Below are positions 1-64,000 of a stretch of DNA of 64,000 nucleotides, in pieces. How positions within the stretch are numbered: position 1 is the first letter of the stretch; each line of letters starts with the position of its first letter. The translations under genes were made by a program, and so were the position numbers. The notes under the pieces are model-generated. The model made no database searches and had not been told where the DNA came from. It saw only the letters and a program-made list of their open reading frames with translations. Source of the DNA: an uncultured Bacteroidota bacterium (lineage in GTDB: Bacteria; Bacteroidota; Bacteroidia; B-17B0; Aurantibacillaceae); the NCBI GenBank assembly GCA_903834765.1, contig CAILKE010000023.1:62001-126000 (forward strand), read 5' to 3'.

Positions 1-1133
1 AACTGATCGGTAAATCCGTCAGAAGTAACAAAGATACTATCCCCTTTCATTAATTGAAAGTTTTGAATATTAGTTTCATTTAATACCTCTAAATTTTCTT
101 CACCAAAAATTAATTTACTACCTTTTAATTCAATAAGTTCTGATTTACGGACAATAAATAGTGTAGTCTTAAACCCACAATATTTTAGTTCAAGAGTTTT
201 CCAATCAAGGAAGAAATAACCCAACTCAGCAGAATCTTTGTTGGAATTAGAATTCAACGTTTTTCTAAATTGATTATTTGCAGTACAAATAATAGAACTC
301 ACATCGTTTTTCAGTTTTGTTTGCTCAAAAGATTCGCGCAGAGCACCAAAAGCTAATAATGATACAAATGCTCCAGGTACTCCATGTCCGGTTGAATCAG
401 CAATACAATAACTTAAATGATTTTCATCGTTGTGATACCAAAAGAAATCTCCACTAACAATATCTTTAGGTAAAATTAATGTAAAGGCATTTGGTATTTC
501 AAGAGCAAAATCATTTTCGGAAGATAAAACGGATTTCTGTATTAATCCAGCATAATGAATACTGTCTGTTAATTGCTGATTTTTATAGGATAATTCAAAT
601 ATTTTTTCCTCAACTAAATTAGATAGATTCGAATTAATATGTTGTAGTTTTAAATTTACTTCTTTAACTCTTAAGTCTAATTCTAATGATTCGATAGCTT
701 GATGAATTGTTAACTGAAAATCTAATTCTTGAATAGGTTTGGTTAACATTCTGTAAATGTTTGCTGAATTAATAGAATGCACAACAGCATCTAAATTAGG
801 ATTACCTGATATTAAAATTTTCTTTGACTGAGGGAAGATTTCCATAGATGCTTCTAATAACTCATCTCCCTGCATCCCAGGCATTGAAAGGTCGCTAATA
901 ATTAGTGAAACATTAACTCCCTCATGTTGTAATATTTTTAGCAATTTTAATCCAGTAAAAGGATCATTAGCTGTTTCAACAATGAAATTATATTCGGGTA
1001 GATTATACAGTTTTTCTTTGATAGAAAGCGTCAAATTGGCATCATCATCAATGATTACAATAGTATGCTCAATCGGTTTACTTTCGATTTCGATAATATT
1101 ATTTAATGGCAAACTATTTTTCGCTTGAAACAT
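1..1133 (-). CDS. Response regulator receiver + PP2C/SpoIIE-type phosphatase (partial, runs off left edge)
   Basis: My own reading of the minus strand gives an open frame from the ATG at 1131-1133 to the window edge (about 377 codons, C-terminus missing). Residues about 20-145 form a receiver domain: an acidic pocket (VIIDDDAN), a phospho-acceptor Asp in IISDLSMPG, and the conserved Lys in MLTKPI. A short coiled linker follows. Then comes a PP2C/SpoIIE-like phosphatase domain with the metal-binding motifs SGDFFWY and DSTGHGVPGAF, and SDGFTDQ near the cut. RsbU-type proteins of this build dephosphorylate anti-anti-sigma factors or similar partners when the receiver is phosphorylated; that role is inferred. 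The start overlaps the 3' end of the kinase-like gene by 20 bases, so the pair is probably translationally coupled. Confidence 0.88.
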   Translation of the reverse strand, partial: MFQAKNSLPLNNIIEIESKPIEHTIVIIDDDANLTLSIKEKLYNLPEYNFIVETANDPFTGLKLLKILQHEGVNVSLIISDLSMPGMQGDELLEASMEIFPQSKKILISGNPNLDAVVHSINSANIYRMLTKPIQELDFQLTIHQAIESLELDLRVKEVNLKLQHINSNLSNLVEEKIFELSYKNQQLTDSIHYAGLIQKSVLSSENDFALEIPNAFTLILPKDIVSGDFFWYHNDENHLSYCIADSTGHGVPGAFVSLLAFGALRESFEQTKLKNDVSSIICTANNQFRKTLNSNSNKDSAELGYFFLDWKTLELKYCGFKTTLFIVRKSELIELKGSKLIFGEENLEVLNETNIQNFQLMKGDSIFVTSDGFTDQ

Positions 1134-2364
1134 AATTAGTAAATCTGACAGTAAATAAAGTTGACTCCGAATTTGAAGCAACTTCAAATTTTGCATGAAT
1201 TATATCCAAATATTTCTTACAAGTTATTAAATTGCTAATGCTTTCTGGTGGATTTGAATTAAAGTGTGAGGTTAATAACACATGTATACTTTCTTCAGTA
1301 ATTACTTTCCCATTAGTTTTTAATGTTACTACCACTTCATTTTGATTCGTAAAAACATTTAATGAGATAATTCCTGAAGAGTCGGTAGATCCAACAGCAT
1401 ACGATAACAAGTTTATCCATACATGACATAGTTGTTGAATATCGGCAGAAATAAAACACGATGTATCATATTTAAAATCAAATATTCTTGAACGTAGGCT
1501 ATGCCCCATCATCAATAGCGCCGTATCAATGGAAGTTTTTAAATCAAAAACTTCAGAACCGGTTTTGTTTTTTTTGTTTGTGTAACATTTTAAGGTATTT
1601 ATTAAATTCCTTGCTCTAGCTTTAGCTGATTCTAAAATAGAAAAAGATTGACCGATAGAAATTAAAGATACCATGAGCTCAAAAAGTTGTTCTCCATCTT
1701 TATGGTTAAAAATAGCATGAAGGTCATCATCAATTTTAGTAATGCCCGCAATCACAAAATAATCTGCTCCTCTTTGTTTATTATTAAATTTATAAGGAGC
1801 TAGGGCGTCTAGAATTATTTTTTTCTTTTCTCTGGTTTCAAGACTATTACTTGCTTTAAAATTATGTGCATTGAGAGTTTGAGTAAAATTTAAAGTTGCT
1901 AAGGCTGCCACTCTTGTTTGCTCAGAAAAAGCAAAAGTGGTTAATGCTTTTATTACTTTTTGATAATCTAACATCAAATTTTCTAAGGAATACTCTAACA
2001 AAGATACTGGAGAAGATAATTCATGAAGAAAATCAGGTAGTAATTTATCCAAAGTGCCTGATACTTGATTATTTTGTGATAAGGAATTAAAATGATTTTG
2101 TTCAGCTATTTTTAATTGTTCTAGCTCCGATTTTAAAATCTTAATTTCTTCATTTTGCTTTTGTATTTCAAGAAATTCAAAAGAAGGAGCTGCAATTGGC
2201 TTAGATTTATTGATGACGATATCATCTTCTAATTCATTTTTTTTGAATTGGCTTTTGAAAACATGTGCACGCTTGTTTTGTAAACTTTCATTTTTAGATG
2301 ATTTTTGTACTTTAGTTAAATCATCTTTAACCGAGTGTTTTACAGAGTCATCTTGCTTTTTCAT
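1114..2364 (-). CDS. Degenerate sensor histidine kinase-like protein
   Basis: 416 residues, no signal peptide or membrane segment, so probably cytoplasmic. The N-terminal ~90 residues are charged and low in complexity, with a coiled coil near residues 65-90. An H-box-like segment, FLHELSSPVSLLEYSLENL, is followed by a long insert and then a second helix (ESAKARARNLINTLKCY). This order is familiar from Bacteroidota hybrid-type kinases. The C-terminal ATPase-like part keeps WINLLSYAV, but the second Asn of the N-box (NLxxNA) is Tyr. The usual DxGxG loop is not recognisable (TLKTNGKVI). It may therefore be a pseudokinase or a scaffold for the overlapping receiver-phosphatase downstream. Family membership is fairly safe; loss of activity is inference. 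Confidence 0.7.
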   Translation of the reverse strand: MKKQDDSVKHSVKDDLTKVQKSSKNESLQNKRAHVFKSQFKKNELEDDIVINKSKPIAAPSFEFLEIQKQNEEIKILKSELEQLKIAEQNHFNSLSQNNQVSGTLDKLLPDFLHELSSPVSLLEYSLENLMLDYQKVIKALTTFAFSEQTRVAALATLNFTQTLNAHNFKASNSLETREKKKIILDALAPYKFNNKQRGADYFVIAGITKIDDDLHAIFNHKDGEQLFELMVSLISIGQSFSILESAKARARNLINTLKCYTNKKNKTGSEVFDLKTSIDTALLMMGHSLRSRIFDFKYDTSCFISADIQQLCHVWINLLSYAVGSTDSSGIISLNVFTNQNEVVVTLKTNGKVITEESIHVLLTSHFNSNPPESISNLITCKKYLDIIHAKFEVASNSESTLFTVRFTNYVSSEK

Positions 2365-2541
2365 AACTTCGTCTTATAGTTACTGCAATTTATGCCAATA
2401 AATAGCCTGTATAAATACTATTTTTATTTGTTATTAACTTTTTTATTAACAGAAATTACTATAAATAGGATTGTTTAATTTACCTATAATATAAGTTCTA
2501 TTAAGGTTTAAAACTCTTATATTACAAGAATAGTGACTCTC

Positions 2542-2567
2542 TTGACAATTTTATTTTACTAAATTTG
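2542..2567 (+). promoter_or_regulatory. Possible Bacteroidota-type promoter for the glycosyltransferase gene
   Basis: TAAATTTG at 2560-2567 fits the -7 consensus TAnnTTTG. TTGACA at 2542-2547 could serve as the -33 element, but the 15-base gap is shorter than the usual 17-23. It lies 62 bases upstream of the TTG start. Confidence 0.35.
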
Positions 2568-2629
2568 TTGACTCGTCATTTTCAGGGTTTAGATTCTTAA
2601 ATAAAAATTTTGAGTAAATAATTATTCAC

Positions 2630-3757
2630 TTGGTACAAAAGAAAATTATAGTATCTGTAATTAATGATTTGGTAACCGACCAGCGAGTAGCTCGTTCCTG
2701 TTCTGTTTTGAAAGAATTAGGATATGAGGTGTTATTAGTTGGCAGGCAGCAGCGAAAATCGCAACAGCTCCAAAAACGCGATTATGATTGCATACGCCTG
2801 AAACTCTTGTTTGAAGCAGGTCCGCAATTTTATCTATTCTTTAACATCCGTTTGTTTTTTGTGTTATTGTTTCATAAAGCAGATATTTTATTAGCCAATG
2901 ATTTGGACACGTTACTTCCTAATTATCTCGTATCTAAATTAAAAGGTATTCCTTTAATTTATGATAGCCACGAATTGTTTTGTGAAGTCCCAGAATTGCA
3001 AGTTAATCCTGCTAAAAAACGTATTTGGGAATGGTTGGAAAAACGAATTGTTCCAAATTTAAAATACTGTTTAACGGTTAATCAAAGCATTGCCAATTGT
3101 TTTACAGAAAAATATAAGGTTCCATTTTCGGTTGTAAGAAACATTCCGAATTACCCTAAAATAGAGCATTTAAAAACACGTACCGAATTGCAATTGCCTA
3201 TTGATAAAAAGATTGCAATTCTTCAAGGTGCTGGCATTAATGTGGATAGAGGAAGTGAGGAATTAGTTGAAGCTTTTAACTATTTAGATGATTCGTACTT
3301 ATTATTAATTATAGGTAGTGGTGATGTTATTCATACGTTAAAAGAAAAAGTAATTACGCTTCATCTACAAACCAAAGTTAGGTTTATGGATAAAATGCCT
3401 GCTTCCGAATTACGTCATTATACTGCCAATTCAAACATAGGTGTTACTATTGATAAGGATACAAATTTGAATTATCATTTCTCTTTACCCAATAAAGTTT
3501 TTGATTATATACATGCTGGCATCCCTATATTGGCATCTAGGCTACCTGAAATTGAACATCTTATCAATAGTTATCATATTGGTACATTTATTGAAGGACA
3601 CCAGCCGCAGCATATTGCGAAACAACTGAGTGATTTTTTAACGAGTGCAGATTATGAAGTATGTAAAAGCAATACTCAATTAGCAGCCAAAATAAATAAT
3701 TGGGAAACCGAAAAACAACAATTAATTCAATTAATACATGCAACTACAAAAGAATAA
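2630..3757 (+). CDS. Glycosyltransferase family 4-like protein
   Basis: 375 residues with a two-lobed GT-B layout. The N-terminal lobe has a start typical of Bacteroidota GT4 proteins (NDLVTDQRVAR) and the segments NDLDTLLPNYL and YDSHELFCE. The C-terminal nucleotide-sugar-binding lobe contains ILQGAGINVDRGSEELVEAF, LLIIGSGDV and PNKVFDYIHAGIPILAS. It should transfer a sugar from an activated donor onto a lipid- or glycan-linked acceptor on the cytoplasmic face; donor and acceptor cannot be told. The start is TTG at 2630: a stop lies five codons upstream (2615-2617) and no ATG or GTG exists in between. The last 20 bases overlap the next gene. Confidence 0.88.
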   Translation: MVQKKIIVSVINDLVTDQRVARSCSVLKELGYEVLLVGRQQRKSQQLQKRDYDCIRLKLLFEAGPQFYLFFNIRLFFVLLFHKADILLANDLDTLLPNYLVSKLKGIPLIYDSHELFCEVPELQVNPAKKRIWEWLEKRIVPNLKYCLTVNQSIANCFTEKYKVPFSVVRNIPNYPKIEHLKTRTELQLPIDKKIAILQGAGINVDRGSEELVEAFNYLDDSYLLLIIGSGDVIHTLKEKVITLHLQTKVRFMDKMPASELRHYTANSNIGVTIDKDTNLNYHFSLPNKVFDYIHAGIPILASRLPEIEHLINSYHIGTFIEGHQPQHIAKQLSDFLTSADYEVCKSNTQLAAKINNWETEKQQLIQLIHATTKE

Positions 3758-4214
3758 ACTAATAATATTTTTGTTTTTCATAGCTGTACATTCTTTTTCT
3801 CAACAAACATTTACAAGTATTGATACTCTTCTTAGTAAAACCTTTTTGGCGGTTAATTTGAAAGATTCGGATATGTATGTTTCCTTATTAAATACGACTC
3901 AACTTTATGCTGACAAACAATGTAAATCAAAAACGGATTCTTTAAATGTATTAAAATCATTTACCACTTCATTTAAAGATGTCATAAATGAGTTAGAGGA
4001 AGTATCTGGAACATTTGATTATACTGTCGTGGTTGATAGTTTCGAAATTATTCGTAAAAGAAAAGTTTGTGCTAATCAACATGAAAAAATTTATATTAAT
4101 GTACAATTATTGATTAATCAGAAGTTCACTCTAAAAAAACTAGTTGTAGTTAATACATTTCAAAACACATATACTATTGAAACACCGATTCTTGTTGGTA
4201 TTCGTATCGAATAA
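3738..4214 (+). CDS. Small secreted protein of unknown function
   Basis: 158 residues. The N-terminus (KLIIFLFFIAVHSFSQ) is a clear signal peptide, so the protein is exported to the periplasm or beyond. The mature part begins with a segment resembling SnoaL/NTF2-like or nuclear-transport-factor-fold proteins in general tone (TLLSKTFLAVNLKDSDMYVSLL), but no family can be named with confidence. It starts inside the end of the glycosyltransferase gene (20-base overlap), which suggests co-expression. It converges on the ABC exporter gene with only five bases between the two stops. Confidence 0.75.
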   Translation: MQLQKNKLIIFLFFIAVHSFSQQTFTSIDTLLSKTFLAVNLKDSDMYVSLLNTTQLYADKQCKSKTDSLNVLKSFTTSFKDVINELEEVSGTFDYTVVVDSFEIIRKRKVCANQHEKIYINVQLLINQKFTLKKLVVVNTFQNTYTIETPILVGIRIE

Positions 4215-4219
4215 GCTCT

Positions 4220-5965
4220 TTACTTTCGCTCACCAATTTGTTGACGCCACATCGCATAGTACAAGCCTTTTTCGTTCAGTAAATCCTGATGTTTACCTTG
4301 CTCGATGATTTGACCTTGCTCTAAAACATATATTTTATCTGCATGCATAATAGTTGATAAACGATGGGCAATTAATACGGTTATCTGATTTTGTTGCGAC
4401 GAAATATTGCGAATAGTTTGTGTAATTTCTTCTTCAGTAATTGAATCTAAAGCTGAGGTTGCTTCATCAAAAATTAATAAATGAGGATTTCTTAATAAAG
4501 CTCTTGCTATGGATAAACGTTGTTTTTCACCTCCAGATACTTTAATGCCACCTTCTCCAATCGCACTATTAATGCCATTATCAGCACGCTTCAATAAATT
4601 TTGACAAGCAGATTTTTGTAAAACATTCATGATTTCTTCATCCGTTGCATCCGGTTTCACAAACAATAAATTATCTTTGATGGAGCCTGAAAACAATTGT
4701 GCATCTTGGGTAACAAAGCCTAATTGCTGACGTAATTCTAATAGATCGATATTGTTAGCATTTTTCTCGTTGTAATAAATAGCACCTTCTTTAGAAGAAT
4801 ATAAACCGACTAACATTTTTACTAACGTTGTTTTTCCGCTACCAGAAGGGCCTACAAAGGCAATAGTCTCACCTGAGTTTGCTGTAAATGAAATATTCTT
4901 TACAGCATGGCTTGATGCTGTTTGATGTTTGAAAGATATATTATCAAAACGTAAATTTTTAATAGGTCCTAATGGCAAAGGATTAAATGGCTTAGCTTCA
5001 CTTTTTGAATCCATCAATTTGGCATAATTGTCCATAGATGCTTTCGTTTCATTGTATGTGATAATCATATTCCCTAATTCTTGCATAGGATTGAAAATAA
5101 AAAAAGAAAAGAACATTAATGTTATTAAATCACCAGGTAATATTGTTTTTCTGAATACATAATAATACAATACAAATACCAAACAGGTTCTTACTAAATG
5201 AACTGTGGAACCCTGAATAAAACTAAGGCTACGGATGAAACGTACTTTTTTTAATTCTAGACCTAAAATTTTAATTGTTGCTGTATTCAATCGATCAATT
5301 TCTTGATTAGTCAATCCTAAGCTTTTTACTAATTCAATGTTTCTTAGTGATTCAGTGGTTGCACCGGCCAAAGCAGTTGTTTCTCCTAATATTTGTTTCG
5401 AAATCACTTTTATTTTTTTACCAAGGAATGAACTGATGACACCAATAACAGGCACCGTTGCCAAAAAGAGTAAGGATAATTTCCAATCAAATTGAGTTAC
5501 GTAAAACATCACAAAACCAATACCCACAATGGATTGGAATACTAAAGATATAGCGAGTGTTATAAATTTTTCGCTATCCGTTTTTACTTTTTGTAACTTG
5601 CCTAACGTTTCTCCGCTTCGTTGGTCTTCAAAATCTTGATAGGGTAAGTCTAATGCTTTTTTGATACCATTGGTATACATATTAGCTCCAACACGTTGGA
5701 TGATGATATTAGTAAAATAATCCTGAAAGTTTTTAGCAATCCTCGAAACCATTGCGGCACCAATGGATAATAACATCCATGGCACAATGGCTTTTAAAAA
5801 TTCAGCGGTATCTTTAAAGGTAGATATTTTAATAGCCACATTATTGATGGCCTTACCTGTAATGATGGAATCGCTTAAAGAAAAACAAATATTAATAGAG
5901 GCTAATCCTAAGGCTAAAAATAAATAACCTTTGTATTGTTTAATGTTGCTGTATAAAATCTTCAT
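4220..5965 (-). CDS. MsbA-like ABC exporter (fused membrane and ATPase domains)
   Basis: 581 residues, the usual length for a half-size type IV ABC exporter that works as a homodimer. Residues 1-320 form the six-helix membrane domain. The ATPase domain follows, with Walker A GPSGSGKTT near 373, a Q-loop (GFVTQDAQLF), the signature VSGGEKQRLS near 475, Walker B LLIFDEATSALD and the switch His in IAHRLST. Relatives export lipid A, other lipids, peptides or drugs; the substrate here is unknown. It is transcribed alone on the minus strand, and a TAnnTTTG promoter element lies 37 bases upstream of the start. Confidence 0.93.
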   Translation of the reverse strand: MKILYSNIKQYKGYLFLALGLASINICFSLSDSIITGKAINNVAIKISTFKDTAEFLKAIVPWMLLSIGAAMVSRIAKNFQDYFTNIIIQRVGANMYTNGIKKALDLPYQDFEDQRSGETLGKLQKVKTDSEKFITLAISLVFQSIVGIGFVMFYVTQFDWKLSLLFLATVPVIGVISSFLGKKIKVISKQILGETTALAGATTESLRNIELVKSLGLTNQEIDRLNTATIKILGLELKKVRFIRSLSFIQGSTVHLVRTCLVFVLYYYVFRKTILPGDLITLMFFSFFIFNPMQELGNMIITYNETKASMDNYAKLMDSKSEAKPFNPLPLGPIKNLRFDNISFKHQTASSHAVKNISFTANSGETIAFVGPSGSGKTTLVKMLVGLYSSKEGAIYYNEKNANNIDLLELRQQLGFVTQDAQLFSGSIKDNLLFVKPDATDEEIMNVLQKSACQNLLKRADNGINSAIGEGGIKVSGGEKQRLSIARALLRNPHLLIFDEATSALDSITEEEITQTIRNISSQQNQITVLIAHRLSTIMHADKIYVLEQGQIIEQGKHQDLLNEKGLYYAMWRQQIGERK

Positions 5966-6001
5966 GAATGACGGTGATTATTAAAATAGATGTTGTAACA
6001 T

Positions 6002-6009
6002 CAAATTTA
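6002..6009 (-). promoter_or_regulatory. Promoter -7 element of the ABC exporter gene
   Basis: Read on the minus strand this is TAAATTTG, an exact TAnnTTTG match 37 bases before the ATG at 5965. No convincing TTTG -33 element is seen about 19 bases further upstream. Confidence 0.45.
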
Positions 6010-6088
6010 CGTATTAGTTTTGTAATAGGTTGTAAAGTTATAAGGAATCAGATTATAACTTTTCAAAGTTTAATGCATAACGTTATAA

Positions 6089-8449
6089 CTATTTGCAACC
6101 AGCTTCTATGTAATCTTTTTTAGCATTAGGGTTTTCTAATACTTGAAACGACATGCGAGGTTCGCCAAATAATTGACAGTAACGCTCAGGGTTTCTTTCC
6201 TTTGCTTTGTGTAAAGCATCACTGAAGGTGCGACTGAAAAATTTCTCTGGTAAATGTGACGCAATGGAGATATAACTGAATAGTAAATTCTCATTGACAT
6301 CCTCTACTTTTAAAAAGGGCTCTAATACATTGGATGAAAATTTATAATCTTTTCCGCGGGTAAACGCATAGGCTAACTTCAAGGCATTTTGCCAGGTTGC
6401 TTCTTTAAAATCATAAAAACTTTTTATTTTAGTAATACAAGCTTCAATCAAAGGCTCTGCATTTTCTAATGTATCCAAGGATTCCATAATTTTAAATTGC
6501 CACTCAATATTGATACCATCCACTAATTTTTTAGCAATCTTTGTTTTATATAAGGCATCTATTTCTTGTTGCGTTTTTAGTTGTTGTTCTTTAGAACCTA
6601 CAGTTGAATCTAATACGATGGAACTGTAAAGTCTATTATAACGAACAATATCATTGGCAGGATCTAATTTTTCAAGACGTTTTAATTCTGTATAATCATC
6701 TTCATCTACAATACTACTATTTCCTAAGAAATTAAAATATACTTTGTTATTCAATAAGTTTATAAAGGCTATATCGTTTGGTACTTTCATACTATCCAAA
6801 ACATCTTCCGTATATTTCTTTTCTAATTTTTTTCCAAATGTATACTCCATAATTTTATACGCTTGAGCCATTTTATTAGCTTTCACAGCTCTATTAAATG
6901 ATATCACCGAAAATTTTTGTTCTTTATCTCCTGTAATGTCATACGTAACATCCATTACAATTTGAGCAAAACGTTGTTTCGCTAACACAGGCTCTAACTC
7001 TTTTAATAAGGCGCCATCTGCGTTTATTTTTTTTATGGCCTTTTCTTTACCAAGTTTTACAATGTCGGCATATTTGCCATCTTCCATTTCTAATTCAAAT
7101 AAATTCCAAGAGTCTTTTGTTTCAATATTAGGATTGATCTTATTATTTTGCATACTCTGTAGAACATTGGTAACACTCTCAGCTCGCTTTCTTTGAAGCT
7201 TAGCATTGGCGTCTGCATTTCCTTCGATTGACGAATAGGCATATATATATAAACCATCTATTACAAAATCAGGTTCATTCATCGCTTTAATAAATGGCTG
7301 TATATCTTCTGCTTTAAACTCCGATTTATTTTTCTCGAATGGAATCGTAAAATTTAAAATGGAGCTTTCCGAACGGGGTTCAAACGGTGGTTTTAAACCT
7401 ATGCTTTCTGGTGCAGGAATTAATCCAATAGGTGTACTACTTTCTTGATCTCCGTTTTCTAAGTAACTTCTAGTAACAGTTCTACAAACGTGCCCATCTT
7501 GCACAACAATTAAATTTAACTCATAAGGTCCTGTAATCTTTGGATTAAATTTCCCCATTTCTAATTTCAATTTGTTGATCTTTACTTTCTTTTTCGCATT
7601 CTTATCGGGCACAATTAAATTTTTACTGAATACTTTATCCTTAAATACGATTTTTTGCATCACGCCTTTATTCTGCAAATTATTATCAATGATGTTATAG
7701 TCTGCTTTTTCGTATTGAGATCGTTGAACAACATCCACTGCCAAACCATCTTTCGTTTTTTTCAATAGACGTTTCAAGTCTTTTAAATTGGCATACTCTA
7801 AATAAATTTTTCCATTTTCAACCGATAATCCTTTTTGAAGAAGATCATAATTTTTCCATTTGTCGCAGTTTTTGCAAGATTTGACATCAGGCATTAATAA
7901 TTTTTTTGATTTATTATTAAATGGGACAGCTAACTCTTTTTTCTTTTTAGCGCCATCATTAAAACTATCATATCCTCCAAAAACAGCTACCGCATATGCT
8001 TTTTTATTATCTTTATCTGGCACACATTTAATACCGATCATCATGTATTGAGGACTCAATAAAACAACTTTATCTTTTTTATTATTTTCCCAACGTGTCC
8101 AAATAATTTTGGCAACTTGCTCAGTTTTATAATTATCTCTTCCCTTGCTAATAGGCGAATTCATTGCAACTTCTTCGCCTTTTTTAGTACCGCCCACTTT
8201 TACTAAATTCTTTTTTACTTTTTCTGGATCAACTTTTACTTGACCTGATTCAGACATCTTTTTAGCATCAATAGCTGCAGCATTTACTAGAATTTGATTT
8301 ACTTCAAACGTATCTAACCCATTCAATAGTCTGAACTTATTTAATTCCCTAACTAAATAATTTGGTAAATCGTTAATATTAAAATCATCTTGAGATTGAG
8401 CAGAAACGTAAAGTAATAAGAATGATAATGAAAATAAAAAATGTTTCAT
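6089..8449 (-). CDS. Exported protein with CAP-like and OmpA-like domains
   Basis: About 786 residues from the ATG at 8447-8449. I chose this start because it begins directly with a signal peptide (MKHFLFSLSFLLLYVSAQS); a start ten codons upstream at 8479 would put extra residues before it. Mature residues about 25-165 resemble a CAP/SCP domain (VRELNKFRLLNGLDTFEVN, then a late YAVAVFGGY strand). A middle domain follows, then near 365-445 an OmpA-like peptidoglycan-binding segment (FTIPFEKNKSEF, RKRAESVTNVLQ). The C-terminal ~300 residues are mostly helical and TPR-like. A cell-wall-associated periplasmic or outer-membrane role is likely; catalytic function is unknown. It is divergent from accC. 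Confidence 0.75.
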   Translation of the reverse strand: MKHFLFSLSFLLLYVSAQSQDDFNINDLPNYLVRELNKFRLLNGLDTFEVNQILVNAAAIDAKKMSESGQVKVDPEKVKKNLVKVGGTKKGEEVAMNSPISKGRDNYKTEQVAKIIWTRWENNKKDKVVLLSPQYMMIGIKCVPDKDNKKAYAVAVFGGYDSFNDGAKKKKELAVPFNNKSKKLLMPDVKSCKNCDKWKNYDLLQKGLSVENGKIYLEYANLKDLKRLLKKTKDGLAVDVVQRSQYEKADYNIIDNNLQNKGVMQKIVFKDKVFSKNLIVPDKNAKKKVKINKLKLEMGKFNPKITGPYELNLIVVQDGHVCRTVTRSYLENGDQESSTPIGLIPAPESIGLKPPFEPRSESSILNFTIPFEKNKSEFKAEDIQPFIKAMNEPDFVIDGLYIYAYSSIEGNADANAKLQRKRAESVTNVLQSMQNNKINPNIETKDSWNLFELEMEDGKYADIVKLGKEKAIKKINADGALLKELEPVLAKQRFAQIVMDVTYDITGDKEQKFSVISFNRAVKANKMAQAYKIMEYTFGKKLEKKYTEDVLDSMKVPNDIAFINLLNNKVYFNFLGNSSIVDEDDYTELKRLEKLDPANDIVRYNRLYSSIVLDSTVGSKEQQLKTQQEIDALYKTKIAKKLVDGINIEWQFKIMESLDTLENAEPLIEACITKIKSFYDFKEATWQNALKLAYAFTRGKDYKFSSNVLEPFLKVEDVNENLLFSYISIASHLPEKFFSRTFSDALHKAKERNPERYCQLFGEPRMSFQVLENPNAKKDYIEAGCK

Positions 8450-8615
8450 AGTTTTTATGTAGAGTGTAGTTTGAAACAAATATTAAAAAAAGTAGTTACA
8501 AATACCATTTAAGAGTATAAACAAACTATCAACAAAAAGCTTAAGATTCTTTTTTTAAGTATAAAATATAAATAGCAATTACTATATTCGTCATCTTACA
8601 ATTTAGATCTGAATC

Positions 8616-10097
8616 ATGAAAAAAATTTTAATTGCCAACCGTGGAGAGATAGCTTTACGCGTTATGCGCAGTGCTAAAGAAATGGGTATACAAACTGTTG
8701 CCATTTTTAGTGAGGCAGATAGAAACGCACCTTTTGTGCGTTATGCTGATGAATCCATTTGTGTTGGTCCACCGCCAAGTTCTCAATCATATTTGCAAGG
8801 GGATAAAATTTTAGAAATATGTAAATTATTAGGCGTTGATGCTATTCATCCAGGTTATGGATTTTTATCTGAAAATGCTGATTTTGCTCGTAAAGTTAAA
8901 AAAGCTGGAATTACCTTTATAGGACCAAGTGCAGAGGCAATGGATATGATGGGTGACAAATTAAGTGCGAAAGCTACTGCGAAAAAATATAATGTGCCAA
9001 TGATTCCAGGCTCTGATGGAGCTATTTCTGATTTAGCAGAAGCGACTAAAATTGCTAAAGAAATTGGATTTCCTTTATTAATAAAAGCCTCTGCTGGTGG
9101 TGGTGGCAAAGGAATGCGTTTAGTAGAAAAAGCAAGTGAAGTGGAAGAGCAAATGAAATTAGCCATCAGCGAAGCGATCTCTGCTTTTGGTAATGGGGCT
9201 GTTTTTATTGAGCGATATGCTACAGGTCCACGTCATATAGAAATACAAGTTTTAGCTGATAATCACGGTAATTGCGTGTATTTATTTGAACGTGAGTGTA
9301 GTATTCAGCGTCGTCATCAAAAAGTAATTGAAGAAGCACCTTCTTCCATATTAACTCCTGAATTAAGAAAGCAAATGGGTGAATGTGCTGTTGATGTCGC
9401 AAAGGCCTGTAATTACAGTGGAGTTGGAACAGTTGAATTTTTATTAGACGATCAAAATCGTTTCTATTTTTTGGAAATGAATACGCGTTTGCAAGTTGAA
9501 CATCCTGTAACGGAAATGATTACGGGTCTTGATTTGGTGAAAGAGCAAATCAAAGTAGCTCGTAATGAAAAATTGTCAATCACTCAAAACGATTTAAAAA
9601 TCAATGGACATTCAATAGAAGTGCGCGTGTGTGCTGAAGATCCTTGTAATGATTTCTTGCCGGATATTGGAAACTTAAAAACATATCGTGTACCAACAGG
9701 TCCTGGTGTGCGTGTTGACGATTCATTTGAAGAAGGTATGGATATTCCTATTTACTATGATCCAATGATTGCAAAACTCATTGTTCATGGAAAAGACAGA
9801 ACAGATGCCATTAATAAAATGTTGCGTGCTATTCAAGATTACCAAATTACGGGTGTAGAAACAACGTTACCATTTTGTTCTTTTGTATTAAAGCATGAGG
9901 CGTTTGTGAGTGGAAAATTTGATACTGGATTTATCAAAAATCATTTCAAGCCTGAATACCTTGATAAATCTGATGCGAACGAAGAAGAGGTAGCTGCTAT
10001 TTTTGGTGCTTATATGAGTGCGGGTTTAACAGCTCAAACAAACAAGACAGCTGATACATCTGCAACAATTTCTAAATGGAGAATGAATCGTGTTTAA
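8616..10097 (+). CDS. accC: Biotin carboxylase subunit of acetyl-/propionyl-CoA carboxylase
   Basis: 493 residues, close to the family's usual 450-500. The N-terminal fold starts with KKILIANRGEIALRVMRSA. The ATP-grasp domain contains the glycine-rich loop KASAGGGGKGMRL near 159 and the catalytic stretch EMNTRLQVEHPVTE near 289. The C-terminal domain includes YDPMIAKLIVHG. The enzyme carboxylates biotin on its carrier protein using ATP and bicarbonate. No biotin-carrier or carboxyltransferase gene is adjacent, so the partner subunits must be elsewhere. Whether it serves acetyl-CoA or propionyl-CoA carboxylase cannot be settled from this gene alone. The last ~25 residues (MSAGLTAQTNKTADTS) are a short extension beyond the core fold. 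Confidence 0.95.
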   Translation: MKKILIANRGEIALRVMRSAKEMGIQTVAIFSEADRNAPFVRYADESICVGPPPSSQSYLQGDKILEICKLLGVDAIHPGYGFLSENADFARKVKKAGITFIGPSAEAMDMMGDKLSAKATAKKYNVPMIPGSDGAISDLAEATKIAKEIGFPLLIKASAGGGGKGMRLVEKASEVEEQMKLAISEAISAFGNGAVFIERYATGPRHIEIQVLADNHGNCVYLFERECSIQRRHQKVIEEAPSSILTPELRKQMGECAVDVAKACNYSGVGTVEFLLDDQNRFYFLEMNTRLQVEHPVTEMITGLDLVKEQIKVARNEKLSITQNDLKINGHSIEVRVCAEDPCNDFLPDIGNLKTYRVPTGPGVRVDDSFEEGMDIPIYYDPMIAKLIVHGKDRTDAINKMLRAIQDYQITGVETTLPFCSFVLKHEAFVSGKFDTGFIKNHFKPEYLDKSDANEEEVAAIFGAYMSAGLTAQTNKTADTSATISKWRMNRV

Positions 10098-10404
10098 TTT
10101 TTATTATTAAAAAATTAGCGAAGGAAATAAATGTGTTAGTTACTATTTAAGCACTTCTAATGAGTGAAATAGATAATATTTTTAAAAATGTAGAATAGAA
10201 CAAGAGCGTAGGGTTGTCAAAAATGCGAGCAGAGAATCGGTGAAATGTGAATTCAAGAATTTAGCGAAGCGTAAAATTCGTAGAATTCCGTGAGGAGCGT
10301 GGAGCATATTTTTGACTTGTCAAGCCAAGGCGTGATTGTTTCTTTTTGATCTAAGCAAAAAGAAAATAGAAAAATATCTTGCTAAATATTTACTATAGTC
10401 ACTT
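10098..10404. repeat. Gene-free stretch with a structured, repeat-like element
   Basis: This is the only gene-free stretch longer than 300 bases. From about 10198 to 10366 its base composition is richer in G than the surroundings. It contains nested inverted repeats: GTCAAAAAT at 10216-10224 against ATTTTTGAC at 10308-10316, a short TTGAC/GTCAA palindrome near 10312, and a perfect hairpin at 10339-10365. The layout resembles the dispersed intergenic repeats seen in many Bacteroidota genomes. I recognise that resemblance only loosely, and no second copy occurs in this window. No coding frame was found. Confidence 0.45.
10339..10365. terminator. Perfect 10-bp hairpin between accC and mutS2
   Basis: TTTCTTTTTG at 10339-10348 pairs exactly with CAAAAAGAAA at 10356-10365 around a seven-base loop. 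It is AT-rich and has no clean T-tract on the plus strand, so it may act as a weak terminator for accC or simply be the end of the repeat element. Confidence 0.4.
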
Positions 10405-12486
10405 ATGAAAAGTATAGAATCTGAAGCGTTAGAGTTATTAGAATTTCCAAAAATAAAAAAGTTCATTGCTGATTTATGTTACTGCCATGCAGCTAAACAA
10501 AAAGCTTCCGATATTTCAGTCTATGAAAATAACGAAATATTAAAAAAAGAATTATACCGCTTATCAGAACTCCATCATTTATTAAGTAGTGATTCGTTTT
10601 TTCCGGATATCCAATTCGAAGACTTTAAAAAAGAAGTGTCTTTACTTTCTCTTGATGGCAGTATGCTTTCCGAAGAACAATTTTTATTGATCAAACTTGC
10701 TACTGAAATTTCTAATACTGTGATTCGTTTTCTGAAAAATAGAAAAGCAGAGTTGCCTCATTTAGCAGAATTGGCAAGTGAAATAGAAGACAATAAATTT
10801 ATAATTGAAGAAATCGATCGTATCATTGATTTTGATGCAACGGTTAAAAACTCTGCCTCTAAAGAATTACAAAAAATCCGTAAAGATTTATCCGATAAAA
10901 AACGAGAAAGCGACGCGAAATTCTATCGATACATTAACGATTTGCGAAAACAAGGTTTTTTGCGTGATAACGAAGAGGGTTACTTTAACGGACGCAGAAC
11001 ACTTGCTGTATTGGTTGAACATAAATCAGAAATTACCGGCTTCGTTCATAGTAAAAGCGAAACAGGTAAGACCATTTTCATTGAACCAATTGCTACCATA
11101 AGTATTAACAATGATATAGCTGAATTAGAAATTGATGAACGCCGAGAAATTAATCGCATCTTAAGGGAATTATCAAATGCGATTCGCCCTTTTTCATCCC
11201 AACTTAAACAATACAATGAACTCTTAATTGAGTTAGATTTTTTAAAAGCAAAAGCAACTTTCGCTAAACATATAAACGCTACACTCCCCGTTATTTCAGA
11301 ATCACAGGAGTTGAACTTAATTAAAGCGTATCATCCCATTTTATTTTTACAAAATAAATCGAATAAAAAAGCGACTATACCACTCACAGTAAATCTCTCC
11401 AAAGATCAGCATTTACTATTAATTTCAGGGCCTAATGCAGGAGGGAAATCAATTACACTTAAAACAGTTGGTTTATTGCAAACGATGCTTCAAAGTGGTT
11501 TATTAGTTTCTGTTGCAGAAAATTCAGTCATGAGTTTTTTCTCGAAAATATTAGTAGATATAGGTGACACGCAAAGCATTGAACATGAGTTAAGCACTTA
11601 TAGTGCTCGACTCAAAAATATGATTTCAATTTTGAAAACGGTAAGTTCAAAAACGTTAGTATTAATGGATGAATTTGGAAGTGGCACAGATCCTGAACTT
11701 GGAGGCGCTATGGCGGAAGTGGTTTTAGAAGAATTAGTAAAATCACAAACATTTGGAGTCATTACAACACATTATTCAAACGTAAAATTATTGGCTAATA
11801 GTTTGAAAGGCGTTGTCAATGGTAGTATGTTATTTGATCTGGAAACGCTAAATCCTAAATATATCTTAACAGTAGGCGAACCTGGGAGTAGCTATACCTT
11901 TGAAGTAGCTGAAAAAGTAGGATTCCCGATTGATTTAATTAACAGAGCTAAATCAAAAATTGATACCGACAAAATAGAATTAAATGTGCTTTTGGCGGAA
12001 GTGCAGCAACAAAAGACTTTATTATACGAAGCTACTGAACAAGCAGAACATCAGACCTTTTTACAAAAAATTTCTAAAGAAAAATATGATGTCCTTACTA
12101 ATAATTTTCAAGACAGAATAGAACGCGATAGAGACCGAAAAATAGAACTCGCACGATTAGCAGATTTTGGACAAAAATATTTACGATTACTTGATGATTG
12201 GAATAAAAATGAAGATAGAAAACTCGTAATTAAACGCTTTATCGATGGTATTACAGCAGAGACAAATAAACGCAAAGAATTAGCTAAGCAAAATAAACGT
12301 GATCAGTTTGCTGAGAAAAAAGTAGCACGCATTAAACCACTTCTTAAAATTGGTAGTAAAGTAAAAGTTCTTAATGGAAACGAAATTGGTTTGGTAGAAG
12401 AAATTAAAAACGAAAAAGTAAATATCAAATTTGGTCATTTAAAGATGACGGTTTCTATGGAAAATGTTGAATTAGTGAGAGAATGA
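10405..12486 (+). CDS. mutS2: MutS2-family ATPase lacking the Smr nuclease domain
   Basis: 693 residues. The N-terminal part is the MutS-type clamp and lever region, with long helices at about 130-310. The ATPase domain contains Walker A SGPNAGGKSITLKT near 343, the segment DIGDTQSIEHELSTYSA, Walker B LVLMDEFGSGTDPE near 420 and TTHYSNVK. A coiled coil follows, then a small KOW/SH3-like domain (IGSKVKVLNGNEIGLVEEI) at the end. Canonical MutS2 is near 780 residues and carries a C-terminal Smr endonuclease domain; here the protein stops right after the SH3-like part. MutS2 proteins act on branched DNA or collided ribosomes. This one would lack the nuclease or ribosome-cleaving activity tied to Smr. 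The ATG at 10405 is the first start in frame. Confidence 0.88.
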   Translation: MKSIESEALELLEFPKIKKFIADLCYCHAAKQKASDISVYENNEILKKELYRLSELHHLLSSDSFFPDIQFEDFKKEVSLLSLDGSMLSEEQFLLIKLATEISNTVIRFLKNRKAELPHLAELASEIEDNKFIIEEIDRIIDFDATVKNSASKELQKIRKDLSDKKRESDAKFYRYINDLRKQGFLRDNEEGYFNGRRTLAVLVEHKSEITGFVHSKSETGKTIFIEPIATISINNDIAELEIDERREINRILRELSNAIRPFSSQLKQYNELLIELDFLKAKATFAKHINATLPVISESQELNLIKAYHPILFLQNKSNKKATIPLTVNLSKDQHLLLISGPNAGGKSITLKTVGLLQTMLQSGLLVSVAENSVMSFFSKILVDIGDTQSIEHELSTYSARLKNMISILKTVSSKTLVLMDEFGSGTDPELGGAMAEVVLEELVKSQTFGVITTHYSNVKLLANSLKGVVNGSMLFDLETLNPKYILTVGEPGSSYTFEVAEKVGFPIDLINRAKSKIDTDKIELNVLLAEVQQQKTLLYEATEQAEHQTFLQKISKEKYDVLTNNFQDRIERDRDRKIELARLADFGQKYLRLLDDWNKNEDRKLVIKRFIDGITAETNKRKELAKQNKRDQFAEKKVARIKPLLKIGSKVKVLNGNEIGLVEEIKNEKVNIKFGHLKMTVSMENVELVRE

Positions 12487-12660
12487 TTTTAAGTTTTTCA
12501 CTAGGGTCGTTAAATTATTAAGAATAATCTGTTTTTTCATAGCTAAATCTCTTTCTTTTTTCAAATTCTAATAATAATTTATAAGAAGAACTTTTTCTTA
12601 AAATCAATTATAAAATTGTATTATTAATGAGTGAGTGATACTATATATTGATTAAGTAAA

Positions 12661-12691
12661 TTGTAATAACCATTTTTTTTAAATAGATTTG
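12661..12691 (+). promoter_or_regulatory. Bacteroidota-type promoter of the giant surface protein gene
   Basis: TTG at 12661-12663 is followed, after 20 bases, by TAGATTTG at 12684-12691, an exact TAnnTTTG match with proper spacing. Transcription would begin near 12698, leaving a leader of about 25 bases before the ATG at 12724. Confidence 0.65.
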
Positions 12692-12723
12692 GTTACTCTC
12701 TTTTTTACTAATACTCTTACATT

Positions 12724-15700
12724 ATGATTAAAATTCACAAAAGACTAAGAATTTCTTGTTTTTTAATAGCTTTTTTATTGAGCTTAGGTTTTATAAATGC
12801 TCAAGTTAGCAGGCTACCCACTCAACAAGAACTTGATATTAAGGCTAATTTACAGCTATTGTATAGCACAAATGGGCTTAGTAAATCAACACCAACTCAT
12901 CTTTTAACTACTGGACCAGAGCAAAATTGCACTAATGGTATTCCAGTTTGTCAGCAAACCTATTCACAGGCTAATTCATACACTGGTCATGGAACCATTC
13001 AAGAAGTAAATGGAACTTGTTTATCTACTCAAGAAACAAATTCAGTTTGGTATATATTTACTGTTCAAAATAGTGGAACATTTACATTTTTATTAAACAC
13101 CTCCAATGATTATGACTTTGCATTATATGATATTACTGCTATTGGATGTGGAGGAGTTCCATCGGCAACACCAGTTCGATGCAATTTTTCTGCTACTTAT
13201 GGTAGTACAGGCTTAACCCTTCCAACATCAGGCGGTAATCTTTCTGTTTCTGCTTCCGGTGCACCAACTATGCCTGGAATAAATGTAACGGCTGGTCAAA
13301 CTTTTGCTTTAATTATTGATAACTTCTCTGCAAATTCGAATGGTTACAATATCAATTTTGGTGGTACCGCTCAAATTTTTGATAACACACCTCCAAGTCT
13401 TTCGGCACTTTCTATATCATGTAACACTAATTACTTTAATTTAAATTTTTCAGAGTCAGTATTATGTAGTTCTATAGCTGCTGATGGTTCTGATTTCACG
13501 ATTACTGGACCAAGCGGGAATGTTCCTGTTACTGGCGCTTCAGGGAATCTTTGTTCGGGTGGAGCTTCAACTACTAATTTTGCTACTGTCAATTTTAATA
13601 ATACCGGTTTATTAACAGGTACTTACACTGTTTCTGTTACAAATGGCACTGATGGAAATACCATGTTGGATAAATGTGGAAATGTGATGTTAGCTACTCA
13701 AACAGCTACTTTTCAATATTTAGGAGCAGTAAGTATTTCTGCAACAAATACATTAGTATGCTCTGGAGTTGCTACTTCCTTATCTGTTACTATTGCTGGC
13801 GGAACACCTGCCGGAGTAGTATATTCATGGGCACCTGTTTCAGGTAGTAGCTCTTCTATAACTGTCAATCCGACTGCTAATAATACTTATTTTGCAACCG
13901 TAACTTATGGAGGTTGTTCATCTACAGTATCTCAAGCTATTACTGTTGGATTGCCTCCAGTAGTTTATGTAACTCCAGCTAACGCTTCGTTATGCAGTGG
14001 TACAACAAATTTAGTTGCTTCTGCAACAATGGGTGGAATGCCTTGTGCTAGTTGTAATTATACGTGGTCAGGTTCAAGTAACCAAGTTGATAATGCTGTA
14101 GTATCTTCAACAATAACTGGAGCTGGAACTGGTTCGTATAGCGTAACTGTTTCTTCTAATAATGGTTGTTCTGGAAATACTGCTGTTTCTAACGTTTCGA
14201 TTGTTTCTCCTGCAGCTTTACCGTCATGTAATATTGTTTATGCCAGTCCAGCTGGTGGAGGAACTGGATTAATTCCAACTAGCCCAACAGATATTCAAAC
14301 AGCATTATCATTATCCGCATGTAATAGCGTAGTAATTAAAATGCAAATTGGAGATTATACTATAGATAATCCATTAAATATTAGCAGTTTTGTAACTTTG
14401 GAAGGCGGTTATGATGTTGGTTTTACTACTAAAACTTCTGCAAAAGCTATTGTTGGAGGATTCCCTGCTCAAGGAACACGAATTATTCGCTCAACCTTAA
14501 ACGTAGAAGGATTGCCTGGTTTTTTACGATTAACAGCTTTAAATATTAACCCTGCTTCATCATATTTTCGCATCCAAGATGTTAGAGTTGATATGCCTGA
14601 TAATACTGCTGGAACTGGTATAAGCAATTATGGTATTTACTTAGGTTCTGGTTGTAATAATTACAACATCACACGTTGTTATGTTTATAGCGGCAATGCT
14701 GGTTCAGGAAGTAATGGCACAAATGGAACCAATGGAGCAGTAGGTGCAAATGGTTCAGTTGGTTCTAATGCTGGCGTGGGATATTCATCTCCTATGGGAA
14801 ATTCTGGTGCTGGTGGTTCTGGTGGAGGCACTACTGGAGGAGGCGGTGGCGCAATAAAAGTATTCTTAGGTTCTGGAGCAGGTACAGTTGGGAATAATGG
14901 CTTAACTGCATCTAGTGGACAAGGTGGTGGTGGTGGTGCTAGTGGTGGTACAGGTGGAAATAATCCAGCAGCTGCTGTGGCGGGTGGTGCAGGAGGTGTT
15001 GGTTTTACTGGTATCGCAGGAGGTATAGCAGGACCAGGTTCTAATATTAACACATCATCAGGTTGTGCATTTTCTGCTATGACAGGTGGTATTGGTACTA
15101 ATGGTTCTAATGGAGCTGCTGGTTCTCCAGCAGGAACATCAGGAGTTGGTTCGGATGCCTCAGGCTATTGGAATGCTGCTTCTGGTTCTTCTGGTTCTTT
15201 TGGCATAGGCGGTAAAGGCGGCGGCGGCGGTGGCGGCGGTGGCACAGGATTCAATGCAGGGGCAGGTGGAAGTGGAAGTACTGGTTGTGGAGTTTCTTAT
15301 GGTACAGGCGCTGGCGGAGGCGGAGGTGCTGGTGGAGGAGAAGGTGGATATGGTGGCACTGGTGGCACCGGTGGTGGTTCAACTTATGGAATATTTATAT
15401 TTAATAATGGAGCAAGTGGAAATATAGTTGATTGCCAAATAGTTAATGGCTTAGCAGGTGTTGGAGGAACTGGCGGTGCTGGTGGTACAGGTGGCGCTGG
15501 TGGTATAGGTGGAGCTGGAGGTTCGGGAACTAGCACTACAGGTGCTGGAGGAAAAGGTGGTAATGGAGGAACTGGTGGTAATGGTGCTAATGGAGGTTCT
15601 GGTTGTTCAGGTTTCGCTATTCCTATAAACTTGGTTGGGGGTAGTGCTTTAGTATTAAACACATCTATTAATATGCTCACTCAACCTGTTATTACAGTTG

Positions 15701-18174
15701 ATAACAAAGCATGTACAAATGTCAATATCTCTCATGCTACTGCTGCTGGAGGCCCTTCATGGACATCTTTTGGATCAAGTGCTGTTCCTGCTTCAGGTGC
15801 TGGTTCTCCTGTAACCACCGTATACTCTACATTGGGCAGGAAAACAGTTGTGATGAATGCCAATAATTATACAGATTTTAATAATATTATTGTTAATCCA
15901 CCTTCTACTGGAAATATCTTGTCTTCGGCAATAAATATTTGTCCAGGAATAGCAAATTTTGCAAGCTCAGTAGCTGGCACATCAGGATTAAATTATACAT
16001 GGTCTGTATCGCCTGCTACAGCAACGATATCAACATCTTCTACAAGTTCTACATCAATACTGTTTGATAATTCAGGAACTACTCCTATTACTTACACGGT
16101 TACTTTAACTATGAACTCAAATTGTTGTGGCGTATTACTTCCGATTACTCAAACCATAACAGTAAATCCTATCCCTGCAACACCTGTTGCTTCTGTAAAT
16201 TCAGCTTGTGTGGGAGGTGTGGCAACCTATACAGCTACTTCGCCAGCGGGCTCAAATTTTGGATGGTACACAACAGCAGGTGCTACAACATTATTAGCTT
16301 CTGGTACAACATATTCAATAGCAAATGTTTCAGCTCCAACTACGATTTATTTACAAGCAACTAATTCTGCTGGTTGTGCAAGTTCAGTTATACCAGTTGC
16401 TATTACTCCAACTGCTGTTCCTCCTCCGACTGTAATTCCCGGTTCTGCTTGTGATATTGGATTCGTGCAAGTTGGTGTAAATTCAGTAGCAGGAGCAACT
16501 GGTTATAATTGGTATTCGGACCCCGCTGGAACCACTTTGGTTCAATCAGGAACAGTATTGAATTATAGTCAGATTGTTGGAACAACTGGAGGTAGTTATA
16601 CTGTATATGTTCAAACTGAAATTGCTGGATGTAATCCTAGCGCTTTAGTAGCTGTAAGTGGCAGTGTTTCTAATACTCCAATTACATTATCAAATACAAT
16701 TACCCCAAATGATACTGTTTGTATAAATGCTCCAGTTACTTTCTCTTTAAACCCTGGAGGAGGTAATGGTATTTACACTTATACGTGGTCGCCTTTTACC
16801 TCAAATTCGAATATTGCTACTCAATCATTTTCTGCTTCAACTTCTGTAAACGTTTTGATTTCAAGTAATGGTTGTACAAAGCAATTCTTATTACCAATAA
16901 TTATTACTGCTTATCCAAAAGATACAATTGCTCCTCACTTAGATATCACTTGCGCAACGTCATCGTTAACGTTAAATGGTTCTAATTCAGCAACAGGTCC
17001 TACATATACTTATAATTGGACTACAACAGGTGGAAATATATTAACATCTCCTACAGCTAGCTCAATTGATGTGAATGCTGCTGGCACTTATACCTTAACG
17101 GTAAATGATTTAATTACAGGATGTTCGTCTACTTTGAGCACGACTGTATTGCTTAATAATGTTCCACCTGTTATTGCTATTACCTCGCCTTCTGTTATAT
17201 CGTGTTTTTCTCCTACAATTTCGTTACTTGGTACAACAACCTCAACTAATACTTCACTAAGTTATAGCTGGACCACAACATCAGGTAATGTATCTTCTGG
17301 ATCAAATTCTATTAATGCAACTACAGGTTCAGCAGGAATTTATACCTTAACGGTTATAGATGCTGTTTCAAGTTGCACGTCATCTGCTACTACTACAGTT
17401 ACCGGCAACTCTATACCACCTGTATTTACAACTACCATATCTAATATGCCTTGCGGTTTAAATACTGTAACATTAGCAGCCGTTAGTACAAATACTGATG
17501 TAACCTATGTTTGGACTGGACCCACATCGTCGAGTATTGTTAGTGGGTCGAATACGGCTATGCCTATTATTTCAACTGTAGGACAATATTCAGTTATTGC
17601 AACTGATGCTGTAAGCGGATGTACTAATACTGCTTCAGGTACAGTTGCTCAAGGCACTATCAATGCTGCTTTTAGCGCTAATCCAACATCTGGTATAGCA
17701 CCATTATTAGTTGCTTTCACTGATTTAAGTACAGGTGCTTCCACTTATAATTGGACTTTTGGAGATGGTAGTGCAATATCAACTTCAACTAACCCTTCAA
17801 ATACTTATACAACAAATGGAACCTATACTGTAATTTTATTAATTACTTCAGGTTCTTGTGTGGATACTGCTTCTGCTATTATTATTGTTGAAAACGGATT
17901 AACTATAGAGATTCCTAATGTCTTTACTCCGAATGGTGATGGCGTAAATGATTTATTTACAATCATGTCAAATGGTGTTAAAGAAATTGATTTACAAATC
18001 TTTAATCGTTGGGGGCAAAAATTATATTCGTTTAATGGACCAAAAGCAGCTTGGGATGGATTGTCCGAATCAGGGGCTAGAGTTCCAGATGGAACATATT
18101 TCTTTTTTGTAAAAGCTACTGGTTTTGACGATAAAATTATTGAAAAACAAGGAACTGTTAACCTATTCAGATAA
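12724..18174 (+). CDS. Giant glycine-rich surface protein with type IX (type B) sorting domain
   Basis: 1816 residues. A signal peptide (SCFLIAFLLSLGFINAQ) is followed by a PPC-like jelly-roll domain (residues ~60-220, with VWYIFTVQNSGTFTFLL) and Ig-like repeats. Next come a parallel-beta-helix-like stretch (~510-655) and a glycine-rich region at ~657-962 made of GG, GTGG and GAGG runs. More Ig/SprB-like repeats occupy ~1050-1640. A PKD domain (~1650-1720, YNWTFGDGS) and the gliding-motility-type C-terminal domain (IPNVFTPNGDGVNDLF to the end) close the protein. The last domain directs export through the type IX system. An adhesin or structural filament is the likely role; the ligand is unknown. 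A good promoter sits just upstream, and the gene is transcribed alone, convergent with gcvP. Confidence 0.9.
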   Translation: MIKIHKRLRISCFLIAFLLSLGFINAQVSRLPTQQELDIKANLQLLYSTNGLSKSTPTHLLTTGPEQNCTNGIPVCQQTYSQANSYTGHGTIQEVNGTCLSTQETNSVWYIFTVQNSGTFTFLLNTSNDYDFALYDITAIGCGGVPSATPVRCNFSATYGSTGLTLPTSGGNLSVSASGAPTMPGINVTAGQTFALIIDNFSANSNGYNINFGGTAQIFDNTPPSLSALSISCNTNYFNLNFSESVLCSSIAADGSDFTITGPSGNVPVTGASGNLCSGGASTTNFATVNFNNTGLLTGTYTVSVTNGTDGNTMLDKCGNVMLATQTATFQYLGAVSISATNTLVCSGVATSLSVTIAGGTPAGVVYSWAPVSGSSSSITVNPTANNTYFATVTYGGCSSTVSQAITVGLPPVVYVTPANASLCSGTTNLVASATMGGMPCASCNYTWSGSSNQVDNAVVSSTITGAGTGSYSVTVSSNNGCSGNTAVSNVSIVSPAALPSCNIVYASPAGGGTGLIPTSPTDIQTALSLSACNSVVIKMQIGDYTIDNPLNISSFVTLEGGYDVGFTTKTSAKAIVGGFPAQGTRIIRSTLNVEGLPGFLRLTALNINPASSYFRIQDVRVDMPDNTAGTGISNYGIYLGSGCNNYNITRCYVYSGNAGSGSNGTNGTNGAVGANGSVGSNAGVGYSSPMGNSGAGGSGGGTTGGGGGAIKVFLGSGAGTVGNNGLTASSGQGGGGGASGGTGGNNPAAAVAGGAGGVGFTGIAGGIAGPGSNINTSSGCAFSAMTGGIGTNGSNGAAGSPAGTSGVGSDASGYWNAASGSSGSFGIGGKGGGGGGGGGTGFNAGAGGSGSTGCGVSYGTGAGGGGGAGGGEGGYGGTGGTGGGSTYGIFIFNNGASGNIVDCQIVNGLAGVGGTGGAGGTGGAGGIGGAGGSGTSTTGAGGKGGNGGTGGNGANGGSGCSGFAIPINLVGGSALVLNTSINMLTQPVITVDNKACTNVNISHATAAGGPSWTSFGSSAVPASGAGSPVTTVYSTLGRKTVVMNANNYTDFNNIIVNPPSTGNILSSAINICPGIANFASSVAGTSGLNYTWSVSPATATISTSSTSSTSILFDNSGTTPITYTVTLTMNSNCCGVLLPITQTITVNPIPATPVASVNSACVGGVATYTATSPAGSNFGWYTTAGATTLLASGTTYSIANVSAPTTIYLQATNSAGCASSVIPVAITPTAVPPPTVIPGSACDIGFVQVGVNSVAGATGYNWYSDPAGTTLVQSGTVLNYSQIVGTTGGSYTVYVQTEIAGCNPSALVAVSGSVSNTPITLSNTITPNDTVCINAPVTFSLNPGGGNGIYTYTWSPFTSNSNIATQSFSASTSVNVLISSNGCTKQFLLPIIITAYPKDTIAPHLDITCATSSLTLNGSNSATGPTYTYNWTTTGGNILTSPTASSIDVNAAGTYTLTVNDLITGCSSTLSTTVLLNNVPPVIAITSPSVISCFSPTISLLGTTTSTNTSLSYSWTTTSGNVSSGSNSINATTGSAGIYTLTVIDAVSSCTSSATTTVTGNSIPPVFTTTISNMPCGLNTVTLAAVSTNTDVTYVWTGPTSSSIVSGSNTAMPIISTVGQYSVIATDAVSGCTNTASGTVAQGTINAAFSANPTSGIAPLLVAFTDLSTGASTYNWTFGDGSAISTSTNPSNTYTTNGTYTVILLITSGSCVDTASAIIIVENGLTIEIPNVFTPNGDGVNDLFTIMSNGVKEIDLQIFNRWGQKLYSFNGPKAAWDGLSESGARVPDGTYFFFVKATGFDDKIIEKQGTVNLFR

Positions 18175-18203
18175 TAATTTGCATTAATAAAGATAATCTG
18201 TGA

Positions 18204-21065
18204 TTATGCGTTCACTTCTGCTTCCATGTATGATTCAATTGGAGCACAAGAGCATACTAAATTTCTATCACCATAAGCGCTATCAATTTTCGCAACACTA
18301 GGCCAAAATTTATTATCACGTATCCAAGCTAAAGGATATGCTGCTTTTTGACGAGTATAAGATTTTGTCCAATTATCAGCTAAAACTAACTTACAGGTGT
18401 GAGGTGCATTTTTAATGACGTTATCTGCCTTATCAAATTTAGCGTCTTCAATTTCTTTTATTTCTTTACGAATAGAAATCATCGCTTCACAAAAACGATC
18501 TAACTCAGCTTTTGATTCTGATTCTGTTGGTTCGATCATTAAGGTATCATGCACTGGGAAAGCAACTGTTGGCGCATGGAAACCATAGTCCATTAATCGT
18601 TTTGCTATATCTCCTACTTCTACTCCAGATGTTGCTTTAAATGCATTACAATCTAATATCATTTCGTGTGCACAACGCCCATTTTTACCAGTATATAAAA
18701 TTTTATAATGCTCTTCTAAAATTGCTTTCATGTAGTTTGCATTTAAAATAGCAGTTTCAGTTGCTTGTTTTAAGCCATCAAAACCTAACATTTTAATGTA
18801 ACCATATGAAATTAACAAAATTAACGCACTACCAAATGGTGCTGAAGAAACAGCGGTAATGCCTTTATCTCCGCCAGTATTTACAATGGTGTGAGAAGGC
18901 AAAAAGGGCACTAATTTTTCTACTACGCCGATTGGTCCCATGCCAGGACCACCGCCACCGTGAGGAATAGCAAATGTTTTATGTAAGTTTAAGTGACACA
19001 CGTCAGCACCAATATTTCCTGGCGATGTTAAGCCAACTTGAGCATTCATATTTGCACCATCCATATATACTAAGCCACCGTTATCATGAATCATCTTTGT
19101 AATTTCAGTAATAGACTCTTCGTAAACTCCATGCGTAGAAGGATAAGTAACCATTAAACAAGATAGATTATCTTTATGTTCTTCTGCTTTTGTTCTCAAA
19201 TCAACTAAATCAATATTTCCTTTATCGTCACATTTCGAAATGATGATTTTCATACCAGCCATTGCTGCACTTGCAGGATTAGTACCATGTGCAGAAGAAG
19301 GGATAATAGCAACATTACGGTGTGGATTTCCTTGAGCAATATGGTAAGCGCGTATAACCATTAAGCCAGCATATTCGCCTTGTGCGCCAGAGTTTGGTTG
19401 AAAGCTCATACGAGCAAACCCTGTAATTTCAGATAAATCTTTGTTTAATTGCTCGATTAATTCAGCATAACCTTGAGCTTGATTAACTGGTACAAAAGGG
19501 TGAATGTTAGCAAACTCAGGCCAAGTTATTGGTAATAACTCTGAGGCTGCATTTAACTTCATAGTACAAGAGCCTAAAGCAATCATCGAATGAACTAACG
19601 ATAAATCTTTATTCTCTAAACGTTTGATATAACGCATCATTTCGCTTTCGCTATGATAGCTGTTAAATACAGGATGTGTTAAGAAAGCAGATTGACGGTT
19701 GTTAGTTGATGATTGAATAATAGTAGATTGTTGAACTGTAATTGTAGAGTGTTGAATCCCAAAACAAGCTAAAATATCTAACAGATCTTGTTCTTCAACG
19801 GTTTGATCTAAACTGATACCGATATGTTTATCATCAATTTTTCTGAAATTTATTTCTTTCGATTCAGCTACAGAAATTATTTTATTTGCATCACATTCAA
19901 CAACAATCGTATCAAAAAATAATTTTGTTTGAACATTAACTCCTGCTTTTTTTAATTCAGTAGCTAATAGGTTAGTAGCATTATGCACACCTATTGCAAT
20001 TGCTTTAATACCTTTTTGTCCATGATATACCGCGTACATACTAGCCATAATAGCTAATAAGGCCTGTGCTGTACAAATGTTTGATGTTGCTTTATCACGT
20101 TTAATGTGTTGTTCACGTGTTTGTAAAGCCATACGCAACGCAGGATTTCCTTCAGCATCAATTGATACACCAATAATACGACCTGGTATTGCACGTTTGT
20201 AATCTTCCTTACAAGCAAAAAATGCAGCATGTGGCCCGCCGTAACCTAACGGTACACCAAAACGTTGAGAGTTACCTACAACACAATCTGCACCCCATTC
20301 GCCAGGAGGTGTTAATAATGCTAGAGCTAATAAATCTGTAGCGATTACAACTTGTATATCTTTTGATTTAGCTGAACTTACAAAAGCCTTGTAATCATTA
20401 GCTTCTCCATTGATATCAGGATATTGGATCAATGCCCCAAAATACGAATCGTCTAAGGAAACAGTATTTGCATCTCCTATCACTAATTCTATTCCGTAAG
20501 GCACAGCGCGGGTTTTAACTACATCAATGGTTTGAGGAAATACAGTTTTACTGATGAAAAATTTAATAGCATTATTTTTTACTTTGTCTTTACTTCTGCT
20601 ACTATAAAACATAAATAGCGCTTCTGCTGAAGCAGTAGATTCATCCAGCAAACTCGCATTAGCAAGTGGCATAGCCGTTAAATCCATGACCATTGTTTGG
20701 AAATTTAAAATGGCTTCTAATCTTCCTTGCGCAATTTCTGCTTGATAAGGTGTATAAGCTGTGTACCAGCCTGGATTTTCTAATACATTACGTTGAATAA
20801 CAGCCGGCAAAATAGAATTATAATATCCTAGACCTATGTAAGAACGAAATACTTTGTTTTTTTTACCAAGCGCTTTTAAATGCTTAGAGTATTGAAACTC
20901 ACTCATAGCAGCAGAAACAGCCAATGGTTGGTTTAAACGAATACCGCTTGGAACTGTTTGGTTAATTAATTCATCTACCGAAGAAACGCCAACTTTAGCA
21001 AGCATTTGTTTGATTTCATTTTCACGAGGGCCATTGTGGCGAGACACAAATTTATCTGTAGTCAT
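18204..21065 (-). CDS. gcvP: Glycine dehydrogenase (decarboxylating), P-protein
   Basis: 953 residues, the expected length for the fused (homodimeric) P-protein. It opens with FVSRHNGPRENEIKQML and has two aminotransferase-like halves. The PLP-binding lysine lies in HLNLHKTFAIPHGGGGPGMG near residue 695. The enzyme decarboxylates glycine and passes the aminomethyl group to the lipoyl H-protein of the glycine cleavage system. The partner genes gcvT and gcvH are not in the window. Residues ~440-460 (ITVQQSTIIQSSTNNRQ) form a low-complexity insert between the halves. A promoter element lies about 20 bases upstream of the start. Confidence 0.97.
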   Translation of the reverse strand: MTTDKFVSRHNGPRENEIKQMLAKVGVSSVDELINQTVPSGIRLNQPLAVSAAMSEFQYSKHLKALGKKNKVFRSYIGLGYYNSILPAVIQRNVLENPGWYTAYTPYQAEIAQGRLEAILNFQTMVMDLTAMPLANASLLDESTASAEALFMFYSSRSKDKVKNNAIKFFISKTVFPQTIDVVKTRAVPYGIELVIGDANTVSLDDSYFGALIQYPDINGEANDYKAFVSSAKSKDIQVVIATDLLALALLTPPGEWGADCVVGNSQRFGVPLGYGGPHAAFFACKEDYKRAIPGRIIGVSIDAEGNPALRMALQTREQHIKRDKATSNICTAQALLAIMASMYAVYHGQKGIKAIAIGVHNATNLLATELKKAGVNVQTKLFFDTIVVECDANKIISVAESKEINFRKIDDKHIGISLDQTVEEQDLLDILACFGIQHSTITVQQSTIIQSSTNNRQSAFLTHPVFNSYHSESEMMRYIKRLENKDLSLVHSMIALGSCTMKLNAASELLPITWPEFANIHPFVPVNQAQGYAELIEQLNKDLSEITGFARMSFQPNSGAQGEYAGLMVIRAYHIAQGNPHRNVAIIPSSAHGTNPASAAMAGMKIIISKCDDKGNIDLVDLRTKAEEHKDNLSCLMVTYPSTHGVYEESITEITKMIHDNGGLVYMDGANMNAQVGLTSPGNIGADVCHLNLHKTFAIPHGGGGPGMGPIGVVEKLVPFLPSHTIVNTGGDKGITAVSSAPFGSALILLISYGYIKMLGFDGLKQATETAILNANYMKAILEEHYKILYTGKNGRCAHEMILDCNAFKATSGVEVGDIAKRLMDYGFHAPTVAFPVHDTLMIEPTESESKAELDRFCEAMISIRKEIKEIEDAKFDKADNVIKNAPHTCKLVLADNWTKSYTRQKAAYPLAWIRDNKFWPSVAKIDSAYGDRNLVCSCAPIESYMEAEVNA

Positions 21066-21085
21066 AGTAAGTTTTTTAGAGAACC

Positions 21086-21115
21086 CAAATTTAAAGAAAT
21101 TAGGCTTATTACATA
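21086..21115 (-). promoter_or_regulatory. Promoter of gcvP
   Basis: On the minus strand TAAATTTG (21093 down to 21086) matches TAnnTTTG exactly, and TATG at 21115-21112 stands in for the TTTG -33 element with an 18-base gap. The start codon is 20 bases downstream, so the leader is short. Confidence 0.5.
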
Positions 21116-21251
21116 ACGTAATTTTTGAACAGTTGTTTATAAATGCCTTAATTTTCTTTTAAAACAGACTATTAAAAGAAAATTAATTTTATATTTATAC
21201 CATTCATTTATAGTAAAAGTAGACGATTAAATTATTCAATTTCTCAAAACT

Positions 21252-21902
21252 ATGGTACATATATTATCTGAACAAAATTCTATTTTTAATCAATATGTTG
21301 CCGAATTACGCGATGTTACTATTCAACAAGATAGAATGCGCTTTCGCCGAAATTTAGAACGCATGGGCGAAATTATGGGTTATGAAATTTCTAAAACATT
21401 AACCTATCAAACTAAAGAAACGACGACTCCTTTAGGAATCGCCGAAACTAGCCATTTAATTGAACAGCCTGTTATTGCAACCATCTTACGTGCTGGACTA
21501 CCTATGCATTTAGGTGTTTTGAACTATTTTGACAGAGCTGAAAATGCCTTTATTTCGGCTTATAGAAGACATCATAAGGATAATACCTTTGATATACATG
21601 TTGAGTATGTTTCTAGCCCAAGTATAGACAATAAAGTGGTTATTTTATGTGATCCTATGATTGCAACCGGAGGCTCTATAGTGTTAGCATTTAAAGCGCT
21701 ATTAGCAAAAGGAACTCCCAAACACACACATATTATTTCTGCAATTAGTAGCCGACAAGGAATTGATTATGTGAGAGCCAATATGCCGACGAGAGATTTC
21801 ACAATTTGGTGTGGCGCTGTAGACGAAGAGTTAACTGCTCATTCATACATTGTACCAGGACTTGGAGATGCTGGTGATTTAGCGTTTGGTACAAAAATTT
21901 AA
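21252..21902 (+). CDS. upp: Uracil phosphoribosyltransferase
   Basis: 216 residues, the usual size. Conserved stretches include TILRAGLPMHLGVLNYFD and the PRPP-binding loop VVILCDPMIATGGS. The end is the uracil-binding region (IVPGLGDAGDLAFGT), characteristic of UPRT. The enzyme converts uracil and PRPP to UMP in the pyrimidine salvage pathway, in the cytoplasm. It is divergent from gcvP, and the next gene, a small membrane protein, follows after 38 bases and may be co-transcribed. Confidence 0.96.
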   Translation: MVHILSEQNSIFNQYVAELRDVTIQQDRMRFRRNLERMGEIMGYEISKTLTYQTKETTTPLGIAETSHLIEQPVIATILRAGLPMHLGVLNYFDRAENAFISAYRRHHKDNTFDIHVEYVSSPSIDNKVVILCDPMIATGGSIVLAFKALLAKGTPKHTHIISAISSRQGIDYVRANMPTRDFTIWCGAVDEELTAHSYIVPGLGDAGDLAFGTKI

Positions 21903-21940
21903 ACTAACCATAAAACTATTTCTTTAAAGGACTAAATATA

Positions 21941-22405
21941 TTGGAAATAGGCAGATACATATCCGTTTTTTTAGCTTGCACCTTTTTCTTCTCTAAAATA
22001 GGGATGCCTGCGGCTGTTTACGCTTTTGATTATAATTACCTTCAATGTATTTTAACAAGTTGCGCAGGCGCTATTTTTAGTACCATTGTTTTTACATATT
22101 TAAGCGATGGAATTATTAAATGGTGGAATAAATTAAAAGAAAAATTGATAACAAAAAAAGGTCCTAAAAAACATTTTACTAAATCGAACCGACGTATTAT
22201 CAAAATAAAAAATCGCTTTGGATTGATTGGTATTGCCGCTTTAACCCCTATTTTACTATCCATTCCACTTGGTGCATTTTTAGCGGAGCGTTTTTTTAAA
22301 GACAAAAAGAAAGTGATCATCTATATTTCCATCGCCACTGTGTTTTGGAGTAATGCCTTGTATTTTATTTTTTTATTAGCCTATAAGGGTTATAAAGCAT
22401 TTTAA
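21941..22405 (+). CDS. Small membrane protein, possibly of the small multidrug export family
   Basis: 154 residues with about four hydrophobic segments: residues 5-25, 34-55, 95-118 (IGIAALTPILLSIPLGAFLA) and 125-148. A basic cytoplasmic stretch lies in the middle (residues 62-90, rich in Lys). The segment with TPILLSIPLGAF resembles the putative small multidrug export family, but I hold that lightly. The start is TTG at 21941, preceded by AAAGGA at 21926-21931 at a good ribosome-binding distance; no ATG fits the frame. It follows upp by 38 bases. Confidence 0.7.
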   Translation: MEIGRYISVFLACTFFFSKIGMPAAVYAFDYNYLQCILTSCAGAIFSTIVFTYLSDGIIKWWNKLKEKLITKKGPKKHFTKSNRRIIKIKNRFGLIGIAALTPILLSIPLGAFLAERFFKDKKKVIIYISIATVFWSNALYFIFLLAYKGYKAF

Positions 22406-22428
22406 AAAATTAAAACGAGACTCATAAA

Positions 22429-22445
22429 AAAACGATTTTCGTTTT
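22429..22445. terminator. Small bidirectional hairpin between convergent genes
   Basis: AAAACG pairs with CGTTTT around a five-base loop, with A- and T-runs on the flanks. It lies between the 154-residue membrane protein gene and the 3' end of valS and could end transcription in both directions, though the stem is short. Confidence 0.45.
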
Positions 22446-22450
22446 ATCAA

Positions 22451-25114
22451 TTAATTCAAAATAGCTAGTTGCTCTTCAATGGCTTTGATTTTGGATAAGG
22501 CATCACTTTCTTTCTTACGCTCAGCAGCAATTACTTCAGGCTTAGCATTAGCAACAAATTTTTCGTTACTCAATTTTACTAATACTGATTTTAAAAAGCC
22601 TTGGTTATATTCTAATTCTTTTGATAAGCGTTCTTTTTCTTCTTCAGGATTAATGTTACTTCCCATCGGCACATAAAACTCTGTTGATTTTACCATGAAC
22701 GATAACGCTCCTTCTACTTTGTCTATCGTGTAAGAAAGAGAAGATAAGTTAGCAAGCTTACTAACAATGTCATCAAAGTATGAGTGTTGCACTTCTGATT
22801 TTTCAATCAATGCTAATTTTTCTTTTGGTGAAATTTGTTTTTGTTGACGAATATTTCTAACCGCAGCAATCACTTCTTTACATACTTCAAATTCTGCTAA
22901 TTGCTTACTTTCCAGTGTTTTCAATTGTTTCGGCCATTCTGCAACAATAATGCAATCTTTTGCAGAACGCTCTTTGGTTAAATGCCAAATTTCTTCGGTA
23001 ATAAACGGCATCCATGGATGCATAATTTTCAATAGAGATTCTAAGAAATTAATAGTGGCGTCAAGTGTTGCTTTATCAATCGGTTGTGCTTTACCATCAA
23101 TAAAATCAGGCTTAATTGCCTCCAAATACCAAGCACAAAAATCATCCCATACTAATTTATAAGTGGTCATCAAAGCATCGCTCATTCTGTACTTAGAATA
23201 ATGATCATTGATGATTTCTAATTGTTCTGATAATTTTTGCTCGAACCATGTAATAGCTGTTTTTTGCGCAGAAGACTGTTGCATCTCGACTCCGCTCGAC
23301 GTGACAGTAGCTACCTCAAAACCTTGTATCAAACGGAAAGCATTCCATACTTTATTAGCAAAATTTCTTCCTTGCTCGCAATAACTTTCATCAAACATTA
23401 AATCGTTACCAGCAGGAGAACATAACAACATGCCTACACGAACGCCATCAGCACCATACTTAGTTATTAAATCTAAAGGGTCAGGAGAATTACCTAAACT
23501 CTTACTCATTTTACGACCTAATTTATCGCGAACAATACCCGTCAGGTAAACATTACTAAAAGGTTTTTCGCTCATCCATTCGTAACCAGCAATAGCCATT
23601 CGTGCTACCCAAAAAAATAAAATTTCGGGTGCAGTTACTAGATCATTGGTTGGATAATAATATTTTAAATCAGCATTAGCGTTTTCTTTTCCATTTCTAA
23701 TTACGCTTGCATCAAATACCGTGATTGGCCATAACCATGAGGAAAACCAGGTATCTAATACATCTTCATCTTGCTTTACGCTACTAATTTCTAATTTATC
23801 ATTTAAAATTTTTAATTTTTCAACAGCTTCTTCTTTTGTTTTTGTAATCACTGTATTTCCTTGATTATCATACCAAGCAGGTATTCGCTGTCCCCACCAT
23901 AACTGACGGCTAATGCACCAATCGTGTACATTTTCCATCCAGTGTTTATAGGTATTAATAAACTTGTCTGGAATTAATTTAATTTCTCCATTCACTAAAT
24001 TATCTAATGCCGGTTTACTAATGGTATCCATTTTCAAAAACCACTGCATACTCAAACGTGGCTCTATCACCGAATTTGTGCGCTCACTGTAACCAACTTT
24101 GTTTTTAATATCTTCAACTTTTACAACTAAGCCTTGCTCCGTTAAATCTTTAATAATTTGTTTACGGCACGCAAAACGGTCCATTCCAACGTATGCTCCT
24201 GCGGCTTCAGAAATTTTTCCTGCTTGAGTTAATACATCTATCGTTTGTAATTTATGTTTTTGTCCTAAATTAAAATCATTAATATCGTGTGCTGGCGTTA
24301 CTTTTAAGGTTCCTGTTCCAAATTCTTTATCAACGTATTCGTCAAAAATAATTGGTACTACACGATTTACAATTGGAACAATAACGCTTTTGTCTTTTAA
24401 ATGGGCATAACGCTCATCCGATGGATTAACACATACTGCCGTATCTCCCATTATGGTTTCAGGTCGAGTTGTAGCAATGGTGATAAATTCTTGAGAGCCT
24501 TCTATTTTGTAATTTACATATACTAATTTACTTTGAGCTTCTTTATGAATTACCTCTTCATCACTTACGGCAGTTAAGCCTTCAGGATCCCAGTTTACCA
24601 TTCGAACACCACGATATATCTGTCCTTTATTATATAAATCAATAAATACATCAATCACAGCTTCACTCATATCTTCTTGCATGGTAAAACGTGTTCTGTC
24701 CCAATCACAGCTCGCACCAAGCTTTTTAAGCTGCTCTAAAATAATTCCACCATATTTTTCTTTCCAATTCCATGCATGTTTTAAGAAATCTTCTCGGGTT
24801 AAATCCGCTTTATGAATTCCTTGTTCTTTTAACAAAGCTACAACTTTGGCTTCAGTTGCAATACTAGCATGATCTGTTCCTGGAACCCAACAAGCATTAA
24901 AGCCTAGCATTCGTGCACGGCGTATCAATACATCTTGTATGGTATTATTAAGCATGTGGCCCATGTGAAGCACGCCTGTAACATTTGGCGGCGGTATCAC
25001 AATGGTATAAGGTTCTCTGTGATCTGGCGTAGATTTAAAGAATTTATTATCTAGCCAGTATTGGTACCAAGTTTCCTCTGCTTGTGCCGAATTATATGTT
25101 TTTGAAATTTCCAT
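22451..25114 (-). CDS. valS: Valyl-tRNA synthetase
   Basis: 887 residues. The class I signatures are present: HMGH at residues 50-53 within PPPNVTGVLHMGHM, and KMSKS near 533 in GRKMSKSLGNS. The CP1 editing domain lies between them (TTRPETIMGDTAVCVNP), and a C-terminal anticodon-binding domain and coiled-coil arm follow. The enzyme charges tRNA-Val and hydrolyses mischarged Thr-tRNA-Val. Residues ~601-615 (TVTSSGVEMQQSS), in the linker after the catalytic core, are encoded by a 25-bp dispersed repeat (23281-23305) that also occurs outside genes in this window. The frame is intact, so the enzyme is presumably functional. Confidence 0.97.
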   Translation of the reverse strand: MEISKTYNSAQAEETWYQYWLDNKFFKSTPDHREPYTIVIPPPNVTGVLHMGHMLNNTIQDVLIRRARMLGFNACWVPGTDHASIATEAKVVALLKEQGIHKADLTREDFLKHAWNWKEKYGGIILEQLKKLGASCDWDRTRFTMQEDMSEAVIDVFIDLYNKGQIYRGVRMVNWDPEGLTAVSDEEVIHKEAQSKLVYVNYKIEGSQEFITIATTRPETIMGDTAVCVNPSDERYAHLKDKSVIVPIVNRVVPIIFDEYVDKEFGTGTLKVTPAHDINDFNLGQKHKLQTIDVLTQAGKISEAAGAYVGMDRFACRKQIIKDLTEQGLVVKVEDIKNKVGYSERTNSVIEPRLSMQWFLKMDTISKPALDNLVNGEIKLIPDKFINTYKHWMENVHDWCISRQLWWGQRIPAWYDNQGNTVITKTKEEAVEKLKILNDKLEISSVKQDEDVLDTWFSSWLWPITVFDASVIRNGKENANADLKYYYPTNDLVTAPEILFFWVARMAIAGYEWMSEKPFSNVYLTGIVRDKLGRKMSKSLGNSPDPLDLITKYGADGVRVGMLLCSPAGNDLMFDESYCEQGRNFANKVWNAFRLIQGFEVATVTSSGVEMQQSSAQKTAITWFEQKLSEQLEIINDHYSKYRMSDALMTTYKLVWDDFCAWYLEAIKPDFIDGKAQPIDKATLDATINFLESLLKIMHPWMPFITEEIWHLTKERSAKDCIIVAEWPKQLKTLESKQLAEFEVCKEVIAAVRNIRQQKQISPKEKLALIEKSEVQHSYFDDIVSKLANLSSLSYTIDKVEGALSFMVKSTEFYVPMGSNINPEEEKERLSKELEYNQGFLKSVLVKLSNEKFVANAKPEVIAAERKKESDALSKIKAIEEQLAILN
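23281..23305 (-). repeat. 25-bp dispersed repeat copy inside valS
   Basis: On the minus strand this matches 23 of 25 bases of the intergenic copy at 54041-54065, including a shared TCGAGCGxAGTCGAGATGC core. A third, diverged copy is at 31043-31067. The copy is in frame and adds no stop to valS. Confidence 0.75.
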
Positions 25115-25208
25115 CGTAATTATTGCTAATCTCTAAATTTTGTTAAATTTGACAAAAATAATCATACTAAACCATAGTGTTACTATCTTTATGGCACGAT
25201 ATTAGAAT

Positions 25209-25216
25209 TATTTTTG
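25209..25216 (+). promoter_or_regulatory. Promoter -7 element of the first DUF1573 gene
   Basis: TATTTTTG matches TAnnTTTG exactly, 38 bases upstream of the ATG at 25255. No clear TTG -33 partner is seen. Confidence 0.4.
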
Positions 25217-25254
25217 AAACTAAAAAAAATACAAACAATATAAATTAAATACAA

Positions 25255-25761
25255 ATGAAAAAATTAGTCTTCACCTTAGGAATGTTCGCTTCATTAAGCA
25301 CTTTAACATTTGCACAAGAAACTCATAAAGCTGATGATGGCCATGGACATGTTACTCCGGTTACAACACCTTCATTAGCACCTGCAAGTACTGCAGATAT
25401 TAAATTGGATAAAATGGTTCATGATTATGGTAATATTATGCAAGGCGATAACGGAGAGTGTACTTTCAAATTTAAAAATACTGGCAAAGAGCCATTAATT
25501 ATTACAATGTGTCAAGGTTCTTGTGGCTGTACAGTTCCTCAATGTCCGAAAGATCCAATTTTGCCGGGCAAATCAGGTGAGATTAAAGTAAAATACGATT
25601 CAAACCGAGTTGGCCCAATCAGCAAATCAGTTACCATTCAATCAAACGCAAAATCTGGAACCCAAACTATTCAAATTAAAGGAAACATTTCTGCTAAACC
25701 AGTAGAAGAAGCTTTCCCTCAAAACAAACCGTCTCAAGGAGCTCCATTAGAGAAAAAATAA
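25255..25761 (+). CDS. DUF1573 exported protein (first of three)
   Basis: 168 residues. A signal peptide (VFTLGMFASLSTLTFAQ) is followed by a short His-rich stretch (HKADDGHGHVTP) and a DUF1573 Ig-like domain at residues ~55-150. The typical motifs are DYGNIMQGDNGECTFKFKN, a cysteine cluster in CQGSCGCTVPQCPKDPILPG, and SNAKSGTQTIQIKG. DUF1573 proteins are exported, abundant in Bacteroidota and of unknown function; the Cys residues may form disulfides or bind metal. It starts a tandem of three paralogues and is separated from the second by 27 bases. Confidence 0.88.
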   Translation: MKKLVFTLGMFASLSTLTFAQETHKADDGHGHVTPVTTPSLAPASTADIKLDKMVHDYGNIMQGDNGECTFKFKNTGKEPLIITMCQGSCGCTVPQCPKDPILPGKSGEIKVKYDSNRVGPISKSVTIQSNAKSGTQTIQIKGNISAKPVEEAFPQNKPSQGAPLEKK

Positions 25762-25788
25762 TAACTACAATTTCAAATATATAAAACA

Positions 25789-26235
25789 ATGAAAAAAGTA
25801 TTAGCAATAGCTGCATTATTCTTTACAATAGGATTTGCAAACGCACAAGAATCAACAGTGCCATCAGTTGACCCAAATGCACCTGAAATTAAATTTGAAA
25901 CTGAAGTTTTAGATTATGGAACAGTTAAATTTGATGCCAATGGTGTGCGTGAATTTAAAGTTAAAAATGTAGGTAAATCTCCATTAACAATTACTAATGT
26001 TCAAGGACAGTGTGGTTGTACTTCAACAACGATTGATGGCAAACCAGGTTGGCCTCAAGAACCAATTTTACCGGGTAAATCAGCATCTATACGTGTAAAA
26101 TATGATACTAAACGCCCTGGACCTTTTGAGAAAAACGTAACAGTTACATCTAACTCAAAATTATCAAGCGTGGTAGTGAAAATTAAAGGAGTTGTAGAAG
26201 CTGCTCCTGTTACTCCAACAACAGATGGTAAGTAA
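25789..26235 (+). CDS. DUF1573 exported protein (second of three)
   Basis: 148 residues: a signal peptide (VLAIAALFFTIGFANAQ) and one DUF1573 domain. Its motifs parallel those of the first copy (LDYGTVKFDANGVREFKVKN, QGQCGCTSTTIDGKPGWPQ, SNSKLSSVVVKIKG). The Cys pattern is reduced to CGC, with WPQEPILPG after it. A tail of Ala, Pro and Thr ends the protein. It is probably co-transcribed with the first copy. A strong intrinsic terminator begins 20 bases after its stop codon. Confidence 0.88.
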   Translation: MKKVLAIAALFFTIGFANAQESTVPSVDPNAPEIKFETEVLDYGTVKFDANGVREFKVKNVGKSPLTITNVQGQCGCTSTTIDGKPGWPQEPILPGKSASIRVKYDTKRPGPFEKNVTVTSNSKLSSVVVKIKGVVEAAPVTPTTDGK

Positions 26236-26635
26236 TTTAAATAAATTATATTTTAAAAACCTCTCGGTAACACGAGAGGTTTTTTGTTTATGTCTATTAG
26301 TAATTCAGTTTGTTTCTTATTCTCAAGCTCATTTAAAAGTAGCGGATGCTAAAAAGAGTTTCGGCTTTGTGAAGAAGGGCGAAGTAGTTAAACTTAGTTA
26401 CACGTTTACCAATATTGGTAATCAACCCCTGCTAATAACGGATGCTAAAATTGAGTGTTCCTGCACGACAGTTGATTTTCCTAAGCAGCCAATCATACCT
26501 AATCAAACATCTACGATGACAGTCAGTTTTGATACCAAAAGCGTTTACGACAGGCAAGATCGAACGGTGGAAATTATTTCTAATGCTAAAAATAGTATAC
26601 AGAAAATTAGATTTAAAGGAGTAGTAATGAAATAA
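26225..26635 (+). CDS. DUF1573 exported protein (third of three)
   Basis: 136 residues. The DUF1573 domain fills residues ~40-135 (KKSFGFVKKGEVVKLSYTF, ECSCTTVDFPKQPIIPNQT, SNAKNSIQKIRFKG). The hydrophobic export signal (VFCLCLLVIQFVSYSQ) begins only at about residue 19. The ATG at 26225 overlaps the end of the second copy by 11 bases and is the only standard start in frame. An intrinsic terminator hairpin (26255-26284) lies inside the first codons, so either the true start is a non-standard codon downstream or the gene depends on read-through. It is more diverged than the first two copies. Confidence 0.75.
   Translation: MVSNLNKLYFKNLSVTREVFCLCLLVIQFVSYSQAHLKVADAKKSFGFVKKGEVVKLSYTFTNIGNQPLLITDAKIECSCTTVDFPKQPIIPNQTSTMTVSFDTKSVYDRQDRTVEIISNAKNSIQKIRFKGVVMK
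26255..26286 (+). terminator. Strong intrinsic terminator after the second DUF1573 gene
   Basis: AAAAACCTCTCG (26255-26266) pairs with CGAGAGGTTTTT (26273-26284) as a perfect 12-bp stem with a six-base loop, and T-residues follow. This is the best-formed terminator in the left half of the window. It lies inside the reading frame of the third DUF1573 gene. Confidence 0.85.
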
Positions 26636-26689
26636 GATTTATGTATTTATACCATAGATTTTATTTATTAATTATACATTTGAGAAATC

Positions 26690-27115
26690 ATGCTTACTAT
26701 TCGATTAGATATTTCTTCCATTGAACTTCATCAAAAAGCTGCAGAGCAACTACTTGTATTTGCTAAAGCTGAAAAAATATTTTTGTTCGATTCACCAATG
26801 GGGTCTGGAAAAACAACGTTCATTAAATCATTAAGTACTTATTTAGGAGTGACAGATTCGATGAGCAGTCCTACCTATGGAATCGTAAATGAATATTTTA
26901 CGAACGCAGCTTTTAATGTTTTTCATTTTGATTTATATCGTTTAAATCATAGCGAAGAATTATTTGATTTAGGCTTTGAAGAATATATTTCAGGAAATGA
27001 TTATGTTTTTATTGAATGGCCAGAGTTGGCATTGACTTTTATCAATTCGTACATTCTAGTTAAAATTGAGGTGAATAATAATAATCGTTATCTTTGCGCC
27101 GAAATAATTAAATAA
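26690..27115 (+). CDS. tsaE: tRNA threonylcarbamoyladenosine biosynthesis ATPase TsaE
   Basis: 141 residues, a typical length. Walker A is SPMGSGKTTF (residues 35-44), followed by the conserved SSPTYGIVNEY and HFDLYRL, and then FIEWPE near 108-113. TsaE is the ATPase that works with TsaB and TsaD in making t6A at position 37 of ANN-decoding tRNAs; those partners are not in the window. A TACATTTG sequence (26675-26682) ends only seven bases before the ATG. If it is the promoter, the transcript would be nearly leaderless. The next gene follows after five bases but has its own promoter inside the end of tsaE. Confidence 0.95.
   Translation: MLTIRLDISSIELHQKAAEQLLVFAKAEKIFLFDSPMGSGKTTFIKSLSTYLGVTDSMSSPTYGIVNEYFTNAAFNVFHFDLYRLNHSEELFDLGFEEYISGNDYVFIEWPELALTFINSYILVKIEVNNNNRYLCAEIIK
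27066..27096 (+). promoter_or_regulatory. Promoter inside the 3' end of tsaE
   Basis: TTG at 27066-27068, a 20-base gap and TATCTTTG at 27089-27096 form a textbook Bacteroidota promoter. Transcription would start near 27103, a short distance before the ATG at 27121, so the barrel-protein gene can be expressed independently of tsaE. Confidence 0.65.
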
Positions 27116-27120
27116 ACAGC

Positions 27121-27960
27121 ATGCGTTTTACAGTATTTTTTAGCCTAATTTTTTTGTCAAGTTTTTGTTTTGCGCAAACAGACGCCGTTATAACAAACAC
27201 GATAACTTCCAAAAAAAAGAAAGGAAGTTTTTATGTCATGTGGGGCTATACAAGAGCAACATATTCTAAGAGTTCAATTCATTTCAAAGATCACTCAAAC
27301 ACTTATTATCCAGTAACAGATAGAAATCATGAATATGATTTTACTATTTACAATGCGGTAGCTCATGATAAACCAGATTTTGCTGGTATAAAGGATCCAG
27401 TAAATATTACCATTCCTCAATATGTAGTTCATGTTGGTTATTATTTTAATAATAAAAAAGATTTTGGTATAGAGATAAACTATGATCACACCAAATATGT
27501 AGTAGATGATTATCAGCGCGTTCACATCAAAGGAGAATTTAATGGAAATTATATAGATAAAGACACAACCCTAAATCCTAGTAATTTTTTACATTTTGAG
27601 CATACGGATGGTGCTAATTTTTGGATGGTTAATTTTATTAAACGTTGGAAATTATATGAGCCATCTAAGCAATTTAATGTTGGATGGATAGTAAAACCAG
27701 GTTTAGGCATAGTTGTCCCGCGAACAGACGTAACGATGTTAGGCACTCGCTTAAATAACAATTGGCATGTTGCTGGATGGATTGTAGGTGTTGAAAGCGG
27801 CTTAAGAGTTGAATTCCTAAAGCATGGTGTTTTTGAATTTGTGGCTAAGGGAGCTTTTGCTGATTACACAAATTGTCTGGTCTTAGGTGAGGGTAATGGA
27901 GAAGCAAGTCATTATTTTTTTGCAGGTCAGTTAACGATGACACTTGGTCTTAGTTTCTAA
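27121..27960 (+). CDS. Outer-membrane beta-barrel protein of unknown function
   Basis: 279 residues. The signal peptide (FTVFFSLIFLSSFCFAQ) is followed by alternating hydrophobic and polar strands typical of a small barrel: KKGSFYVMWGYTRATYS, YVVHVGYYFNNKKDFGIEI, FNVGWIVKPGLGIVVPRT and a C-terminal FAGQLTMTLGLSF ending in Phe. The terminal aromatic residue fits recognition by the Bam machinery. It may form an 8- to 12-stranded barrel; no ligand or enzyme motif is seen. It is not related by visible similarity to tsaE and has its own promoter. Confidence 0.8.
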   Translation: MRFTVFFSLIFLSSFCFAQTDAVITNTITSKKKKGSFYVMWGYTRATYSKSSIHFKDHSNTYYPVTDRNHEYDFTIYNAVAHDKPDFAGIKDPVNITIPQYVVHVGYYFNNKKDFGIEINYDHTKYVVDDYQRVHIKGEFNGNYIDKDTTLNPSNFLHFEHTDGANFWMVNFIKRWKLYEPSKQFNVGWIVKPGLGIVVPRTDVTMLGTRLNNNWHVAGWIVGVESGLRVEFLKHGVFEFVAKGAFADYTNCLVLGEGNGEASHYFFAGQLTMTLGLSF

Positions 27961-28075
27961 ATAGATTTTAAAGAATGATTAAATGATACTTAGCTATTTA
28001 TTATTTTTTCTTTATAATCTAGAAATAATGTATGAATGCTAAAAATGATAATTCAATTATTAGTACTATAATATA

Positions 28076-28106
28076 TTTGTTTAAAAAGACAAATTACTTA
28101 TATTTG
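28076..28106 (+). promoter_or_regulatory. Promoter of the SPOR-domain gene
   Basis: TTTG at 28076-28079, a 19-base gap and TATATTTG at 28099-28106 match the consensus closely. Transcription would begin near 28113, downstream of the ATG at 28032. This fixes the real start as the ATG at 28128. Confidence 0.7.
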
Positions 28107-28127
28107 CCTATTAAACTTACATCTTTT

Positions 28128-29039
28128 ATGAAAAAATTACTAACCGTTTATGCTCTAACTAGCTTCACAGCCGTATTTTCTCAAATTACAATCACTTCTA
28201 ATATTCCTTCAAATATTAGCACTGGTGCAACTATTGATGCTGAAGTAAAGATAAATAAAGGAACTGTTAGTAATTTTGCTAAATACCAACTTGATGTTCC
28301 TTCTGGTTACAATGTATCTGCTGTGGAGGTAAAAAGTGGTAATTTTACTTTTGAAAATCAACGCGCTAAAATTGTTTGGGTTTCTATTCCAACTGACGCT
28401 GAATTTATCGTAAAATTTAAAATTCAAGCTAATAATGATGCAGCAAATCCAGGTACTTTTTCTCAAAAGTTTTATTACTTAGAAAATAATGAGAAGAAAG
28501 AAGTGGATGGGGGTGTTAATGTTGTAACCATTGGTAGCGGTGGCTCAGCTGTTGCGGTTAATACACCAAATGAAGCAAAATCTTCTGAAGCTAAAGTTGC
28601 AGAAACGGTTGTTAACGAAACCAAACCTCTAGAAACTAAAGTAGCGGAAACAGTTGTTACTGAGACTAAGCCAGAAGAAACTAAGAAAGTAGAAGCTATA
28701 GTCACAGAAACAAAGCCTGTGGAAACTAAAAAAGTAGAAACAGTAACATCAACAAAAACAACTAATAATTCTTCAGCATCTTCAGCAAAAGTTAATTCTA
28801 ATGCTTCTGAGGCGGGTATGACATTTAGAGTCCAATTAGGTGCTTTTTCAACCGAGCCGTCTAAAAATAAATTTTCATCTGCTGGTTCTGTAAAAATTGA
28901 TTTAATCGATGGAATGTATAAAGTTACCACTGGTAATTTTACGTCGAAAGAAGATGCTATTAAATTGCGTGATCAATTACAAGCTAAAGGTTTTAGTGGA
29001 TTTATTGCAAAATATAAAGACGGAAAACGTATTAATTAA
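28128..29039 (+). CDS. Exported SPOR-domain protein with ETKP repeats
   Basis: 303 residues from the ATG at 28128, chosen because a promoter lies just before it and the signal peptide (MKKLLTVYALTSFTAVFSQ) starts there; the frame is open back to 28032. The N-terminal Ig-like part (residues ~20-145) is followed by a charged linker with 15-17-residue repeats of the type KVAETVVTETKP (28593-28753). The C-terminal SPOR domain is TFRVQLGAFSTEPSKNKF to the end. SPOR domains bind glycan strands stripped of stem peptides, often at division sites. The linker would let it span the periplasm. It precedes a PorP/SprF gene. Confidence 0.85.
   Translation: MKKLLTVYALTSFTAVFSQITITSNIPSNISTGATIDAEVKINKGTVSNFAKYQLDVPSGYNVSAVEVKSGNFTFENQRAKIVWVSIPTDAEFIVKFKIQANNDAANPGTFSQKFYYLENNEKKEVDGGVNVVTIGSGGSAVAVNTPNEAKSSEAKVAETVVNETKPLETKVAETVVTETKPEETKKVEAIVTETKPVETKKVETVTSTKTTNNSSASSAKVNSNASEAGMTFRVQLGAFSTEPSKNKFSSAGSVKIDLIDGMYKVTTGNFTSKEDAIKLRDQLQAKGFSGFIAKYKDGKRIN
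28593..28753 (+). repeat. Tandem coding repeat (ETKP units)
   Basis: Four imperfect units of about 45-50 bases encode KVAETVVxETKPxET-like segments in the linker of the SPOR protein. The units diverge at the third unit (KVEAIVTETKPVETK), and the end unit is degenerate. Confidence 0.7.
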
Positions 29040-29077
29040 CAGTTGTCATTCTAATTAAATAATAAACACATCTTTTT

Positions 29078-30037
29078 TTGATTAGATTTTTCCTTATAGC
29101 TGTTATCTTATTTACTACACTATGTGCTAGCGCCCAGCAATATCCTTGGTGGTCTCAATATAGCACCAATCAAACATTATTAAATCCAGGATTTTGTGGA
29201 ACCAAACGATTGGTAGATATTAGAATAAATTACCGAAATCAATGGACTGGTTTTGAAGGTTCTCCAAAAACATATGTACTTTCGTTAAATTCTAGATTAT
29301 GGAAAGGAAGATTAGGTGTTGGTGGTTTTTTATTCAAAGATGATATTGGTCCATTTAGAAATTTCAATACAAGTTTAACCTTTGCTTATCATTTAAAATT
29401 TGCTGACTCCGAATTATCATTAGGTTTACAAGGGAATTATATGAGTCAAAGTTTTGTTGGAACAGATATCACACTTCGTAACCAACAAGATAAGGCCGTA
29501 AATCAATACATTACAGATAAGGTGAGTAATTTTGATGGCAGTTTTGGCGTGGTATATTTTAATGATCGATTTCACATTGGAATTGCTGCCAATAATATAG
29601 TAAGCAGCCGATTTGAGTTTTATCAAAAAGACTCTTTAAAAAACGGTAAATATTCTAATGCAGCTCACTATAATTTATCAGCTGGTTTTAATTGGGCAGA
29701 CAATCCAGATTATACTTTTCAAAATTCTATTTTAGCAGTATATGTTCCAGGTGTTCCATTTGCATTTGATTATACGTTAATGCTTCATATCAAAAAACAA
29801 ATTATAGCTGGCGCTAGTTATAGAGTGAATGATGCTGTTGTTTTACATTTAGGATGTACCATCCGAGAAAATTTTCAAATAGCATATTCTTATGATATTG
29901 TTACTTCTCCATTGCGCTCATACCAAAAAGGATCTCATGAAATCAAATTAGTATTTTCATCAAATTTAGGCACTGATAAAAAGAAGTCTGGGTTTAACGG
30001 ACGTTTTCTGAAACAACGTTTTCAATATTTACTTTAA
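29078..30037 (+). CDS. PorP/SprF-family type IX secretion membrane protein
   Basis: 319 residues. The signal peptide (FFLIAVILFTTLCASAQ) is followed by the hallmark PorP/SprF opening QYPWWSQYSTNQTLLNPGFCG and YRNQWTGFEGSPKTY. A barrel of about 14 strands extends to the C-terminus. Family members sit in the outer membrane and are needed for export or anchoring of particular type IX cargo; single copies often pair with a large adhesin gene. None is adjacent here, though the 12.7 kb type-B-sorted protein could be a distant client (inference). The start is TTG at 29078, as no ATG precedes the signal peptide. Confidence 0.88.
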   Translation: MIRFFLIAVILFTTLCASAQQYPWWSQYSTNQTLLNPGFCGTKRLVDIRINYRNQWTGFEGSPKTYVLSLNSRLWKGRLGVGGFLFKDDIGPFRNFNTSLTFAYHLKFADSELSLGLQGNYMSQSFVGTDITLRNQQDKAVNQYITDKVSNFDGSFGVVYFNDRFHIGIAANNIVSSRFEFYQKDSLKNGKYSNAAHYNLSAGFNWADNPDYTFQNSILAVYVPGVPFAFDYTLMLHIKKQIIAGASYRVNDAVVLHLGCTIRENFQIAYSYDIVTSPLRSYQKGSHEIKLVFSSNLGTDKKKSGFNGRFLKQRFQYLL

Positions 30038-30052
30038 TCTTTTTTTATTTAT

Positions 30053-31000
30053 ATGCGTTTTGCAGTCATTGATTTAGGAACCAACACCTTCAATTTATTG
30101 ATAGCAGAAAGTGATGAAAATGAATCGTTCACGAAATTATTTAACACCAAAGTAGCTGTTAAGTTAGGTGAAGGAGGAATTAATGAGGGCTATATTGCTG
30201 ATGTTCCTTTTCAAAGAGGAATCAATGCATTGAAACAATATCAACAATATTTATTGGATTATGATGTGAAACAAACCTTTGCCTTTGCAACATCAGCTAT
30301 TCGTTCGGCATCAAACGGATTGGAGTTTGTAGCTCAAGCTAAAAAAATAGCTGGCATTACTATTACAGTTATTGATGGGCATGAAGAAGCGGAGTTAATT
30401 TACCATGGTAATAAAATGGCGGTTAACATGTCGGAGCAAATATCTCTCATAATGGATATTGGTGGAGGTAGTAATGAATTTATTTTAGCAAATCATGAAA
30501 CTGTTTTTTGGAAGAATAGTTATTTATTGGGAGCTGCTAGATTACTCGAAAAATTTAAACCTTCTAATCCTATAACTGAAAAAGAAGTTGACGATTTTAA
30601 TAATTATTTAAGAGAACAACTAGTTTCTTTATTTGAAGCAACTAAAGATTTTCCTCCAATAGAATTAATAGGATCTTCTGGTGCTTTTGATTCAGTAATT
30701 GATATTATTGCTGGAGAATTCGGAACGACTGTCGTTAATGATATTCAAACCGAATATGAAATTGATATTGAGCACTTCAAACGTGTGAGTAAAAAAATAA
30801 TAGCTTCTACCATTCAGGAACGTCAACATACAACTGGATTAATAGAAATGAGAATTGATATGATTGTCATTTCTTTTTTATTGATTGATTTTATGATCAA
30901 TGAATTTAATATTTCAAATTTCAGAGTATCTTCTTATTCTCTTAAAGAGGGCGTTATCTCTAAGAGGTTAGGTTTGAAGAGTAAACCAAGTTTTAGTTAG
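30053..31000 (+). CDS. ppx: Exopolyphosphatase / pppGpp phosphohydrolase family (Ppx/GppA)
   Basis: 315 residues with the actin-like ASKHA fold. The phosphate-1 loop is AVIDLGTNTFNLLIAE (4-18), and the phosphate-2 motif is IMDIGGGSNEFIL near 138. The segment ELIGSSGAFDSV also fits. Ppx/GppA enzymes remove phosphate from polyphosphate or convert pppGpp to ppGpp. Substrate preference cannot be read from the sequence, and this short form lacks the C-terminal HD domain of longer members. It follows the PorP/SprF gene by 15 bases, likely in one transcript. Confidence 0.9.
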   Translation: MRFAVIDLGTNTFNLLIAESDENESFTKLFNTKVAVKLGEGGINEGYIADVPFQRGINALKQYQQYLLDYDVKQTFAFATSAIRSASNGLEFVAQAKKIAGITITVIDGHEEAELIYHGNKMAVNMSEQISLIMDIGGGSNEFILANHETVFWKNSYLLGAARLLEKFKPSNPITEKEVDDFNNYLREQLVSLFEATKDFPPIELIGSSGAFDSVIDIIAGEFGTTVVNDIQTEYEIDIEHFKRVSKKIIASTIQERQHTTGLIEMRIDMIVISFLLIDFMINEFNISNFRVSSYSLKEGVISKRLGLKSKPSFS

Positions 31001-31042
31001 AGCTTATTCAAAGTATTTATTTTCATTATAATCGTTTTTATT

Positions 31043-31067
31043 GATTCTCGACTTCGCTCAAGCTGGC
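31043..31067 (-). repeat. Diverged copy of the 25-bp dispersed repeat
   Basis: On the minus strand it shares the contiguous 14-base core GAGCGAAGTCGAGA with the copy at 54041-54065. It lies between the convergent ppx and antiporter genes. Confidence 0.6.
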
Positions 31068-31091
31068 AATGAATAATAGTAGCAGACAAAA

Positions 31092-33233
31092 TTAATCTTT
31101 AGTAAAAATACCTTTGATTTTATCTTTTAATTGAATTACTTTTTCAATGTTTTCGGAGATAGCAGGTGTTGTCATTTCTGTGATTTGAGAATCACTCAGA
31201 GCCTTTAACGACTCAGGATAAAACAATACAAAGCTTGTAGACTCATTGTTTTTATTAAGTGTTTTTGGCATATTGTCAACATGGTAATCAAAAGACACGG
31301 TTTGTTTACGGCTGCTTAAAAAGATGTATAGATCATCTTCTTTCACTTGATCCAAAATATCACTGTCATCAAAACTATCTACAATCAGATAATTATAAAA
31401 TTCTCGTTTTTTATCTTTTATTAAACTAGAAAAAGCTGTTATTGTTTTTTGTTGCCCGTAAACCTTAGCATTGCCGCCTAACTGTTTTAATATAGCATTA
31501 ACCTTACGCACAACTAAATTAAATCCACTTTCTAATTCTGCGTTAGGGGAGAGTATTAAAATGACACGGTTGTATGTATTTAATGGTTGTATGACTTTAG
31601 AAATAATGATGGATTGTTTTGTTTTTACCAACAAATTATCTGCAATACTGCCAAATATTAAACTACCTGTTCCTTGTTGAGCTTTCCAGCTGATTAAGAT
31701 ATCTGAAATGCTATAGGCCCTTGCTGTTCGCGCAATACCATCCACTATACTTAAATCCACTTTTTTAATGACTTCTACGCGCTTGTCAACTGATGCAATT
31801 TGTTCAACCACTCCTTCAATCACTTTTTTTACGACATGTATTTTCTCATCGGCATCTGCACTCTCTTCTACAATGGAAAGCGGATAAATGGGTTCACTAG
31901 ATTCATTGTCTTTTATAATTAACGCCAAATCTATTAAACGTGCAATGTTTTCCGGATTACTAACTGGTATTAAAATACGCTCCGTTCTATCAATAATTTT
32001 TTTAGAAGATTCTTTTTCCGACATCGCAATTTTTCTTGCAGCACGTTCTGTTACAAATGAACTCACCATGCAGGTTATTAAAATTAAAATGATGGTTCCG
32101 TTAATTACATTTTGATCAAACAATCCTATATCATAGCCAACCTTTATTACTGCTAAGGTAGCTGCAGCATGCGAAGCGCTTAAACCAAACATCACGCGAC
32201 GCTCGTATTTTGTATACTTATAAATCAAACCAGTTACTTGAGCAGCTAACCATTTAGTAAGCAAAGCAACGATACTTAGCACTCCCGCAAATATAAGTGC
32301 GTTGGTTCCTTTAAAAAATAAGCTGAAATCAACTAACATGCCCGCGCTTATTAAGAAGAATGGGATGAATATAGTATTACCAATAAAGATGACACGGTTC
32401 ATTAAAACCGAATTGTGCGGAATGACTCTGTTTAATGCCAAGCCTGCTAGGAAGGCACCAATAATGGGTTCTACGCCTGCTAACTCAGAAAAATAACCTG
32501 CAATGAATACAACGGCTAATACATAAATGTATTGGGAACTTCCTTGACCTTCGATGTTTCTAAAAAACCAGCGACTTACTTTTGGTAATAAATATAATAC
32601 CGCAAAACCTAAAAGTCCTAAGGATAAAATTAAGCGAGTCCAAAATATGGCATTAATTTCGCCCTGCACTACATTGGTAATAACACCTAATAAGATTAAT
32701 ACGGCGCTATCTGTAATAATAGTTCCACCAAAAGATACTTGAACCGCTCTATTTTTAACTATACCCATGTTGCTCACTATGGGATAACTTAATAGTGTGT
32801 GCGTAGAAAACATAGAAGCTAATAAAAGAGACGGCCATAAAGAATAGTGAAAGACATAAACACAAACTAAATAACCTATAATAATTGGAATGAAAAAGGT
32901 GAAGGCACCAAAAATTAAACTCTTGCTTCGGTTTTGTTTATACTCTTGCATATCAATTTCTAAGCCCGCCAAAAACATAATGTACAATAAACCTGTTTTG
33001 CTAAAGAGCTCAAAAGAGGTTGATTTTTCAATGATGTGTAAGGTGTTAGGCCCAATAATCACACCAGCAATGATTAAACCAATGATGCCTGGAATACGAA
33101 AGCGTTTTAAAATTAAGGGAGCAAATAAAATAATAAGCAATGTGAGTGCAAGAATAAGCACTGGATTTTTTACAGGCAGGTAATGACTAAAAAAATCGTG
33201 AAAGGCTTGCAAATTATTGCCAAACAGTTCCAT
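31092..33233 (-). CDS. CPA2-type cation/proton antiporter with universal-stress-like C-terminus
   Basis: 713 residues. Residues ~20-405 form 12-13 membrane helices of the Na+/H+ exchanger fold, with LLYIMFLAGLEIDMQEY, GPIIAG-like loops (RIPGIIGLIIAGVIIGPNT) and ELAGVEPIIGAFLAGLALNR. The C-terminal ~300 residues form two universal-stress-protein-like alpha/beta domains (RILIPVSNPENIARLIDLAL, TGSLIFGSIADNLLVKTKQSI). The transporter probably exchanges Na+ or K+ for protons across the inner membrane, and the cytoplasmic domain may sense a nucleotide or stress signal (inference). It is transcribed alone on the minus strand. Confidence 0.9.
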   Translation of the reverse strand: MELFGNNLQAFHDFFSHYLPVKNPVLILALTLLIILFAPLILKRFRIPGIIGLIIAGVIIGPNTLHIIEKSTSFELFSKTGLLYIMFLAGLEIDMQEYKQNRSKSLIFGAFTFFIPIIIGYLVCVYVFHYSLWPSLLLASMFSTHTLLSYPIVSNMGIVKNRAVQVSFGGTIITDSAVLILLGVITNVVQGEINAIFWTRLILSLGLLGFAVLYLLPKVSRWFFRNIEGQGSSQYIYVLAVVFIAGYFSELAGVEPIIGAFLAGLALNRVIPHNSVLMNRVIFIGNTIFIPFFLISAGMLVDFSLFFKGTNALIFAGVLSIVALLTKWLAAQVTGLIYKYTKYERRVMFGLSASHAAATLAVIKVGYDIGLFDQNVINGTIILILITCMVSSFVTERAARKIAMSEKESSKKIIDRTERILIPVSNPENIARLIDLALIIKDNESSEPIYPLSIVEESADADEKIHVVKKVIEGVVEQIASVDKRVEVIKKVDLSIVDGIARTARAYSISDILISWKAQQGTGSLIFGSIADNLLVKTKQSIIISKVIQPLNTYNRVILILSPNAELESGFNLVVRKVNAILKQLGGNAKVYGQQKTITAFSSLIKDKKREFYNYLIVDSFDDSDILDQVKEDDLYIFLSSRKQTVSFDYHVDNMPKTLNKNNESTSFVLFYPESLKALSDSQITEMTTPAISENIEKVIQLKDKIKGIFTKD

Positions 33234-33247
33234 AAATAGAGTTTATA

Positions 33248-33255
33248 CAAAAGTA
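33248..33255 (-). promoter_or_regulatory. Promoter -7 element of the antiporter gene
   Basis: On the minus strand this is TACTTTTG, an exact TAnnTTTG match 14 bases before the ATG. A TTTG lies 23 bases further upstream, at the long end of allowed spacing. Confidence 0.45.
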
Positions 33256-33309
33256 TAATTTTTAAATCATATAATTAGCAAAAGTGAAAGAATAAAAACT
33301 ACTCTTATA

Positions 33310-35787
33310 CTAAAACGTTAACACATACTGCAAAGCAGTATTCCGCGGTGGTTCTATTTTTAAAGGGCGTAAAGAGTAAGATTCATTAAATACATTGTTA
33401 CAAACCACTGATAGTTTCTGTTTGGAAGTTATTTGATAACTCACACGAGCATCCACCACTTGTATGTTATTATGTGTTTTCCAAAAATTTACACCTTTTA
33501 TTTTCTCTACATACTGCGAAAAGCCATCCGTCAAAGTTTCTAAACCTTCAAAAGCTTTATCAATGTTTTGCATTTTACTGTAATAACGATAACTTACACC
33601 TAACGCGAATTTATAAACACGTATTTCTAAATCACCTTTCATCATATGTTTAAAGCGGTACTTTAGTGTGTTGTTAGTAGTGTCCATACTACTGTTTTTG
33701 TAACTTAAATCTTGTCCAAAGCCTCCTAAAGATTTATCGCGTGCATATACACTATCTGGATTTAAACTCACAGGTTCTATATAAGTATAACCAATTAAAG
33801 CACTAATACCAAAACGCTTGTTCGTTTCAGGTGTTGTGGCTGCCAACGAACAGTCAATCCCTCTTACACGAGAATCGCCAGTGTTTAAAAATTTAAAGCC
33901 CACTAAAGAAACTGTTGGATCCCACACACCAAATAAATATTCGATAGTGTTTTGGTATTTTTGGTAAAAGCCTGCTATATCTAAATAACCCATACAGTTA
34001 CCAATTTTAAATCCTTGCTTCACGCCAATTTCAAAACTCTTAGAGGTTTCCGGTTTTAAATCAGGATTAGGGAACACACCAAACATGCCTGCTTTAGTAG
34101 TGATATAACGCTCGGTAATTGTTGGATATCTAAAGCCTTGTCCATAAGATGCTCTTATGTATGTACCCCTTGTAATTTGTAAGTTAGCACCAGCTCTGAA
34201 AATAGGAGCAACCACGCTATTCAGATCATTCATTTTAAAATACTCATAACGAACACCTCCTGATAAATTCAAGACGCGCCATAATTTTTTGTCGAGTTGT
34301 ATATAACCCGATGCGTTTACAATTTTATTATTAGGTGTCCCACTTGATACATATAGCTTTGAACTGGATTGAGATATGTTTCCAACTAAGCCACCAGTAA
34401 AGGTTAGATCGATGCTTTTAAATTTACGTTGCAATTGGTATTCGCCAAAGTACATCGTTCCTTTATTTGATTGGTTACTGGTAATTTCGTTATTAGAATG
34501 AAAGATGCGAGTATTCAAACTATGGCTGATTCCGTTTTTAGAAGTATATCTGATAAATGGATCCACATTATACAAGGTTTGATTTTCTAAAAATACAGCA
34601 CCCGGATAACCTTTAAATAAGCCTGCTGAATCGCCTAACCAAGCGAATATCATATTGGTTTTATTAAACATCAAATTAGCATTAACACCAAAACTTAATC
34701 CCACTATTTTTTTTGAACGGTAGCGTAAGTTAAGGTTTACACGCCCTCGTTTTCTTAAAAAATCTTGATTTGTAAATGTCGGTACAGTATCCTCTAACAT
34801 AAGTGCTGTTTTAATATTGCTTGGGATATATTTTGCAGGCGGTGGTGGACCAATATATCCTTGATCAATATTGAAATTTGCGCCAATCACAAAATCCAAA
34901 TTATTTTTAATGATGCGTGAATGAAATAAATTTAAATTACTAAACCCTGGTATGGATTTATTGTACCAATTATCTGCGGGTGATTGGGGTAAGCTGTAAT
35001 TACCAACCGAATAGTTTGCACTTGTTTTAGGTTTTGCACGCGGATAAGCTGTACGAATATTAATAACGCCATTTAAGGCAGAAGAGCCATAAAGAACTGA
35101 TGATGCACCTTTAATCACTTCTATTTGTTCTATATTTTCAACAGGGATATAACTCCACTCAGGGCGACCTGCATCGCCACTTAATAAAGGAATGCCATCA
35201 ACCACAATAGCAACGCGGCTTCCAACTCCAAAGGTAAAGCCACTACCACCACGTATTTGTGGGTCGTTATCAATAATGGTTAATCCTGGAACTTGCTCTA
35301 AAACCGTTTCTATACTAGTGGTATTTTTATTATTAATTAAACTTGGTTTAATTACCTCCATCGAAACGGTTAATTCCTCTAGCTTTTGCTCAAACTTACC
35401 TGATGATACTACTACGGTTTCCAAAGTTTTACCTTCTTGTTTCAGCGTAAAGTTTTTTTGAGTAATTTGATTCTCTGTAATATGTATGGTAAAGGTGTCA
35501 CTTTGTAATCCAATATAACTACAGAGCAATTTGTGATAACCGCTATCTAAAACAAGTACATAATTTCCTTCTAAGTCTGAGGCAACTCCTTTTGATAAAT
35601 CGCTAAGTAATTGTATAGTTGCTCCAATAATAGGTTCTTTAGAGCCTTTCTCAAAAATAGCACCTTTCAGAACTCCTGTTCCTGTTTGAGAAAAGGCGAA
35701 TGAACTTAATGCAATAAATAAGATGAAATAAAATTTAGCCATTAGTAGGTGTTTTTTAACACAGAGAACTGAGTTTGAATAGTTCAC
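33310..35787 (-). CDS. TonB-dependent receptor with carboxypeptidase-like N-terminal domain
   Basis: 825 residues from 35787, or 810 from an internal ATG at 35742 that begins with the signal peptide (MAKFYFILFIALSSFAFSQ) and is the likelier start. A carboxypeptidase-regulatory-like domain (GAIFEKGSKEPIIGATIQLL) covers ~20-105. The plug follows at ~115-230 (VEQVPGLTIID, IRGGSGFTFGVGSRVAIVVDG, IEVIKGASSVLYGSSALNGVINI), then a ~22-stranded barrel to the C-terminal Phe. The protein imports a bound nutrient with energy from TonB. Without an adjacent SusD gene, a cofactor or metal chelate is likelier than a polysaccharide, but the substrate is unknown. Confidence 0.93.
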   Translation of the reverse strand: MNYSNSVLCVKKHLLMAKFYFILFIALSSFAFSQTGTGVLKGAIFEKGSKEPIIGATIQLLSDLSKGVASDLEGNYVLVLDSGYHKLLCSYIGLQSDTFTIHITENQITQKNFTLKQEGKTLETVVVSSGKFEQKLEELTVSMEVIKPSLINNKNTTSIETVLEQVPGLTIIDNDPQIRGGSGFTFGVGSRVAIVVDGIPLLSGDAGRPEWSYIPVENIEQIEVIKGASSVLYGSSALNGVINIRTAYPRAKPKTSANYSVGNYSLPQSPADNWYNKSIPGFSNLNLFHSRIIKNNLDFVIGANFNIDQGYIGPPPPAKYIPSNIKTALMLEDTVPTFTNQDFLRKRGRVNLNLRYRSKKIVGLSFGVNANLMFNKTNMIFAWLGDSAGLFKGYPGAVFLENQTLYNVDPFIRYTSKNGISHSLNTRIFHSNNEITSNQSNKGTMYFGEYQLQRKFKSIDLTFTGGLVGNISQSSSKLYVSSGTPNNKIVNASGYIQLDKKLWRVLNLSGGVRYEYFKMNDLNSVVAPIFRAGANLQITRGTYIRASYGQGFRYPTITERYITTKAGMFGVFPNPDLKPETSKSFEIGVKQGFKIGNCMGYLDIAGFYQKYQNTIEYLFGVWDPTVSLVGFKFLNTGDSRVRGIDCSLAATTPETNKRFGISALIGYTYIEPVSLNPDSVYARDKSLGGFGQDLSYKNSSMDTTNNTLKYRFKHMMKGDLEIRVYKFALGVSYRYYSKMQNIDKAFEGLETLTDGFSQYVEKIKGVNFWKTHNNIQVVDARVSYQITSKQKLSVVCNNVFNESYSLRPLKIEPPRNTALQYVLTF

Positions 35788-35924
35788 AGATATTTTTTAT
35801 TTAACAAAACTCTAAAGAAAAGCTCACTGAGTTAAACAAGATATATGGTTTTATTTTTTTTAAAAACTACATCATAACTTCAGTGAACTCTTTTTATCTC
35901 TTAACTCAGTGTTTAAAATTAAAA
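35756..35924. repeat. Intergenic inverted repeats (CACTGAGTTA family)
   Basis: CACTGAGTTA at 35825-35834 faces TAACTCAGTG at 35902-35911, a perfect 10-bp inverted pair. Related fragments (CAGAGAACTGAGTTT near 35761, AGTTCACAG near 35782, CAGTGAACTC near 35881) surround it. This resembles the intergenic CACTGAG/CACAGAG repeats found in several phyla. No coding frame or T-tract terminator is present. Confidence 0.5.
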
Positions 35925-36914
35925 CTAGTCAATAAATAATTTTCCGAATTTACCTTGAGACTTCCCTAACACTTTATAAATATAAACTCCTGCAGATAGA
36001 GTAGATGTATCAAATGTATTGACTGTATTGTTAGAGATAGCTTGAGTACTTACTAACTGACCTGTAGCATTATAAATTTCTAAAGTCGACTGATCGTTAT
36101 CTTTATTTAAAAAATCAACATAAATTGTTTTTTGGTGATAATACACTTTTACATTTTTAGTAAACTCATTTTCTTTAATTGAAACAGCTGGATTATAAAT
36201 TGCTTGTATATCATCTACCCATAATTTACTACCAGAGCCTGTTAATCCAGGAGCAACCGTGGTTTGATTGTTAGATGAAGTAATATTCATCATAATAAAT
36301 GCAGGTATATTACTATTCACATAATTAAATGGTACACTGAAACGAGTCCAAGTAGTAGTATTAGAAGCAGGCGTTAAGAATAAGGCATCACCAATTTTAT
36401 TAGCTGATAAATCCGTATGATTACTAGCCACAGGAGTAGCAGGATCATAATAATCGCCTGAATGTAAAATAGCTAATACTTTACCTACTTCAGCTGAAGC
36501 ACCTGTACCACTAGTTGCTTGTGTATATTTATAATAACCAACTAAACTATCAGGGCGACCCGTAAATGTAAGTTTATTAGCCCCAGTTGCAGATAAATAA
36601 CCTTCGGGCTTATTTGAGTTTGGAGCATTAACAACACCAGATGTTACATTTCCATTAACAACGGCAATGATATAATATTTAGTTTCAACGCGAACACAAG
36701 CAGTTCCAGCATGTGGTCCTGATGTTTCTTTATAACATGTTTGAGGACCGGAAGAAGCTAATCCAGTACCTGTTTTATTGGAGTTCCATGATGTTGGTTC
36801 TTCTGAAGCAGAACCACTATTATCCCAAGCTTCGAAATCCGAATTAGCAATTTGTGTTTGAGCGAATGAAAATAAAGCAAAAGAAGATAATAAAATAGTA
36901 AATGTTTTTTTCAT
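35925..36914 (-). CDS. Exported protein with type IX (type A) sorting domain
   Basis: 329 residues. A signal peptide (TFTILLSSFALFSFAQ) is followed by a carbohydrate-binding-module-like jelly-roll domain: IANSDFEAWDNSG, then TTTWTRFSVPFNYVNS and a late KLWVDDIQAIYNP. The last ~75 residues are a type A sorting domain (VKVYYHQKTIYVDFLN, LEIYNATGQLV, LSAGVYIYKVLGKSQGKFGK). The product would be exported through the type IX system and attached to the surface or released. The ligand is unknown. It is preceded by a TAnnTTTG promoter element. Confidence 0.87.
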   Translation of the reverse strand: MKKTFTILLSSFALFSFAQTQIANSDFEAWDNSGSASEEPTSWNSNKTGTGLASSGPQTCYKETSGPHAGTACVRVETKYYIIAVVNGNVTSGVVNAPNSNKPEGYLSATGANKLTFTGRPDSLVGYYKYTQATSGTGASAEVGKVLAILHSGDYYDPATPVASNHTDLSANKIGDALFLTPASNTTTWTRFSVPFNYVNSNIPAFIMMNITSSNNQTTVAPGLTGSGSKLWVDDIQAIYNPAVSIKENEFTKNVKVYYHQKTIYVDFLNKDNDQSTLEIYNATGQLVSTQAISNNTVNTFDTSTLSAGVYIYKVLGKSQGKFGKLFID

Positions 36915-36937
36915 AGATTAGGTTTTAGAGTTAAATT

Positions 36938-36945
36938 CAAAAGTA
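36938..36945 (-). promoter_or_regulatory. Promoter -7 element of the type-A-sorted protein gene
   Basis: On the minus strand TACTTTTG matches TAnnTTTG exactly, 23 bases before the ATG at 36914. No good -33 element is visible. Confidence 0.45.
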
Positions 36946-37001
36946 GTAAAATTTACAAGCTAGACATTCATTTTATTTAAAAAGTTATGGAGTCTTTATG
37001 A

Positions 37002-38783
37002 TTAAAATGGCACAAAGGTTAAACCAATCATTAAGTTGAAACGTTGACTAGGATATCTTTCATAACGATAATAACGCATATTGGCAATATTATTGAACTT
37101 CGCGAAAAAGGATAGCATTTTTGTATAACGATATTCAAATCCCAAATTAAAATCACCCACACCATCTAATACTTTTGGCTGTAATGTTGGGTTACCACCG
37201 GTAGTACTTTTCACCTGAGTTAATGCAAATTGATTACCTAACACAAAGATATCGGCCTTAATAATAATTTTACTTTTTAAATTATAAATTGTTGAAAAAG
37301 TTAAGTCGTAATTAGGCTTGTGATAAGCTTTGTCTATGGTTTTTGTTTGATAATTGTAGTAATTTCCTTTCACAATGAAATTTAACTTTTCCTTGTATTG
37401 ATATTTCAATTGCCCAGATACATTAAATAAAGTGGCATTATCATATATTACTTTGTACTTATTATTAACTGTTAAATTTTTTTCATAATCTACTACAAAA
37501 AACGCCATATTATCTGCACTGCTGTAACTTACTTTTGCATCATAACTCGTATTAGAACTTAAATTACCTTTTAAGCCACCATATAAATTAAATTTAGTAT
37601 TGGTATTCTTATAATCGATGTTTGACGAGATGAATGGATTTTCCGTTGACAAACTTCTTAAGGAATTTTTTTGTAAACCACCATTAATGCCAGCATACGG
37701 AATAATAATGTTTTCATAAATATCATATTGCGCATTTAATTGAGGGTAGATATAAAATTTAGCATCACCTTGAGAACTAAATAAATCCATCGTTACAGCT
37801 AATCCGATATCTGCTTTCCATTTTTTACCATGCGCATCGAAATAAGGATTTAATTTTAAGATGGTATTGTTAAATGTATCCTTTTGCAATTTGTGATTAT
37901 AGTAGTCGGCATCAAAGCCTACAAATAAGCGTTCTTTATTAATATAGGTATTTAACAAGGTGTTTAATTTCACATTGTTTTCTGCAGTATAAAAATTATC
38001 CGATAAATTATAATAGCCTAATTTAATTCGGTGATTGATTTTAGAACTATCTGTATAATGGCTTTGTAAAGTTACTATTGGCTCAAATAACTGATAGTGT
38101 TGTTTGGTATAATCATTCGTTAAATGATTCTCGGTTGTATCATATCCATAATAGTGAATGACATTTCTTTTGTAATTAAACTCGCCTGTTAGGGTATGTT
38201 TTTTATAAAACTTCTTACCAAATAATTCTGCTTCGTCATCACTAAAGCCACTATAACCAACACCTGACAATTGAGAGGAAGATGATAAGTGTCTGTAATG
38301 CACACCATAGGCTATATCGCGAGTGCGAAGACTATTTAACCAAATTTCTCCGTAAGGAGTGGTGTAAGTTCCCATACCTAATTTTAATAAGGAACGGTAT
38401 AATTTAGCTAAGGGTTCATTTTGCATTTTAGCTGCATCTATAGGAACAACCTCATATTTAGAAACTAAAGGAGTTGATTGTATGCCGTAATTAATATTTG
38501 TGATTTTTTTCACCGTATCTTTTATTTCTGGCAGATCTCCCAATTTAACTGCATCCTTAATGGTTGGCTCAAATATAGAAGTTGTTGTAAACGTTTGATT
38601 TGTTCCGCTAGATTGAGCTAATGCGGCAACTACATAACCCAACATAAGTACTAGTACAAAAAACCATTGAAGCTTTTTAAGGCGTCGTTTTTGTTGCAAC
38701 TGATCTTGCTCATACATAAAAGAATTACCGTACTTCGATGAAGATAAGATGGTGTCACTATTATAATTTTTAACTTCTTTCAT
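37002..38783 (-). CDS. Outer-membrane barrel protein paired with a TPR protein
   Basis: 593 residues. A basic N-terminal stretch (QQKRRLKKLQW) precedes the hydrophobic export segment FFVLVLMLGYVVAALAQ, so the signal begins unusually late; an internal ATG at 38717 would shorten the leader by 22 residues. The mature part is a barrel of about 16-20 strands (GVHYRHLSSSSQLSGVGYSG, TLTGEFNYKRNVIHYYGYD, C-terminal FNLMIGLTFVPF). It has no plug motif. It lies 78 bases downstream of the 1047-residue TPR gene and is probably co-transcribed with it. The pair may form one envelope complex; the function is unknown. Confidence 0.75.
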   Translation of the reverse strand: MKEVKNYNSDTILSSSKYGNSFMYEQDQLQQKRRLKKLQWFFVLVLMLGYVVAALAQSSGTNQTFTTTSIFEPTIKDAVKLGDLPEIKDTVKKITNINYGIQSTPLVSKYEVVPIDAAKMQNEPLAKLYRSLLKLGMGTYTTPYGEIWLNSLRTRDIAYGVHYRHLSSSSQLSGVGYSGFSDDEAELFGKKFYKKHTLTGEFNYKRNVIHYYGYDTTENHLTNDYTKQHYQLFEPIVTLQSHYTDSSKINHRIKLGYYNLSDNFYTAENNVKLNTLLNTYINKERLFVGFDADYYNHKLQKDTFNNTILKLNPYFDAHGKKWKADIGLAVTMDLFSSQGDAKFYIYPQLNAQYDIYENIIIPYAGINGGLQKNSLRSLSTENPFISSNIDYKNTNTKFNLYGGLKGNLSSNTSYDAKVSYSSADNMAFFVVDYEKNLTVNNKYKVIYDNATLFNVSGQLKYQYKEKLNFIVKGNYYNYQTKTIDKAYHKPNYDLTFSTIYNLKSKIIIKADIFVLGNQFALTQVKSTTGGNPTLQPKVLDGVGDFNLGFEYRYTKMLSFFAKFNNIANMRYYRYERYPSQRFNLMIGLTFVPF

Positions 38784-38861
38784 TTTGAATGTTGTTGTTT
38801 GAAATACGTGTTTTGTTTTTGGAGTTCAATAATTTTTTTAATCAGTTCGCTTTCAAATTGT

Positions 38862-41800
38862 CTAATTATGTTTCTTCAAAGAATCTTGTTTTGCCTCGTA
38901 TAATTGATCAAATAAATCTTTATCACCTTTAGCTTCTTTAAAATCCACCTTCATGTCGTTTGTTGTTGGCGTAACTTCTTGCGAAGTTCGAAGTGCTTTT
39001 TTTGCTTTCAGTTTTTCTAATTTTACAGTTGCTTCATCAATGTATTCCTGCTTAGGTTTTCCATCAATGACTGTTTGCAGCATCAACTCCGCATCCGCAT
39101 CATCACCTCTGGCAATGTATGAATCAGATAATAATAACAAACCCTTAGTATTCCAATCATCATTGCTATAATCATAACTAATCAAGCTATTGATAGTTTT
39201 TTCAACTAATGTATAATCTTGTTTTGCATAATGTATTTTCGCAATATGGTATAATGCTTCTGCTCCTGTAATGTTTTTAGCAGACTTTGAGATTGTCTTA
39301 AATTCAATCATTGCATCATCAAAGCGATTTAACTCAAACAATGATTTGGCTTTATCATAACGCGCTTCGTTGGTTTGTTGTGGCGATATTTTTTCAGTAG
39401 CTAACACTTTGATAGCATAATCCAATGCTATTTCATATTGTTTTAATGTAAAACTACAACGCATGGCTCCGATGCGTGCATTCAACTTATTAGCTGGTAC
39501 ATCTGCATAATCTTCTAACTTTTGATATAAAGAGAACACCTCTTCATATTTTTTATCCTTAAACAATAAATAAGTTGTCTTTACTAATGCAGTTTCTGAA
39601 TAAGGGCTTTTAGACATTGCATTAATATACTGATAAGACGGCAATGCCTTATCAAATAAATTTTTACTATAAGCACATTCGGCATAACAAAAATGAGCTT
39701 CTGCAATGTATTTTCCGTTAGGGAATTTAGCAACGTAACTTTCAAATTTCTGCATTGCTACATCATAATTTTTATCGGTATAATAAGCATCTCGCGCTGC
39801 TTCATATAAGGATGACTCCAATTCAGTTGTATTTAAAGGATTTCCTATAGCGGTGAAGTAAGCATCCATTTCATCAATTTTTTTCTGACCTTCAAAGATC
39901 TTTTTAATATATGGTAACACATTACGCGCTTCTTCGCTCTTAGGATTTTTCTTTACTATCTGATCAAAATAGGTAAATGCTTTTTCGTCTTCATTTTTAT
40001 TATAATAAACTAAACCAATACCAGCTAATGCTGAATTTACATAAGAAGAATTTGGATAAGTATCTAATATTTTTTGATAGGCTACAATGGCATTTTCTCC
40101 GTCATTCAAGTCTTTACTGAAGGTTTCGGCGGTTTCAAAAATAGAAGCTGCTAAATAATTTGATTTAGGATATTTGGTAGCTAATAATTTTAGGTCAGTA
40201 ATCTTATCTTGATTCTTTTTAAGTAAGCCATTACACAAGGCTTTTTGGTAGATGCAATAATCTACATCCATTTGATTTAAAGCTATAGCCGATTTATAAT
40301 AATCAGCTGCCTGTGGATAGATTTTTTGCATGAAATAACTATCAGCAGTTCTAATCTGCGCATCTGCTATTTTAGAAGACTCATAAGAATTCTTCGTTAA
40401 TAAAAATTTACGAAAAGAAATATTCGCATTATCATAATTATTTTTTTGTTGAAAATAGGCGTATCCGATATTGTAGTTAGATAGATCATATTCTTTTAAA
40501 CTAAATGCACCTTCATTCAATTGAAAGGCTTTCCATAAATCCACCGCTGTAGCATAATCTTTTTTGATATAGGATATTTCTCCTAACCAATATTGTGATA
40601 ACGCATTATAGGTTTTGTCAAAGTTAACTGACAATGATTTTTTGAAATAACGAGTGGCGCTATCCAATTCAATGTTATTAAAATATTCTACACCTTTAAA
40701 ATAAATTAATTTTTGATAGGTGATTTTTAAAATGGGGTCTAAGGGTTGAATTTTCTCAATTGATGCAATTGCCTGACTGTAATTTTTAGTAGTAGAATAA
40801 ACATTGACTAAATAATTGTATGCCTCTGCTTTACTCAATGATGTTGGGTAATTTGTGATATATTTTTGGAAAGCTATTACGGCATCATTATAAGGAGCAA
40901 ATGACAATTCATAACAGAGTTTTGCATAGCTAAATAAAGCGTCCTCTTTTATTTGCTCATTAAAATCCATATTAGACGCGGCATAAAAAGCATTACGTGC
41001 TTTTGTTTTATTCCCAATTTGAATATGACAATCTGCTAAGTGATACCAAGCGTTTTGAGCCAAACTATCTTTAGCTTCTGTTGCTTTTTCAAACTTTATA
41101 ATCGCATTTTTGTAATCTTTGATTTGGTAATAGCAATAGCCTAATTCATAATTTCCACTAGCATTGAATCCGCCACCAGTTGTTTCTGATTTTTTAAAAT
41201 AGGTCAACGCATTTCCAAAATCTTTCAAGTTGAAGTAGGATTCTCCAATCATTCTATTTATCTCGCCTTCCTTCTGAACATGAGCTGTATCAAGTAATAA
41301 GGCAGGAGCATTTTTAACTACATCCGAAAATTTACCTTGTATGAAATAAATTTGAGTAATATAATAAGGTACAACTGAACTAAACGTTTCACTATTCAAT
41401 AAACGCGTAAATCCAGCCAAGGCAGTCTCATAATTTTTTTCCTGATAAGCAATGTGCGAATAATAATAGTTTGCTGGGTGAGAATATTTATTATCTACAT
41501 CTTTTATTTCATATAAATCAGGCTTTGCTTTTTCATTATTTTTAATGGCAAAATAGCTGTAACCACGTTTAAAATAAAGCTCTGCTAAATCTTCTTTATT
41601 CAAATCGTAAATATCAACCTTCTCTAAAAACTTAATTGTTTCTTCGTATTTCTTTTTTCTGAAATTAGATTTTCCTAAATAAAAATAAGCCCATTTAACT
41701 TTATTACTTTCTGGATGTGTTTCTATAAATTCCTTCATGCGCCATTCGCCGTCTTTATGGAAAAGCTCAATTCCACAAGCTGCGGCGTAATATTCTGCAT

Positions 41801-42005
41801 CCGTTTTTAATAAGCTGTTACCAATCACTGTAGCCATATAATCTATAAATGTTTTTTGAGCCGCTGTGTATTGTTTTTTATCAAACAATTCAATTCCTGT
41901 TTTATATAATGTTTCTTTATCTAAATATACTTGCGTTTTTTGCGCAAAGAAGGCACTACAAAAGGTTAGTAGTATTAGACTTAATATATGTTTTTTAAGT
42001 ATCAT
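38862..42005 (-). CDS. Large periplasmic TPR protein (1047 residues)
   Basis: A signal peptide (ILSLILLTFCSAFFAQ) is followed by some 20 or more tetratricopeptide units along the whole length: KYEETIKFLEKVDIYDLN, DFGNALTYFKKSE, DYKNAIIKFEKATEAKDS, NYDVAMQKFESYVAKFPNGKY and others. The C-terminal ~40 residues are charged. Proteins of this kind scaffold envelope complexes, and some units resemble the YbgF/CpoB type (AIVAYQKILDTYPNSSY). It is the first gene of a probable two-gene unit with the barrel protein downstream and is divergent from ftsE. Confidence 0.88.
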   Translation of the reverse strand: MILKKHILSLILLTFCSAFFAQKTQVYLDKETLYKTGIELFDKKQYTAAQKTFIDYMATVIGNSLLKTDAEYYAAACGIELFHKDGEWRMKEFIETHPESNKVKWAYFYLGKSNFRKKKYEETIKFLEKVDIYDLNKEDLAELYFKRGYSYFAIKNNEKAKPDLYEIKDVDNKYSHPANYYYSHIAYQEKNYETALAGFTRLLNSETFSSVVPYYITQIYFIQGKFSDVVKNAPALLLDTAHVQKEGEINRMIGESYFNLKDFGNALTYFKKSETTGGGFNASGNYELGYCYYQIKDYKNAIIKFEKATEAKDSLAQNAWYHLADCHIQIGNKTKARNAFYAASNMDFNEQIKEDALFSYAKLCYELSFAPYNDAVIAFQKYITNYPTSLSKAEAYNYLVNVYSTTKNYSQAIASIEKIQPLDPILKITYQKLIYFKGVEYFNNIELDSATRYFKKSLSVNFDKTYNALSQYWLGEISYIKKDYATAVDLWKAFQLNEGAFSLKEYDLSNYNIGYAYFQQKNNYDNANISFRKFLLTKNSYESSKIADAQIRTADSYFMQKIYPQAADYYKSAIALNQMDVDYCIYQKALCNGLLKKNQDKITDLKLLATKYPKSNYLAASIFETAETFSKDLNDGENAIVAYQKILDTYPNSSYVNSALAGIGLVYYNKNEDEKAFTYFDQIVKKNPKSEEARNVLPYIKKIFEGQKKIDEMDAYFTAIGNPLNTTELESSLYEAARDAYYTDKNYDVAMQKFESYVAKFPNGKYIAEAHFCYAECAYSKNLFDKALPSYQYINAMSKSPYSETALVKTTYLLFKDKKYEEVFSLYQKLEDYADVPANKLNARIGAMRCSFTLKQYEIALDYAIKVLATEKISPQQTNEARYDKAKSLFELNRFDDAMIEFKTISKSAKNITGAEALYHIAKIHYAKQDYTLVEKTINSLISYDYSNDDWNTKGLLLLSDSYIARGDDADAELMLQTVIDGKPKQEYIDEATVKLEKLKAKKALRTSQEVTPTTNDMKVDFKEAKGDKDLFDQLYEAKQDSLKKHN

Positions 42006-42226
42006 AAGTTTAGTATTATATGCTATATAACTTTATATAAATATTTAGTTACAATAACTATTTTAAAAAAATAGTACTGCAATTTTGTGTTATTTAACAC
42101 TGCATTAAAATTAACGCTTACTTAAGTGCTCTTAACACCTTGATTTTGTAGTTATTAACCCGGCTTTGTTAAAACACCGTATTCTAATCTGGCATCTCAT
42201 GGCTTTTACTTTATATTTTTACAGCT

Positions 42227-42919
42227 ATGATAAACGACTCAGTCATAGAATTTAAAAACGCCACTATTTATCAGGGCGATGTTGCTGTTATTTCCAATTT
42301 AAACTTAGCACTGCATAAAGGCGAGTTTGTATATTTATTAGGAAAAACAGGTAGTGGGAAGAGTTCCTTACTCAAAACAATTTATGGTGATTTAACTTTA
42401 ACTTCAGGTACAGGTGAAGTTGCAGGTTTTAAGTTACACAGTTTAAAAAGTAAGGAAATTCCTTTTTTACGTCGTAAATTAGGTATCGTATTTCAGGATT
42501 TTCAGTTGTTGAGTGACCGAACAGTATTTGAAAATTTACGTTTTGTTATGAAAGCAACTGGTTGGAAAGATGAAATAAAAATTAAGGAGCGAGTAAAGGA
42601 TGTACTTGTAAAAGTTGGATTAGAGAGCAAAGCGCAAGTCATGCCTTTTCAATTATCAGGTGGAGAGCAACAACGTATTAGTATTGCTAGAGCATTAATT
42701 AATGAGCCTGAAGTTATTTTGGCAGATGAACCTACAGGGAATTTAGATCCAGAAACGTCGGAGGAAATAATGAAATTACTTTTAGATATTAGTAAACAAG
42801 GACGTTTAATTTTATTTGCTACTCACGATATTTTATTATATAGTAAGTTTCCTGCTCGTACATTGATGTGTGATAATAATCAGATTGCGGATAGCACTTC
42901 GCTACAAGAGATAAAGTAG
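42227..42919 (+). CDS. ftsE: Cell-division ABC ATPase FtsE
   Basis: 230 residues, the usual size. Walker A is GKTGSGKSS (39-47), with the Q-loop at Q90 in [12 protein letters not shown]. The signature LSGGEQQR is at 143-150, and Walker B and D-loop are [12 protein letters not shown] near 163-174, followed by the switch His in FATHD. FtsE pairs with the membrane protein FtsX to activate septal peptidoglycan hydrolases. No ftsX is adjacent, which is common in Bacteroidota. The next gene (pabB-like) begins immediately after the stop in the same frame. Confidence 0.88.
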
Positions 42920-43039
42920 TGAAATTTTAATTCAAACACAACGTTCATTAAAGATATTCAAACATATTTTTCTGATTACAAGTATGCCGTATTATATACT
43001 AATAATGGGCACGCAGCAGGGTTTAATAATAAACTAGTA

Positions 43040-44074
43040 TTGTCTAATAAAGAACCCGCTACTCAAATTGTTAATCATATTCCTTACATCTGCTTTGTTA
43101 ATTATGATCACAAAAATCAAATTGAAACATTTGATGCAAAGCAAAACAACACGCTGAAATTTCCAAGTCAACTGCTCATTGAAATTGAAAAACAAATAGC
43201 TTTAACTGCTATTTGTTTTGATAAGATACCTCAACAAATTCAAAAAATAAAACTACAACAAACAGTTTCTAAAGAAACTTATATTGAACATGTTGAACGA
43301 TTAAAGCAACATATACAACAAGGTGATATTTACGAAATTAATTATTGCATGGCTTTCGACGCGCATGATGTTGAAATAGACCCCATTGTTATATTTCAAG
43401 CATTGAATGAAATTAGTTTGGCTCCTTATGCTGCTTTAGCGAAGTTCAACAAGCAGTGGATACTATCATCTAGCCCCGAACTATTCTTATCTAAACGTGG
43501 GAATACCTTGATAACAAAGCCTATTAAAGGAACTGCAAAACGAAGTATGAATCAGCATGAAGATGAAACCATAAAAAAACAACTTCAATCTAGTTTGAAA
43601 GAACGTACCGAAAACGTTATGATAGTTGATGTTTGCAGAAATGATCTTTCGCGTTTGGCAACGAAAGGAAGTGTATCCGTGCCAGAACTGTTTGAGATTG
43701 AAACCTACAAACAAGTACACCAAATGGTAAGTACAGTTCAGTGCGAATTAAAAGAACATACCTCCTTCAATGATATTCTTATGTCAACCTTTCCAATGGC
43801 AAGCATGACAGGCGCACCAAAAATTCGTGCCATGCAGTTAATTGATGAGTTTGAATTATATAATCGGAATGCATACTCAGGAGCCTTAGGATATATTAAT
43901 TCAACTAATGAGTTCGATTTAAATGTGCTTATTCGAAGTATTTTTTATGATGAGGAAACTAAATACCTTTCTTTTTCTGTTGGAAGTGCAATCACCGCTA
44001 CTTGCAACGCTGAAGCTGAATATGAGGAGTGCATGCTTAAAGCCAAAGCAATGATGCAGGTTTTAGGTTGTTAA
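43040..44074 (+). CDS. pabB: Aminodeoxychorismate synthase component I-like chorismate-binding enzyme
   Basis: 344 residues from the TTG at 43040, the first accepted start. The chorismate-binding fold is complete: KQHIQQGDIYEINYCMAF, SSSPELFLS, TKPIKGTAKR, VDVCRNDLSRLA and FPMASMTGAPKIRAM. The enzyme aminates chorismate for p-aminobenzoate (folate) or a related product. The frame stays open back to 42923, immediately after stop codons at 42917-42922, and those codons (DIQTYFSDYKYAVLYTNNG) look like the missing N-terminal part of a PabB domain. No ATG, GTG or TTG exists there, so the true start is unresolved; an ATT near 42947 is possible. It converges on the protease gene with six bases between them. 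Confidence 0.85.
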   Translation: MSNKEPATQIVNHIPYICFVNYDHKNQIETFDAKQNNTLKFPSQLLIEIEKQIALTAICFDKIPQQIQKIKLQQTVSKETYIEHVERLKQHIQQGDIYEINYCMAFDAHDVEIDPIVIFQALNEISLAPYAALAKFNKQWILSSSPELFLSKRGNTLITKPIKGTAKRSMNQHEDETIKKQLQSSLKERTENVMIVDVCRNDLSRLATKGSVSVPELFEIETYKQVHQMVSTVQCELKEHTSFNDILMSTFPMASMTGAPKIRAMQLIDEFELYNRNAYSGALGYINSTNEFDLNVLIRSIFYDEETKYLSFSVGSAITATCNAEAEYEECMLKAKAMMQVLGC

Positions 44075-44080
44075 TACTAC

Positions 44081-45736
44081 TTATTCTTTAATAAATTTAC
44101 TAGTATACAATCCGTTTACTGTTTTAATAGAAACACAATAAATTCCATTTGCTATGTCTGAAGGAAAAGTTATGTTGTATTGATTTGAATTAATTATATT
44201 TAAAGTAAATGGTATATGATTTCCTAAAACGTCAATTATAATAATATTTTCTGGAGTTTTATTTAAACTAAAACTAATTGAACTTTTAGTTGGATTAGGA
44301 TAAAGCGAAATATTTTGTTTTTCAAATTCCTCGTTTAATGATTGGGTAATTAAAAAATTATGTGCGGCGCACATATTTGGAATTCCCCAACCATAATTAT
44401 TATCGGGAGTTGCAGATTGGGTAGCTGTGGCTTTAATGGCATGTAAAATTTCCATATTAGTTTTGGTTGGATGCGCTTGCCATAAACAAGCTACAGCGCC
44501 TGCTAAAACAGGCGTAGCGAATGATGTTCCATTACCAGCTGTGAAATTATAACCTGGTTGACATACATAGGTTCCTTCGCCCATGGTACTTAAATCGGGC
44601 TTTATACGTCCGTCGGCAGTTGGCCCAACAGAACTGAAATTAGAATGTATGCCACTTCCATTTACGGATCCAACTGTGCAAATACTATCAGCATCCGCAG
44701 GAACACCTATATACATCCACGAACCACCACCTTCGTTTCCAGCGGCATTCAATACAAATAATCCTTTACGAACAGCCATAGTTGCCGCAATAGAAGCAAC
44801 GGATGTTCGTCCATTCAAATCAGCATAAACATGATTATCAGCAGTATTATCAAAGGTGGTATATCCTAATGATGTGGTTGTTATATCTGCACCAACACTA
44901 TCAGCAAATTCGGCAGCTACCACCCAATTACATTCTTCAATTAATTTTTCAGAACTTACATCTTCAGAGCGAAGTAACCAAAAATTAGCTTTAGGTCCAG
45001 TGCCAATTAAATTTCCTGGCGAATTTCCTGCGATAATTGATAACACCATCGCTCCATGAGAATCATCTTCATATACAGATGTATTCCCCATTACATAATC
45101 TCGTGTTCCTAAAATACGTCCTTCATTTCGAAGCGAATCAAATACAGGGTTGATATCTGCTTGACTAAAACCATCATCAATAACAGCAATGGTCATGTTC
45201 TGCCCTCTAAAACCTAGGTCATGCATACAGTCTGCACCAATTTGGCTTGCTTGCGTAATTGAAGGTCCGTAATTATAACTCGTTACATGTTTAGTTGATT
45301 TATATGCTGAGGTTACAGGCTCTTTAGTTTCATTTATTTTTTTTATTTGAACGTTAGAATGTCTTCCAACTTGTGATGAACTTAATACACAACTTAAACT
45401 ATTAATTGCAGTCAATTGAGAAGCGTTAGTTACAAAAACAATTGCCGCATTCAACCATTTTGAAGTTTCGAACACTACAGCTCCTGTAGCATTTACAGCA
45501 TTAATGTAATTTTGATTTACAGGAACATCAGTTAAATCAACACTAATATTATGTGCAGTTCTTCTCGCAATAGATTTTGCTGATAAAAAAGCACCAGGGT
45601 TAGAAATAGAGTAGGGCGAACCAGATTTGTCTTTAAATTTTACCCAGTATTTAGTTATAGTTTGAGCATTTAATCCATTTGCTATAGAAATGAATAAGCA
45701 AGCAATAATTGAAATTTTTAATTTATTCAGAGCCAT
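44081..45736 (-). CDS. Subtilisin-like serine protease with type IX (type A) sorting domain
   Basis: 551 residues. A signal peptide (ISIIACLFISIANGLNAQ) and a propeptide-like region (~25-150) precede the S8 catalytic domain. The catalytic residues are Asp187 (AVIDDGFSQ), His227 (DDSHGAMV) and Ser405 (GNGTSFATPV), and the oxyanion Asn334 is in AAGNEGGG. The last ~75 residues are a type A sorting domain (LYPNPTKSSISFSLN, IIIDVLGNHIPF, GIYCVSIKTVNGLYTSKFIKE). The protease is predicted to be secreted or surface-bound and to degrade extracellular protein. Its ATG overlaps the end of the lipoprotein gene by 14 bases, so the two are probably translated together. Confidence 0.94.
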   Translation of the reverse strand: MALNKLKISIIACLFISIANGLNAQTITKYWVKFKDKSGSPYSISNPGAFLSAKSIARRTAHNISVDLTDVPVNQNYINAVNATGAVVFETSKWLNAAIVFVTNASQLTAINSLSCVLSSSQVGRHSNVQIKKINETKEPVTSAYKSTKHVTSYNYGPSITQASQIGADCMHDLGFRGQNMTIAVIDDGFSQADINPVFDSLRNEGRILGTRDYVMGNTSVYEDDSHGAMVLSIIAGNSPGNLIGTGPKANFWLLRSEDVSSEKLIEECNWVVAAEFADSVGADITTTSLGYTTFDNTADNHVYADLNGRTSVASIAATMAVRKGLFVLNAAGNEGGGSWMYIGVPADADSICTVGSVNGSGIHSNFSSVGPTADGRIKPDLSTMGEGTYVCQPGYNFTAGNGTSFATPVLAGAVACLWQAHPTKTNMEILHAIKATATQSATPDNNYGWGIPNMCAAHNFLITQSLNEEFEKQNISLYPNPTKSSISFSLNKTPENIIIIDVLGNHIPFTLNIINSNQYNITFPSDIANGIYCVSIKTVNGLYTSKFIKE

Positions 45737-46412
45737 GAGTCACGTAAGTTAATTTATAAATAATACCTTTTTCGATTCTTTGTTCAACAGGTTTAATTGT
45801 ACCATTAGGATTTTGAGTTACCGTATTCGAATATAAATCTTTTATTTCACGATACACTAATCCAACATTCTTTGCATATTTTTCAATGTAAAACTGACGA
45901 TGAATTGCATTTTTACTTTTATCATCTTTTTGTTCCACGTACAATACATTATCAAAAGCAGTCCCATTAATGGTTTCAGTGTTGTTTACATAATTGTATG
46001 TATAATCCCATTCGCCTAATATATTATTTGCGTTTCCGTTCCATATTGCGCCTTGATTAGCTGGAAACGCTAATTTTGTAAAACGGATATCTTCTTCAAC
46101 GACTTCTAAAGTTGTTTTTGTTTTGGTGTATGACCAAACATCTTTTAAAACCCACGACATATTATCATAACTCACTAAAGGATTGTATTTTTTGATGTAA
46201 CGAATCAATTTAATGGCGTCCCTCCCTTGGTTATCTGTAATAGCCTCTGCCAAATGCTCTTTTATACGATATTTAGAGTAAGTAGTATCATGATGAAAAT
46301 CATCATAAATAGTAGAATCAACATCATACACTACGTACTTTCCTATGTTTATGGGCGCATAATCATAACCCACGTCAGGTGTAGTTTCGGTTTTATTTTT
46401 ACAGCCTATCAA
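45723..46412 (-). CDS. Lipoprotein of unknown function coupled to the protease gene
   Basis: 229 residues from a TTG at 46412, but this start leaves only three residues before the lipobox Cys. The frame is open further upstream and encodes a proper lipoprotein signal (KNNYIAFIFVFFSVLIGC). No ATG, GTG or TTG lies there; the best start would be ATC at 46461-46463 or 46458-46460. The mature part is beta-rich and soluble (GYDYAPINIGKYVVYDVDST, AKNVGLVYREIKDLYS); no named family is recognised. It is probably anchored to a membrane. Its stop overlaps the protease start, so it may be a partner or inhibitor (inference). Confidence 0.72.
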   Translation of the reverse strand: MIGCKNKTETTPDVGYDYAPINIGKYVVYDVDSTIYDDFHHDTTYSKYRIKEHLAEAITDNQGRDAIKLIRYIKKYNPLVSYDNMSWVLKDVWSYTKTKTTLEVVEEDIRFTKLAFPANQGAIWNGNANNILGEWDYTYNYVNNTETINGTAFDNVLYVEQKDDKSKNAIHRQFYIEKYAKNVGLVYREIKDLYSNTVTQNPNGTIKPVEQRIEKGIIYKLTYVTHGSE

Positions 46413-46682
46413 TACTGAAAAGAAAACAAATATGAATGCTATGTAATTATTTTTTTGGATGATTAAAATTACTGATAAATTATGATGAATGCAATACGGG
46501 TGAATTTATGGAGTTTTCTTACAATAAAAATCCCTCATATAAAGCAAAACTAAAAAATTGTGTATTTAAATATTAACAAGACCATTTGGCTTTTAACCAA
46601 TCAATCTAATACGTATTTTTTATGGATTAATAGTTGTAATTTTACATTTCATAATTGGAATATATAACAATATAAATTGCTT

Positions 46683-47117
46683 ATGACGAAACATGAAATG
46701 ATTAATATACTCTATGTCGATGACGAAGAGTATAATTTAATATACTTTGTCGCTGTCTTTAGAAGGTATTTTAATGTGTTTACAGCTTTATCTGCCAAAG
46801 AAGCGGAAGTAACTCTTGCCCAAAACGATATTCATGTGTTAATTACAGACCAGCGTATGCCCATAAAATTAGGAACAGAATTATTGGCTGACTCTGTGAA
46901 AAAATAGCCAGAGCAAACTCGAATAATTATGACAGCTTTTAACGAAACTATAGAAATTAAAGAGGCAATCAAAAAGGGGTATGTTTTTAGATCAATTGAA
47001 AAGCCATGGAATGAGGAAGAATTGAAGGACGCAATAATTTTAGGTTACGAATCTTATATTTGGAAAATCACTAGAAAAAAAATCATTGATGATTTAGATA
47101 ATAATGCTAAACAATGA
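46683..47117 (+). pseudogene. Response regulator receiver gene broken by an in-frame stop
   Basis: The receiver fold begins MINILYVDDEEYNLIYF and reaches the phospho-acceptor in VLITDQRMPIKLGTELL. A single TAG at 46905-46907 then ends the frame. The same frame continues directly with PEQTRIIMTAFNETIEIKEA and SIEKPWNEEELKDAIILGYE, the second half of the receiver. The sequence around the stop suggests a Tyr codon (TAT or TAC) changed to TAG. No output domain follows; the frame ends at 47117, abutting the convergent XRE gene. It may be a remnant of a longer regulator like the one at the left edge. Read-through or a sequencing error would be the alternatives. Confidence 0.75.
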
Positions 47118-47513
47118 TTATATCATTACAAAAATTGGAGGACCATCATCACCAACAATAAAATTTCTTCGGTATTGTCTTACTTCTATTTCTAAATCGG
47201 CTATCTTTAAATTCATCATCTTTATTCTCCATTTTAGCTGGTCAATTAAAGCTTTATCAACATCTTTATTTTCCGCTAGATTCGCTTCGGAAGCGCCTTG
47301 TTGATAATTTAAAAAATCACTTGGAGTAAGATTAAAAGAGTTGCATATATTATTTAGGATCTTATCTGAAAAATTTACTTTTCCGCGCTCAATTTTACTG
47401 TAGTTTTGCTGTGTGATTCCAAACAAAATGGCAGCTTCCGATTGTTTCATGTTATTTTTTTCACGCAAATTTTTTAAATGTTGGCCTAAGTAAACATTTA
47501 CATAATTTTCCAT
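47118..47513 (-). CDS. XRE-family transcriptional regulator
   Basis: 131 residues from the ATG at 47513; a GTG at 47549 would add 12 residues but none of the domain. The helix-turn-helix covers residues ~8-62 (LREKNNMKQSEAAILFGITQQNYSKIERG), a Cro/C1-type fold. The rest is a helical, partly coiled-coil tail (DQLKWRIKMMNLKIADLEIEVRQ), suited to dimerisation. It probably binds operator DNA near its own gene. It is divergent from the fibre/secretion gene run starting at 47703, which it may control (inference), and convergent with the broken response regulator gene. Confidence 0.86.
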   Translation of the reverse strand: MENYVNVYLGQHLKNLREKNNMKQSEAAILFGITQQNYSKIERGKVNFSDKILNNICNSFNLTPSDFLNYQQGASEANLAENKDVDKALIDQLKWRIKMMNLKIADLEIEVRQYRRNFIVGDDGPPIFVMI

Positions 47514-47557
47514 ATAATATATTTTGTATACTAATTTATAATATAACACATTACAAA

Positions 47558-47591
47558 AAGAATAAATGTTTATAATTCTTCATTTATTCTT
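47558..47591. terminator. Hairpin with flanking T-tracts between the XRE gene and the fibre operon
   Basis: AAGAATAAATG (47558-47568) pairs with CATTTATTCTT (47581-47591), an 11-bp perfect stem with a 12-base loop. T-runs follow the stem on both strands. It could be a bidirectional terminator, an attenuator for the XRE transcript or an operator; these cannot be told apart. Confidence 0.5.
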
Positions 47592-47702
47592 ACTTTTTTT
47601 TCAATATACAACCATATAGGATGTACAAAACATGGTTTTTGATTTGGCTATCGACGAATTTTTTAGAAATCTTTCGACATAATAATTATTAAACATTTAT
47701 TT

Positions 47703-49151
47703 ATGAAAAAACAATTCTCCATTGCCATAGCTTGCATAGCCATTAGCTTAGCTTCACAGGCTCAAACAGTAACAACTACAACTATTACTGGTAACTTAAA
47801 GGTAAACGACTCTTTACATGTAGTCAATAATATTTCCACAGCAGGCGATGTAAAAGCAACTGGCGAGGTAATATCTAAAGATACCATGCGTGCCCAAAAA
47901 GATATTTTAATTGACGGTAATGCTGTTGTTGGCGGCGATATGAAAGTTGCAGGGACAACATCGGTTAGTGATTTAAATAGTTCAGGTGTAAGTAATTTAA
48001 AAACCGTATCAATATCCGATAAGCTAGTTTTTGCTGGAGGTATGGCGCTTAAATCTATAATTAATACGATAACAGGCACAACTGATTTTAATTTAGGGGG
48101 AGGTTCATCAATAACGGGACCTAGCACTTACTTAGATAATAGCCCTTGTTATGATATGCCAAACATTAGTTCGTTAAATTATCAAGATGGCAAAATGACG
48201 TTTTGGGGAGTAAGAACTGCTGGTACAAAAGCTTTAACTATTGGATATGATGCCTATGGTTTTATTGAATCATCGGGAGGCAATACGCCTAACGCTAATA
48301 AATTATTTATAAATTACCGTTGTGGGCAAGATATTAATATGTGTACTGGAACGGGAGTTGGCGCAGGTGTGACAACTGCGGGAATTGCTGGTGGTGTGGT
48401 AGCTACAGGGCAAAATGTAGAAATTGGCTTGCCAACTCGTAATATGCAAGCCTCATTAAATATGCTTGTAAAAAGTACAATGCAAGATGCGTTAGTTATT
48501 AAAAGCAAAAGTAATTTGTTTACGAATGATGTAGATCTATTTTCTATTGGAGCAAAAGGCGGTGTAAAAATTACGGCTACAAGTAATTCGATAAATGATG
48601 CCGGCTTTACGCCTTATGCTTTATCTGTATACAATAAAGTTAGAGGGAGAGAAGTATTAAATGTAACAAATGGCGGTGCGCTTAAATTAACCACAGATAA
48701 TACGCCCGTAAATTCTTCCGGTACATTTATTATTAATAATGCTACTTTAAATAAAAATGTATTTATTATAAAACCTGACGGCACAACAGGCATTGGCACA
48801 CCACTAACCAATAATCCAAACAATTATAAGTTAGCGGTAAACGGCATGATAGGCGCAAAGGAAATTAAAGTAGAAATAGTAAATACTACTTGGGCTGATT
48901 TTGTATTCGAAAAAAACTACAACTTAATGTCTTTGGCGAATGTGGAAGCGTATATTTTAAAACATAAACATTTGCCAAATGTGCCAACAGTAGCAGATGT
49001 AGAAGCAAATAATGGAATTGAAATAGGAAAAACACAGACGTTATTATTGCAAAAAATAGAAGAATTAACGTTATATTTAATAAACGAGAGTAAGCGTATT
49101 GAAAAACTAGAACAAGAAAATGCTCTGCTAAAACAACAACCTAAAAAATAA
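47703..49151 (+). CDS. Exported fibre-like protein (tail-fibre/adhesin type)
   Basis: 482 residues. A signal peptide (FSIAIACIAISLASQAQ) is followed by a repetitive beta region with Val/Gly turns (GDVKATGEVISKDTMRAQKD, GNAVVGGDMKVAGTTSVSDL). A middle region follows, and the C-terminal part (residues ~380-482) resembles the trimerising end of tail-fibre-like or surface proteins of Bacteroidota: KLAVNGMIGAKEIKVEI, then FEKNYNLMSLANVEAYILKH with KHLPNVPTVADVE, then a coiled coil (KIEELTLYLINESKRIEKLEQ). It probably forms a trimeric surface stalk. It leads a run of four genes spaced 3-5 bases apart. Confidence 0.82.
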   Translation: MKKQFSIAIACIAISLASQAQTVTTTTITGNLKVNDSLHVVNNISTAGDVKATGEVISKDTMRAQKDILIDGNAVVGGDMKVAGTTSVSDLNSSGVSNLKTVSISDKLVFAGGMALKSIINTITGTTDFNLGGGSSITGPSTYLDNSPCYDMPNISSLNYQDGKMTFWGVRTAGTKALTIGYDAYGFIESSGGNTPNANKLFINYRCGQDINMCTGTGVGAGVTTAGIAGGVVATGQNVEIGLPTRNMQASLNMLVKSTMQDALVIKSKSNLFTNDVDLFSIGAKGGVKITATSNSINDAGFTPYALSVYNKVRGREVLNVTNGGALKLTTDNTPVNSSGTFIINNATLNKNVFIIKPDGTTGIGTPLTNNPNNYKLAVNGMIGAKEIKVEIVNTTWADFVFEKNYNLMSLANVEAYILKHKHLPNVPTVADVEANNGIEIGKTQTLLLQKIEELTLYLINESKRIEKLEQENALLKQQPKK

Positions 49152-49156
49152 AATAT

Positions 49157-49849
49157 ATGACACGTTTATTGTATATAATCATCATCAGTATAGCTGTAAT
49201 TGTAACTTCTTGTAAAAAAGAATCGCAACAACCAAGCGCAGGTACCGGCGCAGCAGGACCTCCTTATACAGTAACAGACTATCCGCATCAAATTGGTGAT
49301 ACCTGCTACTATACAATAAAAAAGACACAAACAGAAACGTATTATGACGGAACGCCTCCTAATATTTATCACATGACTGCGTCAAATTATTTAACGCTGC
49401 TTGCAGACAGTACTTTGCCAAATGGTACTATTGGTAAAATATGGTATTTAAGTAGCTGTGCCATTATGGGTGGTTATAAGCAATTGGTTTATTTTGACAG
49501 TACATTAGCTTGTAACGTTTTTAAACCAGTTGGTACTGTTTACTATGTTTATCCTTTAATGATACAAATGCCACTACAGCAAAATACTACTTGGGCCAAT
49601 ACAGTTAATATGCCAAATGACACTTGTAAAGCGCTTAATTATGAATTATATAATGTAGGTACAAAACTTTATAATATAATTAATGTAAAAAGAAGGTTTT
49701 ATGACGCTGTTAATGGAACCTTTTGGTCTTTTGATTATAAAATGGGAAATACGGGCATAATACAAACGTTGCAAGTAGAATCAACTGTTTATAGCACTTT
49801 TGATCACACAATTGAAATTGAAATAACCTTAGACCATGCTAATTTTTAA
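49157..49849 (+). CDS. Lipoprotein of unknown function (fibre operon)
   Basis: 230 residues. The lipoprotein signal (LYIIIISIAVIVTSC) ends at Cys19 and is followed by a Lys- and Gln-rich stretch. The mature part is beta-rich (YTVTDYPHQIGDTCYYTIKK, KIWYLSSCAIMGGYKQLVYF, FWSFDYKMGNTGII) without a recognised family. It contains several Cys residues that could form disulfides. It starts five bases after the fibre-like gene and is likely anchored to the outer membrane, perhaps holding a partner from the same gene run (inference). Confidence 0.78.
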   Translation: MTRLLYIIIISIAVIVTSCKKESQQPSAGTGAAGPPYTVTDYPHQIGDTCYYTIKKTQTETYYDGTPPNIYHMTASNYLTLLADSTLPNGTIGKIWYLSSCAIMGGYKQLVYFDSTLACNVFKPVGTVYYVYPLMIQMPLQQNTTWANTVNMPNDTCKALNYELYNVGTKLYNIINVKRRFYDAVNGTFWSFDYKMGNTGIIQTLQVESTVYSTFDHTIEIEITLDHANF

Positions 49850-49852
49850 CTT

Positions 49853-50329
49853 ATGATACAAAACATTCGAACCTATAGTTTAATTTTAATATGTGGGCTA
49901 CTAGTTGTTGCCTGCAAAAAATATCCCGAAGGTGGATATATTTATAAACGAGATACAGATATACAAAGACAATGGTATTTAACTTTATATGAAGTAGATG
50001 GTATAGATAGCACTGATTTAATTAATTACAATAATGATGTTAGTTATAAAAACATTAGATTTTTAAAAAGAAATTCTAATGACCCAGACATTTCTGTATT
50101 TACATCTGGCTCGTATTATAGTCCTTCTCGTTTTACGAACAGCAATAAAAACTTAAATTTTTATAAAAGTAATCCGTCAAGTGTTATTTGTAATTCTGGA
50201 TTTTGCTTTAAAGCTTATTGTGCGCCTGAGGGGCTTAGTGTTCAATGGGAAATTATTCAGCTTACTTCAACGGATATGATATTAACCTGTAGATTAAATC
50301 ATAGTTATAAATTAAAATTTAAATCTTAA
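49853..50329 (+). CDS. Small lipoprotein of unknown function (fibre operon)
   Basis: 158 residues. The signal (YSLILICGLLVVAC) ends in a lipobox Cys at residue 21, followed by KKYPEGG. The body is a small beta-sandwich-like sequence with WYLTLYEVDGIDSTDLINY, a lipocalin-like opening, and VQWEIIQLTSTDMILTCRL, a lipocalin-like closing strand. It resembles small calycin-type Bacteroidota lipoproteins, but the match is only by general pattern. Three bases separate it from the previous gene and four from the next one, so it is almost certainly co-transcribed. Confidence 0.76.
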   Translation: MIQNIRTYSLILICGLLVVACKKYPEGGYIYKRDTDIQRQWYLTLYEVDGIDSTDLINYNNDVSYKNIRFLKRNSNDPDISVFTSGSYYSPSRFTNSNKNLNFYKSNPSSVICNSGFCFKAYCAPEGLSVQWEIIQLTSTDMILTCRLNHSYKLKFKS

Positions 50330-50333
50330 TTGT

Positions 50334-52739
50334 ATGAAAATAATATTATTTTTTTGTTTATTAATCAGTTGTTCAGTTTTACGAAGCCAAAACATTGATA
50401 ATGATAAGGCACACCGGCGCTATTGGTATTATCGTACCCGTATGATAAATGACTTTATAAAAATAGGAAAAAACCAAGGGGATTGCATTATTTTTGCGGA
50501 GAGAAATACTGGAGAAGATAATAGTAATGCGAATGGTCCAGAACTCACATCTACGGTAGGACCTGATCAAATTGATATCACAAATCAGTATATGATAGCC
50601 TTAGCTTTGGAGTATAAAATACTAAGTCGTAATCATCAAAGTACGGAAGAAACCATCAAAGAATTATATCATTTATTATATACTCTTAATCGGTTGGATT
50701 TGGAAGCAGAACAGTTTTTTGATAGTTCGCCACCAACTAGCGATCATATTCAGCAATCAGGCTTATTAAATGGTTTTATTTTACGTGAAGATATGCCTAG
50801 CGATTATTTCACTGCTAATAACAACGAAAATTTTGTTCATTATAATTATGAATTATTAGAACATAATTATCCACAACAACCAAATCCACTCGAAAGCTAT
50901 AATGGTTTTACTGGTATACAGCATACTAATGCGCAGAATCCTGATAGTAAGTTCAAAAATTTTTTCATGGGAAATACTTCAAAAGAAGAAATAACATTGG
51001 TGCAAGAGAAATATCAAAGCTTATTAATTGCATTAATGTTTATTACTAAATACATACCTGATAATACTTATTATGTTCCTAATACTCCTAATGGAAATAC
51101 TACTCCTGATGTTTTTCAAGATGGAATAGCGGGCATAAAAGAAGAAGCTAGACAAATTGCCACAAGATGTTATACTTATTTAAAAAACCCTAATGGTTAT
51201 TGGAGTTTAAAACTAGTAAATTCAGCTGGCGTAAGCTCTGGGTCTCCTGCGGTTGGAGCTTCTGCGTATGTTTATGCGTGGTCTTTAAGTAGAGAGGCTT
51301 GTATGGCTAATCGTGATTTTCCTTGGAATCAAACGTTCTCTAATCAATTATTGTGCAATAATTTTAATGATACGTATGCAATAACTGTTGGGTTTGCTTT
51401 ATATAATACTATGAGTCAATTGGCAATACCTGGTTATAATGACGTGTTCGTTACCTTAGCTTATTCTCATGCAGGCAGTGATACAGACCCTTCTTTATTT
51501 GGAGGCACCACGCCTACTCCAATAGCTCAGGCTATGCAAATAAATACTTCTGCAAAAAATTTGCAATGGGCAGAAATCTTGCGCAAAGTATTACATCAGG
51601 ACGAAGTTTTATTTAGACAATTAAATGATTATGCAACTCCTTTAGAATCGGCTCCTTGCCAAGGCCCTTATAATTACGGGAATTGCGTTAATGGTGGTTG
51701 GGAATGGTCATCACAAGATAGAGACGAACACCAAGGGGCTAGAGGGGCAGGTTGTCCTGGATATGCTGGTGGCTTTTACGGTAATTACCCTGGCGTAGAT
51801 TATATGTTAGCTCATAATTTATATTATGAATATCAAAACCAATTGTTAGATGGTAACCAAGGTAATAACTCAAATTCCCCGTCCTATAATATATTATCTT
51901 GGATTTATAACGTAACATCTGGTGTTTGGCAAAGTGTTTATGGTAATGGTGGCTCTGGCAGTGGCTATAATTTAGCAGGTTATAATGAGGCCATTAATTA
52001 TATGGATAATTTAGATGCCAGTGTTTGGCCAAGAACCATAACACAAAATGGAATAAGTTCAATTATAGGAACAACTATTAGTCCTTCAAAAGTAGCCGTA
52101 TATCAAAACTTAAAATCAACAGCTCATGTTTATTTTAAACATTCTATAGCCGCACTTTCCAATAATACGCCATCAGATGTTACTTACAGGGCTGGTAAAG
52201 AAATATCGTTATTACCGGGCTTTCAGGTGGATGCTGGTAGTACCTTTCATGCTTATATTCTTCGTTATGTATGCACTGGTAATGCAGATGCTTTGAATAT
52301 GAGGCATATTCATGATTCTGCCACCTTAGCAAATGCACATTTAATGGATTATGAGTCTGATGAAATGAATCCTATTCCTATGCATTATATTGAGAGCCCT
52401 AAATCTGATGCTGATAAAACTCCTGTAGTGCCTATTAATAGTGAAGATGATAATTCATTACCGTTAATAGCGGATGGTATCGTACATCCAGCCTCTGAGT
52501 TTACAATGCAACCAAACCCTAGCACAGGTATTTTTAAAGTATTTACACAAAAAGAAATAGATAACGAAACATTATCAATTCATATTTACGATATGCGTGG
52601 GCAATTAATAAATTCTTATGCAGATGTTACTCCTGAATTTGAAATTAATTTGTCAGGTTACAGTAAAGGTATTTATATGGTTCAATTGATGTCAACCTCG
52701 GGTAAAGTTTCATCTAAGCGCGTTGATATAATAGAGTAG
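50334..52739 (+). CDS. Large secreted protein with type IX (type A) sorting domain (fibre operon)
   Basis: 801 residues. A signal peptide (IILFFCLLISCSVLRSQ) is followed by a mostly helical domain (~30-530), with QYMIALALEYKILSRNHQST and VYAWSLSREACMANRDFPWN. That pattern is reminiscent of alpha/alpha-toroid enzymes, but no catalytic family is recognised. A Cys- and Gly-rich segment (DEHQGARGAGCPGYAGGFYG) lies near 470. A short repeat found in many Bacteroidota secreted proteins lies near 630 (YRAGKEISLLPGFQVDAGSTF), and a type A sorting domain forms the end (QPNPSTGIFKVFTQKE, IYDMRGQLINSY, KGIYMVQLMSTSG). It closes the four-gene run. Secretion is safe; activity is unknown. Confidence 0.82.
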   Translation: MKIILFFCLLISCSVLRSQNIDNDKAHRRYWYYRTRMINDFIKIGKNQGDCIIFAERNTGEDNSNANGPELTSTVGPDQIDITNQYMIALALEYKILSRNHQSTEETIKELYHLLYTLNRLDLEAEQFFDSSPPTSDHIQQSGLLNGFILREDMPSDYFTANNNENFVHYNYELLEHNYPQQPNPLESYNGFTGIQHTNAQNPDSKFKNFFMGNTSKEEITLVQEKYQSLLIALMFITKYIPDNTYYVPNTPNGNTTPDVFQDGIAGIKEEARQIATRCYTYLKNPNGYWSLKLVNSAGVSSGSPAVGASAYVYAWSLSREACMANRDFPWNQTFSNQLLCNNFNDTYAITVGFALYNTMSQLAIPGYNDVFVTLAYSHAGSDTDPSLFGGTTPTPIAQAMQINTSAKNLQWAEILRKVLHQDEVLFRQLNDYATPLESAPCQGPYNYGNCVNGGWEWSSQDRDEHQGARGAGCPGYAGGFYGNYPGVDYMLAHNLYYEYQNQLLDGNQGNNSNSPSYNILSWIYNVTSGVWQSVYGNGGSGSGYNLAGYNEAINYMDNLDASVWPRTITQNGISSIIGTTISPSKVAVYQNLKSTAHVYFKHSIAALSNNTPSDVTYRAGKEISLLPGFQVDAGSTFHAYILRYVCTGNADALNMRHIHDSATLANAHLMDYESDEMNPIPMHYIESPKSDADKTPVVPINSEDDNSLPLIADGIVHPASEFTMQPNPSTGIFKVFTQKEIDNETLSIHIYDMRGQLINSYADVTPEFEINLSGYSKGIYMVQLMSTSGKVSSKRVDIIE

Positions 52740-52820
52740 GTATAAAAGTTTATTAAAAATCAGGGTTGCCTTTAAATAAAAGTTTAAATTCGTGGCAAAT
52801 TACTTTAAACTTATATTTCT

Positions 52821-53978
52821 ATGTCTGATTTTTCAAATTATAAATTTGGTACCAAGGCCATACATGCAGGCGCAGAGCCTGATCCATCAACCGGTGCTAT
52901 TATGACACCTATTTTCCAAACATCTACTTATGTTCAGGAATCGCCTGGTACTAATAAAGGATATGGATATGCTCGTGGAAAAAATCCAACGAGAGAAGCC
53001 TTACAAAAAAATATTGCTGCCTTAGAAAATGGTAAGCACTGCATATGCTTTAGCAGTGGAATGGGAGCCACAGATGCTGTGATGCGTATGTTACGTCCAG
53101 GCGATGAAGTTATTACAGGTGATGATTTGTATGGCGGTTCTTACCGTATGTTTACAAAAATTTATGAAAATTATGGCATCAAATTTCATTTCATTAATTT
53201 AACTAATGCAGATAATATTAAAAAATACATTAACGCCAATACCAAATTAATTTGGGCTGAAACACCTACCAATCCTACAATGCAGATTATTGACATTGAG
53301 GCTTGTTCAAAAATTGCCAAAGAACATAAGTTGTTGTTAGCAGTTGATAATACCTTTGCGTCACCATATTTACAAAATCCTTTAGCGTTAGGTGCTGATA
53401 TCGTTATGCATTCTGTTACCAAATATTTAGGCGGACATAGTGATGTAGTGATGGGTGCATTAGTTACAAATAGCGATTCATTGCACGAACAAATTTATTT
53501 TATATTAAATAGTTGTGGCGCCAATCCTGGCCCTATGGATTGTTTTTTAGTAATGCGTGGTATTAAAACTTTGCATTTACGCATGGAGCGTCATTGTTTT
53601 AATGGACGTAAAGTTGCCGAATATTTAAAAACACATCCAAAAGTAGAAAAGATATATTGGCCTGGTTTTACTGATCATCCAAACCATGAGATTGCTAAAA
53701 AACAAATGCGTGATTTTGGCGGGATGATTTCAATTGTATTAAAAGGAGCTGATTTAGCAGCAACTTTTAAAATTGCATCTTCTTTTCATGTGTTTTCTTT
53801 AGCTGAATCTTTAGGCGGTGTAGAATCTTTAATTAACCATCCGGTAACGATGACGCATGCTTCTATACCGAAAGCAGAACGTGATAAAGCTGGTGTCGTA
53901 GATAATTTATTAAGATTAAGTGTTGGAGTTGAAGATGTTGAAGACTTAATTGCAGACTTAAAACAAGCTCTAGGTTAA
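52821..53978 (+). CDS. metB: Cystathionine gamma-synthase (trans-sulfuration PLP enzyme)
   Basis: 385 residues, the usual length. The fold-I PLP signatures are TKAIHAGAEPDPSTGAIMTP, YARGKNPTREALQ, the PLP lysine K201 in HSVTKYLGGHSDVVMG, and ESLGGVESLINHPVTMTHAS. The enzyme makes cystathionine from cysteine and an acylated homoserine; a gamma-lyase role is also possible, since the two families are hard to separate by eye. No other methionine gene is adjacent. A well-formed terminator follows the stop at 54005-54040. Confidence 0.9.
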   Translation: MSDFSNYKFGTKAIHAGAEPDPSTGAIMTPIFQTSTYVQESPGTNKGYGYARGKNPTREALQKNIAALENGKHCICFSSGMGATDAVMRMLRPGDEVITGDDLYGGSYRMFTKIYENYGIKFHFINLTNADNIKKYINANTKLIWAETPTNPTMQIIDIEACSKIAKEHKLLLAVDNTFASPYLQNPLALGADIVMHSVTKYLGGHSDVVMGALVTNSDSLHEQIYFILNSCGANPGPMDCFLVMRGIKTLHLRMERHCFNGRKVAEYLKTHPKVEKIYWPGFTDHPNHEIAKKQMRDFGGMISIVLKGADLAATFKIASSFHVFSLAESLGGVESLINHPVTMTHASIPKAERDKAGVVDNLLRLSVGVEDVEDLIADLKQALG

Positions 53979-54004
53979 TCATATAGTTGGTTGAAATTTT
54001 TTAC

Positions 54005-54040
54005 AAAGAGGCTGTTTCAATAGGATAGCCTCTTTTTTTT
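54005..54040 (+). terminator. Intrinsic terminator of metB
   Basis: AAAGAGGCT (54005-54013) pairs with AGCCTCTTT (54027-54035) around a 13-base loop, and the T-tract runs to 54040. The dispersed 25-bp repeat begins at the next base. Confidence 0.85.
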
Positions 54041-54065
54041 GTCACATCGAGCGAAGTCGAGATGC
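54041..54065 (+). repeat. 25-bp dispersed repeat, intergenic copy
   Basis: This copy lies directly behind the metB terminator and is the reference for the valS-internal copy (23 of 25 bases shared) and the diverged copy at 31043-31067. The core is GAGCGAAGTCGAGA. Confidence 0.75.
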
Positions 54066-54168
54066 TTGATGATAAAGGTTTTTAAGTTATTCACGGAATA
54101 GCTTGATTCGAACGCACACAAAACAAACTTTTGAGACAATCTTTTTTATGCGAATTTATTCGTGATTT

Positions 54169-55626
54169 TTATTGAGCTTTCAATAAAATACTTTTAGTAT
54201 CATCAAAATAAGAAATACAAGTGTAAGCTTTTCTACTAGTTATTTTATGATTAGTAATACTTGAAACAAATACATAATAAAAATTAGAACTGTTTTTTAA
54301 GCTATAACGTTCAATAGGCTTTACCCAATTTAATTTCCAAAGCGTTCGATAAAAATTACAAGTAGGCTCTAGCTCCCAACTAACACCAAGGCTTATGGAA
54401 TCGGATGCTTGATGTTGTTTTGTTAACTGCTGCATAGCTTTTTTTGTATTAGCATCATAAGCCCATTCTGAATTTGAATTCATGTTGAAGTGTGAGTAGA
54501 AATTATAAGCTGAAGAAATAGCTAATAAAGCAATAACGAATAAGACTATTTTTTTATAGTTGACTGTGATGAGATAATTGACTAAAAAGCCAATATTCAA
54601 AAACAGTAAGGGGACTAAAAACAACGCAAAACGACCTGATAAAAAATCAGTATGAAATAAAAAGTGCTGGATGATAGATGCTAATGAAATTAATATAATC
54701 AATGCATTCACAACAACCAATGCTTTGTGTTCCTGAAAGAAGGTCAATTTTTTTTGAGCAATCTTTTTGATAATTAATCCGAGCGTAAATATTATTAATA
54801 AGCTACATAGTATCATTAAAAAAATAGGTATTGAGTTTAACATTGTTAAATTAGAAAAGGTATAGTTGATAACTGAGGAAATGGTATCGTTTATAAACCC
54901 GCTTTTACCGCCAAAATCCAACTTGTTATAAGTAATTAATCGCCTAACAGGTTCATATAATACGATGATGGAAATTAAACACCATAACCAATTTAGCTTA
55001 CGACTTTTAAAAAATGAAAATGTCTCTTCTTTTATTATTCGCTGTTCAATATAAATAACACTATAAAATGTAATGATAGAAGCGACATAAAAATTAAGCA
55101 TCGTAAAATTACTCAGCGTTGCTAATAATGCCGCTAAGTGGAATAACACAAGGTTTTTGTTTTTACCTGAGTTTAATGCTTCAATTAAATAATATATTGC
55201 CATCATCATAAAACCAATCGATAAACCATAACCGCGTGCCAATCCAAAGAAATCAATAATTGAATTATTAGTAAGTAAAAAAACGAAAAATGATACGGCG
55301 ATTATTTTGTGACTCTTTTTAAATAATATAAAACTAAAAATACAATACACTATAAACAATATGATATTGGGTAATCTCAATGAAAATTCGGAAGTACCAA
55401 ATATCATTTCAGAATATTTCATGCCTAATGAGTTTAAGATATGATTATTGGTATATGAATCTTTAAATGCTAAAATATCCATAAACGACTGAGGCACATA
55501 GTGTAAATAAGAAAAGCTTTCGTCGTGTGTAAACGAAGAATAATAAGCTTTAAAGGCAATTAAATAAAGTATTGATATCCCTATCAATGCAATTATTCCG
55601 AAGTGAATGAAACGTAAAATACGCAT
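54169..55626 (-). CDS. GT-C type membrane glycosyltransferase-like protein
   Basis: 485 residues with about 11-12 membrane helices, starting with IHFGIIALIGISILYLIAF. The first periplasmic loop carries THDESFSY, the paired acidic motif used by GT-C (PMT/ArnT-like) enzymes, followed by a loop with LNSLGMKYSEMIFGTSEFSLRLPN, also typical. The C-terminal part is a soluble periplasmic tail. Such enzymes move a sugar from a polyprenyl-phosphate donor to a lipid, glycan or protein. The acceptor is unknown. It lies in the space between metB and the VWA gene without obvious partners. Confidence 0.8.
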   Translation of the reverse strand: MRILRFIHFGIIALIGISILYLIAFKAYYSSFTHDESFSYLHYVPQSFMDILAFKDSYTNNHILNSLGMKYSEMIFGTSEFSLRLPNIILFIVYCIFSFILFKKSHKIIAVSFFVFLLTNNSIIDFFGLARGYGLSIGFMMMAIYYLIEALNSGKNKNLVLFHLAALLATLSNFTMLNFYVASIITFYSVIYIEQRIIKEETFSFFKSRKLNWLWCLISIIVLYEPVRRLITYNKLDFGGKSGFINDTISSVINYTFSNLTMLNSIPIFLMILCSLLIIFTLGLIIKKIAQKKLTFFQEHKALVVVNALIILISLASIIQHFLFHTDFLSGRFALFLVPLLFLNIGFLVNYLITVNYKKIVLFVIALLAISSAYNFYSHFNMNSNSEWAYDANTKKAMQQLTKQHQASDSISLGVSWELEPTCNFYRTLWKLNWVKPIERYSLKNSSNFYYVFVSSITNHKITSRKAYTCISYFDDTKSILLKAQ

Positions 55627-55751
55627 AGGCCATAAAAATACATAAAAACGTGAATGAAAAAAGGTTCTATCACCATTAGGCTTTTAATAAGTTTCTCACT
55701 CATACTACTTTCTTAATGTATCCTACCTTAATTTTAGAGTTATAATACAAG

Positions 55752-57131
55752 ATGTTTAAACGCCAGTATATATTTATTTTTACACTAGTTTGTTTGTGTT
55801 TACAACACAGGGCGCAAGTAAAAAAAGCTGAACCAACTTTGACGAGGGTGTTATTTGTGTTTGACGCTAGTAATAGCATGCAATCCAAGCATGGAAATAA
55901 AACTCGTATTCAAGGCGCTAAAGACTTATTTTATAATTTTTTAGATAGTTTAAGTAAACAAAAAAACATACAATTTGCTTTAAGAATGTATGGTCATACT
56001 GTAAAGTATCCTCCAGGAGATTGTAAGGATAGTAAGCTAGTTGTGCCATTTGGTAAAAATAATAGTGCGCTTATTAAAGCAAAAGTTGCAGAGGCAAAAC
56101 CAACAGGTATTACACCTATTGAGCATTCTATAACGGAATCGGCTAATGATTTTCCAGATGCCAAAGCAATTAATATGATTATTTTAATTACCGATGGAAT
56201 AGAAGAATGCGGCGGAGACCCTTGCAGAGCAAGACAAGCATTGATGGAAAAAGGAATCGTTTTTAAACCATTTATTATAGGCATTGGTCTTTCTCCTGAG
56301 CAAATTAAAACTTTTGCTTGTGTTGGTAATTTCTATGATTTCGATAATTCCAATACTTTAAACGATATTTCTAATATAATTGCTAAACAAAAATTAAATA
56401 AAACAACGGCCCAAGTAAATTTATTGGATTCCAAATCATTTCCTTCCGAAACCAACGTAAATACAACCTTTTACAACACAGCTACAGGCAATTATATGTA
56501 TAATTATATACATACGCTTAATAGATTAAATAATCCTGACACTTTATATATCGACGATTATCCAACTTATAAAGTAGTAGCTCATACCATTCCTCCAACC
56601 GAAAGTAAAAATATAAAGCTAACGCCGGGGAAACATACAATCATTGCTATTGATGCTCCTCAAGGATTTATTGAATTAAAACGCCCTCAGGGTGTATATA
56701 ATTTTAATGAAAAAATTAAAACAATTGTCCGTCAATCAGATGGTAATTTGCAAACCCTTAATGTTCAGCAAATGAACAGTACCGAAAAATACATTACTGG
56801 TAATTATGAACTTGAAGTGTTAACGCTTCCAAGAACCTATATTAAGAATGTGGCAGTTGCTCAATCTCAAACAAAATTACTTGAAATTGTTAATGCCGGA
56901 ATGCTTACAGTAAAAGCGCTTGATAATGGTGATGGCTGTATTTTAAAGGATACGAAGCCATTGGAATGGGTGTGTAATTTAAATAACACAACTTCTCAGG
57001 TATATTATCTGCAACCGGGTAATTACCGAATCGAGTGGCGCTCCAAAACCTTAAAAGGCTCAATTTATACCATTGAAAAGCGATTCACTGTTAAATCCGA
57101 CGTGGAAACGAAAGTGGAATTATACAAATAA
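55752..57131 (+). CDS. Exported VWA-domain protein
   Basis: 459 residues. A signal peptide (YIFIFTLVCLCLQHRAQ) precedes a von Willebrand A domain (~32-215). The MIDAS metal site is intact: DASNS at 38-42, Thr in KPTGITPIEHS, and Asp in LITDGIEECGGDPC, which also holds a Cys pair likely to form a disulfide. The C-terminal ~240 residues are several Ig-like or beta-sandwich repeats. VWA domains bind protein ligands through a metal ion. The role is probably periplasmic or surface adhesion or assembly; a direct link to the M16 peptidase downstream (163 bases away) is not shown. Confidence 0.85.
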   Translation: MFKRQYIFIFTLVCLCLQHRAQVKKAEPTLTRVLFVFDASNSMQSKHGNKTRIQGAKDLFYNFLDSLSKQKNIQFALRMYGHTVKYPPGDCKDSKLVVPFGKNNSALIKAKVAEAKPTGITPIEHSITESANDFPDAKAINMIILITDGIEECGGDPCRARQALMEKGIVFKPFIIGIGLSPEQIKTFACVGNFYDFDNSNTLNDISNIIAKQKLNKTTAQVNLLDSKSFPSETNVNTTFYNTATGNYMYNYIHTLNRLNNPDTLYIDDYPTYKVVAHTIPPTESKNIKLTPGKHTIIAIDAPQGFIELKRPQGVYNFNEKIKTIVRQSDGNLQTLNVQQMNSTEKYITGNYELEVLTLPRTYIKNVAVAQSQTKLLEIVNAGMLTVKALDNGDGCILKDTKPLEWVCNLNNTTSQVYYLQPGNYRIEWRSKTLKGSIYTIEKRFTVKSDVETKVELYK

Positions 57132-57294
57132 TTTTTTCTGTCTTTTTTTTATAAAATCTTTGATTTGTGCTTATATTTAGCTGCTATTTTAGATAAATGG
57201 AAAAATTATACACCAACGGACAATAACGCTTAATAAAGGCACCTAACTAAAGTATTAATAAATTAAATTTACAGTCAAAATTTATAAAAAAACA

Positions 57295-60156
57295 ATGAAT
57301 AAAACATCAATTATCACTGGCGTTCTAAGCATATTGAGTCTAACATCAATTATTGCTCAGCCTACTTTAATAGAAAAAGTGGAAGTAAAAACAGATAAAG
57401 TAGTAATACCATATGAAAAATGGAAACTGCCAAACGGATTAACAATATTGATTCATGAAGATCACTCTGATCCATTGATTAATGTGATGGTAACTTACAA
57501 AGTTGGCGCTAATCGTGAGAGTATTGGTAAATCAGGTTTTGCGCACTTTTTCGAACACATGATGTTTCAAGGATCTAAACATGTAGCAGATGAAGAGCAT
57601 TTTAAAATAGTATCTACAGCTGGTGGAAATATGAATGGTTTCACCGAGCGTGATAAAACTGTTTATTATGAAAACTTACCGTCTAATGCTTTAGAAACAG
57701 CTCTATACTTAGAAAGTGATCGTATGGGTTTTTTATTAGATTCATTAACAAAGAAAAAATTTGAAAACCAACGTGATGCCGTTAAAAACGAAAAGTCACA
57801 AAACATCGAAAATCAACCTTATGCAATGGCGTTTGTGGAGGTAATTAATCAAGCATTATATCCTTCTAAACACCCATATAGCTGGCCAATTATCGGTTAT
57901 GTAGATGATTTGAACAGAGCATCATTGGATGATGTTAAAAATTTCTTTTTACGTTGGTATGGCCCTAACAATGCTATTTTAACAGTAAGTGGAGATGTAA
58001 CTTCAGCGGATGTTATTAAATTAGCTGAGAAATATTTTGGTTCTTTAAAATCTTGTCCGGAAGTAAAAAAAATGCGTGTACCCCCTGTTACATTAGCAAC
58101 TGATAAGTATGTGGCTTACAAAGACAATATTTATTTACCCTTAAACCTTCGTGTATATCCAACAGTTCCGCAATATAATCGTGATGAACCAGCATTAGAT
58201 TTGTTAGCTAAAATGATGGGAGATGGAAATAACTCAATTTTTTACAAAAAGTTCGTAAAAAGTAAAATGGCCATACAAGCAGCTGTTAATCACGAATCAA
58301 GCGAATTAGCCGGCGAATTCTCTTTCCAAATTTTCGCTTATCCGCCAGAAGATTTTAATTTAGAAAAGTTATTTACTGATGTAGATGCTAAGGTTAAAGA
58401 AACAATTGATGAATTTGAAACAACTGGCATTACCGATGAAGCTTTGCAGCGCGCCAAGGCAGGAATCGAGAGTGATGTTTATGATCAAACATCTTCTGCA
58501 TTTGGTAAATCAGCCATTATTTCTGAGTGGGAACGTTTATTGGGTAAATCATCGTCTATTACTGATGAAATTGAACGTTTTAATAAAGTAACTAAAGAAG
58601 ATATAGCACGTGTATTTTCAAAATACATTAAAGGAGCTGGAGCTGCTGTTTTAAATACTTACCCAATTATGAACGCTAAGGATTCTGTAAAATCAGTTAA
58701 TCCATTTGCTGGTGCTACGTTTGGCCCAGACCCTGAGTATACTGGATTATCATATGCCCCAAATCCTGACAACTTAGATAGAAAAAATCGTCCAACATCA
58801 GGTGAAGCCAAACTGGTAAAAACTCCTGATTTCTTTAAAACTAAATTGGCAAATGGATTAGGTGTTATTGGTACAAAAAATACAGAAACCCCAATCGTTA
58901 CATTAGTGTTTACTATAGAAGGTGGAAGCTTGGTGTTATCCCCTGATATGCTTAAAAAAATGGGTGTAGCAGAATTAACGGCATCTGTATTGAATGAAGG
59001 AACTAAAAATTTTACAACTGAAAAAATTAGTGCCGAGCTTGAAAAGCTTGGTAGTTACATTTCTTTTGAGGCTAATAAAAAAACGTCTACAATTAGAGTA
59101 GAATGTTTAAAGAAAAATTTAGATGCTACCTTGAAATTATTAGAAGAAAAATTATTGAATCCTGGTTTTAATGCGGAAGATTTTAAATTAGCTAAAAAAC
59201 AGTTAAAAGAAGGTATTAAAAGTGAAGCAACAAGTCCAAATACAATGTCAGATAAAGCATTTAGTTTTGCGTTATATGGGAATACAGTCTTAGGTAATCA
59301 GCCAACTATAAACACAGTAGATAAAATTGAATTAGAAGATGTAAAAGCTTATTTTAATAACTATTATTCTCCCTCAGTAACAAACTTAGTAATAGTAGGT
59401 GATATAGAAGAAAAAGACTTGATGCCAAAAATAGATTTCTTAAACAAGTGGCAAGCTAAAGAAGTGAAAATTCTTCCAATTGTAGAATTACCAACTAGTC
59501 CAGAGCCACAGTTTTATATTTATAATAAATCGTATGCGCCATCATCCGTAATAGCTATGGGCTATCCTTCTGTAAAATTTGATGCAACGGGAGATTTTTA
59601 TAAAAATCGTATCGCAAACTTTGTATTTGGTGGCGCATTTAACAGCCGTTTAAATTTGAACTTACGTGAAGACAAAGGTTATACTTATGGTATTCGTTCA
59701 GGTTTTTCTGGCGATAAATACAACGGAACATTTGTAATTTCATCGTCTGTTAAACGTGTAGCTACAGCTTTATCATTAGCTGAAGTTGTAAAGGAATTTA
59801 CTAAATATCAAACTTCCGGAATTACAGATGGAGAGTTAGCATTCACTAAAAATGCATTATTGAATGAAGAGGCCCTTAAATATGAAACACCTTTTCAAAA
59901 AGCATCTTTCTTAACTAATATTCAACGTAATAATTTAGATAAAGATTATACAGTTAAGCAAAATCAACTATTGAAAGCTATTACAAAAGATGAGGTAAAT
60001 GATCAAATTAAAAAATCATTTGATTTAAATAAATTGACTACAGTTATTGTAGGAGATAAAAATATGATTGAAGCACAATTAGAAAAAGCAAAAAAGGATG
60101 CTATCAATAAGGATGTGTTAAATAATGTGAAATTAAAAAAACTATCAATCGATTAA
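57295..60156 (+). CDS. Exported M16 zinc peptidase with two M16 halves
   Basis: 953 residues. A signal peptide (IITGVLSILSLTSIIAQ) precedes the first M16 half (~40-490). The inverted zinc motif HFFEH is at 84-88 (GFAHFFEHMMFQGS), with Glu166 in DAVKNEKS as the third ligand. The second half (~515-930) lacks the motif and ends the clamp (RLNLNLREDKGYTYGIRSG). This is the layout of PqqL- and mitochondrial-processing-type peptidases, where only one half is active. It would trim peptides in the periplasm. A good terminator lies at 60166-60204. Confidence 0.93.
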   Translation: MNKTSIITGVLSILSLTSIIAQPTLIEKVEVKTDKVVIPYEKWKLPNGLTILIHEDHSDPLINVMVTYKVGANRESIGKSGFAHFFEHMMFQGSKHVADEEHFKIVSTAGGNMNGFTERDKTVYYENLPSNALETALYLESDRMGFLLDSLTKKKFENQRDAVKNEKSQNIENQPYAMAFVEVINQALYPSKHPYSWPIIGYVDDLNRASLDDVKNFFLRWYGPNNAILTVSGDVTSADVIKLAEKYFGSLKSCPEVKKMRVPPVTLATDKYVAYKDNIYLPLNLRVYPTVPQYNRDEPALDLLAKMMGDGNNSIFYKKFVKSKMAIQAAVNHESSELAGEFSFQIFAYPPEDFNLEKLFTDVDAKVKETIDEFETTGITDEALQRAKAGIESDVYDQTSSAFGKSAIISEWERLLGKSSSITDEIERFNKVTKEDIARVFSKYIKGAGAAVLNTYPIMNAKDSVKSVNPFAGATFGPDPEYTGLSYAPNPDNLDRKNRPTSGEAKLVKTPDFFKTKLANGLGVIGTKNTETPIVTLVFTIEGGSLVLSPDMLKKMGVAELTASVLNEGTKNFTTEKISAELEKLGSYISFEANKKTSTIRVECLKKNLDATLKLLEEKLLNPGFNAEDFKLAKKQLKEGIKSEATSPNTMSDKAFSFALYGNTVLGNQPTINTVDKIELEDVKAYFNNYYSPSVTNLVIVGDIEEKDLMPKIDFLNKWQAKEVKILPIVELPTSPEPQFYIYNKSYAPSSVIAMGYPSVKFDATGDFYKNRIANFVFGGAFNSRLNLNLREDKGYTYGIRSGFSGDKYNGTFVISSSVKRVATALSLAEVVKEFTKYQTSGITDGELAFTKNALLNEEALKYETPFQKASFLTNIQRNNLDKDYTVKQNQLLKAITKDEVNDQIKKSFDLNKLTTVIVGDKNMIEAQLEKAKKDAINKDVLNNVKLKKLSID

Positions 60157-60165
60157 TAATAATGG

Positions 60166-60204
60166 CGTGTTAGTTGTAAATAGCTTTGCAGTTAACACGT
60201 TTTT
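60166..60204 (+). terminator. Intrinsic terminator of the M16 peptidase gene
   Basis: CGTGTTA (60166-60172) pairs with TAACACG (60193-60199). Inside it, TGTAAA pairs with TTTGCA with one wobble. A T-run follows at 60200-60204. Confidence 0.7.
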
Positions 60205-60225
60205 CTAATTTTTAAAATAAAACAA

Positions 60226-61578
60226 ATGAGAAATTTAATTCTATCAACTGCTCTAGTTTGTACTGCAATAAGCTCTGCTTTGGCTCAAAGTAACCAAGTA
60301 CAAAACGCATTCAATTATTTAAAGAGTAAAGAATATGATAAAGCAAAAATTGCAGCTGACTTAGCTTCTACAAATGCAAGCACAAGTAATAGCGCTAAAT
60401 TGTGGATGTATCGTGGTAAAATTTATAAAGCTATTTATGAAGATAAAGAGGCAACTGTCAGAAACATAGATGCTGGCGCAGAAGAAAAAGCATTAGAAAG
60501 TTTTATTGCTTGTTTGAAATTTGATAAGGGAAATGATATTTATAAGGATGAAGTAAAAGGCTTATTAGTTCAATCATCTTTCGCTGTTAGTCAAAAAGCA
60601 AAATATTTAAAAGATACCAAAGAATATGACAAAGCAATTGCCTTGTACAATTTATTAAACGAAGCACTTCCTTTTGATTATGATCAGGGGATGAAGCGGA
60701 ATAACGTAACAAAAGAAACCATATTATTTGGTAAGTATAAAACATACTTAGCTGCCGGAAACAAAGACATGGCTCGCGAAACAGTTGATAAATTAATTGA
60801 AATTAAGTATAAAGATGCGACTATCTATACGGATATGGCTAAATTATTGTTGATAGAAAAAGACACATTAAAGGCATTAAGTTATATTGAAAAAGGACGC
60901 GCTTTATTTGAAGACAATACCGACTTAATCAATACTGAAATTAACATTTACTTGGCACAAGGTAAAATAGGAGCGTTAAAAGATAAATTAATTAAAGCAA
61001 CAGAAGTATCACCTGATAACGAAGTATTGCATTGCGTTTTAGCTAATGTATATAATAGTACTAAAGAAGAAGATAAAGCGGTTGAGGAATATAAAAAAGC
61101 AATCGAATTAAAACCAGATTATGAATTAGCAAACTACAATTTAGGTGTTATTTATTTTTCGAGAGGTAAAGTTTGGATGGATAAAGTAAATTTGTTACCA
61201 TTAAAAGAGGAGGCCAAAGCAAAGGATTACGAAGCGAAAGCAAAAGTTGAATTTAAGAGTGCTACTGAATACCTAGAAAAATCGTATGAAGTATCACCTG
61301 ATAAAAGAACGAAACAAACTTTATTTCAATTATTTACTCGTTTAGGTGAACCTGAAAAAGCAGCTAAATATAAAGCCGTTAAATCTGCAGTTGATTACAG
61401 TGGTATCAAGGTAGGAATGAAAAGGGATGAGGTTGTAAAATTAATAGGGTCTCCTGATAGTTCTTCTAGAACTAAAACAGCCCAGGGAGAAACAGAATTA
61501 ATGTTTTATAATGGCACAAAAAATTCTATAAATATTGATATTAATGGTAAAGTAGATTACATTAACCTTACTAATTAA
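60226..61578 (+). CDS. Periplasmic TPR protein with SmpA/OmlA-like end
   Basis: 450 residues. A signal peptide (LILSTALVCTAISSALAQ) is followed by about six to eight TPR units (EYDKAKIAADLAS, KALSYIEKGRALFEDNTDL, EEDKAVEEYKKAIELKPDYEL). The last ~60 residues form a SmpA/OmlA-like module (IKVGMKRDEVVKLIGSPDSSS, then ELMFYNGTKNSINI), a fold used in outer-membrane assembly factors. It is a paralogue of the next gene, sharing the segment around KALSYIEKGRALF. A strong terminator follows directly after its stop. An envelope-assembly role is inferred. Confidence 0.83.
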   Translation: MRNLILSTALVCTAISSALAQSNQVQNAFNYLKSKEYDKAKIAADLASTNASTSNSAKLWMYRGKIYKAIYEDKEATVRNIDAGAEEKALESFIACLKFDKGNDIYKDEVKGLLVQSSFAVSQKAKYLKDTKEYDKAIALYNLLNEALPFDYDQGMKRNNVTKETILFGKYKTYLAAGNKDMARETVDKLIEIKYKDATIYTDMAKLLLIEKDTLKALSYIEKGRALFEDNTDLINTEINIYLAQGKIGALKDKLIKATEVSPDNEVLHCVLANVYNSTKEEDKAVEEYKKAIELKPDYELANYNLGVIYFSRGKVWMDKVNLLPLKEEAKAKDYEAKAKVEFKSATEYLEKSYEVSPDKRTKQTLFQLFTRLGEPEKAAKYKAVKSAVDYSGIKVGMKRDEVVKLIGSPDSSSRTKTAQGETELMFYNGTKNSINIDINGKVDYINLTN

Positions 61579-61613
61579 AAATATACCCTACAAAAATGTA
61601 GGGTATATTTTTT
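61577..61613 (+). terminator. Strong intrinsic terminator of the first TPR gene
   Basis: Two 16-base arms (61577-61592 and 61597-61612) pair perfectly around an AAAA loop, with a GGG/CCC core and a T-run at the end. The stem begins inside the TAA stop codon. Confidence 0.9.
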
Positions 61614-61670
61614 GTACTTTAAATTTATTTTACATCTTTAAAACTTGCTACTTGTTCTAAAATTATTTCT

Positions 61671-63026
61671 ATGAAACAAATTATCATTATTGCTATAGCA
61701 ACATTGCCATTTATTTCAATGGCTCAAAAATCAAAAGTTCAATCGGCTTGGAGGGCACTAAATGATTATGAATCAACATTAACTGAAAATCCGGATATCT
61801 CTTATTTGATGAAGGCTAAAGAAAATATTGATTTGGCTTTAGCAAATGATGAAACAAAAAACACATCTAAGGCAAATGCTTATAAAGCTCGTATTATGTA
61901 CGATTTGTATCAGTATAATTTAAAACAAGAACAAAAAAAATTAGAAGCAACGATTAAAGATAAATCTGCCAGAGTAGAAGCATCTTATGTAACTACTCCA
62001 TTCGCTGATTTTGAAGAGGCTTGTAATGCAATCAATAAGATAAAAGAAGTTGATGCGAAATATTTTGATAAAACGTTAGGGGTTAATAAAGTAGAAAGTG
62101 ATTTGGGTGATGATGATCTGAAGTTATATAACGCAGCTAATCAAATGAAATTGGAGCTTTCTAATATTGCAATAGGAAAATACAAAGCTAAATTATTTGG
62201 TGATGCTGCTGATTTCTTTTACAAATCAGCGAACATGAACTTATTAATGACAGAAAAAAAAGACACAACTAGTTACTATAATGCCTGTATTTGCGCTCAA
62301 AAAGCGAAAGATCACTCAAAAATACTATTTTATAATAATGAAATGATTGAGAAAAAAATAGCGGTACCTAACAATTTTCAAGCAATTTACGAAGAATATA
62401 TTGTTGCCAATGATTCCATAAAAGCATTGGAATGTTTAAAGAAAGGTCGCGTCATGTTTCCAAATGATTTATTTTTAATGAATAAAGAAACAGATGTCTA
62501 TATCCAAACTGGCAAGCAGGAATTAGCAATTATTAATTTAAAAAAGGCAATAGAAAAAGATCCAAAAAATGCAGTTTTAGAATTTGTTTTAGGTGACGTT
62601 TACAATACGATTGCAAATCCAAAAGGAAAAAATGGTAAGGATACTATTAAACCAGAGAATTATGAAGAGCTAACAAAAAATGCAGAAGAACATTATATTA
62701 TAGCGGTTAATTTAAAGCCAAATAACATCGATACTTACTTTAACGTATTATATAATTTAGGTGCATTGCATTATAATCACGGAGTGGTACTTTATACTAA
62801 GTCTATGGCTAAGTCAACAATTGTAGATTTGGTTAGAAAACAAAAAGAATATGAATTAAAGAGCGCAGAATATTATAAAAAAGCAATACCGTATTTTGAA
62901 CAAGCTCTATCAATAAAATCGGAAGATACTACTACCTTATCTGCTTTACGAAAATTATATTACTTAACAGGTAATGAGGCTAAGGGAAATGAAATTAATG
63001 CAAAACTAAAGGCTATTAATAAATAA
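61671..63026 (+). CDS. Periplasmic TPR protein, paralogue of the preceding gene
   Basis: 451 residues. A signal peptide (IIIIAIATLPFISMAQ) is followed by TPR units along the length (KALECLKKGRVMFPNDLFL, KQELAIINLKKAIEKDPKN, YYKKAIPYFEQALSIKSEDT). The KGR-F-x-x-L block and the VLxxVYN segment match the preceding paralogue in order, so the pair arose by tandem duplication. It lacks the SmpA/OmlA-like module at the end. It has its own leader region after the strong terminator, so it is transcribed separately. Confidence 0.82.
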   Translation: MKQIIIIAIATLPFISMAQKSKVQSAWRALNDYESTLTENPDISYLMKAKENIDLALANDETKNTSKANAYKARIMYDLYQYNLKQEQKKLEATIKDKSARVEASYVTTPFADFEEACNAINKIKEVDAKYFDKTLGVNKVESDLGDDDLKLYNAANQMKLELSNIAIGKYKAKLFGDAADFFYKSANMNLLMTEKKDTTSYYNACICAQKAKDHSKILFYNNEMIEKKIAVPNNFQAIYEEYIVANDSIKALECLKKGRVMFPNDLFLMNKETDVYIQTGKQELAIINLKKAIEKDPKNAVLEFVLGDVYNTIANPKGKNGKDTIKPENYEELTKNAEEHYIIAVNLKPNNIDTYFNVLYNLGALHYNHGVVLYTKSMAKSTIVDLVRKQKEYELKSAEYYKKAIPYFEQALSIKSEDTTTLSALRKLYYLTGNEAKGNEINAKLKAINK

Positions 63027-63179
63027 TTAATAGCTTATTTTCATTGTTATATATGATAATTGTTATCTTCATAATGATTGTGTAAATCATTAATTCTATA
63101 TTAACTTACTAAATAATCTAACAAATAGTTACGCATGTACCTTTAATTTTAAGATTAGAAAACATAACTATTGATTCGA

Positions 63180-63221
63180 AAAAATCTATGTTTTAAATTA
63201 AAACTAATAACATAGATTTTT
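63180..63221. terminator. Bidirectional hairpin between convergent genes
   Basis: AAAAATCTATGTT (63180-63192) pairs with AACATAGATTTTT (63209-63221), a perfect 13-bp stem with A/T-runs on both ends. It can end transcription of the TPR gene and of the minus-strand gene at 63258. Confidence 0.75.
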
Positions 63222-63257
63222 AAAAATTAAAATAAGTTTTGAATAAAAAATTACATT

Positions 63258-64000
63258 CTAGAATTTCGAACGTAATCTCGATTTACCACGCTTAGGTGGA
63301 AAAAATCTACCAACGGTAATTTGAAATGATAAATAAGAATCTTTTTGTTTGTCTCCACGTTGAGCTCCTAGGCCTGAACCATCAGGAGCTGTTGCGTTTG
63401 GTATATCTCCCAAACTAGGGTCAGCCATTTGCACTGACTGAGAGCCGTATGCAGCACCGAGAGCAGCTTTATCATAATATACGGTACTTACATCATCGAT
63501 ATAATCTGTAAATGTTTTACGATAGTTAAATTCTACACCAACACACCACAATTTACTTAAAATCATTCGGTAAGCAACACCCATGGGTATGGATACAGCA
63601 AAATTACTATATTGCTTAGGACCACCTGGTAATCCTTGACCCTCAGTATGCAAAGGTCGAAGAGCTATATAATCACCAGCAGAGTTTAATCCTTTAGGAT
63701 TATAATAAAACACCCCAATTCCTATAAATCCTATAAACTCCCATGAACGAGTTTTACGCCTATTACTCATTGTCCGTTTTATTCCATAACGGTGACCAAT
63801 TTTGTTTGAAAATAAAGATAATTCTGCACGCGTAGCTAATTCAAAAATATTTGATTTAAAGTTTAAATTTCTATTGTGCCTATAAATTTCATCAGTTAAC
63901 TTATCATCTCCAGAAACCAATAAATAATTGAAGCTACTATGCCAATTAAAATTTTTAGCAAATTTATATCGATATGCTATGGATATTGATGGTTTAGTTA
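63258..64000 (-). CDS. Outer-membrane beta-barrel protein (partial, N-terminus beyond right edge)
   Basis: The frame is open from the stop side at 63258 to the window edge; at least 247 residues are visible and the start lies outside. A TTG at 63920 is in frame but is only an internal Leu. The sequence is an alternating-strand barrel (ISIAYRYKFAKNFNWHSSFN, SWEFIGFIGIGVFYYNPKG, VSIPMGVAYRMILSKLWCVG, YLSFQITVGRFFPPK) with a basic, Arg/Lys-rich C-terminus (KRGKSRLRSKF). This pattern fits the porin-like barrel families of Bacteroidota such as DUF6089-type proteins; the family is not certain. Confidence 0.75.
   Translation of the reverse strand, partial: TKPSISIAYRYKFAKNFNWHSSFNYLLVSGDDKLTDEIYRHNRNLNFKSNIFELATRAELSLFSNKIGHRYGIKRTMSNRRKTRSWEFIGFIGIGVFYYNPKGLNSAGDYIALRPLHTEGQGLPGGPKQYSNFAVSIPMGVAYRMILSKLWCVGVEFNYRKTFTDYIDDVSTVYYDKAALGAAYGSQSVQMADPSLGDIPNATAPDGSGLGAQRGDKQKDSYLSFQITVGRFFPPKRGKSRLRSKF

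Follow-up and report, generated by a model that had tools for sequence, protein, structure and literature searches.

The type IX secretion system (T9SS) exports very many Bacteroidota proteins, most of them without known function or partners. The genome considered here alone holds approximately 130 stretches with the sorting domain of type A cargo (PF18962/TIGR04183). Variable surface loci often spread and reshuffle by recombination. In Porphyromonas gingivalis, rearrangement of domains and exchange of alleles generate diversity among surface and T9SS proteins (PMC5266723). The TANFOR/BaCT polymorphic toxins of Bacteroidetes, Bacteroidota proteins that have been reported beside T9SS substrates, combine a C-terminal toxin with a downstream immunity gene (PMC7073777).

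We analyzed a 64,000-nucleotide stretch of DNA (the window) from an uncultured Bacteroidota bacterium, in which a regulator-linked module (Table 1) encodes a protein, P801, that carries the same type A sorting domain. Unlike described cargo of this type, P801 has a core that matches no described domain, and its gene is linked to a fibre-like gene (FIB) and a lipoprotein gene. Neither the C-terminal toxin nor the downstream immunity gene of the TANFOR/BaCT systems is seen in the module and, in contrast to the P. gingivalis loci, the whole block from regulator to cargo has been inserted at a new site in this genome. The module resembles a group of Rhs operons in having the same FIB C-terminal domain (FIBC) encoded upstream. 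However, the cargo of those operons is an Rhs protein rather than P801, and a possible immunity gene lies downstream in one case. By the tests applied, the P801 module is not a polymorphic toxin, although it shares its fibre gene with Rhs operons and so may still work like one. A limited literature search, confined to open-access papers, yielded no description of this gene arrangement. We favor the reading that the module is a mobile, mosaic, and regulated cassette that presents a probable helix-rich enzyme at the cell surface together with a lipoprotein and a fibre, and judge this to be reasonably likely.

A first-pass annotation had described a divergent XRE regulator facing four closely packed genes. 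The coordinates, strands, and gaps of 5, 3, and 4 bp between the plus-strand genes for FIB, LP230, LP158, and P801 (from the open reading frame listing and the sequence) bear this out. The two proteins called lipoproteins indeed have visible lipoboxes (VTSC↓KK and VVAC↓KK in LP230 and LP158), and the Por_Secre_tail domain of P801 agrees with the proposal of an 801-residue type IX secreted protein. The wider claim of a tightly spaced, regulator-linked surface module, no part of which is characterized, is likewise supported. That annotation overlooked the response regulator at 46677–47117 and did not recognize that the module is cleanly inserted and mosaic.

Table 1. Coordinates of the module and its parts in the window.
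Feature	Position	Strand	Remarks
Inserted block	46496..52768		~6,273 bp; same site empty in congeners
Receiver-only response regulator, TAG-interrupted	46677..47117	+	PF00072; intact homologue in L046
XRE-family regulator	47118..47513	-	HTH_3; possible longer GTG start at 47549
Divergent intergenic region, conserved block ~47600-47690	47514..47702		Alignment with L046
FIB, secreted fibre-like protein, 482 aa	47703..49151	+	N-terminus, variable middle, FIBC
LP230 lipoprotein, lineage-specific	49157..49849	+	Lipobox; L035 homologue 87% identical
LP158 lipoprotein	49853..50329	+	Lipobox; alignment of 21 homologues
P801, 801 aa	50334..52739	+	Signal peptide, ~480-aa core, GCX_COOH, T9SS type A sorting domain

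P801 is T9SS type A cargo by its sorting domain, which matches both PF18962 (E=3.5e-13) and TIGR04183 (E=4e-11), and export is predicted; the signal peptide was recognized by sequence inspection only. A 3-coathanger domain (GCX_COOH) was also detected (E=9e-13). Matches of the full-length protein in the PDB were to sorting domains or were due to chance. Profile searches, one of the checks proposed in the first-pass annotation, found no relative of the core (~480 residues) in Pfam, NCBIfam, or the PDB, whether run with a single sequence, member by member and with a consensus in Pfam, or with a profile against the PDB. The core is a previously unrecognized, class-wide family for which no family model exists, and 58 of the 395 class genomes contain it (E<=1e-8). 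Across 50 homologues, identity reaches at least 90% at 29 core positions, many of them charged, and the near-invariant residues include R36, D78, E93, E110, R120, D122, D153, W458, D489, and N495. Paired helices are weakly predicted. We regard P801 as a probable helix-rich enzyme whose core most likely acts on an extracellular or neighbour-cell polymer. An AF2 model of the core built from 2 sequences was unusable (pLDDT 31). No member of the family was found in viral contigs or on plasmids. Some P801 forms have no sorting domain or FIB, among them compact proteins of ~420 residues. At loci L086, L088, and L113, P801-like genes that are FIB-free and encode no sorting domain adjoin thioredoxin-like and clpC-like genes, with gyrA-like genes also alongside in L088 and L113; these loci represent a stable form.

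The order FIB, an optional lipoprotein, and P801 recurs in other genomes across the class, as the first-pass annotation had suggested examining. The order is conserved and the genes do not fall into common housekeeping families, the two points on which that annotation had staked its module. In the 49 P801 loci whose upstream sequence exceeds 1.5 kb, FIBC lies upstream in 31 and LP158 in 22. FIB tracks the exported form of P801: FIBC was found upstream of 25 of the 27 P801 genes with a sorting domain versus 6 of the 22 without one (Fisher p=3e-6), and several of these six loci are truncated or interrupted by a contig end. LP158 is the usual immediate neighbour of P801, yet it is missing from some P801 loci. 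For the 22 loci with all three genes, P801 distances correlate more strongly with those of LP158 (Mantel r=0.67) than with those of FIB (0.39). The 21 aligned LP158 homologues share the motifs CKKYPEGG and YEVNGIDST; an AF2 model from 3 sequences was unusable (pLDDT 35). Tandem lipoprotein copies occur with truncated P801 starts at L030, L035, L111, and L115, and the tandem units of ~1.2 kb at L111:5605-8157, each a lipoprotein gene plus a truncated P801 start, are 78 to 91% identical. Note that most genomes are draft assemblies in many contigs, and some are metagenome bins.

FIB consists of a conserved N-terminus (~95 aa), a variable middle, and FIBC, which probably ends in a coiled coil. The "tail-fibre-like trimerising end" of the first-pass annotation is an analogy only, as FIB matches no Pfam fibre family, shows neither a fibre or chaperone domain nor a phage homologue, and gave no tblastn match against 50,697 phage records. 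An assignment to the bactofilins (beta-solenoid; PF04519) was rejected at 14.4 bits against a cut-off of 27.9. FIBC is a distinct and widespread domain, present in 72 of 149 genomes of the class. It occurs only twice in this genome, each time directly upstream of one of the two P801 genes, a linkage that, together with the recurrent gene order, goes beyond chance. In other genomes it also leads operons that encode different T9SS cargo or Rhs proteins. In 40 sampled FIBC loci, a set that omitted loci known to be P801-linked and so under-represents P801 by design, the downstream operon encoded a sorting-domain protein in 21, an Rhs protein in 4, and neither in 15. Sorting-domain genes are concentrated in the first two open reading frames downstream of FIBC (26 of 76, versus 6 of 128 later ones; p=4e-8). 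FIBC genes lead Rhs operons at L157, L160, L169, L171, L176, and L178 and on a Haliovirga plasmid; in two relatives FIB is followed by Rhs proteins of ~2100 aa, with a weak Imm26 match (18.3 bits versus a cut-off of 23.3) behind one of the two. The plasmid, pHIC of Haliovirga abyssi (Fusobacteriota; L238), has five FIB-related places, and a FIBC protein is encoded there in a run of hypothetical genes that precedes a large Rhs gene.

The XRE protein belongs to its family by a clear HTH_3 match (PF01381; E=2e-10, 40.8 bits versus a cut-off of 23), and all PADLOC matches were HTH-containing models for this protein. Homologues begin MENYxNVYLG, which makes the ATG at 47513 the more probable start (131 aa) and leaves 189 bp between it and FIB. 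The response regulator is split by an in-frame TAG at 46905–46907, where relatives have Tyr, and its PF00072 match (E=1e-5) is slightly under the curated cut-off because of that split. Its homologue in L046 of genome G001 is intact and 85% identical, and that in G016 is also intact. The order response regulator (plus), XRE (minus), and FIB (plus) is repeated in L046 and in L031 of G016, with the XRE homologues at the same place; therefore, the response regulator belongs to the module. In L155, a second response regulator–XRE pair lies at a contig end. Between XRE and FIB, positions 47600–47690 of this genome differ hardly at all from their counterpart in G001, and an exact 28-base pattern is shared within the intergenic region. 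We regard the conserved block as a candidate operator. A promoter and terminator scan gave nothing above chance.

The module is flanked by a minus-strand lipoprotein gene starting near 46412 and a PLP-enzyme gene at 52821, and these flanks are ~120 to 290 bp apart in G001 (C43), G003, G004, G005, G007, and G009. Because the flanking genes adjoin in several congeners, the module constitutes one insertion, that is, a genomic island with an empty site in close relatives. Comparison with G001 places its bounds 181 bp before the response regulator and 29 bp after the P801 stop. No integrase or transposase is encoded among the open reading frames of the insert, and its ends show no shared repeat longer than 8 bp, no terminal repeats, and no target duplication. 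In G001, the closest relative, one half of the module (response regulator, XRE, and FIB N-terminus; 82.6% over 1,295 bp) occupies a different site, following a gene for a 117-aa BrxA-like protein whose counterpart in this genome (G000:C4) is without the module. There, this half continues into an unrelated FIB middle and a P801 that is only 28% identical. A separate contig carries the other half (FIB C-terminus, LP230, and LP158; 82.4% over 1,811 bp). Since the matching halves lie at different sites, the cassette is mobile and mosaic; this is most simply explained if it has moved and has also recombined within FIB. In G001, contigs overlap at their ends by 39 and 119 bp, but these overlaps resemble assembly forks and are suggestive only. 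The tail of a chimeric P801 there (L035:2968-3705, L046:8543-8661) matches the end of a second P801 contig exactly over 119 bp. Repeats of ~49 bp on either side of the G000:C55 cassette proved to be terminator-like stem-loops followed by T runs and were discarded as candidate recombination sites. A minus-strand gene beside the insertion (44081–45736), also present in relatives, encodes a Peptidase_S8 subtilase that carries a T9SS sorting domain. A dispersed palindromic repeat at 54005–54100, CACATCGAGCGAAGTCGAGATG, folds better than shuffled sequences (z=-3.5), and short, almost identical matches to it are scattered widely through this genome and those of its relatives.

The first-pass annotation also raised a contact-dependent device, and a corresponding reading makes P801 a surface effector of antagonism and LP158 a lipoprotein protecting the producer. 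The correlated LP158 and P801 distances would fit, as would the extra lipoprotein copies next to truncated P801 genes (L030, L035, L041, L111, and L115) and the use of FIB to head Rhs operons, one with the weak Imm26 match downstream and one on the Haliovirga plasmid. However, searches of Pfam, NCBIfam, PHROGs, and PADLOC found no toxin domain at the C-terminus of P801, as a polymorphic toxin, CDI, or Rhs protein would have; the sorting domain occupies that end. The gene after P801 (52821–53978) encodes a cystathionine synthase-like, PLP-dependent enzyme, lies outside the insertion, and is present in relatives, so no conventional immunity gene follows. Moreover, the P801 core is conserved rather than variable, and P801 exists without LP158, including at the stable loci by clpC- and gyrA-like genes (L086, L088, and L113). 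That the lipoproteins are intact whereas P801 genes are broken was not counted in favor of immunity, since gene lengths predict about that outcome, making it non-discriminating. We consider antagonism unlikely.

Attachment by an adhesin complex of P801 and FIB with no enzymatic function would suit a fibre-like protein, surface-type cargo, and mosaic variation typical of surface antigens, but many charged residues scarcely vary among the 50 homologues, which points to a pocket for catalysis or ligand binding, and these charges are also conserved in compact single-domain forms without FIB or a sorting domain, which makes this reading rather doubtful. That the island is a neutral hitch-hiker, weakly or not expressed in this strain, seems very improbable: its response regulator is broken by a stop and degraded copies exist in G001 and G018, but XRE and the four structural genes are intact and tightly spaced, and their order is conserved across families.

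Under the favored reading of a mobile surface cassette, XRE, originally with the response regulator, would control the divergent promoter. All four products would cross the inner membrane by Sec, as established biology predicts, with LP230 and LP158 then residing in the outer membrane, as expected of lipoproteins. P801 would be exported by the T9SS and remain on the surface, where FIB may form a putative stalk for its presentation or tethering, and where LP158 may serve as the dedicated outer-membrane partner of P801. To judge from conservation alone, the core would act enzymatically on an extracellular polymer or on one of a neighbouring cell. Recombination would spread and reshuffle the cassette.

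A broader arrangement is possible, though we advance it tentatively: FIBC proteins may generally accompany large exported proteins of the Bacteroidota surface, as a shared fibre platform whose cargo (P801, several other T9SS families, or Rhs) is swapped by cassette exchange, with P801 as a new enzyme family that has its own lipoprotein. The empty sites show that such surface modules move as units. A conserved fibre-like gene ahead of sorting-domain and Rhs cargo would provide a handle on how cargo is presented at the cell surface.
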